From: Pseudonocardia sp. HH130630-07 | GTDB lineage: Bacteria; Actinomycetota; Actinomycetes; Mycobacteriales; Pseudonocardiaceae | Reading direction: 5' to 3' | Length of the DNA stretch: 64,000 bases | Assembly (NCBI RefSeq): GCF_001698125.1 | Contig: NZ_CP013854.1 | Location: 992,001-1,056,000 of the forward strand | Shown here: positions 1-64,000 of the stretch, piece by piece | Layout of the letters: every line of letters begins with the position of its first letter | Position numbering within the stretch: position 1 is the first letter of the stretch | Notes under the pieces: model-generated | Database searches by the model: none | What the model was told of the DNA's origin: nothing | What the model saw: only the letters and a program-made list of their open reading frames with translations | Position numbers and translations under genes: made by a program

Positions 1-762
1 CACCGGATCCACCAGCAGACGAGTCTTGGTGCGGACCCCGTCACGGCCCTTCCCCCGGTGCCCGCCGCGAGCTGTGGAGTCGATGGCCTTCCCGCTCACG
101 CTCACCGTCTCCCCCCGATACCCGTACGGGGGCTTCCCGACCGCGTAACCCTGCTCGGTGTGAGTCTCGAACCCGTCCCGGGCCCGCGAGAGCATGTCCA
201 GGGCGTACCACTCGGCCACCGACTGCTTCACCCGCCGCGTGAGCACCGTCGAGGGCAACGCATCCTCCGCCCGACCCCCCGGGCGGATGGTCTCATCCGC
301 CGCCCACAGGGCGATCCCGGCCGCCTGAAGGCGATGTTCGATCATCGTCCCGAAATACACCCGCCGAGCGATCCGGTCGATCTGCTCGCAGATCACCGCA
401 TCGAACCCCGGATCGGCCGACTCGGCGCGAGCCAACAGATCCAGCACACCGCCGTCCCGCGGGATCGGGACCTCGACGCTTTTCACCCCGCGGCCCCGCT
501 CGGACAGATCGATCCGGCCCGACTCCACATCGTAGAAATGACCGACCAGCACACACGACTCCGGCAACGCCGCCATCGCCACGCTCAACTGCCTCTGCAT
601 CGACCCGACCGGGTCTTGAAGCTCATCCCCCGAAGTCCGCCCCAGGAACACCACCCGGACGGCCGAGCCCGCAGCTCCGACACCGGCCGACTCCGGGCCC
701 GCGTCGCGCTGCATCCACAGCTGCAACGCCTCCGGCGCCACACCACCACGCCTACCGTTCAC
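1..762 (-). CDS. large serine recombinase, C-terminus cut by window edge
   Basis: This gene reads leftwards off the window, so only about 254 N-terminal residues are seen. After a short tail comes VVFLGRTSGDELQDP, which fits the catalytic-serine motif of the resolvase/invertase family (RTS). It is followed by the QRQL helix, a conserved FDAVICEQIDRIAR segment and the start of the recombinase domain (QGYAVGKPPYGYRG). The GTG at 762 is preferred because GGAAGGGG lies about 8 nt upstream; a GTG at 771 is also possible. The family performs site-specific recombination through a 5'-phosphoserine link, and members serve as integrases or resolvases of mobile elements. Family is clear; its role here (integrase or dimer resolution) is inferred. 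Confidence 0.85.
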   Translation of the reverse strand, partial: MNGRRGGVAPEALQLWMQRDAGPESAGVGAAGSAVRVVFLGRTSGDELQDPVGSMQRQLSVAMAALPESCVLVGHFYDVESGRIDLSERGRGVKSVEVPIPRDGGVLDLLARAESADPGFDAVICEQIDRIARRVYFGTMIEHRLQAAGIALWAADETIRPGGRAEDALPSTVLTRRVKQSVAEWYALDMLSRARDGFETHTEQGYAVGKPPYGYRGETVSVSGKAIDSTARGGHRGKGRDGVRTKTRLLVDPV

Positions 763-823
763 ACCCCACACCCCTTCCCATCCGCTCCAGGCTCCCCGGT
801 CCAGCCGTCCGGTCCCCTGCTCG

Positions 824-1246
824 TCACCGGCGGCGGGAGTGCATCCATTCGTTGATCTCCCACAACACCCGCGCCTGCTCGTTCCGCACGACCGCGGCCT
901 CGGCCTCCGATTCAGGAGAACGAATCTCCCCCTGCGGCGACAACGAGCCACTGGCATCATCCGAGATCACCCGAACTCGCCCGGATTTTCTCGCCCCGAC
1001 ACGAGGTTCGACGCGTTCCCGATGAACCGTTTCCGTCTGCGAATCGTAGCAATTGATGGCCGATTTACCGGCATTAGATGACGGGGAATCGGGACGGTGA
1101 TCATGGGGTGTGGGCGGGGCGATCCGCTGGTCATCGGCCGTGATGCGGGCCCGCCCGTTCGGGGCCCTGACCGGCCGTGTGCGGCCCCGGGGCGGGCCGA
1201 CCGGCCCCCGACCCCGGCCCGGCGGTCGGGACGTCACCGACCCCAC
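824..1246 (-). CDS. hypothetical small protein
   Basis: A 140-codon frame lies between the two recombinase-type genes and overlaps the end of the upstream gene by 13 nt. Only the last ~50 residues look protein-like: ESEAEAAVVRNEQARVLWEI is a plausible amphipathic helix, while the first half is Arg/Pro-rich and may be out of frame. A shorter product from an internal GTG (about 48 aa, beginning VISDDASGS) is equally possible. I recognise no family. It ends 62 nt before the recombinase start and would be co-transcribed with it. Confidence 0.4.
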   Translation of the reverse strand: MGSVTSRPPGRGRGPVGPPRGRTRPVRAPNGRARITADDQRIAPPTPHDHRPDSPSSNAGKSAINCYDSQTETVHRERVEPRVGARKSGRVRVISDDASGSLSPQGEIRSPESEAEAAVVRNEQARVLWEINEWMHSRRR

Positions 1247-2007
1247 CCGGGCACGTCGCCACCCAGGTCGGCGCGGCGCCGCACCGCAGCAGCGACGTCG
1301 GCGGCCGTACTCGGAGTGATCAGCGGCGGATGCGTGATCGTCGACGACACCGTCCAGGACTCCCTCGGTCGGCTACGCCCCCACACCGAGCGGCCGAGAT
1401 ACGACGGATCGAGCAGGACGGCACGCACACGGGTGGCGGTCCACGGCAGAGGACGGCCGGTCGCGGTGACCGGGGTCGGGCGCAGCGGCCACGACGTCCG
1501 GAGCCGGACGGCGATGGACTCCGGGGACACACCGCAGATCGCCCACGAGTAGATCACCGCGACCACCCACGCGGTGTGCACGTCAAGCGCCCACGTCGAG
1601 GCCGGGGCCCGCCCGGCACGCCCGAGCCGGGTCGCCTCGGTCTCCGGCTCGACGTCGGGGACGTAGGCACCCCACGCGGTGATCGGACCACCGCCGTCGA
1701 GGGTCGGGCCGGAGACGGCCCGCCGGTAGCCGAACGGCATCGTGAGCGGGATCTGTCCGGCTTCGACGCGGTGCACGATCGCCGTGCGGGATCGGGCGGC
1801 GAGTTCGGCATGGTGGTCCTGCAGTACGTGGGCGCGCAGGTCATCACCGATACGGCCGGTCGCGGCCAATCTGATCCCGTCTCGTCGGCTCGCGGTCGCC
1901 GGCCTACGGGAGTCGCCGCGACCGCCGGGCCGCGAGGTGACGCCGCGCCTACCGGGCTCGGGCGTGGTGCGGGTCGTGGTGCGAGTGGCACGTGCAGCCT
2001 GGGTCAT
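1234..2007 (-). CDS. recombinase-domain protein without catalytic domain
   Basis: The 257-aa product begins with an Arg/Thr-rich tail. From about residue 80 it matches the DNA-binding recombinase domain that follows the catalytic domain in large serine recombinases: IPLTMPFGYRR, then GVSPESIAVRL, then TRVRAVLLDPSYLGRSVWG near residue 200. No resolvase catalytic domain (YxRxS) precedes it. It could be a DNA-binding accessory to the recombinase encoded downstream on the same strand, or the remnant of a larger gene. ATG start at 2007. The domain match is good; the function is inferred. Confidence 0.65.
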   Translation of the reverse strand: MTQAARATRTTTRTTPEPGRRGVTSRPGGRGDSRRPATASRRDGIRLAATGRIGDDLRAHVLQDHHAELAARSRTAIVHRVEAGQIPLTMPFGYRRAVSGPTLDGGGPITAWGAYVPDVEPETEATRLGRAGRAPASTWALDVHTAWVVAVIYSWAICGVSPESIAVRLRTSWPLRPTPVTATGRPLPWTATRVRAVLLDPSYLGRSVWGRSRPRESWTVSSTITHPPLITPSTAADVAAAVRRRADLGGDVPGWGR

Positions 2008-2438
2008 GACGGACTCCTACTCGGATCGGGTATCGGTCGGGGTGTCGTAGCCAGATGAGGGCAAGTCACGAGCCGGGGCGCCTGGTAGCCGACAGACGCG
2101 GGCACGTCGCAGCTCGGACCAAGAAGGCCGGACAGCAGCGGCACATGTCGGCGCCCAGCGTGGTGCCCCGACAACGAGCCGTACGGCGGGCGGTACGGGC
2201 TAGACGACCCGTGCCGTGACAGTCAGTTCAAACCCGGTATGTCCGGATGCGGCCGCTGCGTCCGGCGCGGTGAGAAGGCAGCTGACTCGGCGACGCATGG
2301 GGACTGCCTGCGGTGGTGGCGCCCGGAGGTCGGCACCGCTAGCGTGCTCGCACCGGTGAACCACAGTCGTGTGATTCACCCCGAGCCCAGGAGGGAGTGG
2401 TTCAGCTCCGTGCAACACAGGGAGAGGAGGATCGGCAC
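2008..2438. other. 430-bp stretch without a convincing gene
   Basis: Overlapping short frames exist on both strands (2200-2418 minus, 2239-2442 plus), but none has recognisable sequence or a good ribosome site. It probably carries the promoters for the leftward recombinase genes and the rightward small ORF at 2439. Confidence 0.4.
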
Positions 2439-2576
2439 TTGAACAGCCGCCACAGAAAAAAATCTGAGCGCAACCCGAAACGCGTAACCTTTGGTCACGC
2501 GATTCAGGCCCTTGCTGCGCTCCGAATAATTGTCAGCCTCATCGAATGGCTAACCAGCAACATGCCGAGGTTCTGA
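2439..2576 (+). CDS. 45-aa basic small protein, TTG start
   Basis: This short frame has an excellent ribosome site, GGAGAGGAGG, 8 nt before a TTG. The product starts with a basic tail (NSRHRKKSERNPKRV) and continues with an amphipathic helix (ALAALRIIVSLIEWLTS), a layout typical of small DNA- or membrane-binding proteins. An in-frame GTG at 2397 would add 14 residues but its AGGAGG is too close. A terminator hairpin follows about 75 nt after the stop. I recognise no family. Confidence 0.5.
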   Translation: MNSRHRKKSERNPKRVTFGHAIQALAALRIIVSLIEWLTSNMPRF

Positions 2577-2652
2577 CAGCCAGGTAGCTCCTCTGCCTCG
2601 ACCCAACGTCGTTGCCGCGACGTCGCAGTCTGCATGGGCAGGGGTGCTACCT

Positions 2653-2681
2653 GTGTCAGGCGGGAAGCTTCCGCCTGACAC
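2653..2681. terminator. rho-independent terminator hairpin
   Basis: A perfect 11-bp stem (GTGTCAGGCGG / CCGCCTGACAC) around a 7-nt loop is followed by a T-rich stretch (TTATTTTA). It fits termination of the small plus-strand gene ending at 2576. Reading the other way it would also stop transcription from the conjugation operon. Confidence 0.75.
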
Positions 2682-2723
2682 CACTTATTTTACACTGCAG
2701 CCTTACGGCTCTGCGGTTTCCTG

Positions 2724-2876
2724 TCAAGTCTGAACAACACCCGTTGTGCACTCTCGGGAGAGGGTCGTCGAGGGCAGCTCGGTGGGCGGGGCGCGCGTGT
2801 GGGAGCGGCTGTCGCCGGTGGCTGCCACAGCAGCGTCGCTCCGGTGCTGTGAGGGGGCGCCTCGGGTGCTGGTCAT
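2724..2876 (-). CDS. 50-aa small ORF at the end of the conjugation operon
   Basis: The frame starts 24 nt after the coupling-protein stop, with GAGGAG 8 nt before the ATG. The product is hydrophilic and Ser/Thr/Arg-rich (begins MTSTRGAPSQHRSDAAV, ends ECTTGVVQT), with no membrane segment or known motif. Spacing and ribosome site support translation as the last gene of the operon. Function unknown. Confidence 0.4.
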   Translation of the reverse strand: MTSTRGAPSQHRSDAAVAATGDSRSHTRAPPTELPSTTLSRECTTGVVQT

Positions 2877-2900
2877 AGCGGTGACTCCTCATGGGGCGGG

Positions 2901-5378
2901 TCAGGTGTGGGGTCGGGCATCGTGCCGGGGGTCGGAGTGGTCAGACCCCTTACCGGGCAGCTGGTGGCTACGAGACGGGTGGGGTGCGGCCGGTTTGGTC
3001 GGGGTGTCGGGTGCCGGTGGGAGTGGTCGGGTGCGGAACGTGAACGCACGGGTCGGTGCTCCGGCGTTGAGCAGGGTGGCGGCGGCGTGGAAGCCGTCGA
3101 GGCGGGAGAGGTCGTGGGCGCTGAGTTCGGGCAGGGTGCGGCGAGCCAGCACGGCGGCATCGGCCGGGGAGAGCCCGAACAACGCCGCGTTCCGCGCGTT
3201 GGCCAACAACGCGTCGCGTAGCGGCGGGGTGACTTGGCCGAGGTGTTGGTGGGCGAGGATCAGCGACAGTCGGAAGCCGCGGGACTCGGCGAGCATGTCT
3301 TCGAGCCGGTAGGGCAGGTTCAGGAAGTTGTGGCACTCGTCGATGTAGAACGCCGCGTCAAGGCGGGTGTGCTCGGGTTGGCCGGCGCGGGCGAGCGCCG
3401 CGGCCCACACCTGGGCCACGAGCAGCGACCCGACCAGCCGCACGGTGTCCTCCCCGAGTGCGGCCTTGGGCAGGCGGACCAGCAACAGCCCGCCGCGGTC
3501 GAGTACCGCGGACAGGTCCACGGTGGACGGGCCGCAGAGCAGGTGTTCGGCGAACGGGCGGAGCAGGATCGAGCGGAGTTTGTTCAGCAGGGGTGCGCTG
3601 ATCTGGGCTCGGGTCGCGTCGGACAGGTGGTCGAACTCGTCCCAGAACTGCGACAACCGGGCACTCGGGGCCAGTCCGGTGAGCGTGCGGGCCCGCACCG
3701 CCTGGTCCCCGAGCAGGTCGGGGATCTGATCCAGCGAGGCGACACCGGGCCTGTCGCGCAGGGTCAAACAGGCGACCCGGAGCAGATCCTCACTGCGGTG
3801 CCCCCACGCGGCAGCGAACACCCGCGAGAACACCGAGACGACGTGTTCGACCGTGGCGTCACCGACACCGGGCACCGACGCCAGCCCGAGCGGGTCGAGC
3901 GGGTTCAGCCGCGGTGTGCGCCCGGGGTGGCTCGGGTCGATGACGATGGTGCGGGCTCGGGCGGCGGCGGGGAGCCGAGCGAGGGTGTCGGTGATCATGT
4001 CGCCCTTGGGGTCGATCACGACCGCGGCACGTCCGGCTTCAGCGTCGGCAAGGATCTGATGCACGAGCAGCGTGGACTTTCCGCTGCCGGTGGCGCCGAG
4101 GACCCACAAGTGATGGCGCGCGTCGGCCACGGACAGCCCGATCGGGCGGGCGGTGACGGCGTCGGAATCGCCGAGGACCCGCACGCCGGGGCCGCCGGTC
4201 GGGACCTGCGGGGGCGGGGCGATCGCGGCGGCTCCGGCCCGGCGCAGGCCGGGGACATGCTCGTCAGTGGGCAGATGCGCCAAAGCGGCGACCTCGGCAA
4301 CCGACAGCGGATCTCCACGCCGCAGCCGCCGAGACCCGATCACCTGGCCTGCTCGTCGGATCCGGCAGCGGCGGAAGTAGTTGTGCGCGGAGTACTCGGC
4401 GAACGTGGACGCGACGGCCCTCGCCCGTCGGACGGCCCGGGCCCGCGCCACTTGCGCGGCGTCACGGCCGTGCCCGAGCGGAGCGACCTCGGCAACCAGG
4501 CGGACAGTGACCAGGTGCCCTCCCCCGGCTCCGTGAGCTTTGGTCGCGGTGGCGCGGTCTTGTGTCGAGGTGACCAGGCGCCCAGGGCCCGAGGGCCGTG
4601 CCCCGGTCGTGGTCGCCTGTGGTCGGTGGCGGGTGGTGGTGTGGGCGGGTCCGTGCACGGCGGTCGCGACGATCTCCTGTGCCAGGGTCGCCGCCCCGCC
4701 CGCGACCACGCTCGCCAGGCGAGCGCCGGTGTCGACCGTCGCTCCCGGTCGGGCGAGCCGCGCGAGGCGCGCCCCGGAGATCGGCCGGGCCAGAACCTGC
4801 ACCCGGACCTGTTCGGAGGCGGTGAGGGGGGTGGCGGCCCCGATCAGGGCGCGCAGCGGGTCCGTGCGGTGCTCGGTCGCGATCGGCAACGCCGCAGGCC
4901 GAGCCAACCGCAACCGCGCACCCGCCACCTCCCCCGCACCCGTGCTGATGGGGTGGGGCTCGGGGGTGATGGTGGTCCGCGCGCCCGGCCACGCGCTGCG
5001 CGCGGCGGCGGCGACCTGCCCGGCCGCGACGGTGCCCGGCACCCACACCGAGATCCGTAGACCGCCTGCGTCGAACTGGTACTCGAACACCACATGCGGG
5101 GCCCGGCGCAGCGACCAGCGGGGGCGCAGCAGCCCGAGGAGGTGCTGCCAGAACACCGGCGCCCCGGCCGGGTCGACCCGGGGCGGGGCCAGGATCTCCA
5201 CCCGCGCCGCACCCGCCCACGCTCGCCGCACCGCCCACCGATCCGCCACCGTCCACACCAACCCCGCCGCCACGACGGCGACGGCGCCCGCGGCGACAAG
5301 CAGCGGCAATGCGCTCGTGGCGATAGTCGCTAGGGAACTCACCACGCTGGCCGTTGGTGGAGCGAGGGGATTCACCAC
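2901..5378 (-). CDS. VirD4/TraG-type type IV coupling protein
   Basis: The 825-aa product is the ATPase expected to bring DNA to the conjugation channel at the membrane. A hydrophobic N-terminal segment (about residues 15-45) would anchor it. A variable region follows, then Walker A GATGSGKST (428-436), VVIDPKGDM, and Walker B FYIDECHNF (677-685), and finally an AHQHLGQ segment typical of TraG/VirD4 ATPases. The C-terminus is Pro-rich. The GTG start overlaps the stop of the VirB4-like gene (GTGGTGA), so translation is coupled. No relaxase gene is visible in the window, so the substrate-processing partner is unknown. Confidence 0.9.
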   Translation of the reverse strand: MVNPLAPPTASVVSSLATIATSALPLLVAAGAVAVVAAGLVWTVADRWAVRRAWAGAARVEILAPPRVDPAGAPVFWQHLLGLLRPRWSLRRAPHVVFEYQFDAGGLRISVWVPGTVAAGQVAAAARSAWPGARTTITPEPHPISTGAGEVAGARLRLARPAALPIATEHRTDPLRALIGAATPLTASEQVRVQVLARPISGARLARLARPGATVDTGARLASVVAGGAATLAQEIVATAVHGPAHTTTRHRPQATTTGARPSGPGRLVTSTQDRATATKAHGAGGGHLVTVRLVAEVAPLGHGRDAAQVARARAVRRARAVASTFAEYSAHNYFRRCRIRRAGQVIGSRRLRRGDPLSVAEVAALAHLPTDEHVPGLRRAGAAAIAPPPQVPTGGPGVRVLGDSDAVTARPIGLSVADARHHLWVLGATGSGKSTLLVHQILADAEAGRAAVVIDPKGDMITDTLARLPAAARARTIVIDPSHPGRTPRLNPLDPLGLASVPGVGDATVEHVVSVFSRVFAAAWGHRSEDLLRVACLTLRDRPGVASLDQIPDLLGDQAVRARTLTGLAPSARLSQFWDEFDHLSDATRAQISAPLLNKLRSILLRPFAEHLLCGPSTVDLSAVLDRGGLLLVRLPKAALGEDTVRLVGSLLVAQVWAAALARAGQPEHTRLDAAFYIDECHNFLNLPYRLEDMLAESRGFRLSLILAHQHLGQVTPPLRDALLANARNAALFGLSPADAAVLARRTLPELSAHDLSRLDGFHAAATLLNAGAPTRAFTFRTRPLPPAPDTPTKPAAPHPSRSHQLPGKGSDHSDPRHDARPHT

Positions 5379-7354
5379 GGCCGAGCCTGCGTCTCGGGTG
5401 CGCCGGCGGCGACGGAACGGTCGAGGTCGATCCAGAACGGCGAGGCGGCGTGCTGATCGGCGAGCTGCGCCGGGTCCGTCGTGATCAGGGCGTCCTCTTC
5501 GGCGGAAGCGAGTGCGGCGAACGCGACCCGTCGGTCGTCGCCGCCGGTCAGCAGGCCGTCGCCGCGCTCGGCGGACAGGAGGAACGACTGCTCACCGGCC
5601 GACAGCCCGAACACGCGGCTCACGGTGTCGATGGCCTGCGACGCCTGCCGGAGAAGAATCTGTGTGGCCGAGTTGGTGATCACCGCCCGACCCAGATCCG
5701 AGGCCAGGACGTCGGCGGTGTCCTGAGTCGCCACCACGAGACCCGCCCAGTGCTTGCGCGCCGATTTCGCCGCCCGCAGCAGGAACCTCGCGCCCGCGCT
5801 GTGCTGGAGCAGCATCCACGCCTCGTCGACCACCACCAAGCGGCGGCGCCGGTCGTGCGGGTGGATCACCGTCCGCCACACCGCATCAAGCACGAGCATC
5901 GTCCCCAGCGGGCGCAGTGCCTCGGGTAGCTCTTTGAGCGACCACACGACCAGGTCACCGCCCGGCGGATGCGACGTCGGCCCGCCGAACAGGGCGGCGT
6001 GGCTTCCATCGGCATAGGGGCGCAGACGACGCGCGAGATCCTCGGCTATCTGGCGGGCCGGATCCGGCATTGGCGCCGCGTCGCCGTTCGCTCCGCTGTT
6101 CCCCTCCGGCCCGGCGGGGTTCTCCTCGGTGGGGTTCAGGGCGCGGCTGATCACACCGGGCGTGGTGTCAGGGCGGTCGAGCAGCGCGGCCCGCAGGTCG
6201 GCCAGCAGTGGTGCGGGGCGGGTCCAGGTCGCGGGGTCCTCGCCGATCCCGGCCCGGGTGTAGGCGAGGGTGATCGCCTCGTCCAGGACCGCGACCTCCG
6301 ACGCCGACAACGCCTCACCGCCGGACAAGGCCAGCGACAAGAACTCGTGCACGACCAAGCGGCGGCGGGCGAGCGCGTCCGGTGCCGCGGTTCGTGCCCC
6401 GTCGCCGGAGACATGGACGTCGAGGTCGAGCGGATTGACCCGCACCCCCGGCGCCCCGAGCCGCACGACGGTCCCGCCGACCGCCTCGGCCAGGCGCGTG
6501 TACTCGTCTTCGGGGTCGATCACCTGCACCTGTGTGCCGGTGTAGAGCGAACGCAGGACGTCGAGCTTGACCAGATACGACTTCCCCGCCCCGGACCGGC
6601 CGAGGATCACGGAGTTGTAGTTGTCCAGGCTCCACCGGTCCCAGAACACCAGCGACGACGACGCGAGGTTGTGGCCGATGAGGATCGACGTCTCCTCGCC
6701 CGGTCCGGACGGTGGCGGGAGGTCCGGGCTCGCGAACGGGAACGCGGCCGCGAGCGCGGCAGTGTCGAGGATGCGGGCGGTGCCGATCCGGTCGATACCC
6801 AGCGGGAGCCCGGTCTCCCACCCGTGCCACGCCCGCCACGTCGCCGGGTGCCCGGTCATCAACAGCGAGGCCAGCAGCGCACGGATCGCGGCGAGCTCAT
6901 CATCGAGCCCCGCCTCCGTCGGCGCCGTCACGGTCACCGTCAACGTGACCGTGAACAGACGCGCCTCGCCGCGGGCGACGCGTTCGGCGAGAACATGGGC
7001 GTCCTCGGTGGCGGCGTCGACCTCGGGGTCGGGAAGCCGGCCGTGCTCGGCCCCCGAGCGGCGCCCGGCTTCGAGCCGTGCGAGCTGGCGTCGCAACCTC
7101 GTGGCGGCGGTCGCGGGGTCGATCGGGGCGACGTGGAGCGAGACGTCGGCGAGACCGGGATGACCGGTCAGCGGCGCGAGCCATCCGGCGCCGGGGACCT
7201 CGCGGGGTAGCCCGGTGACGACCAGCGTGCAGGACCGCACTCCGTCGAGCGCGACCCGACGCGCGGCGACGCGCACCGTGTCCGGGGAGAACCAGCCACC
7301 CGGCTCCGGCTCGGGTGCGGCACGTCGTGCGCGGGAATGTAGGAGAGCCTTCAT
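5372..7354 (-). CDS. VirB4-like conjugation ATPase
   Basis: The 660-aa product is the energy-coupling ATPase of a type IV secretion-like transfer apparatus. An N-terminal VirB4-type region precedes NYNSVILGRSGAGKSYLVK, with Walker A at about residues 252-259. VIDPEDEYTRLAE is the usual motif after it, and Walker B is LVVVDEAWMLLQ (about 507-516). A near-C-terminal VVATQDTADVL matches VirB4/TraC sequences. The ATG at 7354 overlaps the upstream stop as ATGA; a longer frame to 7438 exists but would run back into the PrgI-like gene. Confidence 0.92.
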   Translation of the reverse strand: MKALLHSRARRAAPEPEPGGWFSPDTVRVAARRVALDGVRSCTLVVTGLPREVPGAGWLAPLTGHPGLADVSLHVAPIDPATAATRLRRQLARLEAGRRSGAEHGRLPDPEVDAATEDAHVLAERVARGEARLFTVTLTVTVTAPTEAGLDDELAAIRALLASLLMTGHPATWRAWHGWETGLPLGIDRIGTARILDTAALAAAFPFASPDLPPPSGPGEETSILIGHNLASSSLVFWDRWSLDNYNSVILGRSGAGKSYLVKLDVLRSLYTGTQVQVIDPEDEYTRLAEAVGGTVVRLGAPGVRVNPLDLDVHVSGDGARTAAPDALARRRLVVHEFLSLALSGGEALSASEVAVLDEAITLAYTRAGIGEDPATWTRPAPLLADLRAALLDRPDTTPGVISRALNPTEENPAGPEGNSGANGDAAPMPDPARQIAEDLARRLRPYADGSHAALFGGPTSHPPGGDLVVWSLKELPEALRPLGTMLVLDAVWRTVIHPHDRRRRLVVVDEAWMLLQHSAGARFLLRAAKSARKHWAGLVVATQDTADVLASDLGRAVITNSATQILLRQASQAIDTVSRVFGLSAGEQSFLLSAERGDGLLTGGDDRRVAFAALASAEEDALITTDPAQLADQHAASPFWIDLDRSVAAGAPETQARPW

Positions 7355-8379
7355 CGCGGGTGTCCCTCCGGGCCGAGGTGGAAGCCGTGCTCGTGGTCGA
7401 GGTCGTCGCCGGTCGGTGGTGGGCCCGGCATGGGCCACGGCGGGAACGGGCGCGGGATCTCGACCGTGGGCGGATCGAGATCCGCCCGGCGGGCCGGGTT
7501 CGGACCGCGACGTAGCCCGGCCGCTGGGGCGGTCGCGCGCTGGAGGACGGCGGCGGCCTCGGCGTCGGACAGCGGGGTCACCCGCAGTCCGAGCGGGCCG
7601 AGCATCCCGACCGCTTCCCCCGCGCGGCGGCGCAACACGTCACCGACCGCGGACACGGTCCCCTCGCGGGCCGGGGCCGGATCGCGGAACACGATCAAGA
7701 ATTCGTGATCCAGCAACTCGGCGTGGGCGTCGAGGGCCTGGAGGTGTTCGGCGTGGGCGAGAGCTGCGCGGGTCAGCGCCGGGTGGGCCAGGCGGGGCGC
7801 GGCGGCGTGCAGGCGTGCGATCGGCACCGACAAGTCCAGGCGCCGGGTGCGGGTCACGAGCTGCACCGGACCGGCAAGCGAGTGCAACCACCGAGCGAAC
7901 CCGGAGACGGCGGCGTGCTGCTCGGTCGCCGAGCGCAGACTCAGGTTGGCCGGCGCGACCGAGCACACCACCGCCAGGCCGGCCGACCCGAGATCAACGA
8001 CTCCGAGCCGGTCCGGACCGACCGCACGCACCCCACGCACCGGTACTCGCGTCGACACCACGCGTCCGGTGCCCTCTCCGGCGGCAGCCTGGACGGCGCG
8101 GGACGCGGAGCGCACCTGCACGCGGTGGTGGACCGCGGCGATGAGGAGGCGGTCGAGGCCGACGCCGTCGCGGCGACCGACAGCGAGCGCGGTCGCGGCG
8201 AGCGCGATCGGCGCCGACAGCACCGCGAACACCACGACGTGCGCCGCGCCGAGCGCTTGCCACAGCCCGTACACCGCGACGGCGGCCGAGCCGACGATCA
8301 CCAGCTGCCTCGCCGTCAGCGGGCCGAGGAGTTGATCCTCCCGGTCGACGTTCGCGGGAACCTGAACCGGCGCGGTCAT
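7351..8379 (-). CDS. PrgI/SCO6880-like conjugation membrane protein
   Basis: The 342-aa product begins VQVPANVDREDQLLGPLTAR, the typical opening of actinobacterial PrgI-family (SCO6880-like) proteins. Two membrane helices follow within residues 25-70, then a long soluble cytoplasmic part. In Gram-positive conjugation loci such proteins sit beside VirB4 and are thought to scaffold the inner-membrane channel. Its ends overlap both neighbours by ATGA, placing it in the same coupled operon. Confidence 0.85.
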   Translation of the reverse strand: MTAPVQVPANVDREDQLLGPLTARQLVIVGSAAVAVYGLWQALGAAHVVVFAVLSAPIALAATALAVGRRDGVGLDRLLIAAVHHRVQVRSASRAVQAAAGEGTGRVVSTRVPVRGVRAVGPDRLGVVDLGSAGLAVVCSVAPANLSLRSATEQHAAVSGFARWLHSLAGPVQLVTRTRRLDLSVPIARLHAAAPRLAHPALTRAALAHAEHLQALDAHAELLDHEFLIVFRDPAPAREGTVSAVGDVLRRRAGEAVGMLGPLGLRVTPLSDAEAAAVLQRATAPAAGLRRGPNPARRADLDPPTVEIPRPFPPWPMPGPPPTGDDLDHEHGFHLGPEGHPR

Positions 8380-10481
8380 CGGGCCCCCTCCCCCGAGGTG
8401 TCGTCAGTGCGGGTCGGTGGTGTGGGTGGGCGGAACAGCGGGACCGGTGCCGGTCCCGCCGCCGGTGGCGTCGGCGGTGCGGGCCGCGACCGAGTGGGCG
8501 GGTCGAATCGAACCGGCGTGACCGGGGCGCTCGGCCGCGGTGACCGGACGGCGGGTGGGGGTGGGGTCGGCTCGCGGAACTGCGGCACGGGCGGGGTGGG
8601 GCGCACGGCCCGGGACGGGTGCGGTGCCTCGAACTGGACCGGGGCCGGGGCGGCGGTGGGGCGGGCCCGTGGCGGTAGCGGGGTCGGCTCGGGCGCCGCG
8701 GGGGTGAACCGCACCGCGGGGGCCGGGCCGGTGGCCCGCGGTGGACTCGGCACGATCGGGCGCGGACGGGCCTGCGGGCGGAACTGCACCGGCGGCGGCG
8801 CCGTCGGTACCCGGCGAGGCGGCGGCTCAGGTGTGGGTGTGCGGCCGTCGCCGAATCGGACCTGTGGGGGTGCGGTGGTGGCGCGTCGTGCCCAGCTCGA
8901 CGCGTCCGGCCGCTGCGGGCCCGGTCCGCGGAAGACGATCGCGGCGGGTGCCTCGTTCTGGCGGCGCGGCAACGGCGGCTCGGGTTCGCCCGGGGCCTGG
9001 AACTGCGGCAGCAGCGGCGACCGCGAGGGGGTGTCGGGGAACTCGAAGGCGAGTTGCCCGGGGCCGGGTCGCGGGGCTCCTTCGACGCCGCGCGGGTACT
9101 CCCACGGCGTCACCGTGGCCTTGCTCTTGCGCCGTTTGAGTTTGCCCAGCGGCAACATCCACTGCCCGGTCGGCTCGATCGGAGCCACCTCGCCGGAGGC
9201 GGCCGGGCCGCGGCCTGCTTGGGACGGGACGCGCGTACCGGTCGGGCGGGTCGAGCGGGTGGCGGCTCGTCCGGCGAGGGCGCCGCGCAGGGCTCCGCCG
9301 GTCTTGTAGAGCAGGGCGGCGGTGACGAGTTTGGTCACGGTCGACTTCCCTCCAGCATTGATCTTCACCGCGGACCACACCCATCCCGGGACGCGGAGCA
9401 CGACCCACAGCAGGACGCCGACCATCAGCAACGTCACCCATCCCGCGGTGTTGGACGGGATGCCGAGGACGGCGGTCGGGGCATCAGGGGCCGGGGTGTC
9501 GGTCGGGGGCAGCACGACGGCGAGCCCGACGGCGATCACGAGGGCCTGCACGATCTGGATCGAGAGCAACCCGGCCAGCGCGCGCCACCACCAGCGGGCC
9601 AGCGGGTCGGTTTGCGGGAGGGCGTGCCACATGACGACCAGCGGTCCGGCGGCGACGAGAACGATGATCGCGACGACGCGCACGATGTAGCCCGCGACGA
9701 CGGCGAGCAGCAGGAGCCCGATCGCGACCAGTGCCATGAGCATCGGCCAGGGCAGAACGCCGCCGATGCGGGCCGGGTGCTCGGCCGAGGCCCGCACGAG
9801 CCCGGCCAGACCGGCGACCCCGGCCTGTTCATCGACCGGCCCGACCAACTCGTCGGATACTGCGTTGGCGATCGACACCGCCATATCGGCCAGCGGCAGA
9901 GTCAGCCACCCGGCGAGGAACCCCACCATCAACCGGGGCAGCACCTCGCGGACCCCGAGGCGGGACTGGACGCTCTGGTGCGCCATCACGATCAGGCCGC
10001 CGACACAGATCACCGTCGCGTAGACCGCCATCGCGATCTGCCACGAGGTGTCCCACAGCGACGCCAGACGCGGGATCGTCGAGGGCCGCGGAGTCTGCAA
10101 CAACGAGTTGGACAGGATCTCCAACGCGGGGTTGAGCACCTCGGTGACCGCGGTAGCCAACATCTCGGTGAACGCCTCGGACACACACGCCGGTATGTCG
10201 AACATCCCGCACGACGACTGCGCTGCGGGCGTCGACTCGCCCGGTGCCGGAGGCGGCGGGGCGCCCGGTGCCGGAGGCGGTGGGGCGGGAGGCGGTGGCG
10301 GGACGGGCTGGGCGACCCCGGCGGCGACCACCTCGGCTCGCACACCCGCTGCCGAGGTGGGCTCGGCGGGGGCCGGCGCAGCGAGCCCGACGAGCCCCAC
10401 CGCCACTACAGCCAGTAGCAGCGTGACCGCTCGAACCCGGGTGCGAATCAGCTCGCCCGGTGCCGGAGTCGGGGCCGCCAT
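8376..10481 (-). CDS. TrbL/VirB6-like polytopic transfer protein with Pro-rich tail
   Basis: The 701-aa product has a signal-like first helix (about residues 17-40), an extracytoplasmic Pro-rich linker with a Cys pair (SSCGMFDIPACVSEAF), and several membrane helices between about residues 145 and 380. These include AMAVYATVICVGGLIVMAHQ and ALVAIGLLLLAVVAGYIVRV. About 270 C-terminal residues are Pro/Arg-rich and low complexity. This matches TrbL/VirB6-like inner-membrane channel components of actinobacterial conjugative elements. The tail probably lies in the cytoplasm and may contact the ATPases (inference). It overlaps both neighbours by ATGA. Confidence 0.82.
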   Translation of the reverse strand: MAAPTPAPGELIRTRVRAVTLLLAVVAVGLVGLAAPAPAEPTSAAGVRAEVVAAGVAQPVPPPPPAPPPPAPGAPPPPAPGESTPAAQSSCGMFDIPACVSEAFTEMLATAVTEVLNPALEILSNSLLQTPRPSTIPRLASLWDTSWQIAMAVYATVICVGGLIVMAHQSVQSRLGVREVLPRLMVGFLAGWLTLPLADMAVSIANAVSDELVGPVDEQAGVAGLAGLVRASAEHPARIGGVLPWPMLMALVAIGLLLLAVVAGYIVRVVAIIVLVAAGPLVVMWHALPQTDPLARWWWRALAGLLSIQIVQALVIAVGLAVVLPPTDTPAPDAPTAVLGIPSNTAGWVTLLMVGVLLWVVLRVPGWVWSAVKINAGGKSTVTKLVTAALLYKTGGALRGALAGRAATRSTRPTGTRVPSQAGRGPAASGEVAPIEPTGQWMLPLGKLKRRKSKATVTPWEYPRGVEGAPRPGPGQLAFEFPDTPSRSPLLPQFQAPGEPEPPLPRRQNEAPAAIVFRGPGPQRPDASSWARRATTAPPQVRFGDGRTPTPEPPPRRVPTAPPPVQFRPQARPRPIVPSPPRATGPAPAVRFTPAAPEPTPLPPRARPTAAPAPVQFEAPHPSRAVRPTPPVPQFREPTPPPPAVRSPRPSAPVTPVRFDPPTRSRPAPPTPPAAGPAPVPLFRPPTPPTRTDDTSGEGAR

Positions 10482-10900
10482 CAGGCACCCACGATGCCCT
10501 GAAGAACACCGACCAGAACCGGGGCGAGTACCGCGATCGCATAGCCGAAACCCGCCGAGCGAAATGCCGTCTTCGCCTTCTCGACCTCGCCGAGATCGCC
10601 ACCTGCGGCCATGTAGCGCACCGCTCCGACCGTGAGAAACACGGTCGCCAATGCGGTAGCGATTCCCATGATCCAGTTGCGGATGTTGGTCAGGACCGCG
10701 TCCAGGGACTCGGCCGGAGCCGGGGCCTGCTGCTGCATCGGGACCACCGCCTGCTCGACCGCAGCCAGGGCGACGCCAGGGCCGAGCACGAGGACGGCCA
10801 GGGCGCCGAGCGTGGCGGCGAGCAGTAGCCGCACGGCCGCACCCCGGGCCCTTCCTCGGCGGAGTGTGGTCGGCTCGGTGCGGGACGTAGGGGTGCTCAT
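10481..10900 (-). CDS. VirB2/TrbC-like pilin-type subunit
   Basis: The 139-aa product has a basic N-terminus and hydrophobic signal segment (LLLAATLGALAVLVLGPGVALA), then a short periplasmic-type stretch. Two membrane helices follow: IRNWIMGIATALATVFLTVG and the C-terminal YAIAVLAPVLVGVLQGIVG. The linker YMAAGGDLGEVEKAKTAFRS is typical of VirB2/TrbC-like proteins in Gram-positive conjugation modules. It starts by ATGA overlap with the sigma-like gene and ends overlapping the TrbL-like gene. Confidence 0.82.
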   Translation of the reverse strand: MSTPTSRTEPTTLRRGRARGAAVRLLLAATLGALAVLVLGPGVALAAVEQAVVPMQQQAPAPAESLDAVLTNIRNWIMGIATALATVFLTVGAVRYMAAGGDLGEVEKAKTAFRSAGFGYAIAVLAPVLVGVLQGIVGA

Positions 10901-11970
10901 CGGGTCACCTGCCCGACCCCGGCCCGGCGAGCGCCGCGGGTCCGGCGCCGTCGACGACCGGTCACCTCCGGTGACCGTCGACTCTCGACACGCGCGGCGT
11001 CCGGGCCGCCCGCGGACAGCCGCTCGGCCCGTGTCCCCGCCGAGGCGGTCACGGTCCGCGACACAGAGCGCTCGTGTCCGGATGCCCGACGGTCGGGCGC
11101 GGCGGGGTCGGGGGCGGTGTCGTCGGCGCCGAGGAGGTGTCCGACGAGGCGCAGCTCGGCGCGCAGACGGCGCATCTTGATCGTGCCGACCGGAGTACCG
11201 GTGCGGGCGGCGACCTCGACCAGGGACACCCGCTGCAGGCGGGTCTCGCCGATCAGGTCGGCCTCGGCGGCGGTGAGGACGCCATCGGTGACCGCGGCGG
11301 CCAGGACGAGATCCGGATGCGCCGAGCGCGGGGGCGGCGGCATCGACCGCGGCCCCGACCCGGACCGCACCCCGCCCTGCCCCGAACCGGCCCCGGGGCC
11401 GGGCTCGTGGCCGGTGAGCACGTCGGCGATCAGCTCGTCATGCGGGCGCGGAGCGGGGGTGTCGAGGGCGTCGCGGACGACACCGAGTCCGGCCCGCAGC
11501 GCCGCCCACCGCAGCGACGAGGCGATCCCGGTCCGGTCGAGCGCGACCGTGCACAGCGCGCCGACGAACCCGGTCACGATCGCCGAGGCGATGTCCTCGC
11601 GGTCGCCGGCACCACGCGAGGTGCACTCGCGCAGCGCCGCGGCGAGCATCGGCATCGCCATCCCCGCGCACGCCACCGTCCACGTCGCACCCTCGCCACG
11701 CGAGCGGGCGATCAGGTAGCGCCACGCGGCATCGCGCACCGCCACAGAGGTGGCCGGGTCGAGCAGCAGAACCCGCAGTTCGTCGAGCGGGACACGCCGA
11801 TCCGGCACACCGGAAATCGCGGTGCCGTCGACGGTGACCGGATGCGGGGACGCGCACAGCCATTCCCACGAGACCCGGATCCCATCGAGCGCGGACACAG
11901 ATACCGCCGGGTCGGCGGGGCGAGGAATCGACGCGGTCCGGGCGGCCGCCGGGTGGGGGTGTCGAGTCAT
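10897..11970 (-). CDS. sigma-factor-like HTH regulator of the transfer operon
   Basis: The 357-aa product heads the coupled conjugation operon. A central helical region resembles sigma region 2. A C-terminal helix-turn-helix (about residues 240-300) reads LTAAEADLIGETRLQRVSLV then VAARTGTPVGTIKMRRLRAE, as in sigma-70 region 4. The start at 11970 has AGGAG upstream, whereas the longer frame to 12282 would run through the repeat region and is rejected. It may control transcription of the transfer genes, possibly through the heptamer repeats just upstream; that link is inferred. Confidence 0.7.
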   Translation of the reverse strand: MTRHPHPAAARTASIPRPADPAVSVSALDGIRVSWEWLCASPHPVTVDGTAISGVPDRRVPLDELRVLLLDPATSVAVRDAAWRYLIARSRGEGATWTVACAGMAMPMLAAALRECTSRGAGDREDIASAIVTGFVGALCTVALDRTGIASSLRWAALRAGLGVVRDALDTPAPRPHDELIADVLTGHEPGPGAGSGQGGVRSGSGPRSMPPPPRSAHPDLVLAAAVTDGVLTAAEADLIGETRLQRVSLVEVAARTGTPVGTIKMRRLRAELRLVGHLLGADDTAPDPAAPDRRASGHERSVSRTVTASAGTRAERLSAGGPDAARVESRRSPEVTGRRRRRTRGARRAGVGQVTR

Positions 11971-12070
11971 GGAAGAAACTCCTGTCAGCACGAAGCAGTG
12001 AGGCCGGACGCGCCTCGCCGACCGGTGTCGCGTTCCGGGCTGGTGGCGCCGGATCAGGAGACTCCATGCG

Positions 12071-12125
12071 TGCTTACAAAATGCTGAACGATTGCTTACT
12101 GGATGCTTGTGGAGTGCTTGCACGG
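12071..12125 (+). repeat. five tandem 11-bp iterons (TGCTTRC-type)
   Basis: Copies start at 12071, 12082, 12093, 12104 and 12115, exactly 11 bp apart: TGCTTACAAAA, TGCTGAACGAT, TGCTTACTGGA, TGCTTGTGGAG, TGCTTGCACGG. One-turn spacing puts the heptamers on one face of the helix, the usual layout for a Rep, partition or regulator binding array. It lies upstream of the sigma-like gene, between the two arms of the conjugation module. Possibilities are a replication origin, a centromere or a transfer operator. Confidence 0.6.
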
Positions 12126-12221
12126 CCCCGCCGAGCCCTCCCGGCTCGCCCGTCCGCCGCCGGTCGTGACGGTCGCCGCGGGCACGGTGAGACCGGTGCT
12201 CGGCGTCGGTCGACCGGAGCA

Positions 12222-12455
12222 TGCTTGCCGAGCGCAAGCGTGCTTCACATGCTGCGATCCCGATCGACGGGGCGAGAGGCACCCTCCTCGCCCCGGTCGA
12301 CGGCGCTCGCGGGATCGGACGCTTGCCGTCCGCAAGCAGGCATCAACGAGCGTCGCTGTATCGGTCCAGGCAAAAAATCTTGAGAACGATCTTGATCGCG
12401 GCCGATATCAACGCCTCGTATCGAATCCTCGACTTGTGCTTGCGGACCGCAAGCA
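12222..12455. promoter_or_regulatory. three inverted heptamer pairs GCTTGC-N5-GCAAGC
   Basis: The pairs lie at 12223-12239, 12321-12337 and 12438-12454, each with exactly 5 nt between the arms (CGAGC, CGTCC, GGACC). The arm is the same word as in the neighbouring iterons. The third pair extends to 8-bp arms (GTGCTTGC / GCAAGCAC). Fixed spacing is what a dimeric DNA-binding protein would require. Separation of about 98 and 117 bp suggests looping or a dispersed centromere-like region. The segment 12365-12420 is locally AT-richer. Function inferred. Confidence 0.55.
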
Positions 12456-12533
12456 CGATTCGACATGGCGCCACTGTGGGGTGTTACCGACCGTTCGTCG
12501 ATCGGGTCGAGAAAGTGGCGCGGCCGGTGTGAC

Positions 12534-12547
12534 TTTCGGGCCCGAAA
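12534..12547. promoter_or_regulatory. 14-bp perfect palindrome, possible operator
   Basis: TTTCGGGCCCGAAA is a perfect palindrome. It sits inside a looser outer inverted pair (GAGAAAG at 12509 and CTTTCTC at 12553), upstream of the plus-strand operon at 13677 but now separated from it by an IS. It could be a regulator site or a hairpin. Confidence 0.3.
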
Positions 12548-12600
12548 TCGCGCTTTCTCTGGCGCGAGGGTTTCACCGTCTCGCCCCCTCGCCGGTCAAT

Positions 12601-13583
12601 GAGGTGTTCTCAGTAGTGGTGGTCGTTCCGCTGCGACACGCCGAGGGAGTGGAGATGTCTAGGACATGGGGCAGGGCCCCGGTAGAGCAGTTGGTCGACC
12701 AAGATCAACGAACTCTCCGAGGCCCCGCATGTCCGATCCTGTCACCTACACCGCTGTCCTCCCGATCGGGGAGCACACCGTGGCCTACCTGGCTCGGCTT
12801 CTGGCCGCTCAACGCTGTCGCCGCGGTACCCGCCCCCGGCGGCGGGCGTTGACCCCGTTCGCCCAGGCAGTGCTGGTGATCCGCTGGTTCTGCGACGCCA
12901 CCCGGGTCCGGCACCTGGCCCGCGACAACGCGATCAGTACCGCGACCACCTATCGCTACCTGCACGAAGGCATCGACGTCCTCGCCAGCGCCGCACCCGG
13001 GCTGCACGGTGCCCTGCTCGCCGCCCGCCTCGCCGGACACACCCACGTTCACCTGGACGGCACCCTGATCGCCACCGACCGCTGCCGCGCGCTCGGCCCC
13101 ACCGCGGGGGTCGACCTGTGGTGGTCGGGTAAACACCACCGCCACGGCGGGAACGTCCAGGTCGTGTCCGCCCCGGATGGATGGCCGCTATGGACATCCC
13201 CGGGAAGACCCGGGCGCGAACACGACGTGACCTGTGCCCGAGCCCACCCCGGTCTGCTCGAAGACCTCGATCACTGGATCGATGATGACCACGCCGCGCT
13301 GGGCGATCTCGGCTACGAAGGTGAGGCCCACCGACTCACCGTGCCGATCAAACCCATCCCCGCCGGCGGCCGAACAGTCGATCAGCGCACCGTCAACAGC
13401 CTGCACTCAGCCACCCGAGCACTCGCCGAACGAGCAAACGCCCTGCTCAAGACCACCTTCGCAACGCTACAGCGAGTCACCCTCTGTCCCTGGCGCACCG
13501 GCGCGATCACCGCAGCCGCGCTCGTGTTACTCCACACCGAATACGACCGCACAACATGATCACCACGCTACTGAGAACACCTC
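12601..13583 (+). mobile_element. IS5-type insertion sequence, 983 bp, with AAT duplication
   Basis: Terminal inverted repeats GAGGTGTTCTCAGTAG (left) and CTACTGAGAACACCTC (right) bound the element. AAT at 12598-12600 and 13584-13586 is the 3-bp target duplication. One transposase gene fills it. It inserted between the heptamer-repeat region and the plus-strand conjugation operon without breaking a gene that I can see. Confidence 0.85.
12729..13559 (+). CDS. IS5-family (DDE_Tnp_4-like) transposase
   Basis: The 276-aa product has an N-terminal helix-turn-helix (ARDNAISTATTYRYLHEGID). The DDE region includes HVHLDGTLIATDRC, VVSAPDGWPLW, GREHDVTCAR, LGDLGYEG and a C-terminal RALAERANALLKTTF. 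It is full length and intact, so the element may be active. The ATG at 12729 is chosen over an upstream frame start at 12666. Confidence 0.88.
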   Translation: MSDPVTYTAVLPIGEHTVAYLARLLAAQRCRRGTRPRRRALTPFAQAVLVIRWFCDATRVRHLARDNAISTATTYRYLHEGIDVLASAAPGLHGALLAARLAGHTHVHLDGTLIATDRCRALGPTAGVDLWWSGKHHRHGGNVQVVSAPDGWPLWTSPGRPGREHDVTCARAHPGLLEDLDHWIDDDHAALGDLGYEGEAHRLTVPIKPIPAGGRTVDQRTVNSLHSATRALAERANALLKTTFATLQRVTLCPWRTGAITAAALVLLHTEYDRTT

Positions 13584-13676
13584 AATGTCTGTGCGGCCTG
13601 CGAGGTGTCGCCGTATCCGCTACGGCGCTCGCCGTCTCGTTTCGTTGCGGATTCCCGTTAGGAAGGTGCAGGAACT

Positions 13677-14612
13677 ATGGGTAAGAGTGTTCACGGATCG
13701 CGTGGTCCGGGTCGCCGTCGCGTCGATGCTCCCGGGCCGACACGGGCCGCCCGGCGGGCCCGGCGCGCGGCGGGCCGTCTCACCGGGCCGGGCCGCGAGC
13801 CGGTGAGCCTCGCGGCCACTACCGGCCGGGACTCCGTTCGGGAGCCGGTGCCGGTGTCGGTGTGGGTCCTCGACCCGGGCGCAACGGCAACGACGACGGG
13901 ACTGCGAGCCCGGCTGCAGGTCGCACTCGCCGTCCCGTCCGCGACGACCCGGCGCGCCGCGAGCCCCGACACCGGCACCGGCACCGGCACCGGCGGGGGC
14001 TACTCGGCGGCCGGGCCCCGAAGTGCCGCTGTCGCAGGAGGCGGCGGCCCGGCAGGCTCGCCGTCCGCCGGCCCCACCGAGCACGAGACGGGCCGGTCGC
14101 TCGGCGGCTGTAGTGCGCTGGCCGCCGGGCGGGGTCTCAGGCACCGCTGCACGCCGAGCACGACCGGCGGAACCGGGTGCGCCGAGCAGGCGCACGCGGC
14201 CCCGATCGGCCCGACGCCGTCACTCACGGGCATCCCCGATGCCGCCACGATCGGCACCGACCGCACCGCCGAATCCGACAGTCCGCCGGAGCGGCGCCAT
14301 GTGCTGCTCGACCTCGGCCGCGGACCGGTCGAGCCCGGACAGCTGGCCGCCGCAGCCGCCGATCTCGGCCCGAGCGGCGTTCTCGCCGTTGCCACGTTCA
14401 GTCACCACGAGGACGGCCGGTTGTTCGATCCGCGGCCCGAGCTGATCGCCGCCGCCACCGCAGCCGGGCTCGCCCACCTGCAACACATCGTGACCATCAC
14501 CCGCCACGCGACCGACCGAGCCGCCTGGGCGCTGGGCCCGGACCTGTCGCTGTTCCAGACCCCCGCCACGGCCGAGGACGCCGCGTCGAGCACCCCGGGG
14601 GAGAACCCGTGA
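13677..14612 (+). CDS. hypothetical protein coupled to the DNA methyltransferase
   Basis: The 311-aa product starts at an ATG with AGGAAGGTGCAGGAACT upstream and ends in a GTGA overlap with the methyltransferase. The first ~190 residues are Ala/Gly/Arg-rich low complexity, including a (TG)n run from a GGCACC hexanucleotide repeat at about 13971-13994. Only the last ~110 residues look folded: HVLLDLGRGPVEPGQLAAAA, VLAVATFSHHEDGRLFDP, then AGLAHLQHIVTITR. It may be a companion of the methyltransferase. No function assigned. Confidence 0.65.
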   Translation: MGKSVHGSRGPGRRRVDAPGPTRAARRARRAAGRLTGPGREPVSLAATTGRDSVREPVPVSVWVLDPGATATTTGLRARLQVALAVPSATTRRAASPDTGTGTGTGGGYSAAGPRSAAVAGGGGPAGSPSAGPTEHETGRSLGGCSALAAGRGLRHRCTPSTTGGTGCAEQAHAAPIGPTPSLTGIPDAATIGTDRTAESDSPPERRHVLLDLGRGPVEPGQLAAAAADLGPSGVLAVATFSHHEDGRLFDPRPELIAAATAAGLAHLQHIVTITRHATDRAAWALGPDLSLFQTPATAEDAASSTPGENP

Positions 14613-15610
14613 GCATCAACGGTGACCACGAGACGCAACCCGAGTCCGGCCCGGCCAGCGGGCGGCTCGACCGCGGCGCGGGCCGGGTCTGGTTGTCCGC
14701 CCAGCGCAGTCCTCTCGCCCAGCGCCGCGACCGGCTCACCCCAGATTCGGTCGAGCATCCCGCGCGGATGCTGCCCGATCTCGCCGCACAGATCATCGAC
14801 ACCTACTCCCGGCCCGGGGAACTCGTCCTGGACCCGATGTGTGGAATCGGGACGACACTCGTGCAGGCGGTGCGGGCCGGGCGCCGCGCGGTCGGGATCG
14901 AGCTGGAATCGCGGTGGGTCCGCCTCGCCGACACCAATCTCACGATGGCGCGCGAGGACGGATTCGACGCCGATGCACGGGTGATACGCGGTGACGCCCG
15001 CGCCGCGCACCGGCTCCTCGCCGAGCACTACCCCGACGGCGCGGTGTCACTGATCGTGACCTCCCCGCCCTACGGCGCCGGAGTCCACGGGCAGGTATCC
15101 AACCAGATCGCCGATGACCCGATCATCAAATTTGACCACCACTACGCGACCCCGGCGGCGCGCAGCCGAGCGAACCTCGCCCACGTCCCCAGCGCGTTGG
15201 CCGAGTCGATGACCGCCGTGCTGCGCTCGGCGGTGCGGGTCCTGCGCCCCGGCGGGCACGTCGTGATCGTGTCCCGGCCGTGGCGCCACCGCGGCGTCCT
15301 CGTCGACCTGCCCGGCCAGATCACCGCGTCCGCGCACGCGGCCGGGCTCGTGCCCACCGACCGCGCCGTGTCCCTGCTCGCCCGCCTCGACGACTCCACC
15401 GGCACCGACACCGGCACCGGCACCGGCACCGGCACCGACGGTGAGGGTGCGGGTGCGGGTGCGGGGCCGGTGGCGCGGTTGGTGCTGCGGGCGAGTTTCT
15501 TCGCCCGGCACAACGTCGTCCGGGCCCGGCGCCTCGGCCAGCCGCAAGCCCTGGTCGTGCACGAGGACGTGTCGGTGTTCACCCGCCCCCACGCCGGGGA
15601 CCCCCGGTGA
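14609..15610 (+). CDS. DNA methyltransferase (amino-methyltransferase, TSPPY type)
   Basis: The 333-aa product carries the motifs of DNA N4-cytosine/N6-adenine methyltransferases: SAM-binding DPMCGIGTTLVQAV near residue 75 and catalytic VTSPPYGAG near residue 150. A late fold segment reads VRVLRPGGHVVIVSRP. No restriction endonuclease gene is next to it, so it is probably an orphan enzyme that protects or marks the element during transfer (inference). A GGCACC hexamer repeat near 15398-15438 encodes a (GT)n spacer. The GTG start is coupled to the upstream gene, and its end overlaps the replication-relaxation gene. Confidence 0.85.
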   Translation: MSINGDHETQPESGPASGRLDRGAGRVWLSAQRSPLAQRRDRLTPDSVEHPARMLPDLAAQIIDTYSRPGELVLDPMCGIGTTLVQAVRAGRRAVGIELESRWVRLADTNLTMAREDGFDADARVIRGDARAAHRLLAEHYPDGAVSLIVTSPPYGAGVHGQVSNQIADDPIIKFDHHYATPAARSRANLAHVPSALAESMTAVLRSAVRVLRPGGHVVIVSRPWRHRGVLVDLPGQITASAHAAGLVPTDRAVSLLARLDDSTGTDTGTGTGTGTDGEGAGAGAGPVARLVLRASFFARHNVVRARRLGQPQALVVHEDVSVFTRPHAGDPR

Positions 15611-16557
15611 CCGCGCACCGCGGAGGTCCCCGGTTCGCCGAGATCCTCGGGACGCTCACCCCACGAGACCGGTGGCTCATGGCGATGCTCGCCGAACACA
15701 CCGTCCTCACCACCCCGCAACTCGCCGCGCTCGGATGGGGAGCGAGTCTGCGCCGCGTCCAACGCCGCATCCTGACCCTGCACCGCGCCGAGGCCGTCGA
15801 CCGGTTCCGCCCCGTCCTCACCAGACCGCTCGGGACGGCGCCGTGGCACTACCTGCTCGGCCCGACCGGGGCCGCCGCCCTGGCCGCCGAGCACGGGCAC
15901 ACCGTCGCCCAGATCGGCTACCGCGGCCGAGCCCGCGCGCTCGCCGTCGCCGACCGCGCCACCCTCGGCCACGACGTCGCCACCCACGACGTCATCACCG
16001 GACTCGCCGCCGCCGGCACGATCGAGCTCACCGCCTGGTGGTCGCCCGCCCGCTGCGCGCGGAGCTTCGGCACCCACGTCCGCCCGGACGCCTACCTGTG
16101 TCTGACCGCTCAAGCTGGGTGGTGGGAGACGTTCCTCGAGTACGACACCGGCACCGAAACCCTGGGACGGGTCGCGGGCAAGCTCCGCGGCTACCACGAC
16201 CTCGCCGCCGCAACCGGGCTCATCACCCCGGTCTCGATCTGGCTCACCCGCCCCAGGCGCGAACCCTCGGCCCGCCACGCCCTCGCCACCGCGCTCGCGG
16301 GGTTGGCGCGCCCGGACCTCGTCCCCGTCTACACCGCCACCCCCACCGCCGCGGGACCGACGTCGACGGCGGCGGACCGGGTGTGGCTCCCGGTCGTTCC
16401 GCCCGGCCGCACCGCGCAGCGGGTCACCGTCGCCGAGCTGGCCGCACGTCGCCCCGTCCCGGTCCGGGTCGCCGCCCCGGACCGGTCGCGGTCGCGGGAC
16501 TCCTCGGCCCTTCCTCCGCCCCCGCCGCTGCCGCCGCACCGGCGGCGCACCCCATGA
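15607..16557 (+). CDS. replication-relaxation family protein
   Basis: The 316-aa product opens with a winged-helix region: ILGTLTPRDRWLMAMLAEHT, LTTPQLAALGW, RRVQRRILTLHRAEAVDRFR. It continues with TAPWHYLLGPTGAAALAAEH, HDVATHDVITGL and FGTHVRPDAYLCL, which matches the replication-relaxation (Replic_Relax) family common on actinobacterial plasmids and conjugative elements. Its biochemical role is not established. It may bind DNA in replication or transfer initiation. Overlaps: GTGA with the methyltransferase, ATGA with the transglycosylase. Confidence 0.85.
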   Translation: MTAHRGGPRFAEILGTLTPRDRWLMAMLAEHTVLTTPQLAALGWGASLRRVQRRILTLHRAEAVDRFRPVLTRPLGTAPWHYLLGPTGAAALAAEHGHTVAQIGYRGRARALAVADRATLGHDVATHDVITGLAAAGTIELTAWWSPARCARSFGTHVRPDAYLCLTAQAGWWETFLEYDTGTETLGRVAGKLRGYHDLAAATGLITPVSIWLTRPRREPSARHALATALAGLARPDLVPVYTATPTAAGPTSTAADRVWLPVVPPGRTAQRVTVAELAARRPVPVRVAAPDRSRSRDSSALPPPPPLPPHRRRTP

Positions 16558-17531
16558 GCGCCCGCCTCGTCCTCGGCGCCGCCGGGACGCTGCTCGTGGT
16601 CGTGGTCGTGTTCATCGGCGCGACCGTCGCCGCGGTATCCACCGCGATCCCCGGCAGCAGTACGGGGATCAGTGGCGAGGCCACCACGGACATACCGGCA
16701 CCGATGCTCGACCTGTACCGGCGAGCGGCCTCGACCTGTCCCGGCCTCGACTGGTCGGTCCTGGCCGCGGTGGGCAAGGTCGAGACCGACCACGGCCGAT
16801 CACCGCTCCCCGGAGTGGCGTCCGGCGAAAATCCTGCGGGCGCCGGAGGCCCGATGCAGTTCCTCGCGCCGACGTTCGCCGCCGTGATCGCCGAGTTCCC
16901 ACCTCCACCGGGAGGGTCGACTCCGCCGAGCCGCTACGACCCGCACGACGCGATCTACACCGCGGCGGCCTACCTGTGCGACTCCGGTGCCCGCGCCGGC
17001 CCCGACGAGCCCGGCAACATCGAGAAAGCCCTCTGGGCCTACAACCACTCCGACGCCTACGTCGCCGACGTCCTCGACCAAGCCCACCGCTACGCCACCA
17101 CACCACCCACGGCCCCGGCGGTGGGCGGCCAGGCCGCGACCGTCCCCGACCCGAGCGGCACCGGCGGACTCATCACCCCAACCCTCGCCAACCTGTACGC
17201 CGAGCTGGACCGGGCCGGGGCCCTGACCGGGGGCGTGTCCTGCTGGGACGAGCACCCACAGAACCCGACCAGTGACCACCCGCTCGGGAAAGCCTGCGAC
17301 GTGTTCGTCAGCCCGAGCGATCCGGGCGAAGTCACCCGCGGCTGGCAACTCGCCCACTGGCTCACCAGCAACGCCGCACGGCTCGGCGTCACCTACGTCA
17401 TCTGGCAGGGCCGCATCTGGAGTGCCGAGGCCCCCGCCTGGGCGGTCTACGAGTCCGAGATCTACGGCTGCCCGGACCCCGCTGAGGTCACCGGCTGCCA
17501 CTACGACCATCTGCACATATCGACCCGCTAG
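16554..17531 (+). CDS. secreted lytic transglycosylase-like conjugation protein
   Basis: The 325-aa product starts with one membrane/signal helix (LVLGAAGTLLVVVVVFIGAT). A goose-lysozyme/SLT-like domain follows (DWSVLAAVGKVETDHGRS, GPMQFLAPTFAAV, AAAYLCDSGA, ALWAYNHSDAYVADVL). A second C-terminal domain has SDHPLGKACDVF and HYDHLHIS, resembling the ARB_07466-like domain seen in actinobacterial lysozyme-like proteins. It should open peptidoglycan locally for the transfer channel. The start overlaps the upstream stop (ATGA). A longer frame through 15441 is a shadow of the previous gene. Confidence 0.88.
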   Translation: MSARLVLGAAGTLLVVVVVFIGATVAAVSTAIPGSSTGISGEATTDIPAPMLDLYRRAASTCPGLDWSVLAAVGKVETDHGRSPLPGVASGENPAGAGGPMQFLAPTFAAVIAEFPPPPGGSTPPSRYDPHDAIYTAAAYLCDSGARAGPDEPGNIEKALWAYNHSDAYVADVLDQAHRYATTPPTAPAVGGQAATVPDPSGTGGLITPTLANLYAELDRAGALTGGVSCWDEHPQNPTSDHPLGKACDVFVSPSDPGEVTRGWQLAHWLTSNAARLGVTYVIWQGRIWSAEAPAWAVYESEIYGCPDPAEVTGCHYDHLHISTR

Positions 17532-17545
17532 CGGACCGACGTGAC

Positions 17546-17588
17546 GTGAGGGTGCGCCGCCCACCGGCGAACAGCGGCGCATCCTCAC
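17546..17588. terminator. bidirectional terminator hairpin
   Basis: GTGAGGGTGCGCCGC (17546-17560) pairs with GCGGCGCATCCTCAC (17574-17588) with a single G-T pair and a 13-nt loop. It lies between the convergent ends of the transglycosylase gene and the DUF6924-like gene. Confidence 0.75.
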
Positions 17589-17597
17589 TCGGTCAGA

Positions 17598-18056
17598 TCA
17601 GTCGGAGAATCCTCGATACACTCCCGACGCGTCGCGTTCTGCTGCCTGCCGGAACTCGCGAAAGTCCATATTGAATCCACTGAGGTTGTTCTCTACGAGG
17701 TGGATCTCCGGTGCAGCGAGGCGGAACCGGTCGTACTGCTCTGTCGAAAGGTCCACCGCCAGTAGCGATGACACGTCACCGTCTGCCGTTTCGCTTTGCT
17801 TGTCGTAGACAAATAGGAAACGGCGTTGGGGTGTATCACGGCGCGCCAAGACCGCGAGGGCCTCGACCGGGCTAGCAGTGAACGACCTGTCGTCGATCAT
17901 GGTGATGGCGCCTTGGAAGCTGACGCCGAGCTCGTCAGATTCCAAGGGTGTCGTGACGATATCGACACAGCGTTGCCAGGCGGATTCGTCGTCGAAGCTC
18001 GTTCGTATCAGTGGGACGCCGAACGTGTCGTGCAACCGTCGATCCGGCTGATCCAT
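17598..18056 (-). CDS. DUF6924-like protein, possible immunity partner of the nuclease
   Basis: The 152-aa soluble acidic product (begins MDQPDRRLHDTFGVPLIRTS; includes DDESAWQRCVDIVTTPLESD and RRFLFVYDKQSETADGDVSS) resembles the DUF6924 family by memory of its pattern. It follows the secreted nuclease gene by 34 nt on the same strand. That position and the lack of a signal peptide would suit an intracellular inhibitor, as ComJ (Nin) is for NucA in Bacillus. That role is inference only. Confidence 0.65.
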   Translation of the reverse strand: MDQPDRRLHDTFGVPLIRTSFDDESAWQRCVDIVTTPLESDELGVSFQGAITMIDDRSFTASPVEALAVLARRDTPQRRFLFVYDKQSETADGDVSSLLAVDLSTEQYDRFRLAAPEIHLVENNLSGFNMDFREFRQAAERDASGVYRGFSD

Positions 18057-18090
18057 GTAAACTCCTTGTCGTTTCGAGTGCCGAGCATGT

Positions 18091-19335
18091 CTATCGAACG
18101 ACTACGCGGAACGGGTCGTCGACGAACACTCGCCATTCACGGAAGAAAGCCGAGTTGAGTCCACCCTGTGAGAACTGTTGCCGCTCGGGGACCATACACA
18201 CGCTGACGCCGGACGCACCGCTCCCGGCGCCGATGTTCGGGAAGCTGCACTGGTCGAACGTCCTACGTTCCCCTCCGGCCGTGAGCCCCTGCTTCGAGGT
18301 CGCTACGGGGTACTCATCGCACGATCGCCCGGCGATGCTCGGGGCGTCACCACAGGCCAACTGCCGGTTTCGAGCCGTGGTCGCGTCGTCGGCCTTGACC
18401 AGCGGGTTATCGACGGTCGCTCCGGGAAGCCCGGACTGCTGGGCCTGGAGCACGTGGTTGGCCAGATCAGGCAGCGCGTCGTAGCTGACCGCCTCGGGGT
18501 ACTGAGGGACGACACAGCCGGGGCGACGAGTCTGGTAGCTGAGATAGTTGTCGCAACGGACACCCGGCTCGTTCCAATCGGTGATCGAGGCACGGACCCC
18601 GCTCGGCGCGGTGGCCGAGACCGTCCAGTTCGCCGAGCAGTAGCCCCACGATCCGATCTCGGTCGAGTTCGATCGGATGTTGCCGGTCCCGATGAACTGC
18701 TTGCCGGTCCCGAGACCCACTCCCCCGATCGTCGAGTCGGCACCCGTGGAGCAAGCTCCGCCGGCCACAGCGAACCCGTCGAGGGTCGCCCCGACTGCCT
18801 CCCCGCTGGAGGCGACGACCTCCATTCCCAGCTCGTGCGACCAGTTCGCTAGATCTGCACTGGTGTAGCTGTAGCGCCAGGTCTCGAAATCAGCGCGCCC
18901 GACGACGGTCGGAGTCCCGTTCACCGTCCGGGTCAGCACATAGCTGTAGGCGAAGTTGGCGCACACCTCGTCGCGGAAGAAGTAGATCTGCCGTGGAGTC
19001 CGACACGTGGGGTAGCGCGCCCCCATCGACGGCGCCGCGCTTTGACGCAGCTGCGCGCTGGCCTCGGGGTCGAGACGGCGAATGCACGCCGTTTCCGTTC
19101 CATCCTCGCTGGTCGTGCACTCCTCGGTCGGCTCGGCCATTCGCGCCGAGTCGGGCTCACGTACGAGTGGCGGCGCGTCACGCTCCCGGTTCGGATCCGG
19201 TCGAGGCAACGGCGGTTCCGCCTGTTGAGCTACCAGCGCAGTCGGCTCGGCCACAGCAGGGACACCACCGATCGCCGGGATCGCGGCTAGAGCAATCAGA
19301 GTAACCGTTGAAACGAATGCGCGTCGACGTCGCAA
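18091..19335 (-). CDS. secreted NucA/NucB-type nuclease domain protein
   Basis: The 414-aa product has a TTG start with GAAGGAGATCGACG upstream and a clear signal peptide (STVTLIALAAIPAIGGVPAV). A Pro/Glu-rich linker and a Cys-rich central domain follow, with paired cysteines and a Gly/Thr-rich beta pattern at about 105-260. The C-terminal NucA/NucB deoxyribonuclease motif is SCDEYPVATSKQG (338-350), then FDQCSFPN and GLNSAFFREWRVFVDDPF. Members cut DNA outside the cell. Here it could act in competition, DNA turnover around transfer, or as a toxin with the downstream gene as immunity. Domain call is firm, role inferred. Confidence 0.8.
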   Translation of the reverse strand: MRRRRAFVSTVTLIALAAIPAIGGVPAVAEPTALVAQQAEPPLPRPDPNRERDAPPLVREPDSARMAEPTEECTTSEDGTETACIRRLDPEASAQLRQSAAPSMGARYPTCRTPRQIYFFRDEVCANFAYSYVLTRTVNGTPTVVGRADFETWRYSYTSADLANWSHELGMEVVASSGEAVGATLDGFAVAGGACSTGADSTIGGVGLGTGKQFIGTGNIRSNSTEIGSWGYCSANWTVSATAPSGVRASITDWNEPGVRCDNYLSYQTRRPGCVVPQYPEAVSYDALPDLANHVLQAQQSGLPGATVDNPLVKADDATTARNRQLACGDAPSIAGRSCDEYPVATSKQGLTAGGERRTFDQCSFPNIGAGSGASGVSVCMVPERQQFSQGGLNSAFFREWRVFVDDPFRVVVR

Positions 19336-20121
19336 CGTCGATCTCCTTCGGACATGAGGATGGGGCGCTTCCGCATTTTTGCGGCACGCCCCGGGACGAG
19401 TCGAACGCTAAGCAAGCCGTCACCCCGAAGTCAACGCCACCCTGAAGACTGACACTGCGACCCGCGGTCGCTTATACGCGTAGTGTTTCCATCTATGACC
19501 GTGAGTAATAGCCGGTAACAGCATCATCACGATCCTTTGAGCCGCTCAACCGGCAGGTCACTTGGCGCGAACGGAACGCATTCAAGGGCGATGTGTCGAT
19601 CTTGAGTTTCGGTGACCCGAGCAGGCTCCGCAACGTCGAATACATCCCGCCTCGGGACGCAGACGATGCGCCCTCTCGGACGAAGAGTGACTACTCCACC
19701 CGGCACGCAGCCACCGAACACGAGCCGTCATGCCGACGGCGCTGCTGCACCCAAACCCGACATCACGACGACCTCCGAGGAAGCCTGCAACTCCTGCGGG
19801 GAGGCTTCAAGATCCGCAGGACGGTCAGTACAAACTCACGTTGTTTCGGATCGTTCGCTCTCAGACCGGCACAGATAACGATCCCGACCAGAACGTCACG
19901 AAGGACGGCCACGGCAAGCAGCGACACTCGACGCGCTGATGTCGAGCCGGCCACCCTCGGCCCATAACTCGCCAGGCCCCCGCCTACACCTCTCACCGCT
20001 TCCGCGGGCGAGTGCGGCCTGGACGTCCGCGGTCCCGGCGCGCTCGCGCCGACCGCCCTCGAACGGTCCCGGGACTCACCCGGGAGCCGAACTCACCCCA
20101 CCGTTGATCGGAGACCTCGTC
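19336..20121. other. about 790-bp intergenic stretch
   Basis: Short frames occur on both strands (for example 19527-19721 minus and 19593-19967 plus), without good ribosome sites or recognisable sequence. It is less GC-rich than its surroundings at 19440-19900. It probably contains divergent promoters for the nuclease gene and the small secreted protein gene. I see no confident gene. Confidence 0.4.
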
Positions 20122-20613
20122 ATGCTCGCATTCCGGCGCCTCGCCGCCGTCCTGGCCGTGTTCGTCACGGCTGTCGCGCTCGCCCTCGTACCCACCTCCG
20201 CCGCTCATGCCGCGCTACCGCCCGGACCGGCGTCGACCAACATCGCCACCGATGAGATCTCTGATCTGTTCCGGCCCGGTGAGGAGGGTGGCCAGCTCGT
20301 GCGCAGCGCCCGGGTCCGGCTCGACGAGGGCTTCTACACCTACGGCCAGCTCTACAACACGAGCATGACCCACGACCGGACCGGGGTGTACCTGCCCGCC
20401 GGAACCTACGAACTGTTCGACATGCTCACCGACACGTGGGACACCTCCCGCACCATCGACGGCGAGCCGATCCGGATGCACGCCTCCTGGCTCGACCCCG
20501 TCGACGGCGCCGACCCCATCCCCGGCGGCGTCATCATCACCGGCCGCGCCATCCCCGCCGCAACCGAAACCATGGACTGGGGCTCGATGCTGCTGCCCGA
20601 GCCCGCCGAGTAG
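20122..20613 (+). CDS. small secreted protein of unknown function
   Basis: The 163-aa product has a signal peptide ending near Ala-His-Ala (LAFRRLAAVLAVFVTAVALA, then VPTSAAHAA) and a mature part of about 130 residues without cysteines. That part reads like a small beta-rich fold (VRLDEGFYTYGQLYNTSMTH, YLPAGTYELFDMLTDTWDTS). The ATG at 20122 has GGAG 10 nt upstream; the frame extends further upstream but lacks sensible sequence. No family recognised. Confidence 0.7.
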   Translation: MLAFRRLAAVLAVFVTAVALALVPTSAAHAALPPGPASTNIATDEISDLFRPGEEGGQLVRSARVRLDEGFYTYGQLYNTSMTHDRTGVYLPAGTYELFDMLTDTWDTSRTIDGEPIRMHASWLDPVDGADPIPGGVIITGRAIPAATETMDWGSMLLPEPAE

Positions 20614-20640
20614 CACCCCTCCCCCGCGCGAACGGCGCAC

Positions 20641-20698
20641 CGAGCCCCTCCACAAAGCTAAAGTCCATTGTGGACTCTAGGTTTGTGGAGGCTCGGGG
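20641..20698. promoter_or_regulatory. two-tier inverted repeat
   Basis: An outer pair CTCCACAAA (20648-20656) / TTTGTGGAG (20682-20690), further supported by CGAGCC and CTCGGG, encloses a perfect inner hairpin AGTCCA-TTG-TGGACT (20662-20676). It lies 27 nt after the secreted-protein stop. There is no U-run, so besides a terminator it could be a recombination, transfer-origin or protein-binding site. Confidence 0.45.
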
Positions 20699-21121
20699 AC
20701 GTTCGATCTCGGCCGAGTTGCCCGCGGTCCGGGCGCCCGCCGTCGTAGCCGCGACGGCGGGCGCCTCGGTCTGCTCGGCTACGCCGGCGGCGACGAGACG
20801 GAACTCGATCCCGCCGACTGAGGCAAGTCATCGAGTGTTGAGGGGGCGGCGTCTGGCTCCCGGGCCCGGTCGGCGCCGGATCACATGGCGCTCACCCCGT
20901 CGGAGTCGGCAGACGGGCCCGGTCGGCCCGCGGTACGGCTGGTGCGGATCGGTGGGCGAGTCGGTTCGAGTCGGGCTCGTCGACCGACTCGCGCCAACGG
21001 CACCCGGTCCCCGCGCTGCGTCGCATCGACGGGCCCGGTGCCGTCCACCCGCCCGCCACCGGCAACCGGTGCGCTGTCGTGACCGGCGCACGCCCATGCG
21101 GGCCGCCGGGTCTACACCAGC

Positions 21122-21211
21122 GGCAGGGCCGGGGCCGGATCGGCGACCCGGCCCCGGCCCTGCCAGCGGCCGAACGCCTGCCCGGCCCTGCCAGCGGCCG
21201 AACGCCTGCCC
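21122..21211. repeat. 17-bp perfect inverted repeat running into a 28-bp tandem duplication
   Basis: GGCAGGGCCGGGGCCGG (21122-21138) pairs perfectly with 21148-21164. From 21156 a 28-bp unit (starts GGCCCTGCCAGCGGCCGAAC) is repeated exactly at 21156-21183 and 21184-21211, with a partial third copy after it. The rest of 20700-21320 shows no convincing gene; a long plus frame there is GC drift. Confidence 0.6.
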
Positions 21212-21322
21212 GCCCCGTGCCAGCGCGGCCGGACCCCGGGGCACACCCCGGCGGCCCGCACCCGCCCGATCCCCCCGGGGGCACCGGTTCGGCCAGCGGC
21301 CGGGGGTCCCTACGCATGCCGA

Positions 21323-21367
21323 CGGCCGGGCCGGACACCCGCGTGTTCGCGGTGTCCGGCCCGGCCG
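21323..21367. terminator. strong hairpin after the Cys-rich protein gene
   Basis: A perfect 17-bp inverted repeat (CGGCCGGGCCGGACACC and its complement) with an 11-nt loop lies 32 nt beyond the stop of the minus-strand gene at 21399. A factor-independent terminator is the simplest reading, although no U-run is obvious. Confidence 0.6.
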
Positions 21368-21398
21368 GGATGGTGCCGGGGACAGTGTCCCCCGCTGG

Positions 21399-21794
21399 TC
21401 AGTCGCCGAATATGGGGTCGGTGGCCCAAGACGGACACCACGGTTCGCACCGCTCACCCACCCCGGCGCCACACAGGTCGGCGGCCCCGACACACGCCGG
21501 GGTCAAGTGGGCGTCGTGGGCGGCGGCACACGTCGGGTGCATGTACCCGGTCCACCCGGACCGGGTGTGCACGAACGTCGCCGCGTCCTGTCCGCACGCG
21601 GGGCAGGCGTCGCCGGTCCCGGTGTCGTCCGGGTTCAGGGTCAGGGTGGCGTGGTCGCCGGTGCCGTGTTGGCAGGCAGGGCACCCGGCCCCGCCCTGGT
21701 CGGGGTCGTGTGGTTCATCGGGTGCGTTGCGGTAGTGGGCGTTCATGGCATCCATGACGGCGCGTCGTAGCGAGTCGGACTCGGACACGGTCAC
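21399..21794 (-). CDS. Cys-rich zinc-ribbon-like small protein
   Basis: The 131-aa product begins VTVSESDSLRRAVMDAMNAH and contains repeated metal-site-like pairs: GCPACQHG, ACPACGQD, MHPTCAAAH, and later cysteines in PACVGAADLCGAGVGERC. It probably binds one or two zinc ions. The GTG at 21794 overlaps the stop of the upstream membrane-protein gene (GTGA) with a G-rich ribosome site. Plasmid-type accessory gene of unknown function. Confidence 0.7.
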   Translation of the reverse strand: MTVSESDSLRRAVMDAMNAHYRNAPDEPHDPDQGGAGCPACQHGTGDHATLTLNPDDTGTGDACPACGQDAATFVHTRSGWTGYMHPTCAAAHDAHLTPACVGAADLCGAGVGERCEPWCPSWATDPIFGD

Positions 21795-22018
21795 CACCCC
21801 CCAACAATGATCACGACGGTGATGATCGCGACGGCGAACGCGACCCCGCACAGGAAGATCACCACAGCGTGCCCGACCACGCTACGGCGACCGGTCACCG
21901 GCAGCGGCCAATGCTGCCGGTGCCGCGGTGGGCGAGCCGAATCGACTCGATGCCCTGGCGACTCGAAACCGACACCGGGGGTGTGATCGTCAGGGGTGCT
22001 GCTGGCAGGCTTGGACAT
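21791..22018 (-). CDS. 75-aa single-pass membrane protein
   Basis: The hydrophilic N-terminal half (SKPASSTPDDHTPGVGFESP) is followed by one C-terminal membrane helix (AVVIFLCGVAFAVAIITVVI), so the N-terminus should face the cytoplasm. It is translationally coupled to the Cys-rich protein gene. The IS at 22054 lies 36 bp upstream of its start and may have cut off its promoter. Confidence 0.65.
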   Translation of the reverse strand: MSKPASSTPDDHTPGVGFESPGHRVDSARPPRHRQHWPLPVTGRRSVVGHAVVIFLCGVAFAVAIITVVIIVGGW

Positions 22019-22053
22019 AGCCGGGACTCCTGGTCTGTTCAGGATGAACGGTT

Positions 22054-22997
22054 AGGGCGTGTCTCCCAGATAGGCGGAGCGGGGTGCGCGATGCTTGATC
22101 GGTGCCGCGTACCGCTGTCCTGACTGATGTCCAGTGGGCCCGTCTGGCGCCGCTGTTGCCCTCCTCCGAGGGTCGTCGCGGGCGCCCGTTCCGCGATGAC
22201 CGCCGGGTGCTCGAGGGGATCATCTACCGGTATCGGTGCGGGCTTCCCTGGCGCGACGTCCCAGCCGAGTTCGGGCCGTGGCAGACGTTGTGGAAGCGGC
22301 ACCGCCGCTACAGCGGCGACGGCACCTGGGACCACATCCTGGCTGCTCTTCTGGTCGAGGCCGACGCCGCCGAGGTGCTCGGGTGGGCGGTCAGCGTGGA
22401 CTCCACGATCATCCGTGCCCACCAGCACGCCGCGACCCTCAAGCGCGACACAGGGGGCCGGATCGAACTACACGAATCTGCTCGCCGAACCAGCAGATCA
22501 CGCGCTGGGACGGTCCCGCGGAGGGCTGTCGACGAAGATCCACCAGCTCGTTGACGGGCACGGCCGCCCGCTGGTGGTCCTCCTCGGCCCCGGCCAGGGC
22601 GGCGACTCGCCAATGTTTCCGCACCTGATGGCGCGCCTGAGCATCGCCCGACCGGGCCCGGGACGACCCCGGACCCGGCCTGAACGCGTGCGCGCGGACA
22701 AGGCCTACTCCTCACGCGCGATCCGCCGGCACCTGCGCGAGCGCCGGATCATCGCTGTCATTCCGGAGCCCTCTGACCAGCAGGGACACCGCAAACGACG
22801 GGGCTCACGCGGTGGCCGACCGCCCGCATTCGATCCGGTCGACTACCGAAACCGCAACGTCGTCGAGTGCGGGTTCTGCCACGTCAAGCAGTGGCGCGGG
22901 CTGGCCACCCGTTACGACAAGCTCGCCCTGACCTTCCGCGGCGGCGCCGTCCTGAAGGCGATCGTCACCTGGCTCCGCGCATTGGGAGACACACCCT
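22054..22997 (+). mobile_element. IS5-family (IS427-type) element A
   Basis: Terminal repeats are AGGGCGTGTCTCCCA (22054-22068) and TGGGAGACACACCCT (22983-22997), 14 of 15 positions matching. Flanks suggest insertion at a CTAG/TTAG-type site. It carries a two-frame transposase typical of the group. It forms the left boundary of a possible composite transposon whose other boundary is element B at 28478-29482. Confidence 0.85.
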
Positions 22998-22999
22998 AG
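22102..22999 (+). CDS. IS5-family transposase in two overlapping frames
   Basis: The first frame (22102-22554, GTG start) encodes the N-terminal part: LTDVQWARLAPLLPSSEGRR, WRDVPAEFGPWQTLWKRHRR, VDSTIIRAHQHAA. The second frame ends at 22999 and encodes the C-terminal DDE part: HALGRSRGGLSTKIH, VRADKAYSSRAIRR, NVVECGFCHVKQWRGLATRY. The frames differ by one base, so the complete enzyme needs a ribosomal frameshift around 22440-22490. This is the normal arrangement for the IS427 group, though a decayed frame cannot be excluded. Confidence 0.8.
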
Positions 23000-23880
23000 T
23001 CGCCGGCCCCGGGCCGCGAGTGGCACACCTTGAGGTAGTCCAGGAACGACGCCTGCAGCCCGGTCACGTGGGTCTCCCGCAACAGCGCCCGGGTGACGTC
23101 CGGCGCCCGGTCCGTGCGCTGCAGCCGGTCGACGACGTCGAGCACGTTCTGCGCCAGCCTGCGGTAGATCGCGACGTCCCCGAGTGCCTCGAGCTCGTTC
23201 ACGGTGACGTGCAGCCGCGGGGCGACCGGATCCGCGGGACGTGCCGGGAGGGCGTCGATCATGGTGAAGATCCGGCTGGCGGGGGTGATGACGCCGGGAC
23301 TGCCCGCACCGAAGCTGGCGAACGGCGCCGCGCCGCGCAGCCACGCGTAGAGGGCGAAGAGCCCGCCGTAGGAGTAGCCGAAGAGCCCGTGCCCGGAATC
23401 GGCGACCGGGTACCGGGACCGGAGGTGCGGGTGGAGCTCGTCGGTCAGGAAGTCGAGGAAGAGATCGGCCCGGGTGTCCGCGAGCTCGGTGAGGTAGGCG
23501 GCCATCTTCTCCTGCGACATCGCGCCCGAGTCCCGGGCCGCCTCGAGGGTGGACACCATGTCCTCGGCGACGGGTTCCCCCGGCGGCACGAAGTCGCGGT
23601 TGCGCAGCCGCTCCCAGTGCCCGGCGTCCTCGCCCGCGTAGCCGATGCTGACCTGGATGTAGGGGGCGACCGTCAGGTACGGGTCGGCCTGGACGACGAC
23701 GAGGGGAGCGGTGACGCCCACCGTCCAGTTGCCGTCGAGCACGTACATCAGGGGCAGGGGGCCCGTGGCGTCGGTGTGGCCGGGGGGCATGGTCACCCAG
23801 ATGCCGTAACTGCGCCCGGACTGCGCCGTGAGCTCGACGTAGTCGGTGTCGGCGAGGCAACCGTGCAGCATGCTGCTCAT
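22996..23880 (-). CDS. esterase-like alpha/beta hydrolase
   Basis: The 294-aa product resembles the esterase D/Fes family of serine hydrolases. It has a YGIWVTMPPGH substrate-binding strand, PLMYVLDGNW, nucleophile elbow HGLFGYSYGGLFALY and a late region with the probable acid and histidine. No signal peptide is visible. Start ATG 23880 with GGAAGGACAG upstream. Its TAG stop lies exactly at the right end of IS element A, so the last residues could have been altered by insertion. First passenger gene of the putative composite element. Confidence 0.75.
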   Translation of the reverse strand: MSSMLHGCLADTDYVELTAQSGRSYGIWVTMPPGHTDATGPLPLMYVLDGNWTVGVTAPLVVVQADPYLTVAPYIQVSIGYAGEDAGHWERLRNRDFVPPGEPVAEDMVSTLEAARDSGAMSQEKMAAYLTELADTRADLFLDFLTDELHPHLRSRYPVADSGHGLFGYSYGGLFALYAWLRGAAPFASFGAGSPGVITPASRIFTMIDALPARPADPVAPRLHVTVNELEALGDVAIYRRLAQNVLDVVDRLQRTDRAPDVTRALLRETHVTGLQASFLDYLKVCHSRPGAGD

Positions 23881-24180
23881 CCACTGTCCTTCCGCGACGG
23901 CGGTGTACTGCGGTGTGCTGCGGCGGGCGCCACGGCACACGACAGGTGTCCGGGGCCAGTCTCCGTCGTGATCGACGCGCGGGCACCGGCAGACGGTCGC
24001 CCGTCGATCCGGTGTCACGCGACATCCGTCGCGGCCGCGCCCGCCGATCCCGCACCCGGCCCCGCACCCGGCCCCGGCCCCGGCCCCGGCCCCGGGACCA
24101 TGGTGATCGGAACGTCGGCGACGTCCGGTGCCGCTGCCGGCACCGGACGCAGCCGAATCTCCGATCACCGCGGCCGGCTC

Positions 24181-25143
24181 CTAGTCACCGGTCGAGCCGG
24201 ACCCGGGTTGCGGGTCCTCCGGCGGTTCCAGGAACGCCAGGTCGACGGCCGGGGGCCGGTCCGGGCCGTAGACCGGGCTCCAGGACTCGCGCGTCCCGTC
24301 CCGGACCCGCAGGACCCGCAGGTCAGCCGGCTGTATCAACAGCTCGGTCCAGTTCTCGTGGGTGTCGGGATGGGCGGCGTCGGCGATGTGCTCGTACGCG
24401 TCCGCCGCGTGGACGAACGCCGTCCGCCAGGCGATCGCGGCCGCCCGGATCCGGTCCACGTCGGCGGGATCGGCACCGGGTCCGGAGAGCTCGTGCAGGA
24501 TCCGGCGGACCCGGCGCAGGTCCTCGATCACCACGCCGATCGCGCCGAGCGTCTCGGCACTGCGCTGCGCGGACAGCATCACCTGGGCCCAGCGTGCGGT
24601 GATCACCCGTGCGGAGTCGATGGCCCGGCGGATCACGGTCAGCGCGGTCCGCCGCCACCGCTCGTCGCCGATCAGGACGGCGAGCCGCTCGACGTCCGGG
24701 GGCAGCGGTGCGACCCGGTGCACGATCTCCAGCTCGGAGGCCGGTGCGAGGCCCCGGCGGGCGAACGCCGCCTCGATCTCGGTGCGCTCGTGCTCGCGGA
24801 TCCCGAAGTCGGCGTCGCCCGAGCCCGTCCCGCCGTTCAGCAGGCCCCACAGCGCGCGCCGGGCGGCGAGCGGCGCACGGGCCACCGCCCCGTAGGCCGT
24901 GACCTCGATGATCCGGTAGCGCCGGGCGTCCTGCCGGGCGATCCACCACTCCACCAGCGTGGCGCCGACCAGCAGGAACAGTAGCGACGACACCACGTTG
25001 GTGAGCATCGCGTGCTCGGCCCAGAACTCCGTCAGCACGCCGGACGGCCAGTCCCCGAGCACCAGTACCAGGACGAGCGCCGCGGCCAGCGCTCCGATCC
25101 CGAGCGCGCCCCGGGCCGCACCGGTCGTCCGTCGTCCCACCAC
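24181..25143 (-). CDS. two-TM membrane protein of unknown function
   Basis: The 320-aa product has two membrane helices near the N-terminus (IGALAAALVLVLVLGDW and ML TNVVSSLLFLLVGATLVE) and a long, mostly helical cytoplasmic domain with many Arg/Glu heptads (for example VIRRAIDSARVITARWAQVM). Tail Pro/Gly-rich. I know similar hypothetical proteins from actinobacterial chromosomes but no function. It is divergent from the cyclase gene, with about 107 bp between the starts. Confidence 0.7.
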   Translation of the reverse strand: MVGRRTTGAARGALGIGALAAALVLVLVLGDWPSGVLTEFWAEHAMLTNVVSSLLFLLVGATLVEWWIARQDARRYRIIEVTAYGAVARAPLAARRALWGLLNGGTGSGDADFGIREHERTEIEAAFARRGLAPASELEIVHRVAPLPPDVERLAVLIGDERWRRTALTVIRRAIDSARVITARWAQVMLSAQRSAETLGAIGVVIEDLRRVRRILHELSGPGADPADVDRIRAAAIAWRTAFVHAADAYEHIADAAHPDTHENWTELLIQPADLRVLRVRDGTRESWSPVYGPDRPPAVDLAFLEPPEDPQPGSGSTGD

Positions 25144-25250
25144 GCGCCCCCCGCCTCCGGTCCACCGTGGAGCCTGCCGGACGTCTCGCCCGGGCGTGGC
25201 GGTTCACCGGACGCGGGCCCGGATCACCCTTTCGGCCTAGACTCCGGCGC

Positions 25251-26822
25251 ATGGCGGAGCAACGGCAGGCCCGGGCGGGGCGCCCGGTCGTCGGTCTGTC
25301 GGTCCGCGCGTTGCTGGCACTCGTCGTCACGACGGCGAACGTCGGCGGGGCGGCGGTCGTCCTGGTGCTCGCGGCCTTCGTGCTGCCCCGCGAGGAGCTG
25401 CTGGACGCGGTCGGCATCCGGCTGGTCAACCTCGTCGTCCTCGTCGGCTACCTGCTCGTGACGCTCCCGATCGGGATCTGGTTCGGCCGCCGCGCGCTGA
25501 CCGTGCGCCGGCGCTCCGCGGACCCGGAGACGGCCGAACGCCGGCTGGTGCTGCACGCCCCGGGCCGGATCACCTCGGTGGTCGCCGTGCTCTGGTTCCT
25601 CGCCGCGGTGCTGTTCTGCCTGCTCAACGTGCGCTACTCGGGGCGGCTCGCGTTCTCGGTGACGGCGACGGTGGCGATCGGCGGGGTCACCACCTGCGCG
25701 CTGTCGTTCCTGCTGGTCGAGCGGATGCTGCGACGTGCGGCGGCCCGGGTGCTGTCCGGCCGCCCGCCGCGCCGGCGGCGCCTGGTCACCGGCGTCATGA
25801 TGCGGTCGGTGGGTTTCTGGGCGCTGGGCACCGCCGTCCCGGTCGCCGGGCTGATGCTCGCCGGGCTGCTCGCGCTGGTCTTCGGCGACTCCTCGCCCAC
25901 CCAGCTGGGGATCACGATGCTGGCCCTGGGCGGGACGGCGATCGGCGCCGGTCTGCTGACCACGATCGGTGCCGCCCGGGCCATCGCCGATCCGGTGCTC
26001 TCGGTGCGCCGGGCGCTGGCCAGGGTGGCCGACGGCGATCTCGACGTCCGGGTGCCGGTCTACGACAACACCGAGCTGGGGCAGCTGCAGGCCGGGACGA
26101 ACGGCATGGTCGAGGGCCTGCGCGAGCGCGAACGGATCCGCGACCTGTTCGGCAGGCACGTCGGCCGGGACGTCGCCGAGGCCGCGGCGGCCCGGGGCGA
26201 CGAGGTCCGTCTCGGTGGCGAGCTCCGCCCGGTCGCGGTGCTGTTCGTCGATCTCGTCGGGTCGACGGCGATGGCCGAGCGCCGCCCGCCGGAGGAGGTC
26301 GTGGCGGTGCTCAACCGGTTCTTCGGCCTCGTCGTCGAGTGCGTCGAGCGGTCCGGCGGCTGGATCAACAAGTTCGAGGGCGACGCCGCGCTCGCCGTCT
26401 TCGGCGCCCCCACCGGCCTCGACGACGCGCCCGGCGCCGCGCTGGTCGCGGCCCGCAGGCTGGGTGCCCGGCTGGAGGCCGAGATGCCGGAGATCGAGGC
26501 GGGGATCGGGGTCTCGGCCGGGGACGCCGTCGCCGGCAACATCGGCGACCCGCGCCGCTACGAGTACACGGTGATCGGCGACCCGGTGAACGAGGCGGCC
26601 CGGTTGACCGAGCTGGCGAAGTCGGTGCCGGGCGGCGTGGTCGCCGCCGAGCGGGCGGTCGCCGCCGCGGGTGCCGAGGCCGCGCGGTGGCGGTCCGGCG
26701 AACCGGTCACGCTGCGCGGCCGGGACGCTCCGACCGGGATCTGCACCCCGGTCCCGAGCGGGGACGGGGAGCCGGCCCCGGACGGCTCGGGCACGTCGGA
26801 CGGCGTCCGGACCGGGTCCTGA
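25251..26822 (+). CDS. membrane class III adenylate/guanylate cyclase
   Basis: The 523-aa product has about six membrane helices within the first ~260 residues, a HAMP-like linker (ARVADGDLDVRVPVYDNTEL) and a class III cyclase catalytic domain. That domain shows FVDLVGSTAMAERRPPEEVV (metal-binding Asp), GGWINKFEGDAALAVFGAP and YEYTVIGDPVNEAARL. Such enzymes make cAMP in response to membrane signals. ATG 25251 is chosen because the longer frame starts inside the intergenic region. Passenger gene of the putative composite element. Confidence 0.88.
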   Translation: MAEQRQARAGRPVVGLSVRALLALVVTTANVGGAAVVLVLAAFVLPREELLDAVGIRLVNLVVLVGYLLVTLPIGIWFGRRALTVRRRSADPETAERRLVLHAPGRITSVVAVLWFLAAVLFCLLNVRYSGRLAFSVTATVAIGGVTTCALSFLLVERMLRRAAARVLSGRPPRRRRLVTGVMMRSVGFWALGTAVPVAGLMLAGLLALVFGDSSPTQLGITMLALGGTAIGAGLLTTIGAARAIADPVLSVRRALARVADGDLDVRVPVYDNTELGQLQAGTNGMVEGLRERERIRDLFGRHVGRDVAEAAAARGDEVRLGGELRPVAVLFVDLVGSTAMAERRPPEEVVAVLNRFFGLVVECVERSGGWINKFEGDAALAVFGAPTGLDDAPGAALVAARRLGARLEAEMPEIEAGIGVSAGDAVAGNIGDPRRYEYTVIGDPVNEAARLTELAKSVPGGVVAAERAVAAAGAEAARWRSGEPVTLRGRDAPTGICTPVPSGDGEPAPDGSGTSDGVRTGS

Positions 26823-26886
26823 CCAACCGGGCGGCGGCCCCCGTCAGGACGTGACGCCGGCCACCGCCGTCGGGCACGATGCCGCC

Positions 26887-28479
26887 ATGAGCAGCGCCGC
26901 CCCGGAGTTCAGCGAACGGACGATCGCCGCCCTCACGCGGGCCCGCCGGCACTCGGTCGGTGACCTGCTGCACCGCACGGCACTGCGCTACCCGGACAAG
27001 CCCGCCGTCGTCGACGGCGACACCCGCTGGACGTTCGCCGAGTTCGACGCCGCGGTGAACCGCTGCGCGGCCGCGCTGGCCGGCCACGGCCTGGCCAAGG
27101 GCGACCGGCTCGCGCTGCTGTCGCGCAACAGCCGTCAGTACGGGGTGCTGGTGTTCGCCACCGCCCGGCTCGGCGTCGTGCTCGTCCCGGTCAACTTCAT
27201 GCTCACCGCCGGCGAGATCGCCTACATCCTCGACCACTCCGGGGCGCGGGCGTTCGTCGTCCAGGACACGCTGGTCCCGACCGCCGAGCAGGCCCTCGCC
27301 CAGGTGCCGGTCCCGGTCCGGGTGCGGATCGGTGCGGGCGGGGACTGGCCGGACCTCGACGGGTGGATCGCCGGGACCGGCGACCCGGGGCAGCCCGACG
27401 TCGCCGTCGGTGACGACGACCCGCTGCGCCTGATGTACACCTCGGGCACCGAGTCCCGGCCGAAGGGCGTCGTGCTCACCAGCCGCTCGCTGGTGTCGCA
27501 GTACGTCTCCTGCATCGTCGACGGCGGCATGGCCCCGGACGACGTCGAGCTGCACTCGCTGCCGATGTACCACTGCGCGCAGCTGGACTGCTTCTTCTCC
27601 GTCGACGTCTACCTCGGCGCGACCAGCATCATCCTGCCCGCGCCGGACCCGGCCACCCTGCTGGCGACCATCGAGCGGGAGCGGGTCACCAAGCTGTTCT
27701 GCCCGCCGACGGTGTGGATCTCGCTGCTGCGGCACCCGGACTTCGACACCCGGGACCTGTCCAGCCTGCGCAAGGGCTACTACGGCGCGGCCGCGATGCC
27801 GGTCGAGGTGCTGCACGAGCTGGCCCGGCGGCTCCCCGACGTGGCGCTGTGGAACTTCTACGGGCAGACCGAGATGTCGCCGCTGGCCACGATCCTGTCC
27901 CCGGCCGAGCAGCTGGAGCGCGCCGGGTCCGCGGGCCGCGCCTCGCTGAACGCCGAGACCCGGGTCGTCGGCGACGACGACGAGGAGCTGCCGCCCGGCG
28001 AGGTCGGCGAGATCGTGCACCGGTCCCCGCACGCCGCGCGCGGCTACTACCGCGATGAGGACAAGACCGCCGAGGCGTTCCGGAACGGCTGGTTCCACTC
28101 CGGCGACCTCGGCGTCATGAGCGCCGACGGCTACCTCTCGGTGGTCGACCGGAAGAAGGACATGATCAAGACCGGTGGGGAGAACGTCGCCTCCCGGGAG
28201 GTGGAGGAGGCGCTCTACCTGCTCGACGGCGTCGCCGAGGTCGCGGTGTTCGGGGTCTCGCACCCGCACTGGATCGAGGCGGTGACCGCGGTCGTGGTGC
28301 CCCGCGACGGCGTGACGCTCACCGAGGACCAGGTGCACGCGCACGCCAGGGAGCGCCTCGCCGGCTACAAGCGCCCCAAGTACGTCGTGTTCGCCGGCGC
28401 GCTGCCGAAGAACCCCTCCGGCAAGATCCTCAAGCGCGAGCTGCGGGCCGAGCACTCCGGCATCGCCGGGAACGGCTAG
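26887..28479 (+). CDS. fatty-acyl-CoA synthetase (AMP-forming)
   Basis: The 530-aa product is a full-length ANL-family enzyme that activates a carboxylic acid with ATP and joins it to CoA. Motifs are the P-loop LMYTSGTESRPKGVVLTS, NFYGQTEMSP, GWFHSGDLG, DRKKDMIKTGGENV and the catalytic-lysine end PKNPSGKILKREL. The exact acid substrate cannot be read from the sequence; fatty acids are likely. Its TAG stop is the very site where IS element B is inserted. Confidence 0.9.
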   Translation: MSSAAPEFSERTIAALTRARRHSVGDLLHRTALRYPDKPAVVDGDTRWTFAEFDAAVNRCAAALAGHGLAKGDRLALLSRNSRQYGVLVFATARLGVVLVPVNFMLTAGEIAYILDHSGARAFVVQDTLVPTAEQALAQVPVPVRVRIGAGGDWPDLDGWIAGTGDPGQPDVAVGDDDPLRLMYTSGTESRPKGVVLTSRSLVSQYVSCIVDGGMAPDDVELHSLPMYHCAQLDCFFSVDVYLGATSIILPAPDPATLLATIERERVTKLFCPPTVWISLLRHPDFDTRDLSSLRKGYYGAAAMPVEVLHELARRLPDVALWNFYGQTEMSPLATILSPAEQLERAGSAGRASLNAETRVVGDDDEELPPGEVGEIVHRSPHAARGYYRDEDKTAEAFRNGWFHSGDLGVMSADGYLSVVDRKKDMIKTGGENVASREVEEALYLLDGVAEVAVFGVSHPHWIEAVTAVVVPRDGVTLTEDQVHAHARERLAGYKRPKYVVFAGALPKNPSGKILKRELRAEHSGIAGNG

Positions 28480-29434
28480 GGCATGTCTCCCAATAGGCGT
28501 GACCAGGTGATGCAGGCGCTGAGGACGGTGGCGGCGCGATAGGTGATGGCGAGTTTGTCGTAGCGGGTGGCCAGCCCGCGCCACTGCTTGGTCAGGGCGA
28601 AGTGGCGTTCCACGACGTTGCGGCCCTTGTAGGTCTCAACGTCGAGTCCGGGTGGTCTGCCGCCGAGGGAGCCGCGGCGTTTGCGGGCGGCGATCTCGTC
28701 GCGTTTCTGCGGGATGACGGTGGTGATCGAGCGGCGGGCCAGTGCGCGCCGGTTGACCCCGGATGAGTAGGCCCGGTCGGCCACCACGGCGTCGGGTCGG
28801 GTGCGGGACCGTCCCGCGCCGAGGCGGGGGACGCGGATGTCGGCCAGGACCTGCTCGAGCATGGCGCCGTCGTTGCGCTGCCCGCCGGTCACCACCACCG
28901 CCAGCGGCCGGCCCCGCCGGTCGACCGCGGCATGGATCTTCGTCGTCAGCCCGCCACGGGAACGGCCGATGCCGTGACCTGCGGGTTCTCGCGGTCCGCC
29001 GAGCGGGCTGGGCATGAACCCGTCAGGGGATTTCGTGTAGTTCGACCGTGCCCCCTGTGTCCTGCTCGGGGCGGGTGGTGTTCGTGGCGTGCTGGTGCGC
29101 CCGGTTGATCGTGGCGTCCACCGACACCTGTCAACACCGTCCAGTCGATCTCGCCCTTGGCGTCGGCCTGGGCCAACAGTGCGGCCAGCACGGTGTCCCA
29201 GGTGCCGTCAGCGGCGTAGCGGCGGTGTCGCTTCCACACCGTTTGCCAGGGCCCGAACTGCTCCCGCGGCAGATCTCGCCAGGGGATCCCGGTTCGGTAT
29301 CGGAAGATGATCCCCTCCACCACGCGGCGATCCTCGCCGAACGGGTGCCCACGCCGCCCGGCGTTGGAGGGCAGCAGCGGCCCGATCAACTGCCACTGAG
29401 CATCCGAGAGCAGCGCGAACCTCGACGAACTCAC
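28476..29434 (-). pseudogene. IS5-family transposase, frameshifted
   Basis: The N-terminal frame (29434 leftwards) reads LSDAQWQLIGPLLPSNAGRR and FGPWQTVWKRHRRYAADGTW, then at ADAKGEIDWTV goes out of frame. A stretch of about 10 nt (TTGACAGGTG, near 29125-29135) appears inserted; removing it restores VSVDATINRAHQHATN. The C-terminal frame (to 28476) reads GHGIGRSRGGLTTKIHAAVD, AVVADRAYSSGVNRR and RNVVERHFALTKQWRGLATR. The gene is probably dead, though the ends could be used in trans. Confidence 0.75.
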
Positions 29435-29482
29435 CGGCTCATCCTGCCGGCAGTCCGGACACCCATATGGGAGACACGCCCT
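28478..29482 (-). mobile_element. IS5-family (IS427-type) element B
   Basis: Ends are AGGGCATGTCTCCCA (28478-28492) and TGGGAGACACGCCCT (29468-29482), flanked by CTA on both sides. It is related to element A but not identical, and lies in the opposite orientation. Its outer end, read inwards, is AGGGCGTGTCTCCCA, identical in all 15 positions to the outer end of element A. Confidence 0.85.
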
Positions 29483-29570
29483 AGGCCCTGACCCGGCGGT
29501 GCAACGCCGAGTCGGGGCCGTTCACATCGGTTCCCCGGGATGCTGTACCCCCGGGTTGTAGCGTGACCGG

Positions 29571-29616
29571 GGTGCGGGGACCGGGCCGGTCAGGATCCGG
29601 CCCGGCCCCCGCACCC
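29571..29616. terminator. long GC hairpin after the helix-turn-helix protein gene
   Basis: GGTGCGGGG-A-CCGGGCCGG (29571-29589) pairs with CCGGCCCGG-CCCCCGCACC (29597-29615). It begins 8 nt beyond the stop of the minus-strand gene at 29624. Stem of about 18 bp, loop 7 nt. Probable terminator. Confidence 0.65.
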
Positions 29617-29623
29617 GGTGCGG

Positions 29624-30559
29624 TCACTGCCCGTCGGTGTCCGAGTCCGACTCGCTGTCGGACCCGGCGTCATCGGCCGTGTCGTCAGTCGTGTCGTCGG
29701 CGGTGACGTCGTCGGCCCACTGGTAGCGGCGCGGCCGGTCCGCGGTGACCACGACCGTGCCCGCGTCGACCATCCGGTCGGCCGAGTTCTTGATCGCCCC
29801 GGGACTCTTGCCACCGATCGCCTTGCTGATCTCACCGGGCGACCAATCCTCACCCGCGTGGTCACGCAAGTGGGTCGCGACCATCGTCTTGAGCTGACCC
29901 GGCAGTAGCGCGGTCCCGCCGTCGTTGGTCTGGCGACCCCCGGCCGTCGCCGACGACGTCGCCCCGCTGGCCGCCATCGTCGCGGCCTTACGGGCGTTGG
30001 CGATGATCGCGCCCGGGGTGACCGGCGCCCACCGGGTGACCTGCCCGTCCTGGTCGGCGGTCACGATCCCGACCCGCTGAAAACGGGTGAGCACCCGGTC
30101 GACAGCGGCGACGTCCAAGACGACCCCGCGGTCTTCGGCGTCGGCCGCCATCCGCCGCGCGGACACGTTCGGCGACGCGTGCAACGCGTCCCACACCGAC
30201 TGCGCCACGACAACTTCGGGCATCGTCGGGCGGCTACCTGACTGCAAGGCAAGCCACACGATCGCATCCGCCCACGTCGCCGACGACAGGTCCGCATCAT
30301 CGACGCTGCCCGTGTCGGTGGCGTCGGTGGCGCCGTTGGTGTCGCCCGGCTCACCGGCCGCAACGTCGGTCGCGGTGTCGGTCGTGGTGTCGGTCGCGGT
30401 GTCGGTCGCGGTGTCGGTCGCGGTGTCGGTCGTGGTGTCGTCCACCGCGGGGGCCGAGTCGGCCGCCGCGTCGACGGCGACACCGTCGGTGGTCGTGGTG
30501 TCGTTGGTGTCGGTCGCCGCGGAACGGGCCCGACGGGTGGTGCTGGCAGACCTGGGCAT
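29624..30559 (-). CDS. winged-helix-like plasmid protein with Asp/Thr repeat
   Basis: The 311-aa product has a low-complexity acidic N-terminus: a (TDTA)n tract from a 12-bp DNA repeat. Two helical regions follow (WADAIVWLALQSGSRPTMPE then SARRMAADAEDRGVVLDVAA). A C-terminal winged-helix-like domain reads LLPGQLKTMVATHLRDHAGE, WSPGEISKAIGGKSPGAIKN and AGTVVVTADRPRRYQWAD. It ends in an Asp/Ser-rich tail. Proteins of this layout are common on actinobacterial plasmids and are presumed DNA-binding. Target unknown. Confidence 0.7.
   Translation of the reverse strand: MPRSASTTRRARSAATDTNDTTTTDGVAVDAAADSAPAVDDTTTDTATDTATDTATDTTTDTATDVAAGEPGDTNGATDATDTGSVDDADLSSATWADAIVWLALQSGSRPTMPEVVVAQSVWDALHASPNVSARRMAADAEDRGVVLDVAAVDRVLTRFQRVGIVTADQDGQVTRWAPVTPGAIIANARKAATMAASGATSSATAGGRQTNDGGTALLPGQLKTMVATHLRDHAGEDWSPGEISKAIGGKSPGAIKNSADRMVDAGTVVVTADRPRRYQWADDVTADDTTDDTADDAGSDSESDSDTDGQ
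30365..30440. repeat. six copies of a 12-bp coding repeat
   Basis: The unit GTCGGTCGCGGT (variant GTCGGTCGTGGT) recurs about six times and encodes Thr-Asp-Thr-Ala in the minus-strand gene. Copy-number changes keep the frame. Confidence 0.7.
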
Positions 30560-30589
30560 GGCTATCCCCTTCGTGGAATGTGCGACTTA

Positions 30590-31408
30590 GTCAACTTTCG
30601 CGGTGTCGCCCGGGGAAACAAGTGTCCCGGGCCGGTGTTGCAAGAACAACGATAGTCGCTTTTCGGGGGGTTCGCAATGCTTTTCGGCGATTGGTAGGTA
30701 AGTATTTTCAGCTAGTTGATCATTGCTGTATAGGTCGCTGCCGCCCGAGTCTTTTCCGGGACGCATTCGGCGGGATGGGCGATGACTGCCGAATGGGCGA
30801 CCGAATGGGCGCGGCCAACGCGCGGGGTGGATCCAGTACCGGAAAGCTAACGGATTTATCCGTGGAAGTAATTGAAAGGAAACGGTTGATGTAGCGGGGA
30901 AGAGTGATGAAGCGGACTCGGACAAGGGCAGGGTGTGCGGGGCGCGTTCGGCCCGGGGCGCGATAGAGGATGCAGCTACCTCTATCGAGAGTCGGGGCGG
31001 GCCCGGCCACCCCAGGGCGGCGCTGACCAGGCCGGGAGCAGTGACCGCGGGGGCGGCTTACGGCGCCCCCGTAGACGCCCCTGTAGGCGCTCTCGTAGGC
31101 GCCCCTGTAGGCGACGTGCCTCGATCTCACAACGGCCGATCAACATCTACACCGTTCGATCCTGCCCATCGGAGCGACTCCGGGCTCCCGCACGCAAGGC
31201 GTGTACCGATGTTTCATCGGCTCGTGCGTTAACGTCGACCGGGAGTCTTTCTCGCCGGTTTCGACATTTTCTCGACTGCGCCTGACAATACTGTGACGTC
31301 GTTTTTCTGACCGCAGCGTCAAAGACGTGTTTCAGCGTCAGGGGAGTCTCGATTGCGGCGGGTTCGTCGCCCCCGGCGCGTGGGCATCGGGTCGTTTCTC
31401 GGGTCGTC
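30590..31408. other. about 820 bp without a convincing gene
   Basis: Frames on both strands (30580-30894 plus, 30720-31130 minus, 30933-31285 plus) lack ribosome sites and family resemblance. The DNA is comparatively AT-rich at 30590-30900, as expected of promoter DNA for the gene ending at 29624. It contains the 12-bp tandem repeat at 31065-31112. Confidence 0.4.
31065..31112. repeat. four tandem 12-bp units (GCCCCTGTAGGC)
   Basis: Units are GCCCCCGTAGAC, GCCCCTGTAGGC, GCTCTCGTAGGC and GCCCCTGTAGGC, head to tail. They lie outside any confident gene, so they may be a protein-binding array or a simple duplication. Confidence 0.6.
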
Positions 31409-31687
31409 TCAGCGGCGGCGGGTTCGGCGAGTGGTGGGGTTGTCCATGGGTCGGCCGAGTGTTTCTGTGCAGACTCGGACGACGTGGCTGCGGATCTGCT
31501 CATCGAGGGTGTGCAGGTGTTCGGCGAGGCCGTCGAGCAGGTCGCCCAGCTCCTCGGCGCGGCGTGCGGTGTGCAGGCCGGGCCAGCTCTGCAGCTCGGG
31601 GGCGGAGCGGACGACTCCGGCGGCGTCGCGGACGGCCATCCGGTCGGCTCGCAGCTGCTCAATACGGCGGCGATCGCGCTCGTTCAT
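31409..31687 (-). CDS. 92-aa helical hypothetical protein
   Basis: The product is strongly helical: MNERDRRRIEQLRADRMAVR then GLHTARRAEELGDLLDGLAE and TLDEQIRSHVVRVCTETLGR. It looks like a small coiled-coil or regulatory protein. The ATG at 31687 follows GGGGAGCAACACC. It is divergent from the BTAD gene, with about 250 bp between the starts. No family recognised. Confidence 0.65.
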   Translation of the reverse strand: MNERDRRRIEQLRADRMAVRDAAGVVRSAPELQSWPGLHTARRAEELGDLLDGLAEHLHTLDEQIRSHVVRVCTETLGRPMDNPTTRRTRRR

Positions 31688-31924
31688 GGTGTTGCTCCCC
31701 GGGTTCAGGTGACGGCATCAGGTGCACGGCGTGGCCCGGGGGAAGCGGTCCGGGTCGCATCATGGCACGCCCAGCGGCCGGACTCCTCCGGTCCGCTACA
31801 GGTCCGGCCCCGCCGCGGGGCCCGGTTCGCGGAGGCGATTCGCGATTGCAAAGCGTTGCTCTGATCGGCCCACGTCAGCCGATCTTGCGGAGTACAGAGA
31901 GGTGCCTCACGTAGACACATGAGG

Positions 31925-31935
31925 AGGTGTCACCT
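31925..31935. promoter_or_regulatory. palindrome overlapping the ribosome site of the BTAD gene
   Basis: AGGTGTCACCT is symmetric about its central T and overlaps the AGGAGG ribosome site, ending 1 nt before the ATG at 31937. It could be an operator or a weak translation-control hairpin. Confidence 0.3.
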
Positions 31936-31936
31936 A

Positions 31937-34795
31937 ATGGGTGACGCAGGATTCGCGGTCAGCGTCGATGCCGTCGTCGGTATGCGGATGCTGCTCAACT
32001 CCGCGACCGAGGCCCACCTCGCGGCCCGCGATGGCGAGGCCAGCGGGGGCCCGGCACCTGCGGCTGTGGTGCGGCCGTTGCACGCGGTGGGGCAGCTCGT
32101 GGCCGCGGTGCTGCCGTCCTGGCATGCGGGTCTCGATCGGCGGTGGCAGGCCCACCACACGGGGCTTCTGCGGGTGCAGGACGAGGCGTCGGCCGCGCTG
32201 GATGCCTCGCTGTCGGACTACATGGCGCAGGAGGCAGCGCTCGTCGCCTGCGCGCGCGGGGACGCCACGAACGCCGGGCCTGCCCGGACAGGTGGGGGCG
32301 CGGGTCTCGTGCCCACCGGCCTGGAGGAGCTGGGCTCGGGGATCGGTGGGGACTGTGACACCGCGGCGACGGCGTGGCGGCGCCGTCGTGATCTCGCCGC
32401 CGACACCGCCGACACCCTGAGCACCGCCCTCAAAGACCTGGGCGGCTGGACCGGGCCCGCCGCGACCTCGTTCACCACCTGGGCCGAGCGTCACCTCGTC
32501 GAGCAGTGGCGCGACCTCGCCGCGGCCGCCGAAGCGGTCAGCCGGGCACTGCTCGACCAGCCAGCACCGCCACCGGCCCACGAGCCGCCCGACAGCCCCC
32601 CGCCCGATGAGGGCCCCGCCCCACGGATCGACCTGCCCGACACACCACCGCCGTCCGGGCTCGCATCCGTCGCCCCCCGTGAACTCGCCGCCGTTCCCGT
32701 CACCGAGCCGCCGACGTTCAGCGCTGCGACGAGCCCGGCGAGCGGACAGCCGAGCACCGCCCCGCCGCCCCCGGGCGATGACGTCGGGGTTCCGGCGCCG
32801 CGACGCGCACTGGACGTAGCGCCCGTGCACGGCACGCTCGCCGGTGGCATGCCGCTGCCGGACTCGACCGGGAACCCCGCACACCAGCCCAGTACCCCGA
32901 GCGTCCCGAGAACCCCGACGTCGTCGAGTACCGGTGCCGGTACTGATGAGGCGACCGCGGCGGCGCCGCCCGCGGCGACCGGGCCTGACACGGCGTCCGC
33001 GCTGTCGTCGGCGGCGCCGATCATGCCGAGCGCGGCGATCGCGGGGGCACATGCGCTCGCCCGCGACAGCATGGCTCACCACGTCATCCGGGAGATCACC
33101 ATCCCGCCGGTCTCGGCGACGCCGGCCCCGCCGAGTCACACCCCGCCCAGTACCGATGGCGTGCTGTCGGCTCCGCACCGATGGCGCGGACCCGACCCCA
33201 CCACCGGCGCCACCCCGGCCACGCCCGCCGGTCCCTACAGCGGGGGCCGGGGTGACTCCCTCGGCCCCTTGGCGCCCGTAGGCCCCGACGGCACCGTGAT
33301 GCCCTGGCGCTCCCGGCGCCGCACCGACCGGCCCGCACGCCCGCAGCTGGTGGTCAACCTCGACCCCGCCACCCCGGCCGGGGCATGGGTCGACCTCGTC
33401 GCGCACCGCGCGGTCGGCCTCCACGGCCCCGGCGCGACAGCCGTCGCCCGTACCGCCCTGCGCTGGCTGCACGCCCACACCCCCGCGCACCTCGTGGTGC
33501 CCCGCGCCACGCTCGACACGCTCACCACCGACGACACCGGCACACCACAGCTGGACACGGCCTGCTTCGACGACGCCGACGACGAGCGCGTGCACGTCGT
33601 CCCCGACCCCTACACCGGCCTACAACAGGTCATCGACTACGTCCGCAGCGACGACACCGACGACCGCCCGTGTCTGCTGGTCGTGCCCGCACCGATCAGT
33701 ACCAGCGGCCGTAACCACCTCAGAGATGCTCTGGCTACGGTCACCGGGCCTGTCGCCGCCGCGGCCCTGCTCCTCGGACTGTGGCCCGGCACCTGCCTCG
33801 ACCTCGACGCCGAGCACGTCGTAGACGAGCACCGACGCTGCGAGAACGGCGTCAACCTCACCGGGTGGCGGCTCCACCCCACCAGCGCCGCCGACCTCGC
33901 CCACCAACTCGACCCCACCCCGGCACCGACCACCCACGCCCGAACATCATTGGCCCCGGTCTCGCCCGACGCCGGCGCAACCGAGCCCGACGAGCCCGAG
34001 ATCGAGATCGACCCCGGCCCCGTGCTGCCGTTCGCACTTTCCGTGCTCGGACCGGTCGAGCTGCGCTACCGACAGCCCCAACCCGACGGCGAACAGCGCA
34101 CCGAGGGCCAGCGCCCGGGGAAACTGATCGGGTCGATCCCGCGCCTGGCCCGCGAGCTACTCGCCTGGCTGGCGGTGCACCCCGAAGGCGCGACCCGCGA
34201 TCAGCTGCTCACCGCCCTGTGTCCGGACACCACCGCACGACGCCGCGACAGCAACCTCCACGCCGCGTTGAGCCTGCTACGTCGCAGCCTGACCGAGACC
34301 ACCGGCGACCGGAACAACACCGAGGTAGTCATCACCGGGCCACTCTGGACCCTCAACCCCGCCCTCGTCGCCGTCGACGTCTGGGCCCTACAGGCCACCA
34401 GGAACCACACCGAGGCCGATCCCCAGGCCCGACGCGCCGCACTGCGCCGTGTCGTCACCGCCTACACCGGGTTGTTCGCCTCCGACCTGTCCGGCCTCTG
34501 GGCGCACTCCGCCCGTGAGACCGTCCGACGCCGGTACCTGGAGGTCCTCCATGAGCTCGTCAACATCGAACTCGCCGACGGACGACACCGCGCCGCACTG
34601 GACCTGCTCGAACGGGCACGCGAACAAGAACCGCTCAACGAAACGGTCACCCGCGCGATGATCACCCTGCACCTGCGCGACAACGACCGCGACGCCGCGC
34701 GCTCCACCTACGAGCAACTCCGGGTCGAACTGGCCGCGATCGACACCGAACCCGAGCCGAGCACGCGCCGCCTCGTCACGTCCGCAAACTCTTAA
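31937..34795 (+). CDS. large fusion regulator: WXG100-like N-terminus plus BTAD C-terminus
   Basis: The 952-aa product starts at ATG 31937 with GAGGAGG 9 nt upstream. The N-terminal ~200 residues are helical with an ESX-like LGGWTGPAATSF (about 168-179) after a long first helix. About 250 residues of Pro/Thr/Ser-rich linker follow. A middle domain (about 470-660: VVNLDPATPAGAWVDLVAHR, CLLVVPAPISTS) is like the region before BTAD in LysM/BTAD proteins of actinobacterial mobile elements. From about residue 690 comes a winged-helix plus bacterial transcriptional activator domain (FALSVLGPVELRYRQ, LARELLAWLAVHPEGATRDQ, DSNLHAALSLLRRSL, RRRYLEVLHELVNIELADGR). The usual membrane helices and LysM appear to be missing. 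Confidence 0.75.
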   Translation: MGDAGFAVSVDAVVGMRMLLNSATEAHLAARDGEASGGPAPAAVVRPLHAVGQLVAAVLPSWHAGLDRRWQAHHTGLLRVQDEASAALDASLSDYMAQEAALVACARGDATNAGPARTGGGAGLVPTGLEELGSGIGGDCDTAATAWRRRRDLAADTADTLSTALKDLGGWTGPAATSFTTWAERHLVEQWRDLAAAAEAVSRALLDQPAPPPAHEPPDSPPPDEGPAPRIDLPDTPPPSGLASVAPRELAAVPVTEPPTFSAATSPASGQPSTAPPPPGDDVGVPAPRRALDVAPVHGTLAGGMPLPDSTGNPAHQPSTPSVPRTPTSSSTGAGTDEATAAAPPAATGPDTASALSSAAPIMPSAAIAGAHALARDSMAHHVIREITIPPVSATPAPPSHTPPSTDGVLSAPHRWRGPDPTTGATPATPAGPYSGGRGDSLGPLAPVGPDGTVMPWRSRRRTDRPARPQLVVNLDPATPAGAWVDLVAHRAVGLHGPGATAVARTALRWLHAHTPAHLVVPRATLDTLTTDDTGTPQLDTACFDDADDERVHVVPDPYTGLQQVIDYVRSDDTDDRPCLLVVPAPISTSGRNHLRDALATVTGPVAAAALLLGLWPGTCLDLDAEHVVDEHRRCENGVNLTGWRLHPTSAADLAHQLDPTPAPTTHARTSLAPVSPDAGATEPDEPEIEIDPGPVLPFALSVLGPVELRYRQPQPDGEQRTEGQRPGKLIGSIPRLARELLAWLAVHPEGATRDQLLTALCPDTTARRRDSNLHAALSLLRRSLTETTGDRNNTEVVITGPLWTLNPALVAVDVWALQATRNHTEADPQARRAALRRVVTAYTGLFASDLSGLWAHSARETVRRRYLEVLHELVNIELADGRHRAALDLLERAREQEPLNETVTRAMITLHLRDNDRDAARSTYEQLRVELAAIDTEPEPSTRRLVTSANS

Positions 34796-34966
34796 GTGGG
34801 CGGCGCGGAAGCGAGCGACAGATGATCTCGGAGCACCCAGACCAGCGACAACCCTCGGTCAGGCCGGCCCACACGAAGGCGAGAGCGTCGGCGATGTTTG
34901 AGCACAGCGGCAACCCAATCTGAGCAGTTCGTCGGCGACGACCTTTCGCATAGTCGCGGACACAAG

Positions 34967-36037
34967 TCAGGCCACCATTCGACGAATTTCATTCGCGATG
35001 TCCTGCGAAGCCGATTCGAGGAGTCCTGACCGGTTAACCATAGACTTCAAAGAACGCCTCTCGCTATCATTGAGGTAATCAGCGATCGCATGACAGTCGA
35101 GCAGTCGAGCGACGTAAGCGTCGTTCGACACGACTGCCTGCCGGTAGACTCTTTCAATCACCGTACAGCTGAACGGATTTTGAGGGCCTCCGGCGACGTC
35201 TATCACGGCAAGCCCGAGGCTTGCAGTGAAGAAGGCGTGGCGCTCGTCAAGATGAGTCGCTCGATAGCATTCGATCATCTGGTCGTGCGGCTTTGACTGG
35301 CCTCGCGAGACGGTGGCATTCAGGGTTTCGACGATAGCGCGTTCCCAGGGCTCAGTCACGGTCGAGCCATGGATTAGTTCGCTGGCACGGTCGATCTCCC
35401 CCTCGTTGAGGTAAGCGATGACCGCGACTTGGCGTCCGTCGAGCAGTCGATCACCTATCCCGCGATGAGACTCTGCGTGAGCCCGCGCGTCGGCCCATCG
35501 GCCAGCGGCGGTTAATCCGCGTATTCCTTCTCGGAGAAGACTCATCCATAGCCAGGTTCGGACCGCGTGATGCGCATCGGTAGTCATCTGCGAGTGGTCG
35601 AGTCGTACCTTTTCGTCGTCAACGATGACATCGTCGCCGTGAGTGGCGCCGCGCAGGAGACTACTCAGGATGCCGATGGCGTGGTCGGGGTCGTCGTGGC
35701 GCAGCGCGAGGCGAGCGAGGTTGACGAGGGGCTCCAGGGCGAACCTGGCTTCTCGTTCGGATCGGGGCGCGAGCGGGTAGCGGCGGTGATGCTGCCAGCA
35801 CAGCTCGCGGGCGAGGTCGGGATGCTGCTGGTCGCTGGCCAGCAGCGCCGCCTTGTTGTGGGCGACCGCGAGCAGCGGAACGGGATCGGCGACGGTTTCG
35901 GCGTCGCGAACAAGGGTCGCGATCTCGGCGAGCCTGCTGTGCAGTGGAGCGCAGGACAGCCGTGGCCGGGCGACGAGCGGGAACCGGCGCAGAGCGGCCA
36001 CGGCCGTCGGCTCGCCTCTGGTCGCAGGGCTCACCAC
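34967..36037 (-). CDS. helical-repeat (TPR-like) protein at the end of the lanthipeptide operon
   Basis: The 356-aa product consists of consecutive helix pairs resembling TPR/regulator repeats: LLAVAHNKAALLASDQQHPD, LEPLVNLARLALRHDDPDHA, AVIAYLNEGEIDRASELIHG, RLLDCHAIADYLNDSERRSL. It carries no catalytic motif. The GTG start (36037 or 36034) overlaps the stop of the FxLD methyltransferase gene, so it belongs to that operon. Codon use towards its 3' end (34970-35570) is less GC-biased than the rest. It may be a scaffold, immunity or regulatory protein. Unknown. Confidence 0.65.
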   Translation of the reverse strand: MVSPATRGEPTAVAALRRFPLVARPRLSCAPLHSRLAEIATLVRDAETVADPVPLLAVAHNKAALLASDQQHPDLARELCWQHHRRYPLAPRSEREARFALEPLVNLARLALRHDDPDHAIGILSSLLRGATHGDDVIVDDEKVRLDHSQMTTDAHHAVRTWLWMSLLREGIRGLTAAGRWADARAHAESHRGIGDRLLDGRQVAVIAYLNEGEIDRASELIHGSTVTEPWERAIVETLNATVSRGQSKPHDQMIECYRATHLDERHAFFTASLGLAVIDVAGGPQNPFSCTVIERVYRQAVVSNDAYVARLLDCHAIADYLNDSERRSLKSMVNRSGLLESASQDIANEIRRMVA

Positions 36038-38163
36038 GTGATGGTGAAGTGGGTCGTCTCCCGCACGATGCCGGGTCCGGAGTCATCGGGTTCCGGACGG
36101 GAAGGGCGCGGGGTGTGCTCGCGGTGGGCGGTGATCGTGGGTTGCGCGGGGCGTTCGCAGGCCCACCGGCCGAGGAGATGTCCGAGCTCGTCGGCCACGG
36201 CGGTCGCGTCGGGCCCGTGCGCGGTGATGCCGAGTTCGTCGGCGGTGTCGTCGTGCTGGCGGGTGGTGAGGTAGGCGAACGATCCGTCGCGGTAGAGGGT
36301 TGCACCGGCCCAGCGCAGGGCCGGGGTCACGATCCCGGCCCGGCGGGCGTCGGGTCCGACGCGCAACCGTCCGAATAGGGTCGTGGACGGGTCGGCGGTG
36401 GTCGCCAACCAGAGGTCGAGGTGTTCGGCCGGTTCGTCGTGACCGACGGTGACGCCGGTCCACCGGGTGAGAGGGTCGTGGCTCAGGGCCTGGCCGAGGG
36501 CGTGGGGGTCGGGGCGGTCGGAGCGTTCGACGGCCATGACGACGTCGGTGTCGAGGCGGACGACGTCTTCGGGATGCTCGTCGGTGCCGCGCATCGGGAC
36601 GAACCCGCACACCAGCGCCGATCGCGCCACCAACACCGGTGCGCCGTCGTCGGTGGAGCTGGTGGCGTCCGGGTCGTGGTCGAGGGGCAGGACGCGGGTC
36701 AGGCCGCTTCCGTGCAGTCGCACGGGGACGACGAGGCGTCCGCCGGGGGCGAGCTGGTCCCACCACGCCTGCGAGATGTCCCAGGCTCCGGCGGTGACGA
36801 TGATCCGGTCGTAGGGGGCGGTGTCGGGATGGCCGAGAGCGCCGTCTCCGCAGTGGACCTGCACCTCGGGGTAGCCGGCGGTGTCGAGGGCGTGGCGAGC
36901 CCCCTCGGTGAGGTCCTGGTCGATCTCCACCGTGCTCACGTGGCCGTGCTTGCCGGTGAGCTCGGCCAACAGCGCGGCGTTGAATCCGGTCGCGGCGCCG
37001 ATCTCCAGGATGCGGTTGCCGGGGGTGACGGCGAGGAGTTCGAGCATCTCGGCGACGAGGTTGGGGCTCGACGCCGAGGACAGCGCGGCGCCGTTCGCGC
37101 CGCGTTTGGTGATGACCGGGCGAGGTGCGTAGGCCTCGGTGAGGTCGACGCCGGGCAGGAACACGTGCCGGGGTACGCGGCTGAAGGCGCGTTCCACTGT
37201 GTCGGTGGTGAAGCCGCCACGGCCTCGGATGTGTTCGACCAGTGCGGCGCGCAGGTGCTCGGCGTCGGCGGGCTGCTCGGCCGGGGCGCTGACGGTGGGC
37301 ATGTGGTGGTCCTTCCCGAAGATGGTGTGTGCGGCTGCGGAGGCGAGTCGGTGTTGCTCGGCGCCGGGGACGCCGAGCCGGTTGAACAGGAACAACAGGT
37401 GATGAGCCAGCACCGCGCGCAGGCCCCGGTGAAGTTCCCCGGTGTGGGCGTGGTCGGCGAGCTGTTGGCCGACGCAGTCGAAGGCGGCGCTCCAGGTGGG
37501 TGCGTCGTGCAGCGGGCTTTGCGGGGTGTCGCCTGCCGCGGTCAGCAGTGTCGTCACCCCGCGCACGGTCGCTGCCGGGGGTTCCTGGTGGGGGTCGGCG
37601 GGCGCTCGGTGCGCGGCGAGTCGCTGCCAGACGTCGCCCTGTTCGTAGAAGTCCAGCCCGGCCGCGCGCAGGAGCCGGGTTCCGAGCAGCACGCCCAGTT
37701 CTCGACGATGCGGATTCCGGCCAGCGGAGGAGGTCCGGGCGAGGTGGGTCAACAGGTGGGCGCTGTCGGCGGCGAACAGCTCGTGCGCGAGGTCCATGCC
37801 GTCCGGGCCACCGAACGCGGTGGTCTCGGGCTCGTAGATCGGCGTCCTTACGCGCACGACCTGGCCGGAAGCGATCAGGGCCGAGGTGAGTGCCTCGACG
37901 ACGGGGGCGGGGTTTCCGGCCGGGTGCAGGCGTATCCGCCAGGACGGGCCTTTGCGGATGAACCACCACGCGACGAGGTCCGTCGCCGTGGTCAACGCCG
38001 GATGCAGCGTGGTCACCGCGACGTGTTCGGCGCTGTCGCCGTCGGCACACCACATGGTGATCTGCTGCCACTCGGGCCCCGGCTCGACTCTGTGGTGCCC
38101 GGCCGAGTCGATCGCGCGGCTGTGCGCTTGTTGGTTCAGGCCATGAGGAGGCATCGGGACCAT
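36031..38163 (-). CDS. FxLD-system methyltransferase with lanthipeptide-type N-terminal domain
   Basis: The 710-aa product has two parts. Residues about 30-290 resemble the SpaB_C/thiopeptide-type biosynthesis domain (WQQITMWCADGD, DLVAWWFIRKGPSWRIRLHP, FYEQGDVWQRLAAHRAP). From about 295 it is a protein-L-isoaspartate methyltransferase-like domain: RAFSRVPRHVFLPGVDLTEA, SSASSPNLVAEMLELL, SAM motif NRILEIGAATGFNAAL (about 383-398), APYDRIIVTAGAW and LAPGGRLVVPVR. This is the layout of the FxLD-system methyltransferase family. The ATG at 38163 (or 38154) overlaps the lanC end. The expected substrate is an Asp side chain of the modified precursor, by analogy to LanS-type enzymes. Confidence 0.87.
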   Translation of the reverse strand: MVPMPPHGLNQQAHSRAIDSAGHHRVEPGPEWQQITMWCADGDSAEHVAVTTLHPALTTATDLVAWWFIRKGPSWRIRLHPAGNPAPVVEALTSALIASGQVVRVRTPIYEPETTAFGGPDGMDLAHELFAADSAHLLTHLARTSSAGRNPHRRELGVLLGTRLLRAAGLDFYEQGDVWQRLAAHRAPADPHQEPPAATVRGVTTLLTAAGDTPQSPLHDAPTWSAAFDCVGQQLADHAHTGELHRGLRAVLAHHLLFLFNRLGVPGAEQHRLASAAAHTIFGKDHHMPTVSAPAEQPADAEHLRAALVEHIRGRGGFTTDTVERAFSRVPRHVFLPGVDLTEAYAPRPVITKRGANGAALSSASSPNLVAEMLELLAVTPGNRILEIGAATGFNAALLAELTGKHGHVSTVEIDQDLTEGARHALDTAGYPEVQVHCGDGALGHPDTAPYDRIIVTAGAWDISQAWWDQLAPGGRLVVPVRLHGSGLTRVLPLDHDPDATSSTDDGAPVLVARSALVCGFVPMRGTDEHPEDVVRLDTDVVMAVERSDRPDPHALGQALSHDPLTRWTGVTVGHDEPAEHLDLWLATTADPSTTLFGRLRVGPDARRAGIVTPALRWAGATLYRDGSFAYLTTRQHDDTADELGITAHGPDATAVADELGHLLGRWACERPAQPTITAHREHTPRPSRPEPDDSGPGIVRETTHFTITW

Positions 38164-39491
38164 CCGTTCGTCCTGCCCGTGGAGATGGTGCGCAGCGTCA
38201 ACGCGACTCCGGCGCCACCGTCGATGAGTCCCACCGGAGCGCCCGGGTCGCGGGCGGCCAGGGCGGTCAACCGCGGCACGACAGTCGCCAACGCGGCCGA
38301 TACCGCCGGGCTCTGAGAGTCGCGGGCGGCGTGCCACAGAGTGGCGGTGACGCCTGCCCAGCCGTGACACACCGAGGTGTCGCCTAGGAGGTCGAGTTGC
38401 GCCGGATCGTTAACGGCACGCGTCAGGGCGTCCTCGGCGGCGTCTTGGCGGGCGTGGTCGCCCAGCGCGATCCCGGCAAGTTGCTGTGCGCGGGCGATCC
38501 CCGGCGTCCCGTAGCACCACGACGGCCGACCGGGCCCGCTCTGCTCGGCGACCTGCCCGGTCTGTAGCTCGCGGCGTGTGACGCGCTGGGGCCACCACGG
38601 GCCCCCCGCTCGGTCATGCTGACGCCAGCGATCCAGCCAGGCGCAGATCCGCTCGATCGCCTCGCGGTGCCCGGGGACGCGGATATCGGCTCGGTAGGCC
38701 AGGCACAACAGCGACAGCGGTCCGCAGATGCCGTGCGCGGCGCCCTGGTCTGCGTGGCCACCGGCGAAGACCTCCGCACCCGGGCCGGAGGGGACGTCGG
38801 TGCTCCACCACCCCGGCGCCGCTGTGCCCAGCCCGTCCGCGACCGGGACCGGGTCGGTCAACCGGACCAGGTAGCCGAGGACTGCGCGCAACAACTCGAC
38901 GTCCGCCGCGGTGTCTTCGCTCGGTGGCCCGGCGCCGGGGTCCGGGAGCAGCAGGGCGCCGAGACCGGACAGCCCGCGGACCAGGTCGTATTCCGAGCGC
39001 TCCGGGCGGCGGTCGCCCGCGGTGATTCTGGCGTTCACGGCCGCAAGCCGGTGCCGTACCTGTGCGGTCACCGCCTCACGCAGCCGATGCGCTGGCCGCG
39101 GGTAGCGGTGCTCCCCTGCCGCCAGGACCGCGAACGCGACCGCGGGAGCGCCGAACCACAGTCCGCACCCACCGGTTGCGCTGACGTCTTCACACACCGC
39201 CCGCGTCAACCACGCGTGAGCCAGATCCGCGCGGCCCCGCGCAGCGTGCAGGACCACCACCCCGGCCGCGCCCTTGGACAACGATTGATCCCACCACCGC
39301 CGACTACGCGGACCGTCATCGCCATCGGCCGTTCGCACAGGTGGAGTCGCCAGCGCGGCGGCGAGATCCTCGGCCAACGTCGCGACGCGGCCGGCACTGT
39401 CGCTCCCGAGATCGACGACCTGGTTGGTCGAGGTCGTCGATCTCGGGTCGCCGGAGCGGGTGTGCTCTCGCTCGGGAGGGATGACGGTCAT
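38136..39491 (-). CDS. LanC-like lanthionine cyclase
   Basis: The 451-aa product is a cytosolic zinc cyclase that adds Cys thiols to dehydrated Ser/Thr to make (methyl)lanthionine rings. Visible motifs are GAAHGICGPLSLLCLAY (near 250), the zinc ligand in SWCYGTPG (Cys about 326) and the CHG pair in TSVCHGWAG (Cys375, His376). It starts inside the end of lanB (ATGA-type overlap) and ends inside the methyltransferase gene, so the three are translated together. The zinc ligands are all present, so the protein itself looks functional. Confidence 0.9.
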   Translation of the reverse strand: MTVIPPEREHTRSGDPRSTTSTNQVVDLGSDSAGRVATLAEDLAAALATPPVRTADGDDGPRSRRWWDQSLSKGAAGVVVLHAARGRADLAHAWLTRAVCEDVSATGGCGLWFGAPAVAFAVLAAGEHRYPRPAHRLREAVTAQVRHRLAAVNARITAGDRRPERSEYDLVRGLSGLGALLLPDPGAGPPSEDTAADVELLRAVLGYLVRLTDPVPVADGLGTAAPGWWSTDVPSGPGAEVFAGGHADQGAAHGICGPLSLLCLAYRADIRVPGHREAIERICAWLDRWRQHDRAGGPWWPQRVTRRELQTGQVAEQSGPGRPSWCYGTPGIARAQQLAGIALGDHARQDAAEDALTRAVNDPAQLDLLGDTSVCHGWAGVTATLWHAARDSQSPAVSAALATVVPRLTALAARDPGAPVGLIDGGAGVALTLRTISTGRTNGWSRCLLMA

Positions 39492-42037
39492 CGCTGCTCC
39501 TGCGGTGCGTGTTCACGGGCAAGGACCGTCAGCGCCGCGCTGCGGGCGAGCTTGACGATGGCGGCTTCGCGGTCGGTGTCCGGCCCGCAGGCACGGACAT
39601 GATGCAGGTGCAGCAGAGACACCACGATCGGGTCCCGGGGCACCGAGCCCCCGCCGCCTGCGGCAAGTGCTCGGCGGTAGCCCGCGACTGCGCGGGCCCG
39701 GGACCGCCACACCTGTGTGAGGGCCTCGACGTCACGGTCAGCGAGCACGGTCGCCGGGCCTGCGGGAGAGCACAGGGCCTGGACCTGGCCGAGTACGCGC
39801 CGGTCGACGGCGGGTGTCGCGCCCGTCAGGTCGGCGCGGCGAGCGAGCCACCGCGCTCCGGCGTGACGGCCCCCGGTCAACGCGCAGGTCAGATCGAACA
39901 GGCTCGCCGCCGTCAGCGCGGACCGGTCGACCCCCGTCGACGTCGAGCGCGTGGTCACGACGACCTGTGCACGGGCCGCGGCCGAGTCGGCGGCGAACAC
40001 CGCTTCGGCAGCAGACATCGCGTCGGTGTCCCCGCGTTCGGTGTAGCGGGCCAGCTCGGGCCGGTAGGTGTCGAGCAGAAGATCCCCGGCGAGACCGCGC
40101 TTGCGCAGCGTGTCCACCCACCGGCCCAGCCGTTCGGCGACGTCGCCGTAGCGCTCTGTCGGCAGCCGCAGCCTCAGTTGCGGGAACGGCGCCCAGGTGC
40201 GGACGAACCACCACGGACACGCCTCGCCGATGTCCTCGAGCAAGGCCGGAAGATGCGCCTCCAGCACGGTGTCGATCGCTCCGGGCGCGCAAGCCACCCG
40301 CGCCGAGACCAACCGCGAGCCCGGAACAATGTCGTGGCCGGGGGCGATCACGACCCGCGGCCGAGCGGAGACGACCGGAGCCGGGGCGGGGCCGGCGTCG
40401 AGGGCCAGCGGGACGACGATCTCGTGCGCCCGCCCGCCGAACCAGGACCAGTCCCGCTCCGTCGCGGCCTCGGCGACGGTCACCGGTGCGCCGACCCGGT
40501 CCAGGTGATCCCGCATCAGGTCCTGGTCCATCGCGGCGTCCAGATCCAGACGGAGCCGACGGTCTCCCGTGCCGACGGCGACGACCGCGGGCAGACCGAG
40601 GCGTTCCCGCAGCCGAGCGAACTCGGTCCGCCACGTCTCGCCACTGGCGTGGGCCCTGGGCAGGGTCGCCGGGTCGATCCGCCAGCGGGCCACCGACAGC
40701 ACGCAACGCCCGTAGCGCAGGCGCGGGCGGAACGGCAGGACCTCGGCGGCACCCCAGGTGAACTGGCTCAGCGCCGAGCCGGTCGCGCGGGGAAGTTCGG
40801 TCAGGAACCGCACCATCGGCGCCATCGCGTGCCGTGCGACCGCGCAGGCTACGACCGGCTCGACCAGGACACCGCGGTTCTTGTCGATCAGGTAGAGCCC
40901 GTCATGATCGGCGGTCACCAGCAGGTCCCGCACCCCGAGAACATCGGCTTCCTCGGCGGCATCGGTGGTGGAGGCGGCCGGGCCGTACTCGCCCACGGAC
41001 AGCACCGTGGGCAGCATCTGGACCGCGCGAGCGACGTTGCCGACACGAGGCTGATCGGGAGTGAACGACAGCTGCACCGGGACGGCCCCGGTGACCGATG
41101 CCGGAATCCCACGAAGAGCCTCGATCGAGCGGGAACGGTCGGCCGCGGGCAGCAGGTCCAGGAAGCGGCCGGTCGTCGCCATGCCCGAGCGGCCCACACC
41201 GACCGCGACAACGAGGAAGTCGCCGTCGTTCACGGCGGCGCGGGAACGGGCGCGTAGCTCCACCGACACGTCCAGGTGCGGCGCAGCGCGCCCCGCCGCG
41301 ACCGGGGTCGGATCCAGCGTGTCGACGTCGGCGTCGGTCAGCACCACCTCGTGGTCCCCCGCCAGCGCCGCGTTCTGCGCGAGCATCAGCAACGTCTCGT
41401 CGCGCCCGGTCATCGGCTCCCGGGCAGCACCGGTGACGAAGTGGCGTGGATAGCCCAGACCCGCGACCGGGTCGACGACGTCGCCGAGAGCGACCGCGGC
41501 GCCCGCGCCGAACCGGTCGAGGAACTGAGCGTGATACGCCTGCCAGCCCGGATGGCCGTGGCGCCACGGAACCAGCCGAGCTAACAGCGCCGCCGCCGTC
41601 TCGACGTCCTGGGCGACCTGTGTCGGGAGTGTGAGGTGAGTGCCGAGCGCGAGATCGACTGCCCATCGCTCCGACGGGCCCGTGCCGGCGAGACGAGTTT
41701 CTATCGTCGCGGATTCGACCACGGTGGACGACGGCGCTCCCCGTTCGTCGAGAGTGCGGCGCAGGTGGCGAACCGGGTCGACGACGGTCGAGGGCGCGTG
41801 CAGGCAGCTCACCAGCAGGCCGCAGCTCACCAGTTCGGTGACCATGCGACCAGCCGCCCGAGCGTCACTCCCCGGGAACGCGGCCACAAGCTCCTCGACA
41901 ATCCGACAGACCTGAACCGGCGAGACGGCGAGCGACAGAACCAGCTCTACCGCGCGGCCACGGCGAACCGACACCCCGCCGCCACCGATAGATCCGTGCA
42001 CCGCGATCCGAGCTCCATCGCGGACAACCATGTCATT

Positions 42038-42979
42038 GAGCCTTTGCCAACCTGGTGTTGGGGCTGGTCAGAGCCTGTGCGGCGTGGCGTGCCCTCGAAT
42101 GGGTGAAGCTCCTGGTAGACGGGCGATTGCTGAGATCGAAACCGTCCAACCAGGAGCTTCAAGGTGCTGTCCTACCCGTCCGGGATGACCGTGTCCAGCC
42201 GTGCCCTGCACGTACTCTCTGACGCGCTGCGCGCGCACCGCAACCAGCGGGCGACCCGGTGGCGGAAGCTGACGTGCGGCCGCCAGGCCCTGCTCGTGGT
42301 CGCCCACCTGCGCAAGGGCGAGACCTACACCGACCTCGCCTGCGGTTTCCGGGTCGGGACCTCGACGGTCTACCGCTACCTGCGCGAGGCGATCGAGCTG
42401 CTCGCGGCGATGGCCCCGACCCTGGAGCAGGCGATCGACGTCGCCATCGGGAAAGCGTTCGTCATCCTCGACGGCACCCTGCTGCGCATCGACCGCGTCG
42501 GGATGGCCTCGGGCTATGACCGCGGGTTCTACTCCGGCAAGCACAAGTGCCACGGACTCAACGTCCAGGTCATCGCCGACCCCGCCGGCCGGCTGGTGTG
42601 GATCTCCCCGCCGCTTCCCGGAGCCCGCCACGACATAGGCGCCGCCCGCGAGCACGGCATCATCGACGCCCTGACCGAGCACCGGATCCGGGCGGCTGCC
42701 GACACCGCATATCAGGGCGCCGGCCCGACGGTCGCGGTCCCGCACCGGCGGCGACGCAAGGACCCCGACACCGGCCGGTTCCGCCCGCTGTCGCACAACC
42801 AGCGCGAGGTCAACGCCGCTCACTCACGCCGCCGCGGACCCGGTGAGCGGGTCAACGCCGAGCTGAAGAACTGGAAGATCCTGCGCAAGATCCGCTCCAG
42901 CCCGAACCGGGCCGGACAGCTCATCGCCGCAGTTCAGACCCTCATGATCGTCAACACCTGACCAGGTTGGCAAAGGCTC
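42038..42979 (+). mobile_element. IS5-type insertion in lanB, ATT duplication
   Basis: Terminal repeats GAGCCTTTGCCAACCTGG and CCAGGTTGGCAAAGGCTC are exact. ATT at 42035-42037 and 42980-42982 is the 3-bp target duplication. The perfect ends and intact transposase point to a recent insertion. Confidence 0.9.
42164..42961 (+). CDS. IS5-family (DDE_Tnp_4-like) transposase
   Basis: The 265-aa product has an N-terminal helix-turn-helix (LRKGETYTDLACGF, VGTSTVYRYLREAIEL) and the DDE core: AFVILDGTLLRIDRVGMASG, GLNVQVIADPAGRLVW, PGARHDIGAAREHG, ADTAYQGAG and a C-terminal RRGPGERVNAELKNWKILRK. GTG 42164 is preceded by GGAGCTTCAAG. Full length. A decayed relative lies at 55746-56345. Confidence 0.9.
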   Translation: MLSYPSGMTVSSRALHVLSDALRAHRNQRATRWRKLTCGRQALLVVAHLRKGETYTDLACGFRVGTSTVYRYLREAIELLAAMAPTLEQAIDVAIGKAFVILDGTLLRIDRVGMASGYDRGFYSGKHKCHGLNVQVIADPAGRLVWISPPLPGARHDIGAAREHGIIDALTEHRIRAAADTAYQGAGPTVAVPHRRRRKDPDTGRFRPLSHNQREVNAAHSRRRGPGERVNAELKNWKILRKIRSSPNRAGQLIAAVQTLMIVNT

Positions 42980-43513
42980 ATTGCCTACAACGAGGAGCCG
43001 TTCGATGAACTCAGGATCGGATTCGACGTGCCTGATCTTTTCTGCCCACCGCCCGGCATCGGGGCGCTGTCGGCGAACATGTCGATCGGACCATTCGTAG
43101 TCGAGGGTAGCGCTAAACCGGACCGGAGCGACTCCGGCGAACAAGCCGAACGGAGTCGCCCGCCCGCGCATCCGAACCACATATCGAGCCAGCGACATCG
43201 CCAGCCGACGAGCCTGACGGGCGCCCACCCCGGAGCGGGTACACGCCGCGGCGATCTCGGCCGCCAACGACGGACTCGCCAGCTCGACAGCCTCAGCGAC
43301 CCTGTCCACCGACCATGCTTCGACCAACCACGCGGACCACTTCCCTTCGAGACCACCACTGGCTGAGGCGCCCGGTTCGGCCGAATCCGGCCACCACCCC
43401 GGGATGACGTCCCCGAGGTGGGCGCTGGCGCGCACCTGCGCGGCGTCCACCCGCCGGTAAGCCCGATACGACACATCGACTCCAGGTCCCAGATCGATCA
43501 TCAGCGACGGAGC

Positions 43514-43551
43514 GCTGTGGCCGCCCCCACCAGCCGGGGGGCGGCCACAGC
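43514..43551. terminator. hairpin between precursor gene and lanB (attenuator-like)
   Basis: GCTGTGGCCGCCCCC (43514-43528) and GGGGGCGGCCACAGC (43537-43551) form a perfect 15-bp stem with an 8-nt loop. It starts 8 nt after the precursor stop and ends 12 nt before the lanB start. Such partial terminators commonly set a high precursor-to-enzyme ratio in RiPP operons. Confidence 0.75.
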
Positions 43552-43559
43552 GCACGTGA

Positions 43560-43706
43560 TCAGCAGTCGCCGTCCCTACGGGTGTCGCACCCGTCATCGG
43601 TGTTGCCGAGCAGCGCGGCGGCGACCGGACCGCTCTCGACGATCTTCATGTCCAGATCGAACTCGCCGCCGATACCACCAGAAAAACTCGACACATCATG
43701 ATTCAT
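43560..43706 (-). CDS. FxLD-family lanthipeptide precursor peptide
   Basis: The 48-aa product starts MNHDVSSFSG, contains the family motif FDLDM (residues 16-20), then KIVESGPVAAALLG and the short core NTDDGCDTRRDGDC. The core has Thr36 and Thr42 as dehydration sites and Cys40 and Cys48 as ring partners, so two methyllanthionine rings are possible. Two Asp-Gly steps (38-39, 45-46) are the type most prone to succinimide formation, which fits the PCMT-like methyltransferase in the operon. The ATG follows GGAGG by 5-6 nt. It is located immediately before lanB with a terminator-like hairpin between. Confidence 0.9.
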   Translation of the reverse strand: MNHDVSSFSGGIGGEFDLDMKIVESGPVAAALLGNTDDGCDTRRDGDC

Positions 43707-43939
43707 GAATACCTCCACATTCGCGGTCGCAACCGAACTATCCCGCAGCTCGGCAACAGACCATGAACCGCACGGCGGACAACGCAACACTTACACATAC
43801 TCCGCGCGGACATTTCTAGCGCGCCATCGTGCGCGCCCGATATCGCAGTACTCAAATAATGCGGCCGGAAGTGACAGCACTCGTCCACCTACGTCATCTA
43901 TTGGGACTTGGCGTGATGTTCACGCATGCAGCAGTATCT

Positions 43940-44839
43940 CTACCTCCATCCGAGTTGTTGTGATGCCATCTCCAGTGACGGCCGGACAGGGCAGGTATCC
44001 CCGAATGCGGGCGGGCCGTCCTCCGTACAGCCCACACACAGCCCGGAGGAATCGACTCTGTGTGCGCGACGAAGATCGGCGAGGACGTCGGGATGATCGA
44101 CGAGGTAGGCGACGGTGCGCCCATCTACCTCTCGTGGCCTGCGGTCATGAACGCGTCGACCGAACACCGCGCCGTCTGGTTGTCGTTCGAGAAGGGCCGC
44201 GCACCACCACTGCCAGGTCGCGCTCGTGACGGGACCGACGACGGCGCGGCCTCCGGGAGCAAGCTGGGCCAAGCAAGCGCGCGAGATCTGCAGCTCGCTC
44301 GGGATGACGATCGCGGTGTAGGAGCCGTTCAGGGCCGTCTGCTGACCCGGTGCCCCGACCACGACTTCCGGGTACCAGCCGCACGCAGCGAGGGCGCCGG
44401 AGACGGTCTCGGCGTGTGCCGGCGTAGCCGAGGTGGTCATCACATGGCGGTCCCCGAGGGCATGACACAGCAGCGCCACCGCGTAGGCGTCCGCGTCCAC
44501 GTGCAGCACACGCATCGGGCGCACTCCCGTGTCGAGTAGTTCCAGGACCCACGCCAGGCCGACCAACCCGGGCCACACGCGAGGGTCGTACAGCGCGGCC
44601 AACTCACCGCCGCGCACGCGCTCCGCCCGATCCGAGCCGAGCGGGCTCGTCATCAGGTGATGGCGCGGCACTGCGGCGACCGCTTCGGCCCAGCACTGCT
44701 GGCCGAGGTAGCCCCAGCACTGCAACGTTGCCCGGAGCTGGGCCGCGTACCGGCTCCACCCCGCGTCATCGTGACTCTTGTCGGACGAACCGAGCTGCCC
44801 CGGCTCGACACCGTCGAAGTCCTCGTGAACATCACTCAC
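43940..44839 (-). CDS. divergent PCMT-like methyltransferase-fold protein
   Basis: The 299-aa product shows the outline of the isoaspartate methyltransferase family: AEAVAAVPRHHLM near the N-terminus, then RVLHVDADAYAVALLCHALG where motif I should be, and LAQLAPGGRAVVGPVTS. The glycine-rich SAM loop (EIGxxTG in the FxLD enzyme) is replaced by HVDADAY, so catalysis is doubtful. The GTG at 44839 overlaps the stop of the GGDEF-like gene (GTGA). It could bind the leader or partner the active methyltransferase, or be decaying. The C-terminal part carries two Cys pairs (GLCVGCTEDG). Confidence 0.6.
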   Translation of the reverse strand: MSDVHEDFDGVEPGQLGSSDKSHDDAGWSRYAAQLRATLQCWGYLGQQCWAEAVAAVPRHHLMTSPLGSDRAERVRGGELAALYDPRVWPGLVGLAWVLELLDTGVRPMRVLHVDADAYAVALLCHALGDRHVMTTSATPAHAETVSGALAACGWYPEVVVGAPGQQTALNGSYTAIVIPSELQISRACLAQLAPGGRAVVGPVTSATWQWWCAALLERQPDGAVFGRRVHDRRPREVDGRTVAYLVDHPDVLADLRRAHRVDSSGLCVGCTEDGPPAFGDTCPVRPSLEMASQQLGWR

Positions 44840-45507
44840 GACCGGCACCGCAGCTTCGGCGCAACGGCTGCCACCCGCTGTGTCTCCACGACCCACATGG
44901 CGTTCCGTCCCGCGGTCCTCGCGGCGTGGAGCGCGGCCTCCGCCGCCCGCGTCAACTCCGCCAGACCGGGACGCTCCCCGCGCGCAATCGTCGCCGCGCC
45001 GATCGAGACGGCGACCCGCGTCGACGGCGGTTCCACACGTCCAGACCGCACCACCGATACCACCGGCGCCCGTAGCGACACCGTCACGGCCTCGACGTCG
45101 CTACGGACACGACCCGCGATCTCCATCGCCTGCACCGGACCGTGGTCGGCCCCCACCATCAGTACCGCCATCGTCCGCCGGTCGTGGCGCCCGACCACGT
45201 CCAAATATCCACCCCGTCGGCGAATCGCCCGCACGACCACGTCTGCCAAGACGAGGTCCCCCGCCGCACTACCGGGTTGGTCCACCACGAGGTCGTCCAC
45301 AGTGATCATCAACAGGGCCGGACGATTCCCTTCCTCAGCCGCCGCGAGCTCGCGTTCAGCCGTTGCCGTCCACGAGCTGCGGGTCAGGGTCCCCGTCGGC
45401 GCGTCGATCGCCAGGACGAGATCAAGAAGGCGCACCCGCTCTCGATGAGCGCATCCCTCATCCGACGGTGCATCGGCGGCAAGACGCCGCCGCGCGTAGG
45501 GAGTCAC
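44836..45507 (-). CDS. degenerate GGDEF-domain protein
   Basis: The 223-aa product fits a diguanylate-cyclase fold: IDAPTGTLTRSSWTATAERE, PALLMITVDDLVVDQPGSAA, GDLVLADVVVRAIRRRGGYL, the site DVVGRHDRRTMAVLM where GG(D/E)EF should be, and VAVSIGAATIARG then AARTAGRNAMWV. The signature residues are absent, so cyclase activity is unlikely; a sensing or scaffold role is possible. The GTG at 45507 would overlap the natural stop of the upstream gene if the IS630 were removed (GTGA). The IS leaves this gene intact but separates it from its upstream partner. Confidence 0.7.
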   Translation of the reverse strand: MTPYARRRLAADAPSDEGCAHRERVRLLDLVLAIDAPTGTLTRSSWTATAERELAAAEEGNRPALLMITVDDLVVDQPGSAAGDLVLADVVVRAIRRRGGYLDVVGRHDRRTMAVLMVGADHGPVQAMEIAGRVRSDVEAVTVSLRAPVVSVVRSGRVEPPSTRVAVSIGAATIARGERPGLAELTRAAEAALHAARTAGRNAMWVVETQRVAAVAPKLRCRS

Positions 45508-45523
45508 TCCGCGGCCCCCGCTA

Positions 45524-46725
45524 GTGCCGCGTCCGGGAACGTTGGGGACGTAATCGTGTCGGCTTGATCCGTCCCGGTCTGGCGCAGGAGGCTGTGCGCC
45601 GGAGGTGATGGCCGTGGCGCGACAGCCGGAGGTGTTCGTCCGGGGACTGACCCCGGACGAGGCCCAGCGATTGGTCAGGATCACGCGCACGGCGCGGGAC
45701 CGGGTCCGGTTGCGGCGGGCGGGGATCGTGCTGGCCTCGGTGCAGGGCCGGACCGCGACCGAGGCCGCGATGATGTTCGCGGCGAAGCCGCAGTACGCGC
45801 GGGAGGTGATCCACGCGTTCAACCAGCAGGGCTTCGCCGCTTTGGACCCAAAATGGAGCGGGGGCCGACCCCGTAGGTTCGGTCCCCACGTCCGTGAGCT
45901 GATCTGCCGGGTCGCTCGCACCCCGCCCCAGCAGGTCGGGTTGCCGTTCACCACCTGGAGCCTGGCCAAGCTGGTCGAACACCTCGCCGCCGCACACCGG
46001 GTCGTGATCAGCGTCGAGACCGTCCGCCAGGTCCTGCGTGACGCCGGGGTCCGCTGGCAGGCCACGAAGACCTGGAAGGCCAGCCGGGACCCGCGGTTCG
46101 TGGAGAAGATGAACCGGATCCTCGACCTCTACGACCGCGCCGCCGACGGTCGCCTCGAACCGGGTGCGCGGGTGATCTGTGTCGATGAGTTCGGGCCGCT
46201 GAACCTGCTGCCCCGCCCCGGTCGGGGCTGGTTCCCGATCCGGCGCCCGGCCCGGCTACGGGCCACCTATAGCCGTCACAGCGGGGTCCGGCACATGTTC
46301 GCCGGTCTGGACCTGGCCTCCGGGCAGCTGTTCTACCGGCTCCGTGACCGCAAACGCGGCCGCGAGTTCCTCGACTTCCTCCGCCAGCTGCGCCGCCGTT
46401 TCCCCACCGGCGGTCTGCACGTGGTCTGCGACAACTTCTCCCCGCACCTGCGCACCGATGTCGCGCACTGGTGCCACGACCACGACGTCGAGCTGGTGCT
46501 CACCCCCACGAACGCGTCCTGGCTGAACTGGATCGAGTCGGAGTTCACCGCGCTGCGCTACTTCACCCTCGACGGCAGCGACTACCCCTCCCACACCGCC
46601 CAGGAAGCCGCGATCGCCGGCTACATCCGCTGGGCCAACCGCCACGCCCGACCCAAGAAACACTTCGCGCCCGAGTCCAAGATCCGCAGGCCGGATTACC
46701 TACCCAACATTGCCTGACGAGGCAC
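45524..46725 (+). mobile_element. IS630-family element, TA target
   Basis: The ends match: GTGCCGCGTCCGGGAACGTT on the left, and the complement of the right end reads GTGCCTCGTCAGGCAATGTT. TA flanks both sides (45522-45523, 46726-46727), as expected of IS630. It is inserted in the last codons of the minus-strand gene whose N-terminus is at 47394, replacing its natural end. Confidence 0.87.
45605..46717 (+). CDS. IS630-family transposase
   Basis: The 370-aa product has an N-terminal helix-turn-helix half (LTPDEAQRLVRITRTARDRV, TWSLAKLVEHLAAAHRVVIS) and the DDE half: ARVICVDEFGPLNLLPRPGR, LHVVCDNFSPHL and TPTNASWLNWIESEF, then YIRWANRHARPKKHF. Intact. Start is GTG 45605 or ATG 45608. Confidence 0.92.
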   Translation: MMAVARQPEVFVRGLTPDEAQRLVRITRTARDRVRLRRAGIVLASVQGRTATEAAMMFAAKPQYAREVIHAFNQQGFAALDPKWSGGRPRRFGPHVRELICRVARTPPQQVGLPFTTWSLAKLVEHLAAAHRVVISVETVRQVLRDAGVRWQATKTWKASRDPRFVEKMNRILDLYDRAADGRLEPGARVICVDEFGPLNLLPRPGRGWFPIRRPARLRATYSRHSGVRHMFAGLDLASGQLFYRLRDRKRGREFLDFLRQLRRRFPTGGLHVVCDNFSPHLRTDVAHWCHDHDVELVLTPTNASWLNWIESEFTALRYFTLDGSDYPSHTAQEAAIAGYIRWANRHARPKKHFAPESKIRRPDYLPNIA

Positions 46726-47394
46726 TAGCACGCCCCACCAACCGGCGTTCCGGCGAGCCGGAGATCCAGCGGTACTCCGGGCGGCCGCAGCCGACGAAAG
46801 GTAAGGAGCAGCCTCGGCGTGACACTCAGGGCACGCAGGTCGAGGGCCAGCCAACAGCGACTCGGCTACGACCCGACGTCCACATAGCGCGAGAAACGTC
46901 GAGTCATCGTCGTCCGCGCTGGCGGCGGTCGCGACCGCGTACGCGCGATCGAGGACGAGATGCTGTCGTCCGTTGACCGGGCAACTGACAGACACCAACT
47001 CCGCCGAGGTCAAGAGCACAGGGTCTGTGACCGCGAGCTCGGCGTGTTCTGGCTGCCCCGACATGACAGCGCGCCTGAGTCTGCCGCCGGTGGTTCCGGC
47101 CGCTAGGGAGCGACGACCGGAACCACCATCGAACACACGACAACCGCGCACCAAGGGGACGGCGCCGTCATCGAACGTCCCGATGCACCCGGATACGTAG
47201 TCCCGGAGACGATGGGATGCGGCGATCCGGCGAGCTGGGGTCATCACCGGACCGCCGCCGCTGCCGACACGATCGCGGCTCCGTACGAGCAGCCGAGGCC
47301 GCTCATTGAGCGTCACGACGGGCGTCGGCAGCAGATCAGCCCGGGGCCTCTGTTGTGGGCAGGACAGCGCTGCCTGCGATGGCGTGGGGCTCAT
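46696..47394 (-). CDS. hypothetical protein, last codons altered by IS630
   Basis: The ATG at 47394 has AGGAGAGGCCACG upstream. The first ~110 residues are low-information; the recognisable part begins near MSGQPEHAELAVTDPVLLTS and continues SVSCPVNGRQHLVLDRAYAV, FLALCGRRVVAESLLAGPRP and ACPECHAEAAPYLSS, with a Cys..CPEC pair that may bind metal. The reading frame enters the IS630 end, which supplies the last ~9 residues. Without the IS the protein would end GWWGVLAGAAE just as the GGDEF-like gene begins. An internal start near 47070 is possible. Confidence 0.55.
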   Translation of the reverse strand: MSPTPSQAALSCPQQRPRADLLPTPVVTLNERPRLLVRSRDRVGSGGGPVMTPARRIAASHRLRDYVSGCIGTFDDGAVPLVRGCRVFDGGSGRRSLAAGTTGGRLRRAVMSGQPEHAELAVTDPVLLTSAELVSVSCPVNGRQHLVLDRAYAVATAASADDDDSTFLALCGRRVVAESLLAGPRPACPECHAEAAPYLSSAAAARSTAGSPARRNAGWWGVLVPRQAMLGR

Positions 47395-47569
47395 CGTGGC
47401 CTCTCCTGACTCGTGACAGCTGCACGTTCGGCTTTGTGATCGGGTACCGATGAACCATGTCGTCCGCCTCACGGCGTGGGGGTGTCATGACGGGGCCATA
47501 ACGGGCCCTATCCGGGCCAGCAGGCACGATCGGGTTATCCGCATCCCGATCCCGGTCTACGGTGACCTG

Positions 47570-48859
47570 ATGACCCCACGGTCACGGCTGGAACAACGCC
47601 TACAAGAGCTGCACCTGTCGCACGCCGATGCGCGCCGTCAGTTCGCCGAGCACGCACGGCGGCTGGGCGAAGGCGAGGTGCACGTCTCCGAGCGTCAACT
47701 CAAGCGGTGGCTCGCCGGCACCGCGGCCACTCCGCGCCAGATCGCGTGCCGCGTGTTGGAAGGCTGGCTCGGTGAGCCCGTGGTCCGACTGCTCGGTCCG
47801 CCGGAAACCCCGGATCACCACGTATCTCGAACTCCACTCGACGAGGGGAGCATCGTGACCGAAGCCGGACGACGCGCCGTCGAGCACGCCGTCGAAGCGT
47901 CCAGCGCGCTGGACCCGTCCGCGCTGGAGCACCTCCAGGCTTCCGCCGACTCCGCCGCCCACGACTACCTGACCAGATCCTCGCTCGACCTGCTCCCGGA
48001 CCTGATCGCGCTGCGAGACGCCGTCTACACCCAGCTCGACCGCACCCACAAGCCGCTGCAGAAAGCCGAGCTGTACCTGCAAGCAGGCAAGGTCAGCGGG
48101 CTTCTGTCCTCCGTCGCCTTCGACCTCGGACAACCCGTCGTGGCCGACGACCTCGCCCGCGCAGCGCACACCTACGGCTCCGTCATCGACCACCCCTCGT
48201 TGCGCGCGTGGGCCCGCGCACTTCAAGTCACCGTCGCGCTATGGGACGACCGCCCACGCAAGGCCGTCACCCTCGCCGATGCCGCACTCGCAGAAGCACC
48301 CGCCGGGACCGCGTCCGTTCGCCTGCACGCCACCCGGGCACGAGCCCTGGCCCTCATCGGGGCCCGGGACGAAGCGGCGGCCGACCTCGATGCTGCCCTC
48401 GATCAGCTCGACCAGGCCGGCAACGACGAGTTCTTCGACCGTGCCGGAGAACTCGACTTCGGCCGATCACGAACCTCGCTGTGCGCATCGTTCACCTGGG
48501 TCGCCCTGGCCGACGGTGTTCGCGGCGAGACCGCCGCGACCGAGGCACTCTCGGCGTTCGCAGCGCTTCCCCCCGCGCAGCGATGGGGATCCGGCCAGGT
48601 CGCCGCCAGCGTCGATCTCGCCATCAGCCGCGTGCTCAACTCCGACCTAGCCGGTGCCGAGCAAGCGCTCACCCCCGTGTTCGCCCTGGCACCAGGACGA
48701 CGAACCGAAGCGGTCTCACAGAGATTGACCGGCCTCGCGCGCATCGTCGGAAGCCCACGACTCCGATCGGCAGAAGCCGAACGCATCGGCGGCCAGATCG
48801 AAGCCTTCAACGCCGCGAGCCTCCGAACCACGGTCCGTACCGCGATCAGCGCGACCTAA
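47570..48859 (+). CDS. XRE/TPR-type transcriptional regulator of the cluster
   Basis: The 429-aa product has an N-terminal helix-turn-helix-like region (LEQRLQELHLSHADARRQFA, VSERQLKRWLAGTAATPRQI) and a long TPR-like helical body (KPLQKAELYLQAGKVSGLLS, PSLRAWARALQVTVALWDDR, TASVRLHATRARALALIGAR). Regulators of this build often accompany RiPP clusters in Pseudonocardiales. It is divergent from the gene at 47394, with about 175 bp of shared promoter DNA, so it may control the biosynthetic operon. ATG 47570; an upstream extension to 47450 is unlikely. Confidence 0.75.
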   Translation: MTPRSRLEQRLQELHLSHADARRQFAEHARRLGEGEVHVSERQLKRWLAGTAATPRQIACRVLEGWLGEPVVRLLGPPETPDHHVSRTPLDEGSIVTEAGRRAVEHAVEASSALDPSALEHLQASADSAAHDYLTRSSLDLLPDLIALRDAVYTQLDRTHKPLQKAELYLQAGKVSGLLSSVAFDLGQPVVADDLARAAHTYGSVIDHPSLRAWARALQVTVALWDDRPRKAVTLADAALAEAPAGTASVRLHATRARALALIGARDEAAADLDAALDQLDQAGNDEFFDRAGELDFGRSRTSLCASFTWVALADGVRGETAATEALSAFAALPPAQRWGSGQVAASVDLAISRVLNSDLAGAEQALTPVFALAPGRRTEAVSQRLTGLARIVGSPRLRSAEAERIGGQIEAFNAASLRTTVRTAISAT

Positions 48860-48876
48860 CGGCTGCTCGCGATTCG

Positions 48877-49905
48877 TCAGCCGCAGTGATCGCGCTCGTG
48901 GGCGTCCCACATGCCCAACAGCGCCGCCTCCAGCGTCGGGTCGATCCCCAGCTCGGCGGCACGCTCGTGCACGACCGCAGACTCACCGCTTCGCATCCAC
49001 ACCCATGTGTCGGCGACGGTCTGCGCGAGCGGTCGCGGCGTGAACCCCACCGCCTTGGCTGCCGACGAGTTCACCCGCCACGTACCCGGATAGGTCCGCC
49101 ACAGCGGCAACTCCGTCCACTGCTTCACGCCTTGCTGAACGAGCCACTGCTCGTCGGTGACCCAGGAAAGCACCGCGTCGCCTCCCACAACCTCGCGACA
49201 CAAACCCAGGAACCGTTCCATCTCCGTGTCCTGACCCGTCAGATTGAACGTTCCGGCTACGCCATCCAGCGCGAACTCGGCAACGTCACGGACATCAACA
49301 GGCTGGATGGACCTCGCCGGAGATCCAGGAGCCAGGACGCGGCCCCCACGTCGCATCCGATTCAGCCACCACGGCAAGCGCCCCACGTACTCACCGGGGC
49401 CCAGGATCACCCCAGGCCGCAGCACCGTCGTCCGCTCCGGCCCGAACACCGCGGTAACCGCCCGTTCGACTCCCGCTTTGGTGAACCCGTAGACCGAGGG
49501 GCCCGGGTCGGCGTCGTAGCCGTAACCCGGACCTGCATCCGGCGGGCAGTAGAGCACCTCGGATGCCTCGCAGAGCGGCTCAGTCGGCCAACCAGTGTAC
49601 GCCGAGACCGAGGACACCACCACATAGCGCCGACTGACCGGCTCCAATACCCGCGCCAACGCACCTGCCTCGACCGGGACGAACGCCGAAGTATCGACCA
49701 CAAGGTCCCAGGTACCAGCCCGAGCCAACCTCGCGAGGTCCGCGGCCGACGTGCGGTCACCACGAATTGAGCGAGCACCCGCAACCTCTTGCCCAGACAG
49801 ACCTCGCCGGAACGTCGTCACTGACCAACCCAAGTCCATGGCCGCCCGGACGATCGAGCGACCAAGGAACCAGCTGCCGCCAAGTACCAGCAACTCCCTC
49901 GACAC
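48877..49905 (-). CDS. NAD-dependent epimerase/dehydratase family protein
   Basis: The 342-aa product is an extended short-chain dehydrogenase with a cofactor-binding start (ELLVLGGSWFLGRSIVRAA), VVVSSVSAYTG, the catalytic-type YGFTKAGVE and a C-terminal substrate region (GFTPRPLAQTVADTWVWMRS). The GTG at 49905 is only 13 bp from the IS junction at 49918, so its promoter and ribosome-site region have been displaced. The gene converges on the XRE regulator. A tailoring or unrelated metabolic role is possible. Confidence 0.8.
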   Translation of the reverse strand: MSRELLVLGGSWFLGRSIVRAAMDLGWSVTTFRRGLSGQEVAGARSIRGDRTSAADLARLARAGTWDLVVDTSAFVPVEAGALARVLEPVSRRYVVVSSVSAYTGWPTEPLCEASEVLYCPPDAGPGYGYDADPGPSVYGFTKAGVERAVTAVFGPERTTVLRPGVILGPGEYVGRLPWWLNRMRRGGRVLAPGSPARSIQPVDVRDVAEFALDGVAGTFNLTGQDTEMERFLGLCREVVGGDAVLSWVTDEQWLVQQGVKQWTELPLWRTYPGTWRVNSSAAKAVGFTPRPLAQTVADTWVWMRSGESAVVHERAAELGIDPTLEAALLGMWDAHERDHCG

Positions 49906-49981
49906 CGTCTCATCTTAGAGGTCGTTGCAGAAGTCCGGGAGCGGGTGCTGGGGGTGCGAGGAGCGGTGGGAGCATCGCAGC

Positions 49982-50575
49982 ATGGCGAGGCCTCGGGTGA
50001 CGACGAAGACGAAGATCTTCCGGATCGAGATCGTGTTGGTCGATGTCGAGCCGACCGTGCGACGGGTGGTCGAGGTTCCGGGTGAGGCCAGCCTCGCGGT
50101 CCTGCACGAGGTCGTGCAGGACGCGATGGGCTGGACCAACTCCCACCTGCACGAATTCGAGATCGACGGTGTCCGCTACGGGCTGCCTGATCCGGATTGG
50201 GACACCGGCACGCTCGACGAGGCCAAGACGAAGTTGTTCCGGGTGCTGGCTGCCGGTGATGACGCCGGCTACGTCTACGACTTCGGCGACAACTGGCACC
50301 ACGTTTTGGTCGTCGACGCGGTCACCATCCCAGAGCCTGGGGTGCGGTACCCACGCTGTGTCGAGGGTCAGGGTGCGTGTCCGCCCGAGGATGTGGGCGG
50401 GGTGTTCGGCTACTCGGAGTTCGTCGACGCGCTCGCCGATCCCGATCATGCTGAGCACGCCGAGCGGGTCGAGTGGTGGGGCTCGGACCGGTTCGACCCA
50501 CACCACTTCGACCTCGTCGCCACCGACCGAGCGCTGGAGCGTTTGGCCGGGGCGAGCGCGACGGCGCGGTCCTGA
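49982..50575 (+). CDS. plasmid pRiA4b ORF-3 family protein
   Basis: The 197-aa product shows the family pattern: IEIVLVDVEPTVRRVVEVPG, LAVLHEVVQDAMGWTNSHLH, FEIDGVRYGLPDPDWDTG, VYDFGDNWHHVLVVDAV and CVEGQGACPPEDVGG. These proteins ride on IS and plasmids and have no established activity. Here it lies inside the IS next to the transposase gene, as a passenger. Confidence 0.85.
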   Translation: MARPRVTTKTKIFRIEIVLVDVEPTVRRVVEVPGEASLAVLHEVVQDAMGWTNSHLHEFEIDGVRYGLPDPDWDTGTLDEAKTKLFRVLAAGDDAGYVYDFGDNWHHVLVVDAVTIPEPGVRYPRCVEGQGACPPEDVGGVFGYSEFVDALADPDHAEHAERVEWWGSDRFDPHHFDLVATDRALERLAGASATARS

Positions 50576-51041
50576 TCCACCGCGAGGGGTCGTTCAGGGC
50601 AGACGGCGCAAACAGATCAACGCGCACGCCAGTTTCAGCAAGGCCTCGATGCTGGTGCGGGAGCGTTCGTAGCGCAGCCCGAGCCGCCGGAACGACAGCA
50701 GCCAGGCCATCGTGCGCTCCACGACCCACCGGACCCGGCCGAGCCGGGAGGAGTCTTCGACTCCGCGGCGAGCGATCCGCACCCCGATCCCGCGCCCGGT
50801 CAGGTAGCGGCGACACCGTGGATAGTCGTAGCCCTTGTCGGCGTGCAGCTTGCCGGGACGCCGCCGCGGGCGTCCGGCCTGGCCGCGCCGTTCGCGGACG
50901 CCGGGGTTGGTGTCGAGCAGCTCGGCCAGTATCCGGCTGTCGTGGGTGTTCGCGCCGGTCACGACCGCGTGCAGCGGCAGGCCGTTGCGGTCGCATAACA
51001 CGTGGTACTTCGACCCGGCCTTCCCACGATCGGTCGGCGAG

Positions 51042-52461
51042 AGGCGTGTCACGCGAGCCGTGTAAGCCGCGGGTGGACCAAGATCGACCGCAGTGATCAA
51101 CACGGCGGTCGGGAGGGACACCCACGTGAGCGAGAACCAACCCGATCCCGACGGTGAGACCGCGGCTGCCCGCCGGCTTGCCGAGGCGCTCGACCCGTCG
51201 GCGATCGACGCGCTGTTGGCCGATGCGAAGGCCGCCGGTACCCCGATCGACGGCGTCGACGGACTGCTCAACCAGATGACCAAGGCCGTGCTCGAACGGT
51301 CGCTGCAGACCGAGATGACCCACCACCTCGGCTATGACCGCGACGACCCCGCCGGACACGGTACCGGCAATTCGCGTAATGGCAGCGCTACCAAGAAGGT
51401 GTCGACCACGAACGGGCCGGTGACGATCAGCGTGCCGCGGGACCGGAATGGCGAGTTCGAGCCGCAGATCGTGCCGAAACGCGCCCGTCGGGTCGGCCAG
51501 ATCGACGAGCTGGTGCTCTCCTGTTACGCCCGCGGAATGTCGACCCGCGACATCGAAGCGCACCTGCTCGAAGTGTACGGGGTGGAGGCGTCACGGGAAC
51601 TGATCTCGAACATCACCGATGTGGTGACCGACGAGATCGAGATCTGGCGGAATCGGCCGGTCGACGAGGTCTACCCGATCGTCTATATCGACGGTATCCG
51701 AATCAAGATCCGGGACAAGGCCGCGGTCACGATCAAGAGCGCGCACCTGGTCATCGGCGTGGACGTCGAGGGCCGCAAGCACGCGCTGGGCTGCTGGATC
51801 GCCGAGACCGAGGGCGCGAAGTTCTGGCACGCGGTGCTCACCCAGCTGCGCAACCGCGGGCTGCGCGACATCCTGATCGCCTGCTGCGATGGCCTGAGTG
51901 GTCTTCCTGAAGCCATCACCAGCGTCTTCCCCGACGCCGTCGTCCAGACATGCGTGGTGCACGTGATCCGCAACGCGATGCGGTTCGTGTCCTACCAGGA
52001 CCGGAAGAAGATCGTGAAGTCCATGAAGACGATCTACACCGCGCCCACCGTCGAGGCCGCCGAGCTCGCCCTGAAGGATCTTGACACCGAGTGGGGACGA
52101 CAGTACCCGGGAGTGCTCGACGTCTGGCGTCGTGCGTGGAACGAGTTCATTCCGTTCCTCGACTACCCGCCCGAACTACGGCGGATCGTCTACACCACCA
52201 ACACCATCGAATCCATCAACTTCCAACTCCGGAAAATCACAAAGACTCGCGGGCACTTCCCGTCGGACGAGGCGGCGATGAAGCTACTCTACCTCGGCCT
52301 GCGGAACATTCCGAGCAAGAGAGGAGGTGAGTCCGGAACCGGAACACATGGCTGGAAAACAGCCCTGAACACCCTGGTCGTCCTCTTCCCTGGACGACTT
52401 CCTCTGTGATAGCTTAACCACATCAGTCACCCGTGGCTTACACGGGAACCGTGACAGGCTC
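51042..52461 (+). mobile_element. IS256-family element, copy 1 (1420 bp)
   Basis: The 8-bp target duplication TCGGCGAG is at 51034-51041 and 52462-52469. The inverted ends share TGTCACG and CGTGTAAGCC(G/A)CGGGTG. Copy 2 at 54037-55456 has the same length, encodes the same protein and lies in opposite orientation. Confidence 0.92.
51126..52409 (+). CDS. IS256-family transposase (copy 1)
   Basis: The 427-aa product is a full-length Mutator/IS256 DDE transposase: MTHHLGYDRDDPAGHG, TISVPRDRNGEFEPQIVPKR, YPIVYIDGIRIKIRD, ILIACCDGLSGLPEAITSVF, CVVHVIRNAMRFV and RRIVYTTNTIESINFQLRKI with the catalytic Glu. The GTG at 51126 has GGGAGG 8 nt upstream; the frame is open from 51093. Intact and probably active. 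Confidence 0.93.
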   Translation: MSENQPDPDGETAAARRLAEALDPSAIDALLADAKAAGTPIDGVDGLLNQMTKAVLERSLQTEMTHHLGYDRDDPAGHGTGNSRNGSATKKVSTTNGPVTISVPRDRNGEFEPQIVPKRARRVGQIDELVLSCYARGMSTRDIEAHLLEVYGVEASRELISNITDVVTDEIEIWRNRPVDEVYPIVYIDGIRIKIRDKAAVTIKSAHLVIGVDVEGRKHALGCWIAETEGAKFWHAVLTQLRNRGLRDILIACCDGLSGLPEAITSVFPDAVVQTCVVHVIRNAMRFVSYQDRKKIVKSMKTIYTAPTVEAAELALKDLDTEWGRQYPGVLDVWRRAWNEFIPFLDYPPELRRIVYTTNTIESINFQLRKITKTRGHFPSDEAAMKLLYLGLRNIPSKRGGESGTGTHGWKTALNTLVVLFPGRLPL

Positions 52462-54036
52462 TCGGCGAGGGCCCCGTCTGTTCGCCGCGGCGCTTGGCGC
52501 GCACGCTGACCGAGTCCACCGCAGCTCGCGACCAGTCCAGAACCCCGGCCTGGCCGAGCCGATCGAGCACTACTCGGTGCAGCTCATCCCAGACCCCCGC
52601 CCGCTGCCAGTCGCGTAGCCGTCGCCAGCAGGTGGTCCCTGATCCACAGCCCAACTCGGGCGGCAGGTCGTTCCAGCCGATCCCCGTGGTCAGCACGAAC
52701 ACGATCCCCGCCAGCGCGGCCCGGTCCGGTACTGGTGGCCGGCCGGTCCGCGCGCCTCGCCGACGTGGCCGAGGACGGGGAAGCAGCGGCTCAATCAGCT
52801 CCCACAGCTCGTCGGTGACCAGTCGTTCGACCGTCGATGCCCTTGCCATCAACTCTGAGCATCACCCGACCAGGTCCATCTACATAGGACCAACACGCCC
52901 CGACTTCTGCAACGACCTCTTAGTAGAGAACAGGCTGCTAGGACCGCCCTGCCAGACGTTGAAACCTCAGGAGACTGGGGCCTGTCAGGAAGATCGTGTG
53001 CGGGGCGGTGATCCGGCATGCTGAAGCGGGAGCTTCGGCCGGGAAGGATCATCGTTGACCGACAACGACACGACAGCGGAGAGCACCGCCGAGGGGCAGG
53101 CCCCTTCGCCGCAGGCGGCGGGGTTGGACGCGCAGCTGGCTCAGGAACTGATCGACAAGGCCCGCAGGTCCGGGGTCTCGCTGGTCGGCCCGGACGGCTT
53201 GTTGGCCGGGGTGACCCGCACCGTCCTGCAGGCCGCACTGGACACCGAGATGACCGAGCACCTGGGCTACGAGCCCGGTGATCGCTCCGCCCCGCGGTCC
53301 CACGGGACCGGGCGGGGACGTTCGTCCCGCAGATCGTGCCCAAGCACGCCCGCCGGGTGGAAGGCTTCGACGAGGCGATCATCAGCCTGTACGCGAAAGG
53401 GCTGACCACCGGTGAGATCGCCGCCCACCTGGGCGAGGTCTATGGCACCAGTGTGTCGCGGGAGCTGGTTTCGAAGGTCACCGACAAGATCGTCGATGAA
53501 CTCACCCGCTGGCAGAGCCGGCCTTTGGACCGCGTGTATCCGGTGGTGTTCGTCGACGCTCTGCACGTCAAGATCCGTGACGGACAAGTCGCCAACCGGC
53601 CGATCTATGTCGTGCTGGGTATCAACTGCGAGGGTGAGCGTGACGTGCTCGGGCTCTGGGTCGGCACCGGCGGCGAGGGCGCGAAGCATTGGATGGGTGT
53701 ACTGGCCGAGGTCCGCTACCGCGGTGTCGCCGATGTGTGCATCGTGGCCTGCGACGGGCTCAAGGGGTTGCCAGAGGCGATCGCCGAGGTCTGGCCACTG
53801 GCGACCGTGCAGCACTGCGTGGTGCACCTGGCGCGGGCCACGCTGCGCTACGCCTCCAAGGCGCACTGGTCGGCGATCACCAAGCAGTTGCGCACGATCT
53901 ACACCGCGCCGACCGCCGGAGCAGCTGAGGCCCGTTTCGCCGAGTTCGAGACAGACTGGGGCGAGCGCTACCCGGCGATTATCCGGCTCTGGCGAGGCGC
54001 CTGAGAGGAGTTCACCCCGTTCCTGGCCTTCCCACC

Positions 54037-55456
54037 GAGCCTGTCACGGTTCCCGTGTAAGCCACGGGTGACTGATGTGGTTAAGCTATCACAGAGGAAG
54101 TCGTCCAGGGAAGAGGACGACCAGGGTGTTCAGGGCTGTTTTCCAGCCATGTGTTCCGGTTCCGGACTCACCTCCTCTCTTGCTCGGAATGTTCCGCAGG
54201 CCGAGGTAGAGTAGCTTCATCGCCGCCTCGTCCGACGGGAAGTGCCCGCGAGTCTTTGTGATTTTCCGGAGTTGGAAGTTGATGGATTCGATGGTGTTGG
54301 TGGTGTAGACGATCCGCCGTAGTTCGGGCGGGTAGTCGAGGAACGGAATGAACTCGTTCCACGCACGACGCCAGACGTCGAGCACTCCCGGGTACTGTCG
54401 TCCCCACTCGGTGTCAAGATCCTTCAGGGCGAGCTCGGCGGCCTCGACGGTGGGCGCGGTGTAGATCGTCTTCATGGACTTCACGATCTTCTTCCGGTCC
54501 TGGTAGGACACGAACCGCATCGCGTTGCGGATCACGTGCACCACGCATGTCTGGACGACGGCGTCGGGGAAGACGCTGGTGATGGCTTCAGGAAGACCAC
54601 TCAGGCCATCGCAGCAGGCGATCAGGATGTCGCGCAGCCCGCGGTTGCGCAGCTGGGTGAGCACCGCGTGCCAGAACTTCGCGCCCTCGGTCTCGGCGAT
54701 CCAGCAGCCCAGCGCGTGCTTGCGGCCCTCGACGTCCACGCCGATGACCAGGTGCGCGCTCTTGATCGTGACCGCGGCCTTGTCCCGGATCTTGATTCGG
54801 ATACCGTCGATATAGACGATCGGGTAGACCTCGTCGACCGGCCGATTCCGCCAGATCTCGATCTCGTCGGTCACCACATCGGTGATGTTCGAGATCAGTT
54901 CCCGTGACGCCTCCACCCCGTACACTTCGAGCAGGTGCGCTTCGATGTCGCGGGTCGACATTCCGCGGGCGTAACAGGAGAGCACCAGCTCGTCGATCTG
55001 GCCGACCCGACGGGCGCGTTTCGGCACGATCTGCGGCTCGAACTCGCCATTCCGGTCCCGCGGCACGCTGATCGTCACCGGCCCGTTCGTGGTCGACACC
55101 TTCTTGGTAGCGCTGCCATTACGCGAATTGCCGGTACCGTGTCCGGCGGGGTCGTCGCGGTCATAGCCGAGGTGGTGGGTCATCTCGGTCTGCAGCGACC
55201 GTTCGAGCACGGCCTTGGTCATCTGGTTGAGCAGTCCGTCGACGCCGTCGATCGGGGTACCGGCGGCCTTCGCATCGGCCAACAGCGCGTCGATCGCCGA
55301 CGGGTCGAGCGCCTCGGCAAGCCGGCGGGCAGCCGCGGTCTCACCGTCGGGATCGGGTTGGTTCTCGCTCACGTGGGTGTCCCTCCCGACCGCCGTGTTG
55401 ATCACTGCGGTCGATCTTGGTCCACCCGCGGCTTACACGGCTCGCGTGACACGCCT
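54037..55456 (-). mobile_element. IS256-family element, copy 2 (1420 bp, inverted)
   Basis: The target duplication TTCCCACC is at 54029-54036 and 55457-55464. Same length and same encoded protein as copy 1, opposite orientation, 1575 bp away. Each copy has its own matching duplication, so the segment between them has not been inverted by recombination since insertion, or was inverted an even number of times. Confidence 0.92.
54089..55372 (-). CDS. IS256-family transposase (copy 2)
   Basis: The product is identical residue for residue to that of copy 1. GTG start at 55372 with the same GGGAGG site. Intact. The identity implies very recent duplication or gene conversion. Confidence 0.93.
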   Translation of the reverse strand: MSENQPDPDGETAAARRLAEALDPSAIDALLADAKAAGTPIDGVDGLLNQMTKAVLERSLQTEMTHHLGYDRDDPAGHGTGNSRNGSATKKVSTTNGPVTISVPRDRNGEFEPQIVPKRARRVGQIDELVLSCYARGMSTRDIEAHLLEVYGVEASRELISNITDVVTDEIEIWRNRPVDEVYPIVYIDGIRIKIRDKAAVTIKSAHLVIGVDVEGRKHALGCWIAETEGAKFWHAVLTQLRNRGLRDILIACCDGLSGLPEAITSVFPDAVVQTCVVHVIRNAMRFVSYQDRKKIVKSMKTIYTAPTVEAAELALKDLDTEWGRQYPGVLDVWRRAWNEFIPFLDYPPELRRIVYTTNTIESINFQLRKITKTRGHFPSDEAAMKLLYLGLRNIPSKRGGESGTGTHGWKTALNTLVVLFPGRLPL

Positions 55457-55745
55457 TTCCCACCGGAGGTTCGGCGGATTATCTACACGACGAACGCGGT
55501 GGAGTCGTTGAACTCGCGGTTCCGGCAAGCGACCCGTCGGCGGGGACACTTCCCGAACGACCAGGCTGCGCTCAAGGTGCTCTACCTGGTCATCCGCAGC
55601 CCGATCGCAAACCGGACCAACGTGACCGGCCGGACCACCGGCTGGAAGATTGCGCTCAACGCGTTGACGCTATTCTACGGCGACCGAATCGCCCTGAACT
55701 GACAGAGACGATCACCGCCCACACACGATCTTCCGGACAGTCCCC

Positions 55746-56345
55746 GCTGTGGCGGGCGCCTGGAAGGCTGGTGAGCCCAGATCAGCCTGCCGGCGGGGTC
55801 GGCGATGACCTGCACATTCACGCCGTGGCACTCGTGTTTGCCGGAGTAGAACGCTCGGTCGTATCCTGGCCCCATGCCGACCCGGTCGATCGCGAGCAGC
55901 GTGCCGTCGAGGATCACGAACGCCTTGCGGCGGGCCACTTCCAGGACTTCGTCCAGGGCCGGTGCAAGCGCGGCGAGGACGTCGACGCCTTCGCATCCGA
56001 AGCGGAACACCGTCGTGGTGCCGACCCCGAATACGGTTACCGGTGGCCGGGGCGGTGTAGATCTCGCCCTTGTTCAGGCGCGCCAGCACCAGCAACGCTT
56101 GCTCACCCGGTGAGAGTCGGCATCATCGGCTCCGTATTGCGGTTCAGCGGTGGCGTAGCGCGTCGGCGAGGGTCTGCAGGGCGCGGTTGAACACCGGCAT
56201 CGACGACGGGTAGACAGGCACCCTGAAGCTCCTGGTTGAGACGGGCTGATCTAGCCAATCGCTCATCTACCAGGAGCTTCACCTACTTCAGCGGCACCAT
56301 GCCGCAGGTCGACCAACCTCATGATCACCAGGTTGGAAGACGTTC
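55746..56345 (-). pseudogene. remnant of an IS5-type (DDE_Tnp_4-like) element
   Basis: Minus-strand pieces match the transposase at 42164: FVILDGTLLAIDRVGMGPGY, FYSGKHECHGVNVQVIADPA and GRLIWAH. The frame is broken near both ends and the C-terminal third is missing at the junction with the IS256-type element. A decayed end like that of the lanB insertion (CACCAGGTTGGAAGACGTTC) lies at about 56326-56345. Confidence 0.7.
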
Positions 56346-56437
56346 ATTGCTCCCACCCGACGCAAAAGTTGCGTGCAACCGTGAGAGATCGTGCGACCGT
56401 GTGTCCTTACGGTCGTTGATCCAGCGAAGAGGACCTC

Positions 56438-57496
56438 ATGTCAGCCGTTGTAGTTGTCGGTGCGGGGATAGTCGGCTCGTCAGTCGCCTACCACCTGGCT
56501 CGGCGGGGCGTCCCGGTCACCCTGCTCGAGCAAGGACCAGCACCGGCCACAGGGGTCACCGGAGGATCCTTCGCCTGGGTCCGAGGTGCGGGGGGCCACT
56601 GGCCCAGCGGAGCGCGAGACCTCCGCGAGTACGTCCTGGCGGACTACCGACGCCTGAAGGACGAACTGCCGCACATCACTGTTCGCCGGACTGGCTCGCT
56701 GGTCCTGGCCGACGCACCGACTGCCGATTCACGGCCGGGGCCGGGCCAGTTCCGTGTCGGACGCGGTGACATCGCAACCTTGGAGCCTAACCTCCGACAC
56801 CCACCCGCCCAGGCTGTCTACACCCCGAGCGACGCAGGCGTCGACCCAATGGCCCTGACGCACGCACTCGTGACAGCCGCCCGCACCCACGGAGCGACCG
56901 TGCTCCACAACACCACGATCACCTCCTTGCATGTGGTCGGCGGACGCGTCGAGGGCGTGCTGACCTCGAGCGGACTCCACGCTGCCTCAACCGTCGTACT
57001 TGCTGCCGGAACAGGGATCCCCGAGCTCTGCGAGCCGTTGGCGGGCAACCTGGCCATTGCTACGTCCCCGGCCACTCTCGCGTGGATCACCGCGCCGCCC
57101 GGCCTGGTCAAGACCATCGTGGCCAGTGACGAATTCGAAGTCAGAGAGGTACGGGAGGGCGAACTCTTGCTGGTCGTACCGCACGTGGACGGCATAGCGG
57201 CGCTTGAGCGATCCGTACGAGACGCGTTCCAGCAGCTAAAATCCGCCTTCCGGGAAAGCGACCAGTTCCGCCTGTTGATCTACCGCACCAGTAAACGCCC
57301 CATGCCCGTGTACGGTCCCGTCATCGGCTATACGACACAGGACCGTTCTGTCTATGTCGCCGTCATGCACTCCGCCATCAGCCTGGCGCCCACGGCCGGA
57401 CGCCTCATCGCGGACGAACTCGCGACCGGCAGGCCAGCCCCCGAGCTACGCCTTTGTCGTCCGCTGCACTGCCCCAGCAGGCCATCATTGTCGTAG
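56438..57496 (+). CDS. FAD-dependent oxidoreductase (DAO family)
   Basis: The 352-aa product has the dinucleotide-binding start VVVVGAGIVGSSVAYHLARR, a DAO-like GVTGGSFAWVRGAGGHWPSG, GVDPMALTHALVTAARTHGA and a late SKRPMPVYGPVIGYT then VMHSAISLAPTAGRLIADEL, as in glycine/sarcosine oxidase-like enzymes. Amine or amino-acid oxidation is likely; the substrate is unknown. The very last residues (CRPLHCPSRPSLS) deviate from the usual ending, so a late frameshift may exist. Bounded by IS remnants on both sides. Confidence 0.8.
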   Translation: MSAVVVVGAGIVGSSVAYHLARRGVPVTLLEQGPAPATGVTGGSFAWVRGAGGHWPSGARDLREYVLADYRRLKDELPHITVRRTGSLVLADAPTADSRPGPGQFRVGRGDIATLEPNLRHPPAQAVYTPSDAGVDPMALTHALVTAARTHGATVLHNTTITSLHVVGGRVEGVLTSSGLHAASTVVLAAGTGIPELCEPLAGNLAIATSPATLAWITAPPGLVKTIVASDEFEVREVREGELLLVVPHVDGIAALERSVRDAFQQLKSAFRESDQFRLLIYRTSKRPMPVYGPVIGYTTQDRSVYVAVMHSAISLAPTAGRLIADELATGRPAPELRLCRPLHCPSRPSLS

Positions 57497-57562
57497 GGTT
57501 GGGTAGACGCCCAGGTTGCCGTCCTGCCCGAACCGACTACTAGTGCGCTCCTGCTGTTGGTG

Positions 57563-58963
57563 AGGACTGTAAGAAACAACGGTGTAACTCCGATCATGGA
57601 GGTAGCGCCTGATGACTGATGTGGCGCCCGAGGCGCAGGTCGTGGACCTAGACGGGGCCGGGAGCGAGGAGCCTGCCAGGGCGGGTGGGTTGGACGCGGT
57701 GAACGAGCAGTTGATCGCTCGCCTAGCCAGCCGTGCCCACGCAGGCGGGCTGAAGCTGACCGACGACGGCGGTGTGCTCGCGAAGCTGACCAAGCGCCTG
57801 ATCGAGTCCGTACTCGACGGCGAGATCACTGACCATCTGGGCTACGACCGTCACGACGCGGCCGAGCACGGCGGCGGGAACTCCCGCAACGGGCACCGGT
57901 CGAACACGGTGCCGACCAAGGTCGGACCGGTCGAGATCGACGTTCCGCGCGACCGGGACGGCTCGTTCACCCCGAAGATCGTGGGCAAGCGCAAGCTGCG
58001 CCTGTCCGGTGTCGACGATCTGGTGATCTCGCTGGGCGCGAAGGGACTGACCACCGGCGAGGTGGCAGCGCACTTTGGCGAGATCTATGGCGCCAAGGTG
58101 TCGCGGAAGACGGTCTCCAAGATCACCGAGAAGGTCGTCGACGACATGGCCGAGTGGCAGAACCGGCCCCTCGACGCCGGACTTCGCCCCGTTGATCCGG
58201 TGATCTTCATCGACGCAATCAACGTCAAGATCCGGGGCGGGAAGGTCGCCAACCGCCCCATCTACTTCGCGCTCACGGTCAACACCGACGGACATCGTGA
58301 CATCCTGGGCTGGTGGGCCGGTGACGCTAGCGCGGGCAGTGAGGGCGCGAAGTACTGGCTCAACGAGATCAAGAACCGCGGCGTGAACGATGTGCTGATG
58401 TTGGTCTGCGACGGCCTGAGCGGGCCGCCCGACGCCGTGAGCGTGACCTGGCCACAGACGGTCATGCAGACGTATGTGGTGCACCTGCTGCGCAACAGCT
58501 TCCGCTACGCCGGCCGCCAGCACTGCGCCGCCATCGCCAAGGCGCTGCGGCCGATCTACACCGCGCCCACCGAGGCCGCGGCCACCGGGCGGTTTCTCGA
58601 GTTCGCGGAGGCCTGGGGCGAGCGCTACCCGGCGATCGTCCAGTTATGGGAGAACGCCTGGGTCGAGTCCGTGCCGTTCCTGAGCTTCGACGCCGAGACC
58701 CGCAAAATCGTTTGCACCAACAACGCCATCGAGGGCGCAAACGCCCGGATCCGGCGCGCGGGCAAGGTCTGCAGGAACTTTCCGAACAAGGCCGCCGCAC
58801 TCAAGTGCGTCTACATAGCGATCATGAACCTAGATCTGACCGGACATGGCCGCAGACGGTGGGCGATCCGCTGGAAACCGCCCTCAACGCGTGCGACAGG
58901 CGCCTGTCCGCCGGCCGTAAGTAGATCACGACCGACCGGTTACACCGTTAACTCGACAGTTCC
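57563..58963 (+). mobile_element. IS256-family element with decayed transposase
   Basis: Left end GGACTGTAAGAAACAACGGT and the complement of the right end GGAACTGTCGAGTTAACGGT are related; both run into GTGTAAC. No perfect target duplication is seen. Confidence 0.65.
57612..58923 (+). pseudogene. IS256-family transposase, frameshifted near the C-terminus
   Basis: Residues 1 to about 420 are normal: ITDHLGYDRHDAAEHGGGNS, VEIDVPRDRDGSFTPKIVGK, PVIFIDAINVKIRGGKVANR, MLVCDGLSGPPDAVSVTW and RKIVCTNNAIEGANARIRRA. After RRWAIRWKP the proper ending ALNACDRRLSAGRK is in another frame, so one indel lies near 58875. The open frame then runs on past the element to 59093. Confidence 0.75.
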
Positions 58964-59025
58964 GTTAGCGCGAAGCACCGTCGCGTTCAGCGGGAGCGAC
59001 GGACCTCGAAGGGAAGAATGCTACG

Positions 59026-60006
59026 TTGTCACGCGACGCTCGTATCGAGGTGGAGGATCTCGTCAAGGAGTTCCGCAGGCCGGCGGTGCCTGAGGGGGCG
59101 TTCTCGGGCTTGCGGGCCCTGTTCACACGCCAGCAGACGGTGCGGCGGGCGGTGGACGGTGTCAGCTTCAGTGTCGAGCCCGGCGAGGTGGTCGGCTACC
59201 TAGGGCCCAACGGAGCAGGAAAGTCCACGACCGTCAAGATGCTCACGGGAATCCTGGTACCGACCTCGGGCCGAGTGACGGTGGCCGGGGTGACGCCGTG
59301 GCGGGCACGAGAGCGCAACGCCAAGCAGATCGGTGTGGTCTTCGGTCAGCGCAGTCAACTGTGGTGGGATCTTCCACTGCGCGAGTCACTGGTGCTGATC
59401 AGCAAGCTCTACGACATGCCGCGAGCCCACTACGCCGCTCAACTGAGCCGATTCACCGAACTGCTGGACCTCGGACCCTTTTTAGATACTCCCGTGCGTC
59501 AACTCTCACTCGGCCAGAGGATGCGCGGTGATCTGGCCGCCGCGATACTCTACTCTCCACAAATCCTCTATCTCGATGAGCCCACCGTCGGTCTCGATGT
59601 CGTCGCCAAAGAGCGCGTTCGCCGCTTCATTGCCGAGCTCAACCACACCTCCGGTACAACCGTAATCCTCACCACGCACGATCTCGACGACGTCGAGCAG
59701 CTCTGCGATCGCATCGTGATGATCGACCACGGCAAGGTTGTGTACGACGGCGGCGTTCCGGAGCTCAAGACCAAGTACGCGCCCTACCGGGAGCTGGTCG
59801 TCGAGACGCCGAAGTTGATCGAGGTCAACGACGCCGAGGTCGTCAAACGTGAGGAAGGGCGGGTGTGGCTGCGGTTCGACCCAGCGCGTACCCAGCTGGC
59901 CGAGCTGATCGCCGCAGTACTGGCCCGCTGCGAGGTGACGGATCTGGCCATCGTCGAGCCCGAGTTGGAGAGCGTCATCCACCGGATCTATCAGGACCGC
60001 GGATGA
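59026..60006 (+). CDS. ABC-2 type transporter ATP-binding protein
   Basis: The 326-aa product belongs to the drug/peptide-exporter ATPase group (DrrA-like). Motifs are Walker A LGPNGAGKSTTVKML, Q-loop region VVFGQRSQLWWDLPL, signature QLSLGQRMRGDLAAA, Walker B ILYLDEPTVGLD and the switch histidine ILTTHDLDD. The TTG at 59026 follows GAAGGGAAG. It ends in an ATGA overlap with the first permease gene. The cargo is unknown; a nearby peptide gene at 63846 is a candidate. Confidence 0.9.
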   Translation: MSRDARIEVEDLVKEFRRPAVPEGAFSGLRALFTRQQTVRRAVDGVSFSVEPGEVVGYLGPNGAGKSTTVKMLTGILVPTSGRVTVAGVTPWRARERNAKQIGVVFGQRSQLWWDLPLRESLVLISKLYDMPRAHYAAQLSRFTELLDLGPFLDTPVRQLSLGQRMRGDLAAAILYSPQILYLDEPTVGLDVVAKERVRRFIAELNHTSGTTVILTTHDLDDVEQLCDRIVMIDHGKVVYDGGVPELKTKYAPYRELVVETPKLIEVNDAEVVKREEGRVWLRFDPARTQLAELIAAVLARCEVTDLAIVEPELESVIHRIYQDRG

Positions 60007-60803
60007 AGCGGCACCTTGCGCGGTGTCTCGCCTTCGCCCGCATGGAGTTCAAGGTCTCGCTCGCGTACCGCTCGGCGTACCTGTCGATGTTTGTGATGAT
60101 GTTGCTGCAGATCTATCTGCAGCGGGTCGTGTGGACAGCCCTCTACGGCGGCCGTGAGGAGGTCGGCGGCGTCGGGGTCGAGACGATGACGGCGTACGCG
60201 ACGCTGGCGACAGTCCAGTACACACTGTTCAGCCCGTGGCAGCCGTCGCCGATCGAGCAGCGCGTGCGGGACGGTAAGGTCGCGGTGGATCTACTGCGAC
60301 CGGTCGGGTTCCCGTCTCAGATGCTGGCTGGCCAGCTTGGCTGGGCATCGGCCTCGATCCCAGCACTGCTGATCGCGCTGCCGTTCGCCTTACTGATCGG
60401 GACTGCCAAAGCCCCGGCCTCGGTCGTCGCCGCGCTTGCGTACCCGGTGGCGCTGGGGGGGGCGCTGGTGGTGAGCCAGTTGCTGTTTCTGCTGCTGGGG
60501 CTGGTCGCTTTCTGGACGTTGGAGATCAGTGGCATGCGCATGGTCTATCGCTTCGTCGCCCAGTTCTTCTCGGGTGCTCTGGTGCCGCTGTGGTTCATGC
60601 CGGGCCCGGTCGGAGCCGTGGCGCAGGCCTTGCCCTTCCAGGCCACCAGCTATATCCCCGCGGCTGTCTACCTGGGCCGGATCGAGGGAGCCGAAGTCGG
60701 CAGGGCTCTCGGGGTTCAGTTGTTCTGGGCCGCAGCGCTGAGCGTAACCGCGGCGGGCGTCTGGTCTCGAGCGCGGCGTCGTGTGCTGGTGCAGGGCGGC
60801 TGA
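60003..60803 (+). CDS. ABC-2 family permease, first subunit
   Basis: The 266-aa product has six membrane helices (YLSMFVMMLLQIYLQRVVW, SIPALLIALPFALLIGTA, VVSQLLFLLLGLVAFWTLEI among them) and ends in a basic tail. It matches the first permease of the three-gene ABC-2 systems (COG4587-like). The ATG at 60003 overlaps the ATPase stop. It forms a heterodimeric channel with the next gene (family knowledge). Confidence 0.88.
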   Translation: MKRHLARCLAFARMEFKVSLAYRSAYLSMFVMMLLQIYLQRVVWTALYGGREEVGGVGVETMTAYATLATVQYTLFSPWQPSPIEQRVRDGKVAVDLLRPVGFPSQMLAGQLGWASASIPALLIALPFALLIGTAKAPASVVAALAYPVALGGALVVSQLLFLLLGLVAFWTLEISGMRMVYRFVAQFFSGALVPLWFMPGPVGAVAQALPFQATSYIPAAVYLGRIEGAEVGRALGVQLFWAAALSVTAAGVWSRARRRVLVQGG

Positions 60804-60812
60804 GGCCGGGCA

Positions 60813-61613
60813 ATGCATTGGTTTCGCAGCTATCGGCTGCTCGTCGCCGCGGCCTTCAGGGCCGAATTCCAGTACCGAGGCAACATCTTGATCAGTATTC
60901 TGGGCGGATTATGCTACCAGGGCGTCGGGCTCGCCTTCCTCTGGGCCGTCCTGGAACGCTTCGGGACGATCGGCGGCTGGGGGCTCGACGAGCTCGCCTT
61001 CCTCTACGGCATGCGCCTCGTGGCCCACTCGCTGTGGGCCACTCCGGGAAACCAGCTCGTCTACGTCGACGAGGTGATCGTCGGGGGCGAGTACGACCGC
61101 TATCTGGTGCGGCCGGCCCCGCCGCTTGTGCAACTGCTGGCCCGCCGGCTGCGACTAACCGCGTTCGGAGACCTCATCGGGGGCGTGACCCTGCTGTCCC
61201 TTGCGTCGGCGCGGGCTCCGGTCGACTGGTCGCCGGCGGCCGTCGGTTATCTGGTACTCGCAGTTATCGGGGGGGCACTGGTGGAGGGGGCGCTGCAGTT
61301 AGCTGCATGCGCGCTGGCGTTCAGGATGAAGAAGACCATGTCGATCAGGCTCACCATCGACTCGATCTTCAACGACTTCGGGAACTATCCCCTGAAGGTC
61401 TTCGGGGCGGTCGCCGGCTTCGGACTGACCTTCATCTTCCCGCTCGCCTTCGTCGCCTACCTGCCGACGACGATGCTGCTCAACCGGGCGCAGGAGCTCG
61501 CGGTTCCTATATGGCTCGGCTGGGGCGCGCCAGCTATGGGCGTGCTGCTGATGTATGCGGCGTATAGGTTCTGGGTCCGGCAGTCCCAGTTCTACGAGAG
61601 CAGCGGGCACTGA
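60813..61613 (+). CDS. ABC-2 family permease, second subunit
   Basis: The 266-aa product is the partner permease (COG3694-like): FQYRGNILISILGGLCYQGV, VYVDEVIVGGEYDRYLVRPA, VLAVIGGALVEGALQLAACA, DSIFNDFGNYPLKVFG and a C-terminal helix. It starts 9 nt after the first permease stop. End of the exporter operon. Confidence 0.88.
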   Translation: MHWFRSYRLLVAAAFRAEFQYRGNILISILGGLCYQGVGLAFLWAVLERFGTIGGWGLDELAFLYGMRLVAHSLWATPGNQLVYVDEVIVGGEYDRYLVRPAPPLVQLLARRLRLTAFGDLIGGVTLLSLASARAPVDWSPAAVGYLVLAVIGGALVEGALQLAACALAFRMKKTMSIRLTIDSIFNDFGNYPLKVFGAVAGFGLTFIFPLAFVAYLPTTMLLNRAQELAVPIWLGWGAPAMGVLLMYAAYRFWVRQSQFYESSGH

Positions 61614-61630
61614 GATGCTTCTATGACCTG

Positions 61631-61822
61631 TCATGTGGTCGTCCCACGTGGTTGGGCGGCTGTAAGGAGTCGGAAGAGTTCGCGGCTGATGTAGCGCTTG
61701 AGGATGCGGACGATCTCGCGTCGGGTGGCACCTTCTGCGGCACGGCACGGCACGGCACGGCGGTCTCGGTAGGCGCGGGTGCGTCGGTCGTGGCCGAGCC
61801 GTGTCAGGGCGATCGTGTGGAA
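61631..61822 (-). pseudogene. C-terminal fragment of an IS110-family transposase (minus)
   Basis: The minus strand reads AFHTIALTRLGHDRRTRAYR then ATRREIVRILKRYISRELF, the usual end of one IS110 subgroup. A GCACG pentanucleotide run (about 61741-61760) interrupts it. The rest of the gene is missing; the fragment abuts a plus-strand IS110 fragment. Confidence 0.65.
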
Positions 61823-62623
61823 CGCCCGGTTGAGCACCGGGCGGACCTGATCGCCGATCGAGTCCGGATGATCAATCGACTCTGTGACCTCATGACCAGC
61901 GTGTTCCCCAGTTTGGAGCGAGAGTTCGACTACTCGGCATGCAAGGGCGCGCTGGTTCTGCTGACCGGCTATGCCAGCCCGGAGCGGATCCGCCGCGCCG
62001 GGCAGAACCGACTGACCGGGTGGCTGCGAGCCCGCAAGGTGCGTAACTCCGCCGGCGTCGCCGCCCGAGCTGTGACCGCGGCGAAGACCCAGTCGATCAC
62101 GCTTCCCGGCCAGGACCTGACCGCGAGCATCATCAGCGAGTTGGCGACCAGCATCGTCGCCCTCGACGAGCGGGTGAAGGCTCTCGACACCCAGATCGAG
62201 GACCTTTTCGCCGAACACCCACAGGCCGCGAGCATCCAGTCCATGCCCGGCTTCGGGCCGTTCCTCGGCGCCAGCCTGCTGGTCCACGCAGGGGACCTGC
62301 GCGCATTCCCCAGCGCCGGTCACCTGGCCGCGGCCGCCGGACTGGTGCCGGTCCCGAACGACTCCGGGCGCCGCACCGGCAACCTGCACCGCCCGTTGCG
62401 CTACAGCCGCCCGCTGCGACACGTGTTCTACCTCTCGGCCCAGACCAGCATGATGCGCGCCGGACCCAACCGCGACTACTACCTGAAGAAGCGAACCCAC
62501 GGCGCCACCCACAGCCATGCCGTCATCGCCCTGGCCCGCCGCCGAATCGACGTCCTCTGGGCGCTGCTGCGTGAGAATCGGACGTGGACGCCAGCACCAC
62601 CACAACCCGGCCTGGCAACTTGA
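61823..62623 (+). pseudogene. IS110-family transposase lacking its N-terminal catalytic domain
   Basis: The plus strand reads VEHRADLIADRVRMINRLCD, SACKGALVLLTGYASPERIR, then the transposase-20 C-terminal domain (IQSMPGFGPFLGASLLVHAG, LAAAAGLVPVPNDSGRRTGN, YYLKKRTHGATHSHAVIALA). The N-terminal DEDD domain is absent, so it cannot transpose. Confidence 0.75.
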
Positions 62624-62628
62624 CAAGA

Positions 62629-63375
62629 TCATTGAGATTCCCAGTGCCCGGGCACGGCCCGGTCGGCCACCTCGGCGGGCCGGTGCCGGATGGAGACCGC
62701 GTCGGTGATCTGGAAACGCCACTGCCCGGTCACGGTGTTGTGCACGTTGCGCCGGATCGGCCGGCCCGACCGCAGGTGCTTCTGCAAGTTCTTGGCCAGC
62801 ACGCCGCGAGCCTGCACGAACAGCGACTTGTAGATAGTTTCGCGTGACACCCGCATCCCCGACCCTGGCTCGTGGTGTTTGCGCAGGTACCCGGCGATCT
62901 GCTCCGAAGACGAGTCCACGCCGAGCTTACCCGAGACGAACCGTCGCAGTCGCTCGTCACAGGCCAACAGGCAGAGCTTCGGGCGCTGGGCGCGGCGCCA
63001 TGCCCGGTCGTCGGCGTCCACGGCGCGGTACTGGCGTGGGCCCTTGTACCGCCCGATCTCCCGGCCGATCGTCGATGGGGAACGACCAAGACGAGCAGCG
63101 ATCGAGCGCATCGACTCCTCCCGGGCCAGACCCCGCGAGACCTCCTCACGTTCAACGAGGGTGAGTGAACCCTCCCGACGCCGCCGCGGGGCTGGCACGT
63201 ACCCGCCAGCGCCCTTGAGCACGGTGAACACCGAACCGGGTGGACGCGCGATCGCCCGCCCGATCTCGGAGATCGACTCCCCGCGCCCCCACCGGACCCA
63301 CAGCTCCCGCCTGTCCCCGTCCGACATCCCCGGACGCGCCAGCTTCGCCAACGTCAACGCCTCCACCATGATCAT
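62629..63375 (-). pseudogene. IS30-family transposase, C-terminal half missing
   Basis: The 248-codon frame carries two helix-turn-helix regions (DRRELWVRWGRGESISEIGR; MRSIAARLGRSPSTIGREIG) and the linker RVSRETIYKSLFVQARGVLA. It stops at RAVPGHWES, where the DDE domain should begin, at the junction with the IS110 fragment. Truncated. Confidence 0.85.
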
Positions 63376-63415
63376 CTATCACGGTGTTGCGCTGACCGGT
63401 TGAGTCCAAGCCAGG

Positions 63416-63660
63416 GACGCGCTGATCCGGCTTAATCAGATCGTGCACAGCTGGACCAACTACTTCCGGCATGCGGTCGCGAAGCACACCTTGCGGACGC
63501 TCGGGTCTTCCTCTGACATCGCGTGATCATGTGGATCAAGACGATCCACCGCTGGTGATGGAAGGACGTCCGCACTTGACTCCTTGGCCCCCACGGGTCA
63601 TGACGACCAATCACTGCGGACGGGATCGAGCTGATCAAGCTCGCACGAACACCGATGATT
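63416..63660 (+). pseudogene. group II intron maturase (reverse transcriptase) C-terminal remnant
   Basis: The frame from 63416 reads DALIRLNQIVHSWTNYFRHA VAKHTLRTL, the maturase-X segment. It shifts near 63500 and continues in another frame as RVIMWIKTIHRW-stop-WKDVRT-stop-LLGPHG, then DGIELIKLARTPMITR. The order and wording match the ends of actinobacterial group II intron proteins. At least one frameshift and two stops make it non-functional. The RT domains are missing. Confidence 0.7.
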
Positions 63661-63769
63661 ACCCGGCGTTCCCACCCGGGGTAAATCGATTGCCATACCG
63701 TGTTGCCGACAGCTCCTTCAGGAGACTCCACCATGCGCCGAACGATCATGCGCTCGCACGGACAGAGGG

Positions 63770-63801
63770 TTGACGGATCCGTACACGCATGCCAACATAA
63801 T
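63770..63801 (+). promoter_or_regulatory. possible sigma-70-type promoter for the edge peptide
   Basis: TTGACG (63770-63775) is followed 18-20 nt later by AACATA / CATAAT (63794-63801). The spacing is slightly long, so the call is weak. It lies 45 nt before the ATG at 63846. Confidence 0.3.
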
Positions 63802-63845
63802 GCGAGTCAGGGTAGTTTTCCACTCACCGAGAAAGGAAAGCTGAT

Positions 63846-64000
63846 ATGGACGATCGGTTACTCGAGAAAGAGCCTGCGTTCTTCCCGTTTGTCAGCGCGG
63901 AGATTTTCTTCGAGGCTGAATCTGACGTCGAGGAGCTCGATTTCGGGGACGAGCTCGACTCTGAGCTCGACGCAATGCTGCAGACCAGTCTCTCAGAATA
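63846..64000 (+). CDS. short acidic ORF, possible RiPP precursor leader (cut by window end)
   Basis: The ATG follows GAAAGGAAAG. The visible 51 residues are acidic and leader-like: MDDRLLEKEPAFFPFVSAEI, then FFEAESDVEELDFGDELDSE and LDAMLQTSLSE. There is no membrane segment or known enzyme motif. It resembles acidic RiPP leaders, but the core, if any, lies outside the window. The ABC-2 exporter about 2.2 kb upstream could serve it, though IS fragments lie between. Confidence 0.45.
   Translation, partial: MDDRLLEKEPAFFPFVSAEIFFEAESDVEELDFGDELDSELDAMLQTSLSE

Follow-up and report, generated by a model that had tools for sequence, protein, structure and literature searches.

Locus Organization

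We analysed a 64,000-nucleotide stretch of the chromosome of Pseudonocardia sp. HH130630-07 (NZ_CP013854.1, positions 992,001 to 1,056,000), hereafter called the window. It carries genes for conjugative transfer, with Pfam matches to VirB4/TraG P-loop, TrwB/T4SS-DNA_transf, PrgI and T4SS pilin families; the coupling protein is of the DUF87/TrwB type by Pfam, and no classical relaxase family was identified in the element. At the window's left edge, a large serine recombinase (integrase) gene adjoins argS, and because of this position the genes most likely constitute an actinobacterial T4SS-type integrative conjugative element residing in the chromosome. Among 72,556 plasmid records, no relative of sigL was found at the protein level; at the DNA level there was a single match, at the end of the IS5-like insertion sequence described below.

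The array region separates two divergent transfer operons (Table 1), the T4SS operon led by sigL on one side and an operon containing methyltransferase and Replic_Relax genes on the other. Gene content on both sides bears out the placement between divergent conjugation operons proposed in the initial annotation, and Pfam likewise assigns the product of 15607–16557, labelled there as a replication-relaxation protein, to Replic_Relax. The first gene of the divergent operon encodes p311 (13677–14612), which has no confident Pfam match; its C-terminal part resembles, by eye, a degenerate methyltransferase domain. The gene adjoins that of a full TSPPY methyltransferase (14612–15610), hinting at a possible two-subunit enzyme.

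The IS5-like insertion sequence is flanked by a 3-bp target duplication (AAT at 12598–12600 and 13584–13586). It stands between the presumed control region and p311, where it may disconnect the divergent operon from the promoter region in this particular element. Two more IS4/5-type transposase regions are found in the window (22102–22999 and 28476–29434).

Table 1. Features of the array region and its surroundings; positions are those of the window.
Feature	Position	Strand	Basis
T4SS operon: pilin, TrbL/VirB6-like, PrgI, VirB4-like ATPase, coupling ATPase	2901–10900	-	Pfam
sigL, sigma-factor-like, first gene of the T4SS operon	10897–11970	-	AlphaFold2 model, Foldseek, divergence matching word divergence
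TGGAGTCTCCTG, candidate counterpart of TGGCGTCCTG	12055–12066	-	assigned by eye; the window's best automatic match lies elsewhere
Proximal array, five 7-bp words, 11 bp start to start	12071–12121	+	sequence; genome-unique layout; homologous 11-bp arrays at orthologous loci
Inverted pair 1, GCTTGC-CGAGC-GCAAGC	12223–12239	.	exact; one of only three genome-wide
Inverted pair 2, GCTTGC-CGTCC-GCAAGC	12321–12337	.	exact; one of only three genome-wide
Inverted pair 3, GCTTGC-GGACC-GCAAGC	12438–12454	.	exact; one of only three genome-wide
Candidate diverged counterpart of TGTCC-N19-GGAGTTCAGGGGTGTC	12501–12533	+	by-eye alignment; scan gave no copy in the window
IS5-like insertion sequence within the intergenic region	12601–13583	+	terminal inverted repeats GAGGTGTTCTCAGTAG; DDE_Tnp_4 transposase
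Divergent operon: p311 (311 aa), DNA N4/N6-methyltransferase, Replic_Relax	13677–16557	+	Pfam, synteny with relatives

Geometry of the Repeat Array

The direct units start at positions 12071, 12082, 12093, 12104 and 12115, in exact 11-bp steps, and read in order TGCTTAC, TGCTGAA, TGCTTAC, TGCTTGT and TGCTTGC (consensus TGCTTRC, common core TGCT(T)). The initial annotation had described five direct copies of TGCTTGC and three inverted pairs of the same word with a five-nucleotide spacer. Coordinates and 11-bp spacing of the direct copies are exact, whereas only the fifth unit is TGCTTGC itself; in the inverted pairs the 6-bp arms match exactly, but the 7-bp arms (TGCTTGC/GCAAGCA) are perfect only in the third. 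A 6-bp arm followed by five nucleotides puts the arm starts 11 bp apart, so that direct and inverted copies lie in one helical register.

A genome-wide motif search, suggested in the same annotation and run here for the layouts, confines both of them to this region. In the 6,680,451-bp genome, GCTTGC-N5-GCAAGC has exactly three perfect matches, all within one 232-bp stretch, and TGCT repeated at five successive 11-bp steps has one (none for the reversed control pattern). The lone heptamer TGCTTGC is found 13 times in the window, where 4.2 copies would be expected, and five of the 13 lie in the array region. Its presence elsewhere in the window is what an explanation by chance or local composition could draw on; we give this explanation practically no weight, since the layouts are unique in the genome and the periodicity is conserved at related loci (see below), comparative data that already refute it. 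A nucleotide search of the region against 62 genomes of the genus returned, besides the region itself, short patches only, and Rfam gave no match between positions 10000 and 16000.

Iteron replication origins consist of tandem short repeats plus inverted copies. The presence here of short direct iterons with inverted copies, along with a Replic_Relax protein encoded by the element, would suit a plasmid-type replication origin or a centromere, with iterons serving a Rep or Par protein, as the initial annotation had envisaged. We find this very improbable: the element looks integrated, its large serine integrase adjoining argS, and the plasmid records hold no sigL relative; Replic_Relax is located elsewhere in many related loci (in L057 and L066, for example, it comes downstream of the coupling ATPase), and no ParA/ParB-type protein was found among the ORFs scanned. 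In contrast to iteron origins, no iteron-type Rep gene was found beside the integrated element, and the distance from its repeats to the start of a gene is fixed.

Conservation of the 11-bp Scaffold

Orthologues of SigL are encoded in 11 other Pseudonocardia genomes, and a second copy (49% identical) is present in the window's own genome. A scan of the genome collection yielded 80 loci in Pseudonocardia, Amycolatopsis, Actinokineospora, Saccharothrix, Lentzea, Prauserella, Kibdelosporangium, Saccharopolyspora, Crossiella, Streptomyces and other hosts; synteny is common to most of the sigL loci examined. Repeat periodicity of 11, 22 and 33 bp upstream of sigL emerges across 89 related loci, mostly from Pseudonocardiales and some from Streptomyces. 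Capped counts of direct repeats reach 777, 519 and 408 at these three lags, compared with roughly 150–250 at most other lags. Exact 6-mers recur at lags 11, 22 and 33 in 38, 37 and 34 of 56 non-redundant loci, respectively, versus 13, 10 and 12 in block-shuffled sequence. The closest relative of the window locus, L037, possesses a poor array.

In many loci a second, distal cluster accompanies the proximal array. When some 330 bp on the upstream side of the proximal array were scanned in 40 loci with each locus's own word matrix, 57 word copies were found in reverse orientation (10.7 in shuffles) and 16 in forward orientation (9.3 in shuffles). The reverse copies are often 11 bp apart and some 95–150 bp away. 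In the window the distal set takes the form of three inverted pairs, whereas most relatives have inverted ladders.

Distribution of the Repeat Words

For the initial annotation, an array of which related elements kept neither spacing nor motif would have been refuted; the outcome is split, as the spacing is kept there but the motif is not. Array words differ by element type and include GGTACC, GGTGCC/GTCACC, CTAGTAG, GTAGTAG, TTCTTGT, TTTTGAGGC, CTGCATT and CAAGCA, the last being the word of the window in the direction of sigL. The words fall into six or more classes, which track element type rather than host. Across the family, the layout is constant and the word varies with the element.

Clearly different words are carried by co-resident elements in 10 genomes with two or more elements, a count that leaves out the Kibdelosporangium, Crossiella and Lentzea pairs, whose words are related. 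The window's own genome is an example, its two elements having the words CAAGCA and CGCTTAG; the second element, of the same type and on the same chromosome (L038, G000:C1:3681424), has the word CTAAGCG in the orientation of the window. Very similar elements have one word in common, both within and between hosts. The difference between co-resident elements, combined with the retention of a word by one element type across hosts, argues against a regulator of the host and favours an element-encoded reader.

The divergent operon supplies one conceivable reader of another kind, as a methyltransferase gene lies on the far side of the region in 80 of the 89 loci and GGTACC, one of the common words, is palindromic; the words might then be sites that the element's DNA methyltransferase recognizes, acting as an epigenetic switch. 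We consider such a switch highly improbable. Most words are non-palindromic, methylation needs no exact 11-bp phasing, arrays are still there in L047 and L049, where no methyltransferase was found beside them, and the word correlates less with the methyltransferase than with SigL (see below).

Conserved Elements Flanking the Array

Upstream of sigL lies a TGGCGTCCTG element, matched at 7 or more of 10 positions in 39 of 40 loci, and the distance from the last array unit to it is mostly 10–17 bp. This near-constant gap suggests a probable overlap between the direct array (12071–12121) and the T4SS operon's promoter. Across the intergenic region, a TGTCC-N19-GGAGTTCAGGGGTGTC block located just upstream of the divergent operon is strongly conserved in most loci and across genera (most of L053–L103, plus L107, L116, L119, L128 and L129), making up a candidate promoter or nic site.

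In plasmid R388, the stbDRs are five 9-bp direct repeats with 2-bp spacers at the promoter of an operon linked to transfer; they form two repeat sets, with further copies at other promoters, and the protein StbA serves the balance of segregation and transfer (PMC3098194). The window array resembles them in its five short direct units, spaced 11 bp apart, at a (here predicted) operon promoter. However, R388 is a proteobacterial plasmid with a different word, and in the window the second set consists of inverted pairs and the gene product beside the array resembles sigma factors.

A transfer-origin or segregation role is possible for the array as well. The region would then be an oriT accessory region, where a relaxosome or segregation protein binds the repeats as StbA binds the stbDRs, with nic in TGTCC-N19-GGAGTTCAGGGGTGTC. 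The 11-bp geometry and copy number match those of the stbDRs, divergent transfer operons flank the site, the GGAGTTCAGGGGTGTC block is kept across genera while the words diverge, and Replic_Relax hits a PHROG whose description is replication initiation by nicking. Nevertheless, we regard this role as rather unlikely: the near-constant distance separating the array from the TGGCGTCCTG element has the look of a link to a promoter, the TGTCC-N19-GGAGTTCAGGGGTGTC block is situated close upstream of the start codon of the divergent operon in a promoter-like manner, no relaxase is tied to the site, and the automatic scan of the window missed the block.

SigL as a Candidate Reader of the Word

The AlphaFold2 model of SigL contains two confident domains, which look sigma2-like and sigma4-like. 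Its best Foldseek matches among solved folds are sigma factors (weak E-values of 0.003–0.01, probability of about 1.0), in agreement with the sigma-like label initially given to the product of 10897–11970. Pfam Sigma70_r4 is matched weakly in one of 10 SigL members, and neither sigL nor p311 yielded an Xre-type HTH match.

Across 39 loci, similarity of the words correlates best with similarity of the SigL N-domain (0.62) and SigL HTH (0.55), followed by VirB4 (0.46), the methyltransferase (0.44), PrgI (0.41), TrbL (0.27) and the pilin (0.26). SigL is again the best tracker of the word in a 33-locus subset; the corresponding value for Replic_Relax, computable for 14 divergent loci only, is uninformative. 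Linkage or phylogeny could be the source of the correlation between sigL and the word.

We do not claim that the SigL HTH is the word reader. In a partial Mantel test of word against HTH given the N-domain, the coefficients were weak (0.03, p = 0.23 for the same strand; 0.09, p = 0.01 for both strands), the HTH adding little beyond the N-domain. In addition, the SigL homologues of L047 (8660 onward) and L049 (9391 onward) have 11-bp arrays upstream, yet they end before the HTH domain; the divergent neighbour in these loci is the coupling ATPase, not the methyltransferase. Arrays found without it indicate that the SigL HTH cannot be a universal binder. On both grounds SigL is to be taken as the lead candidate for binding the array, not as a demonstrated binder.

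Comparison with Known Conjugation Control Regions

The operators OI and OII of Rco in the Bacillus plasmid pLS20 consist of numerous 8-bp motifs, grouped into two clusters around the divergent conjugation promoters; the motifs of the clusters are mostly in opposite orientation, and Rco binds cooperatively, with looping, while a strict 11-bp ladder is not known to occur there (PMC4207663). The likeness to many of the related loci lies in two clusters of a short motif and in the predicted control of conjugation in a Gram-positive host, and the difference in the regulator, an Xre-family protein in pLS20 and sigma-like in the case of SigL. An 11-bp ladder, probably over the first T4SS promoter, with a second set toward the divergent promoter has the anatomy of cooperative operators, possibly with looping, as demonstrated for pLS20 Rco; for the ladder itself the precedent is R388 stbDRs.

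In actinobacterial conjugative elements, short direct repeats are also represented by the clt/TRS sites of Streptomyces TraB in AICEs, which rely on one FtsK/SpoIIIE-like TraB and have no T4SS (covered in part by PMC3218068). The window element, unlike AICEs, has a T4SS operon and a DUF87/TrwB-type coupling protein.

The initial annotation knew of no published description of the arrangement. Close analogues have in fact been published, namely R388 stbDRs (PMC3098194) and the pLS20 Rco operators (PMC4207663), but the actinobacterial family was not found described. The literature searched, which lies mostly outside subscription journals, contained neither 11-bp repeats in conjugative elements of Amycolatopsis or Pseudonocardia nor an actinobacterial family in which a fixed scaffold, a varying word and a lead gene of sigma-like type come together. 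As a kind of control region, operators iterated at conjugation promoters are known.

Proposed Mechanism and Significance

The sequence itself shows a unique phased array, its conserved spacing and position, distal clusters that mirror it, and a word that follows element type; protein binding, the part of SigL, repression and looping are inferences. The initial annotation had considered an autoregulated control region, and this is the best reading: in most related loci the array ends 10–17 bp short of the TGGCGTCCTG element upstream of the first T4SS gene, and many have a second cluster that mirrors it. We consider it reasonably likely that the region represents operators of an element-encoded, cooperative regulator controlling the two divergent transfer promoters, with SigL as the lead candidate binder.

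An element-encoded DNA-binding protein would occupy the short words along one face of the helix, and its binding would be cooperative because successive units are separated by one turn (11 bp). A second operator set, nearer to the divergent operon, would be constituted by the inverted pairs (12223–12454), and a DNA loop may bridge the two sets. Binding would repress or switch the two promoters and place the regulator under its own control. The change of word with the element is consistent with co-evolution alongside each element's own regulator.

Private words probably let the regulator of each element switch only its own transfer genes. More tentatively, we speculate that the fixed scaffold (11-bp ladder and mirrored distal cluster) filled with a word specific to each type could be a private code insulating co-resident elements, the reader being a cooperative regulator derived from a sigma factor.

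Conjugation control in T4SS-type actinobacterial elements is sparsely covered in the searchable literature, and a scaffold with an element-specific word offers a direct route to finding the control regions of such elements. Matched to their SigL sequences, the natural variants of the word, in six or more classes, are a ready data set for studying protein–DNA specificity. Scaffold and words together may allow regulator–word pairs to be predicted and independent control of co-resident elements to be tested.
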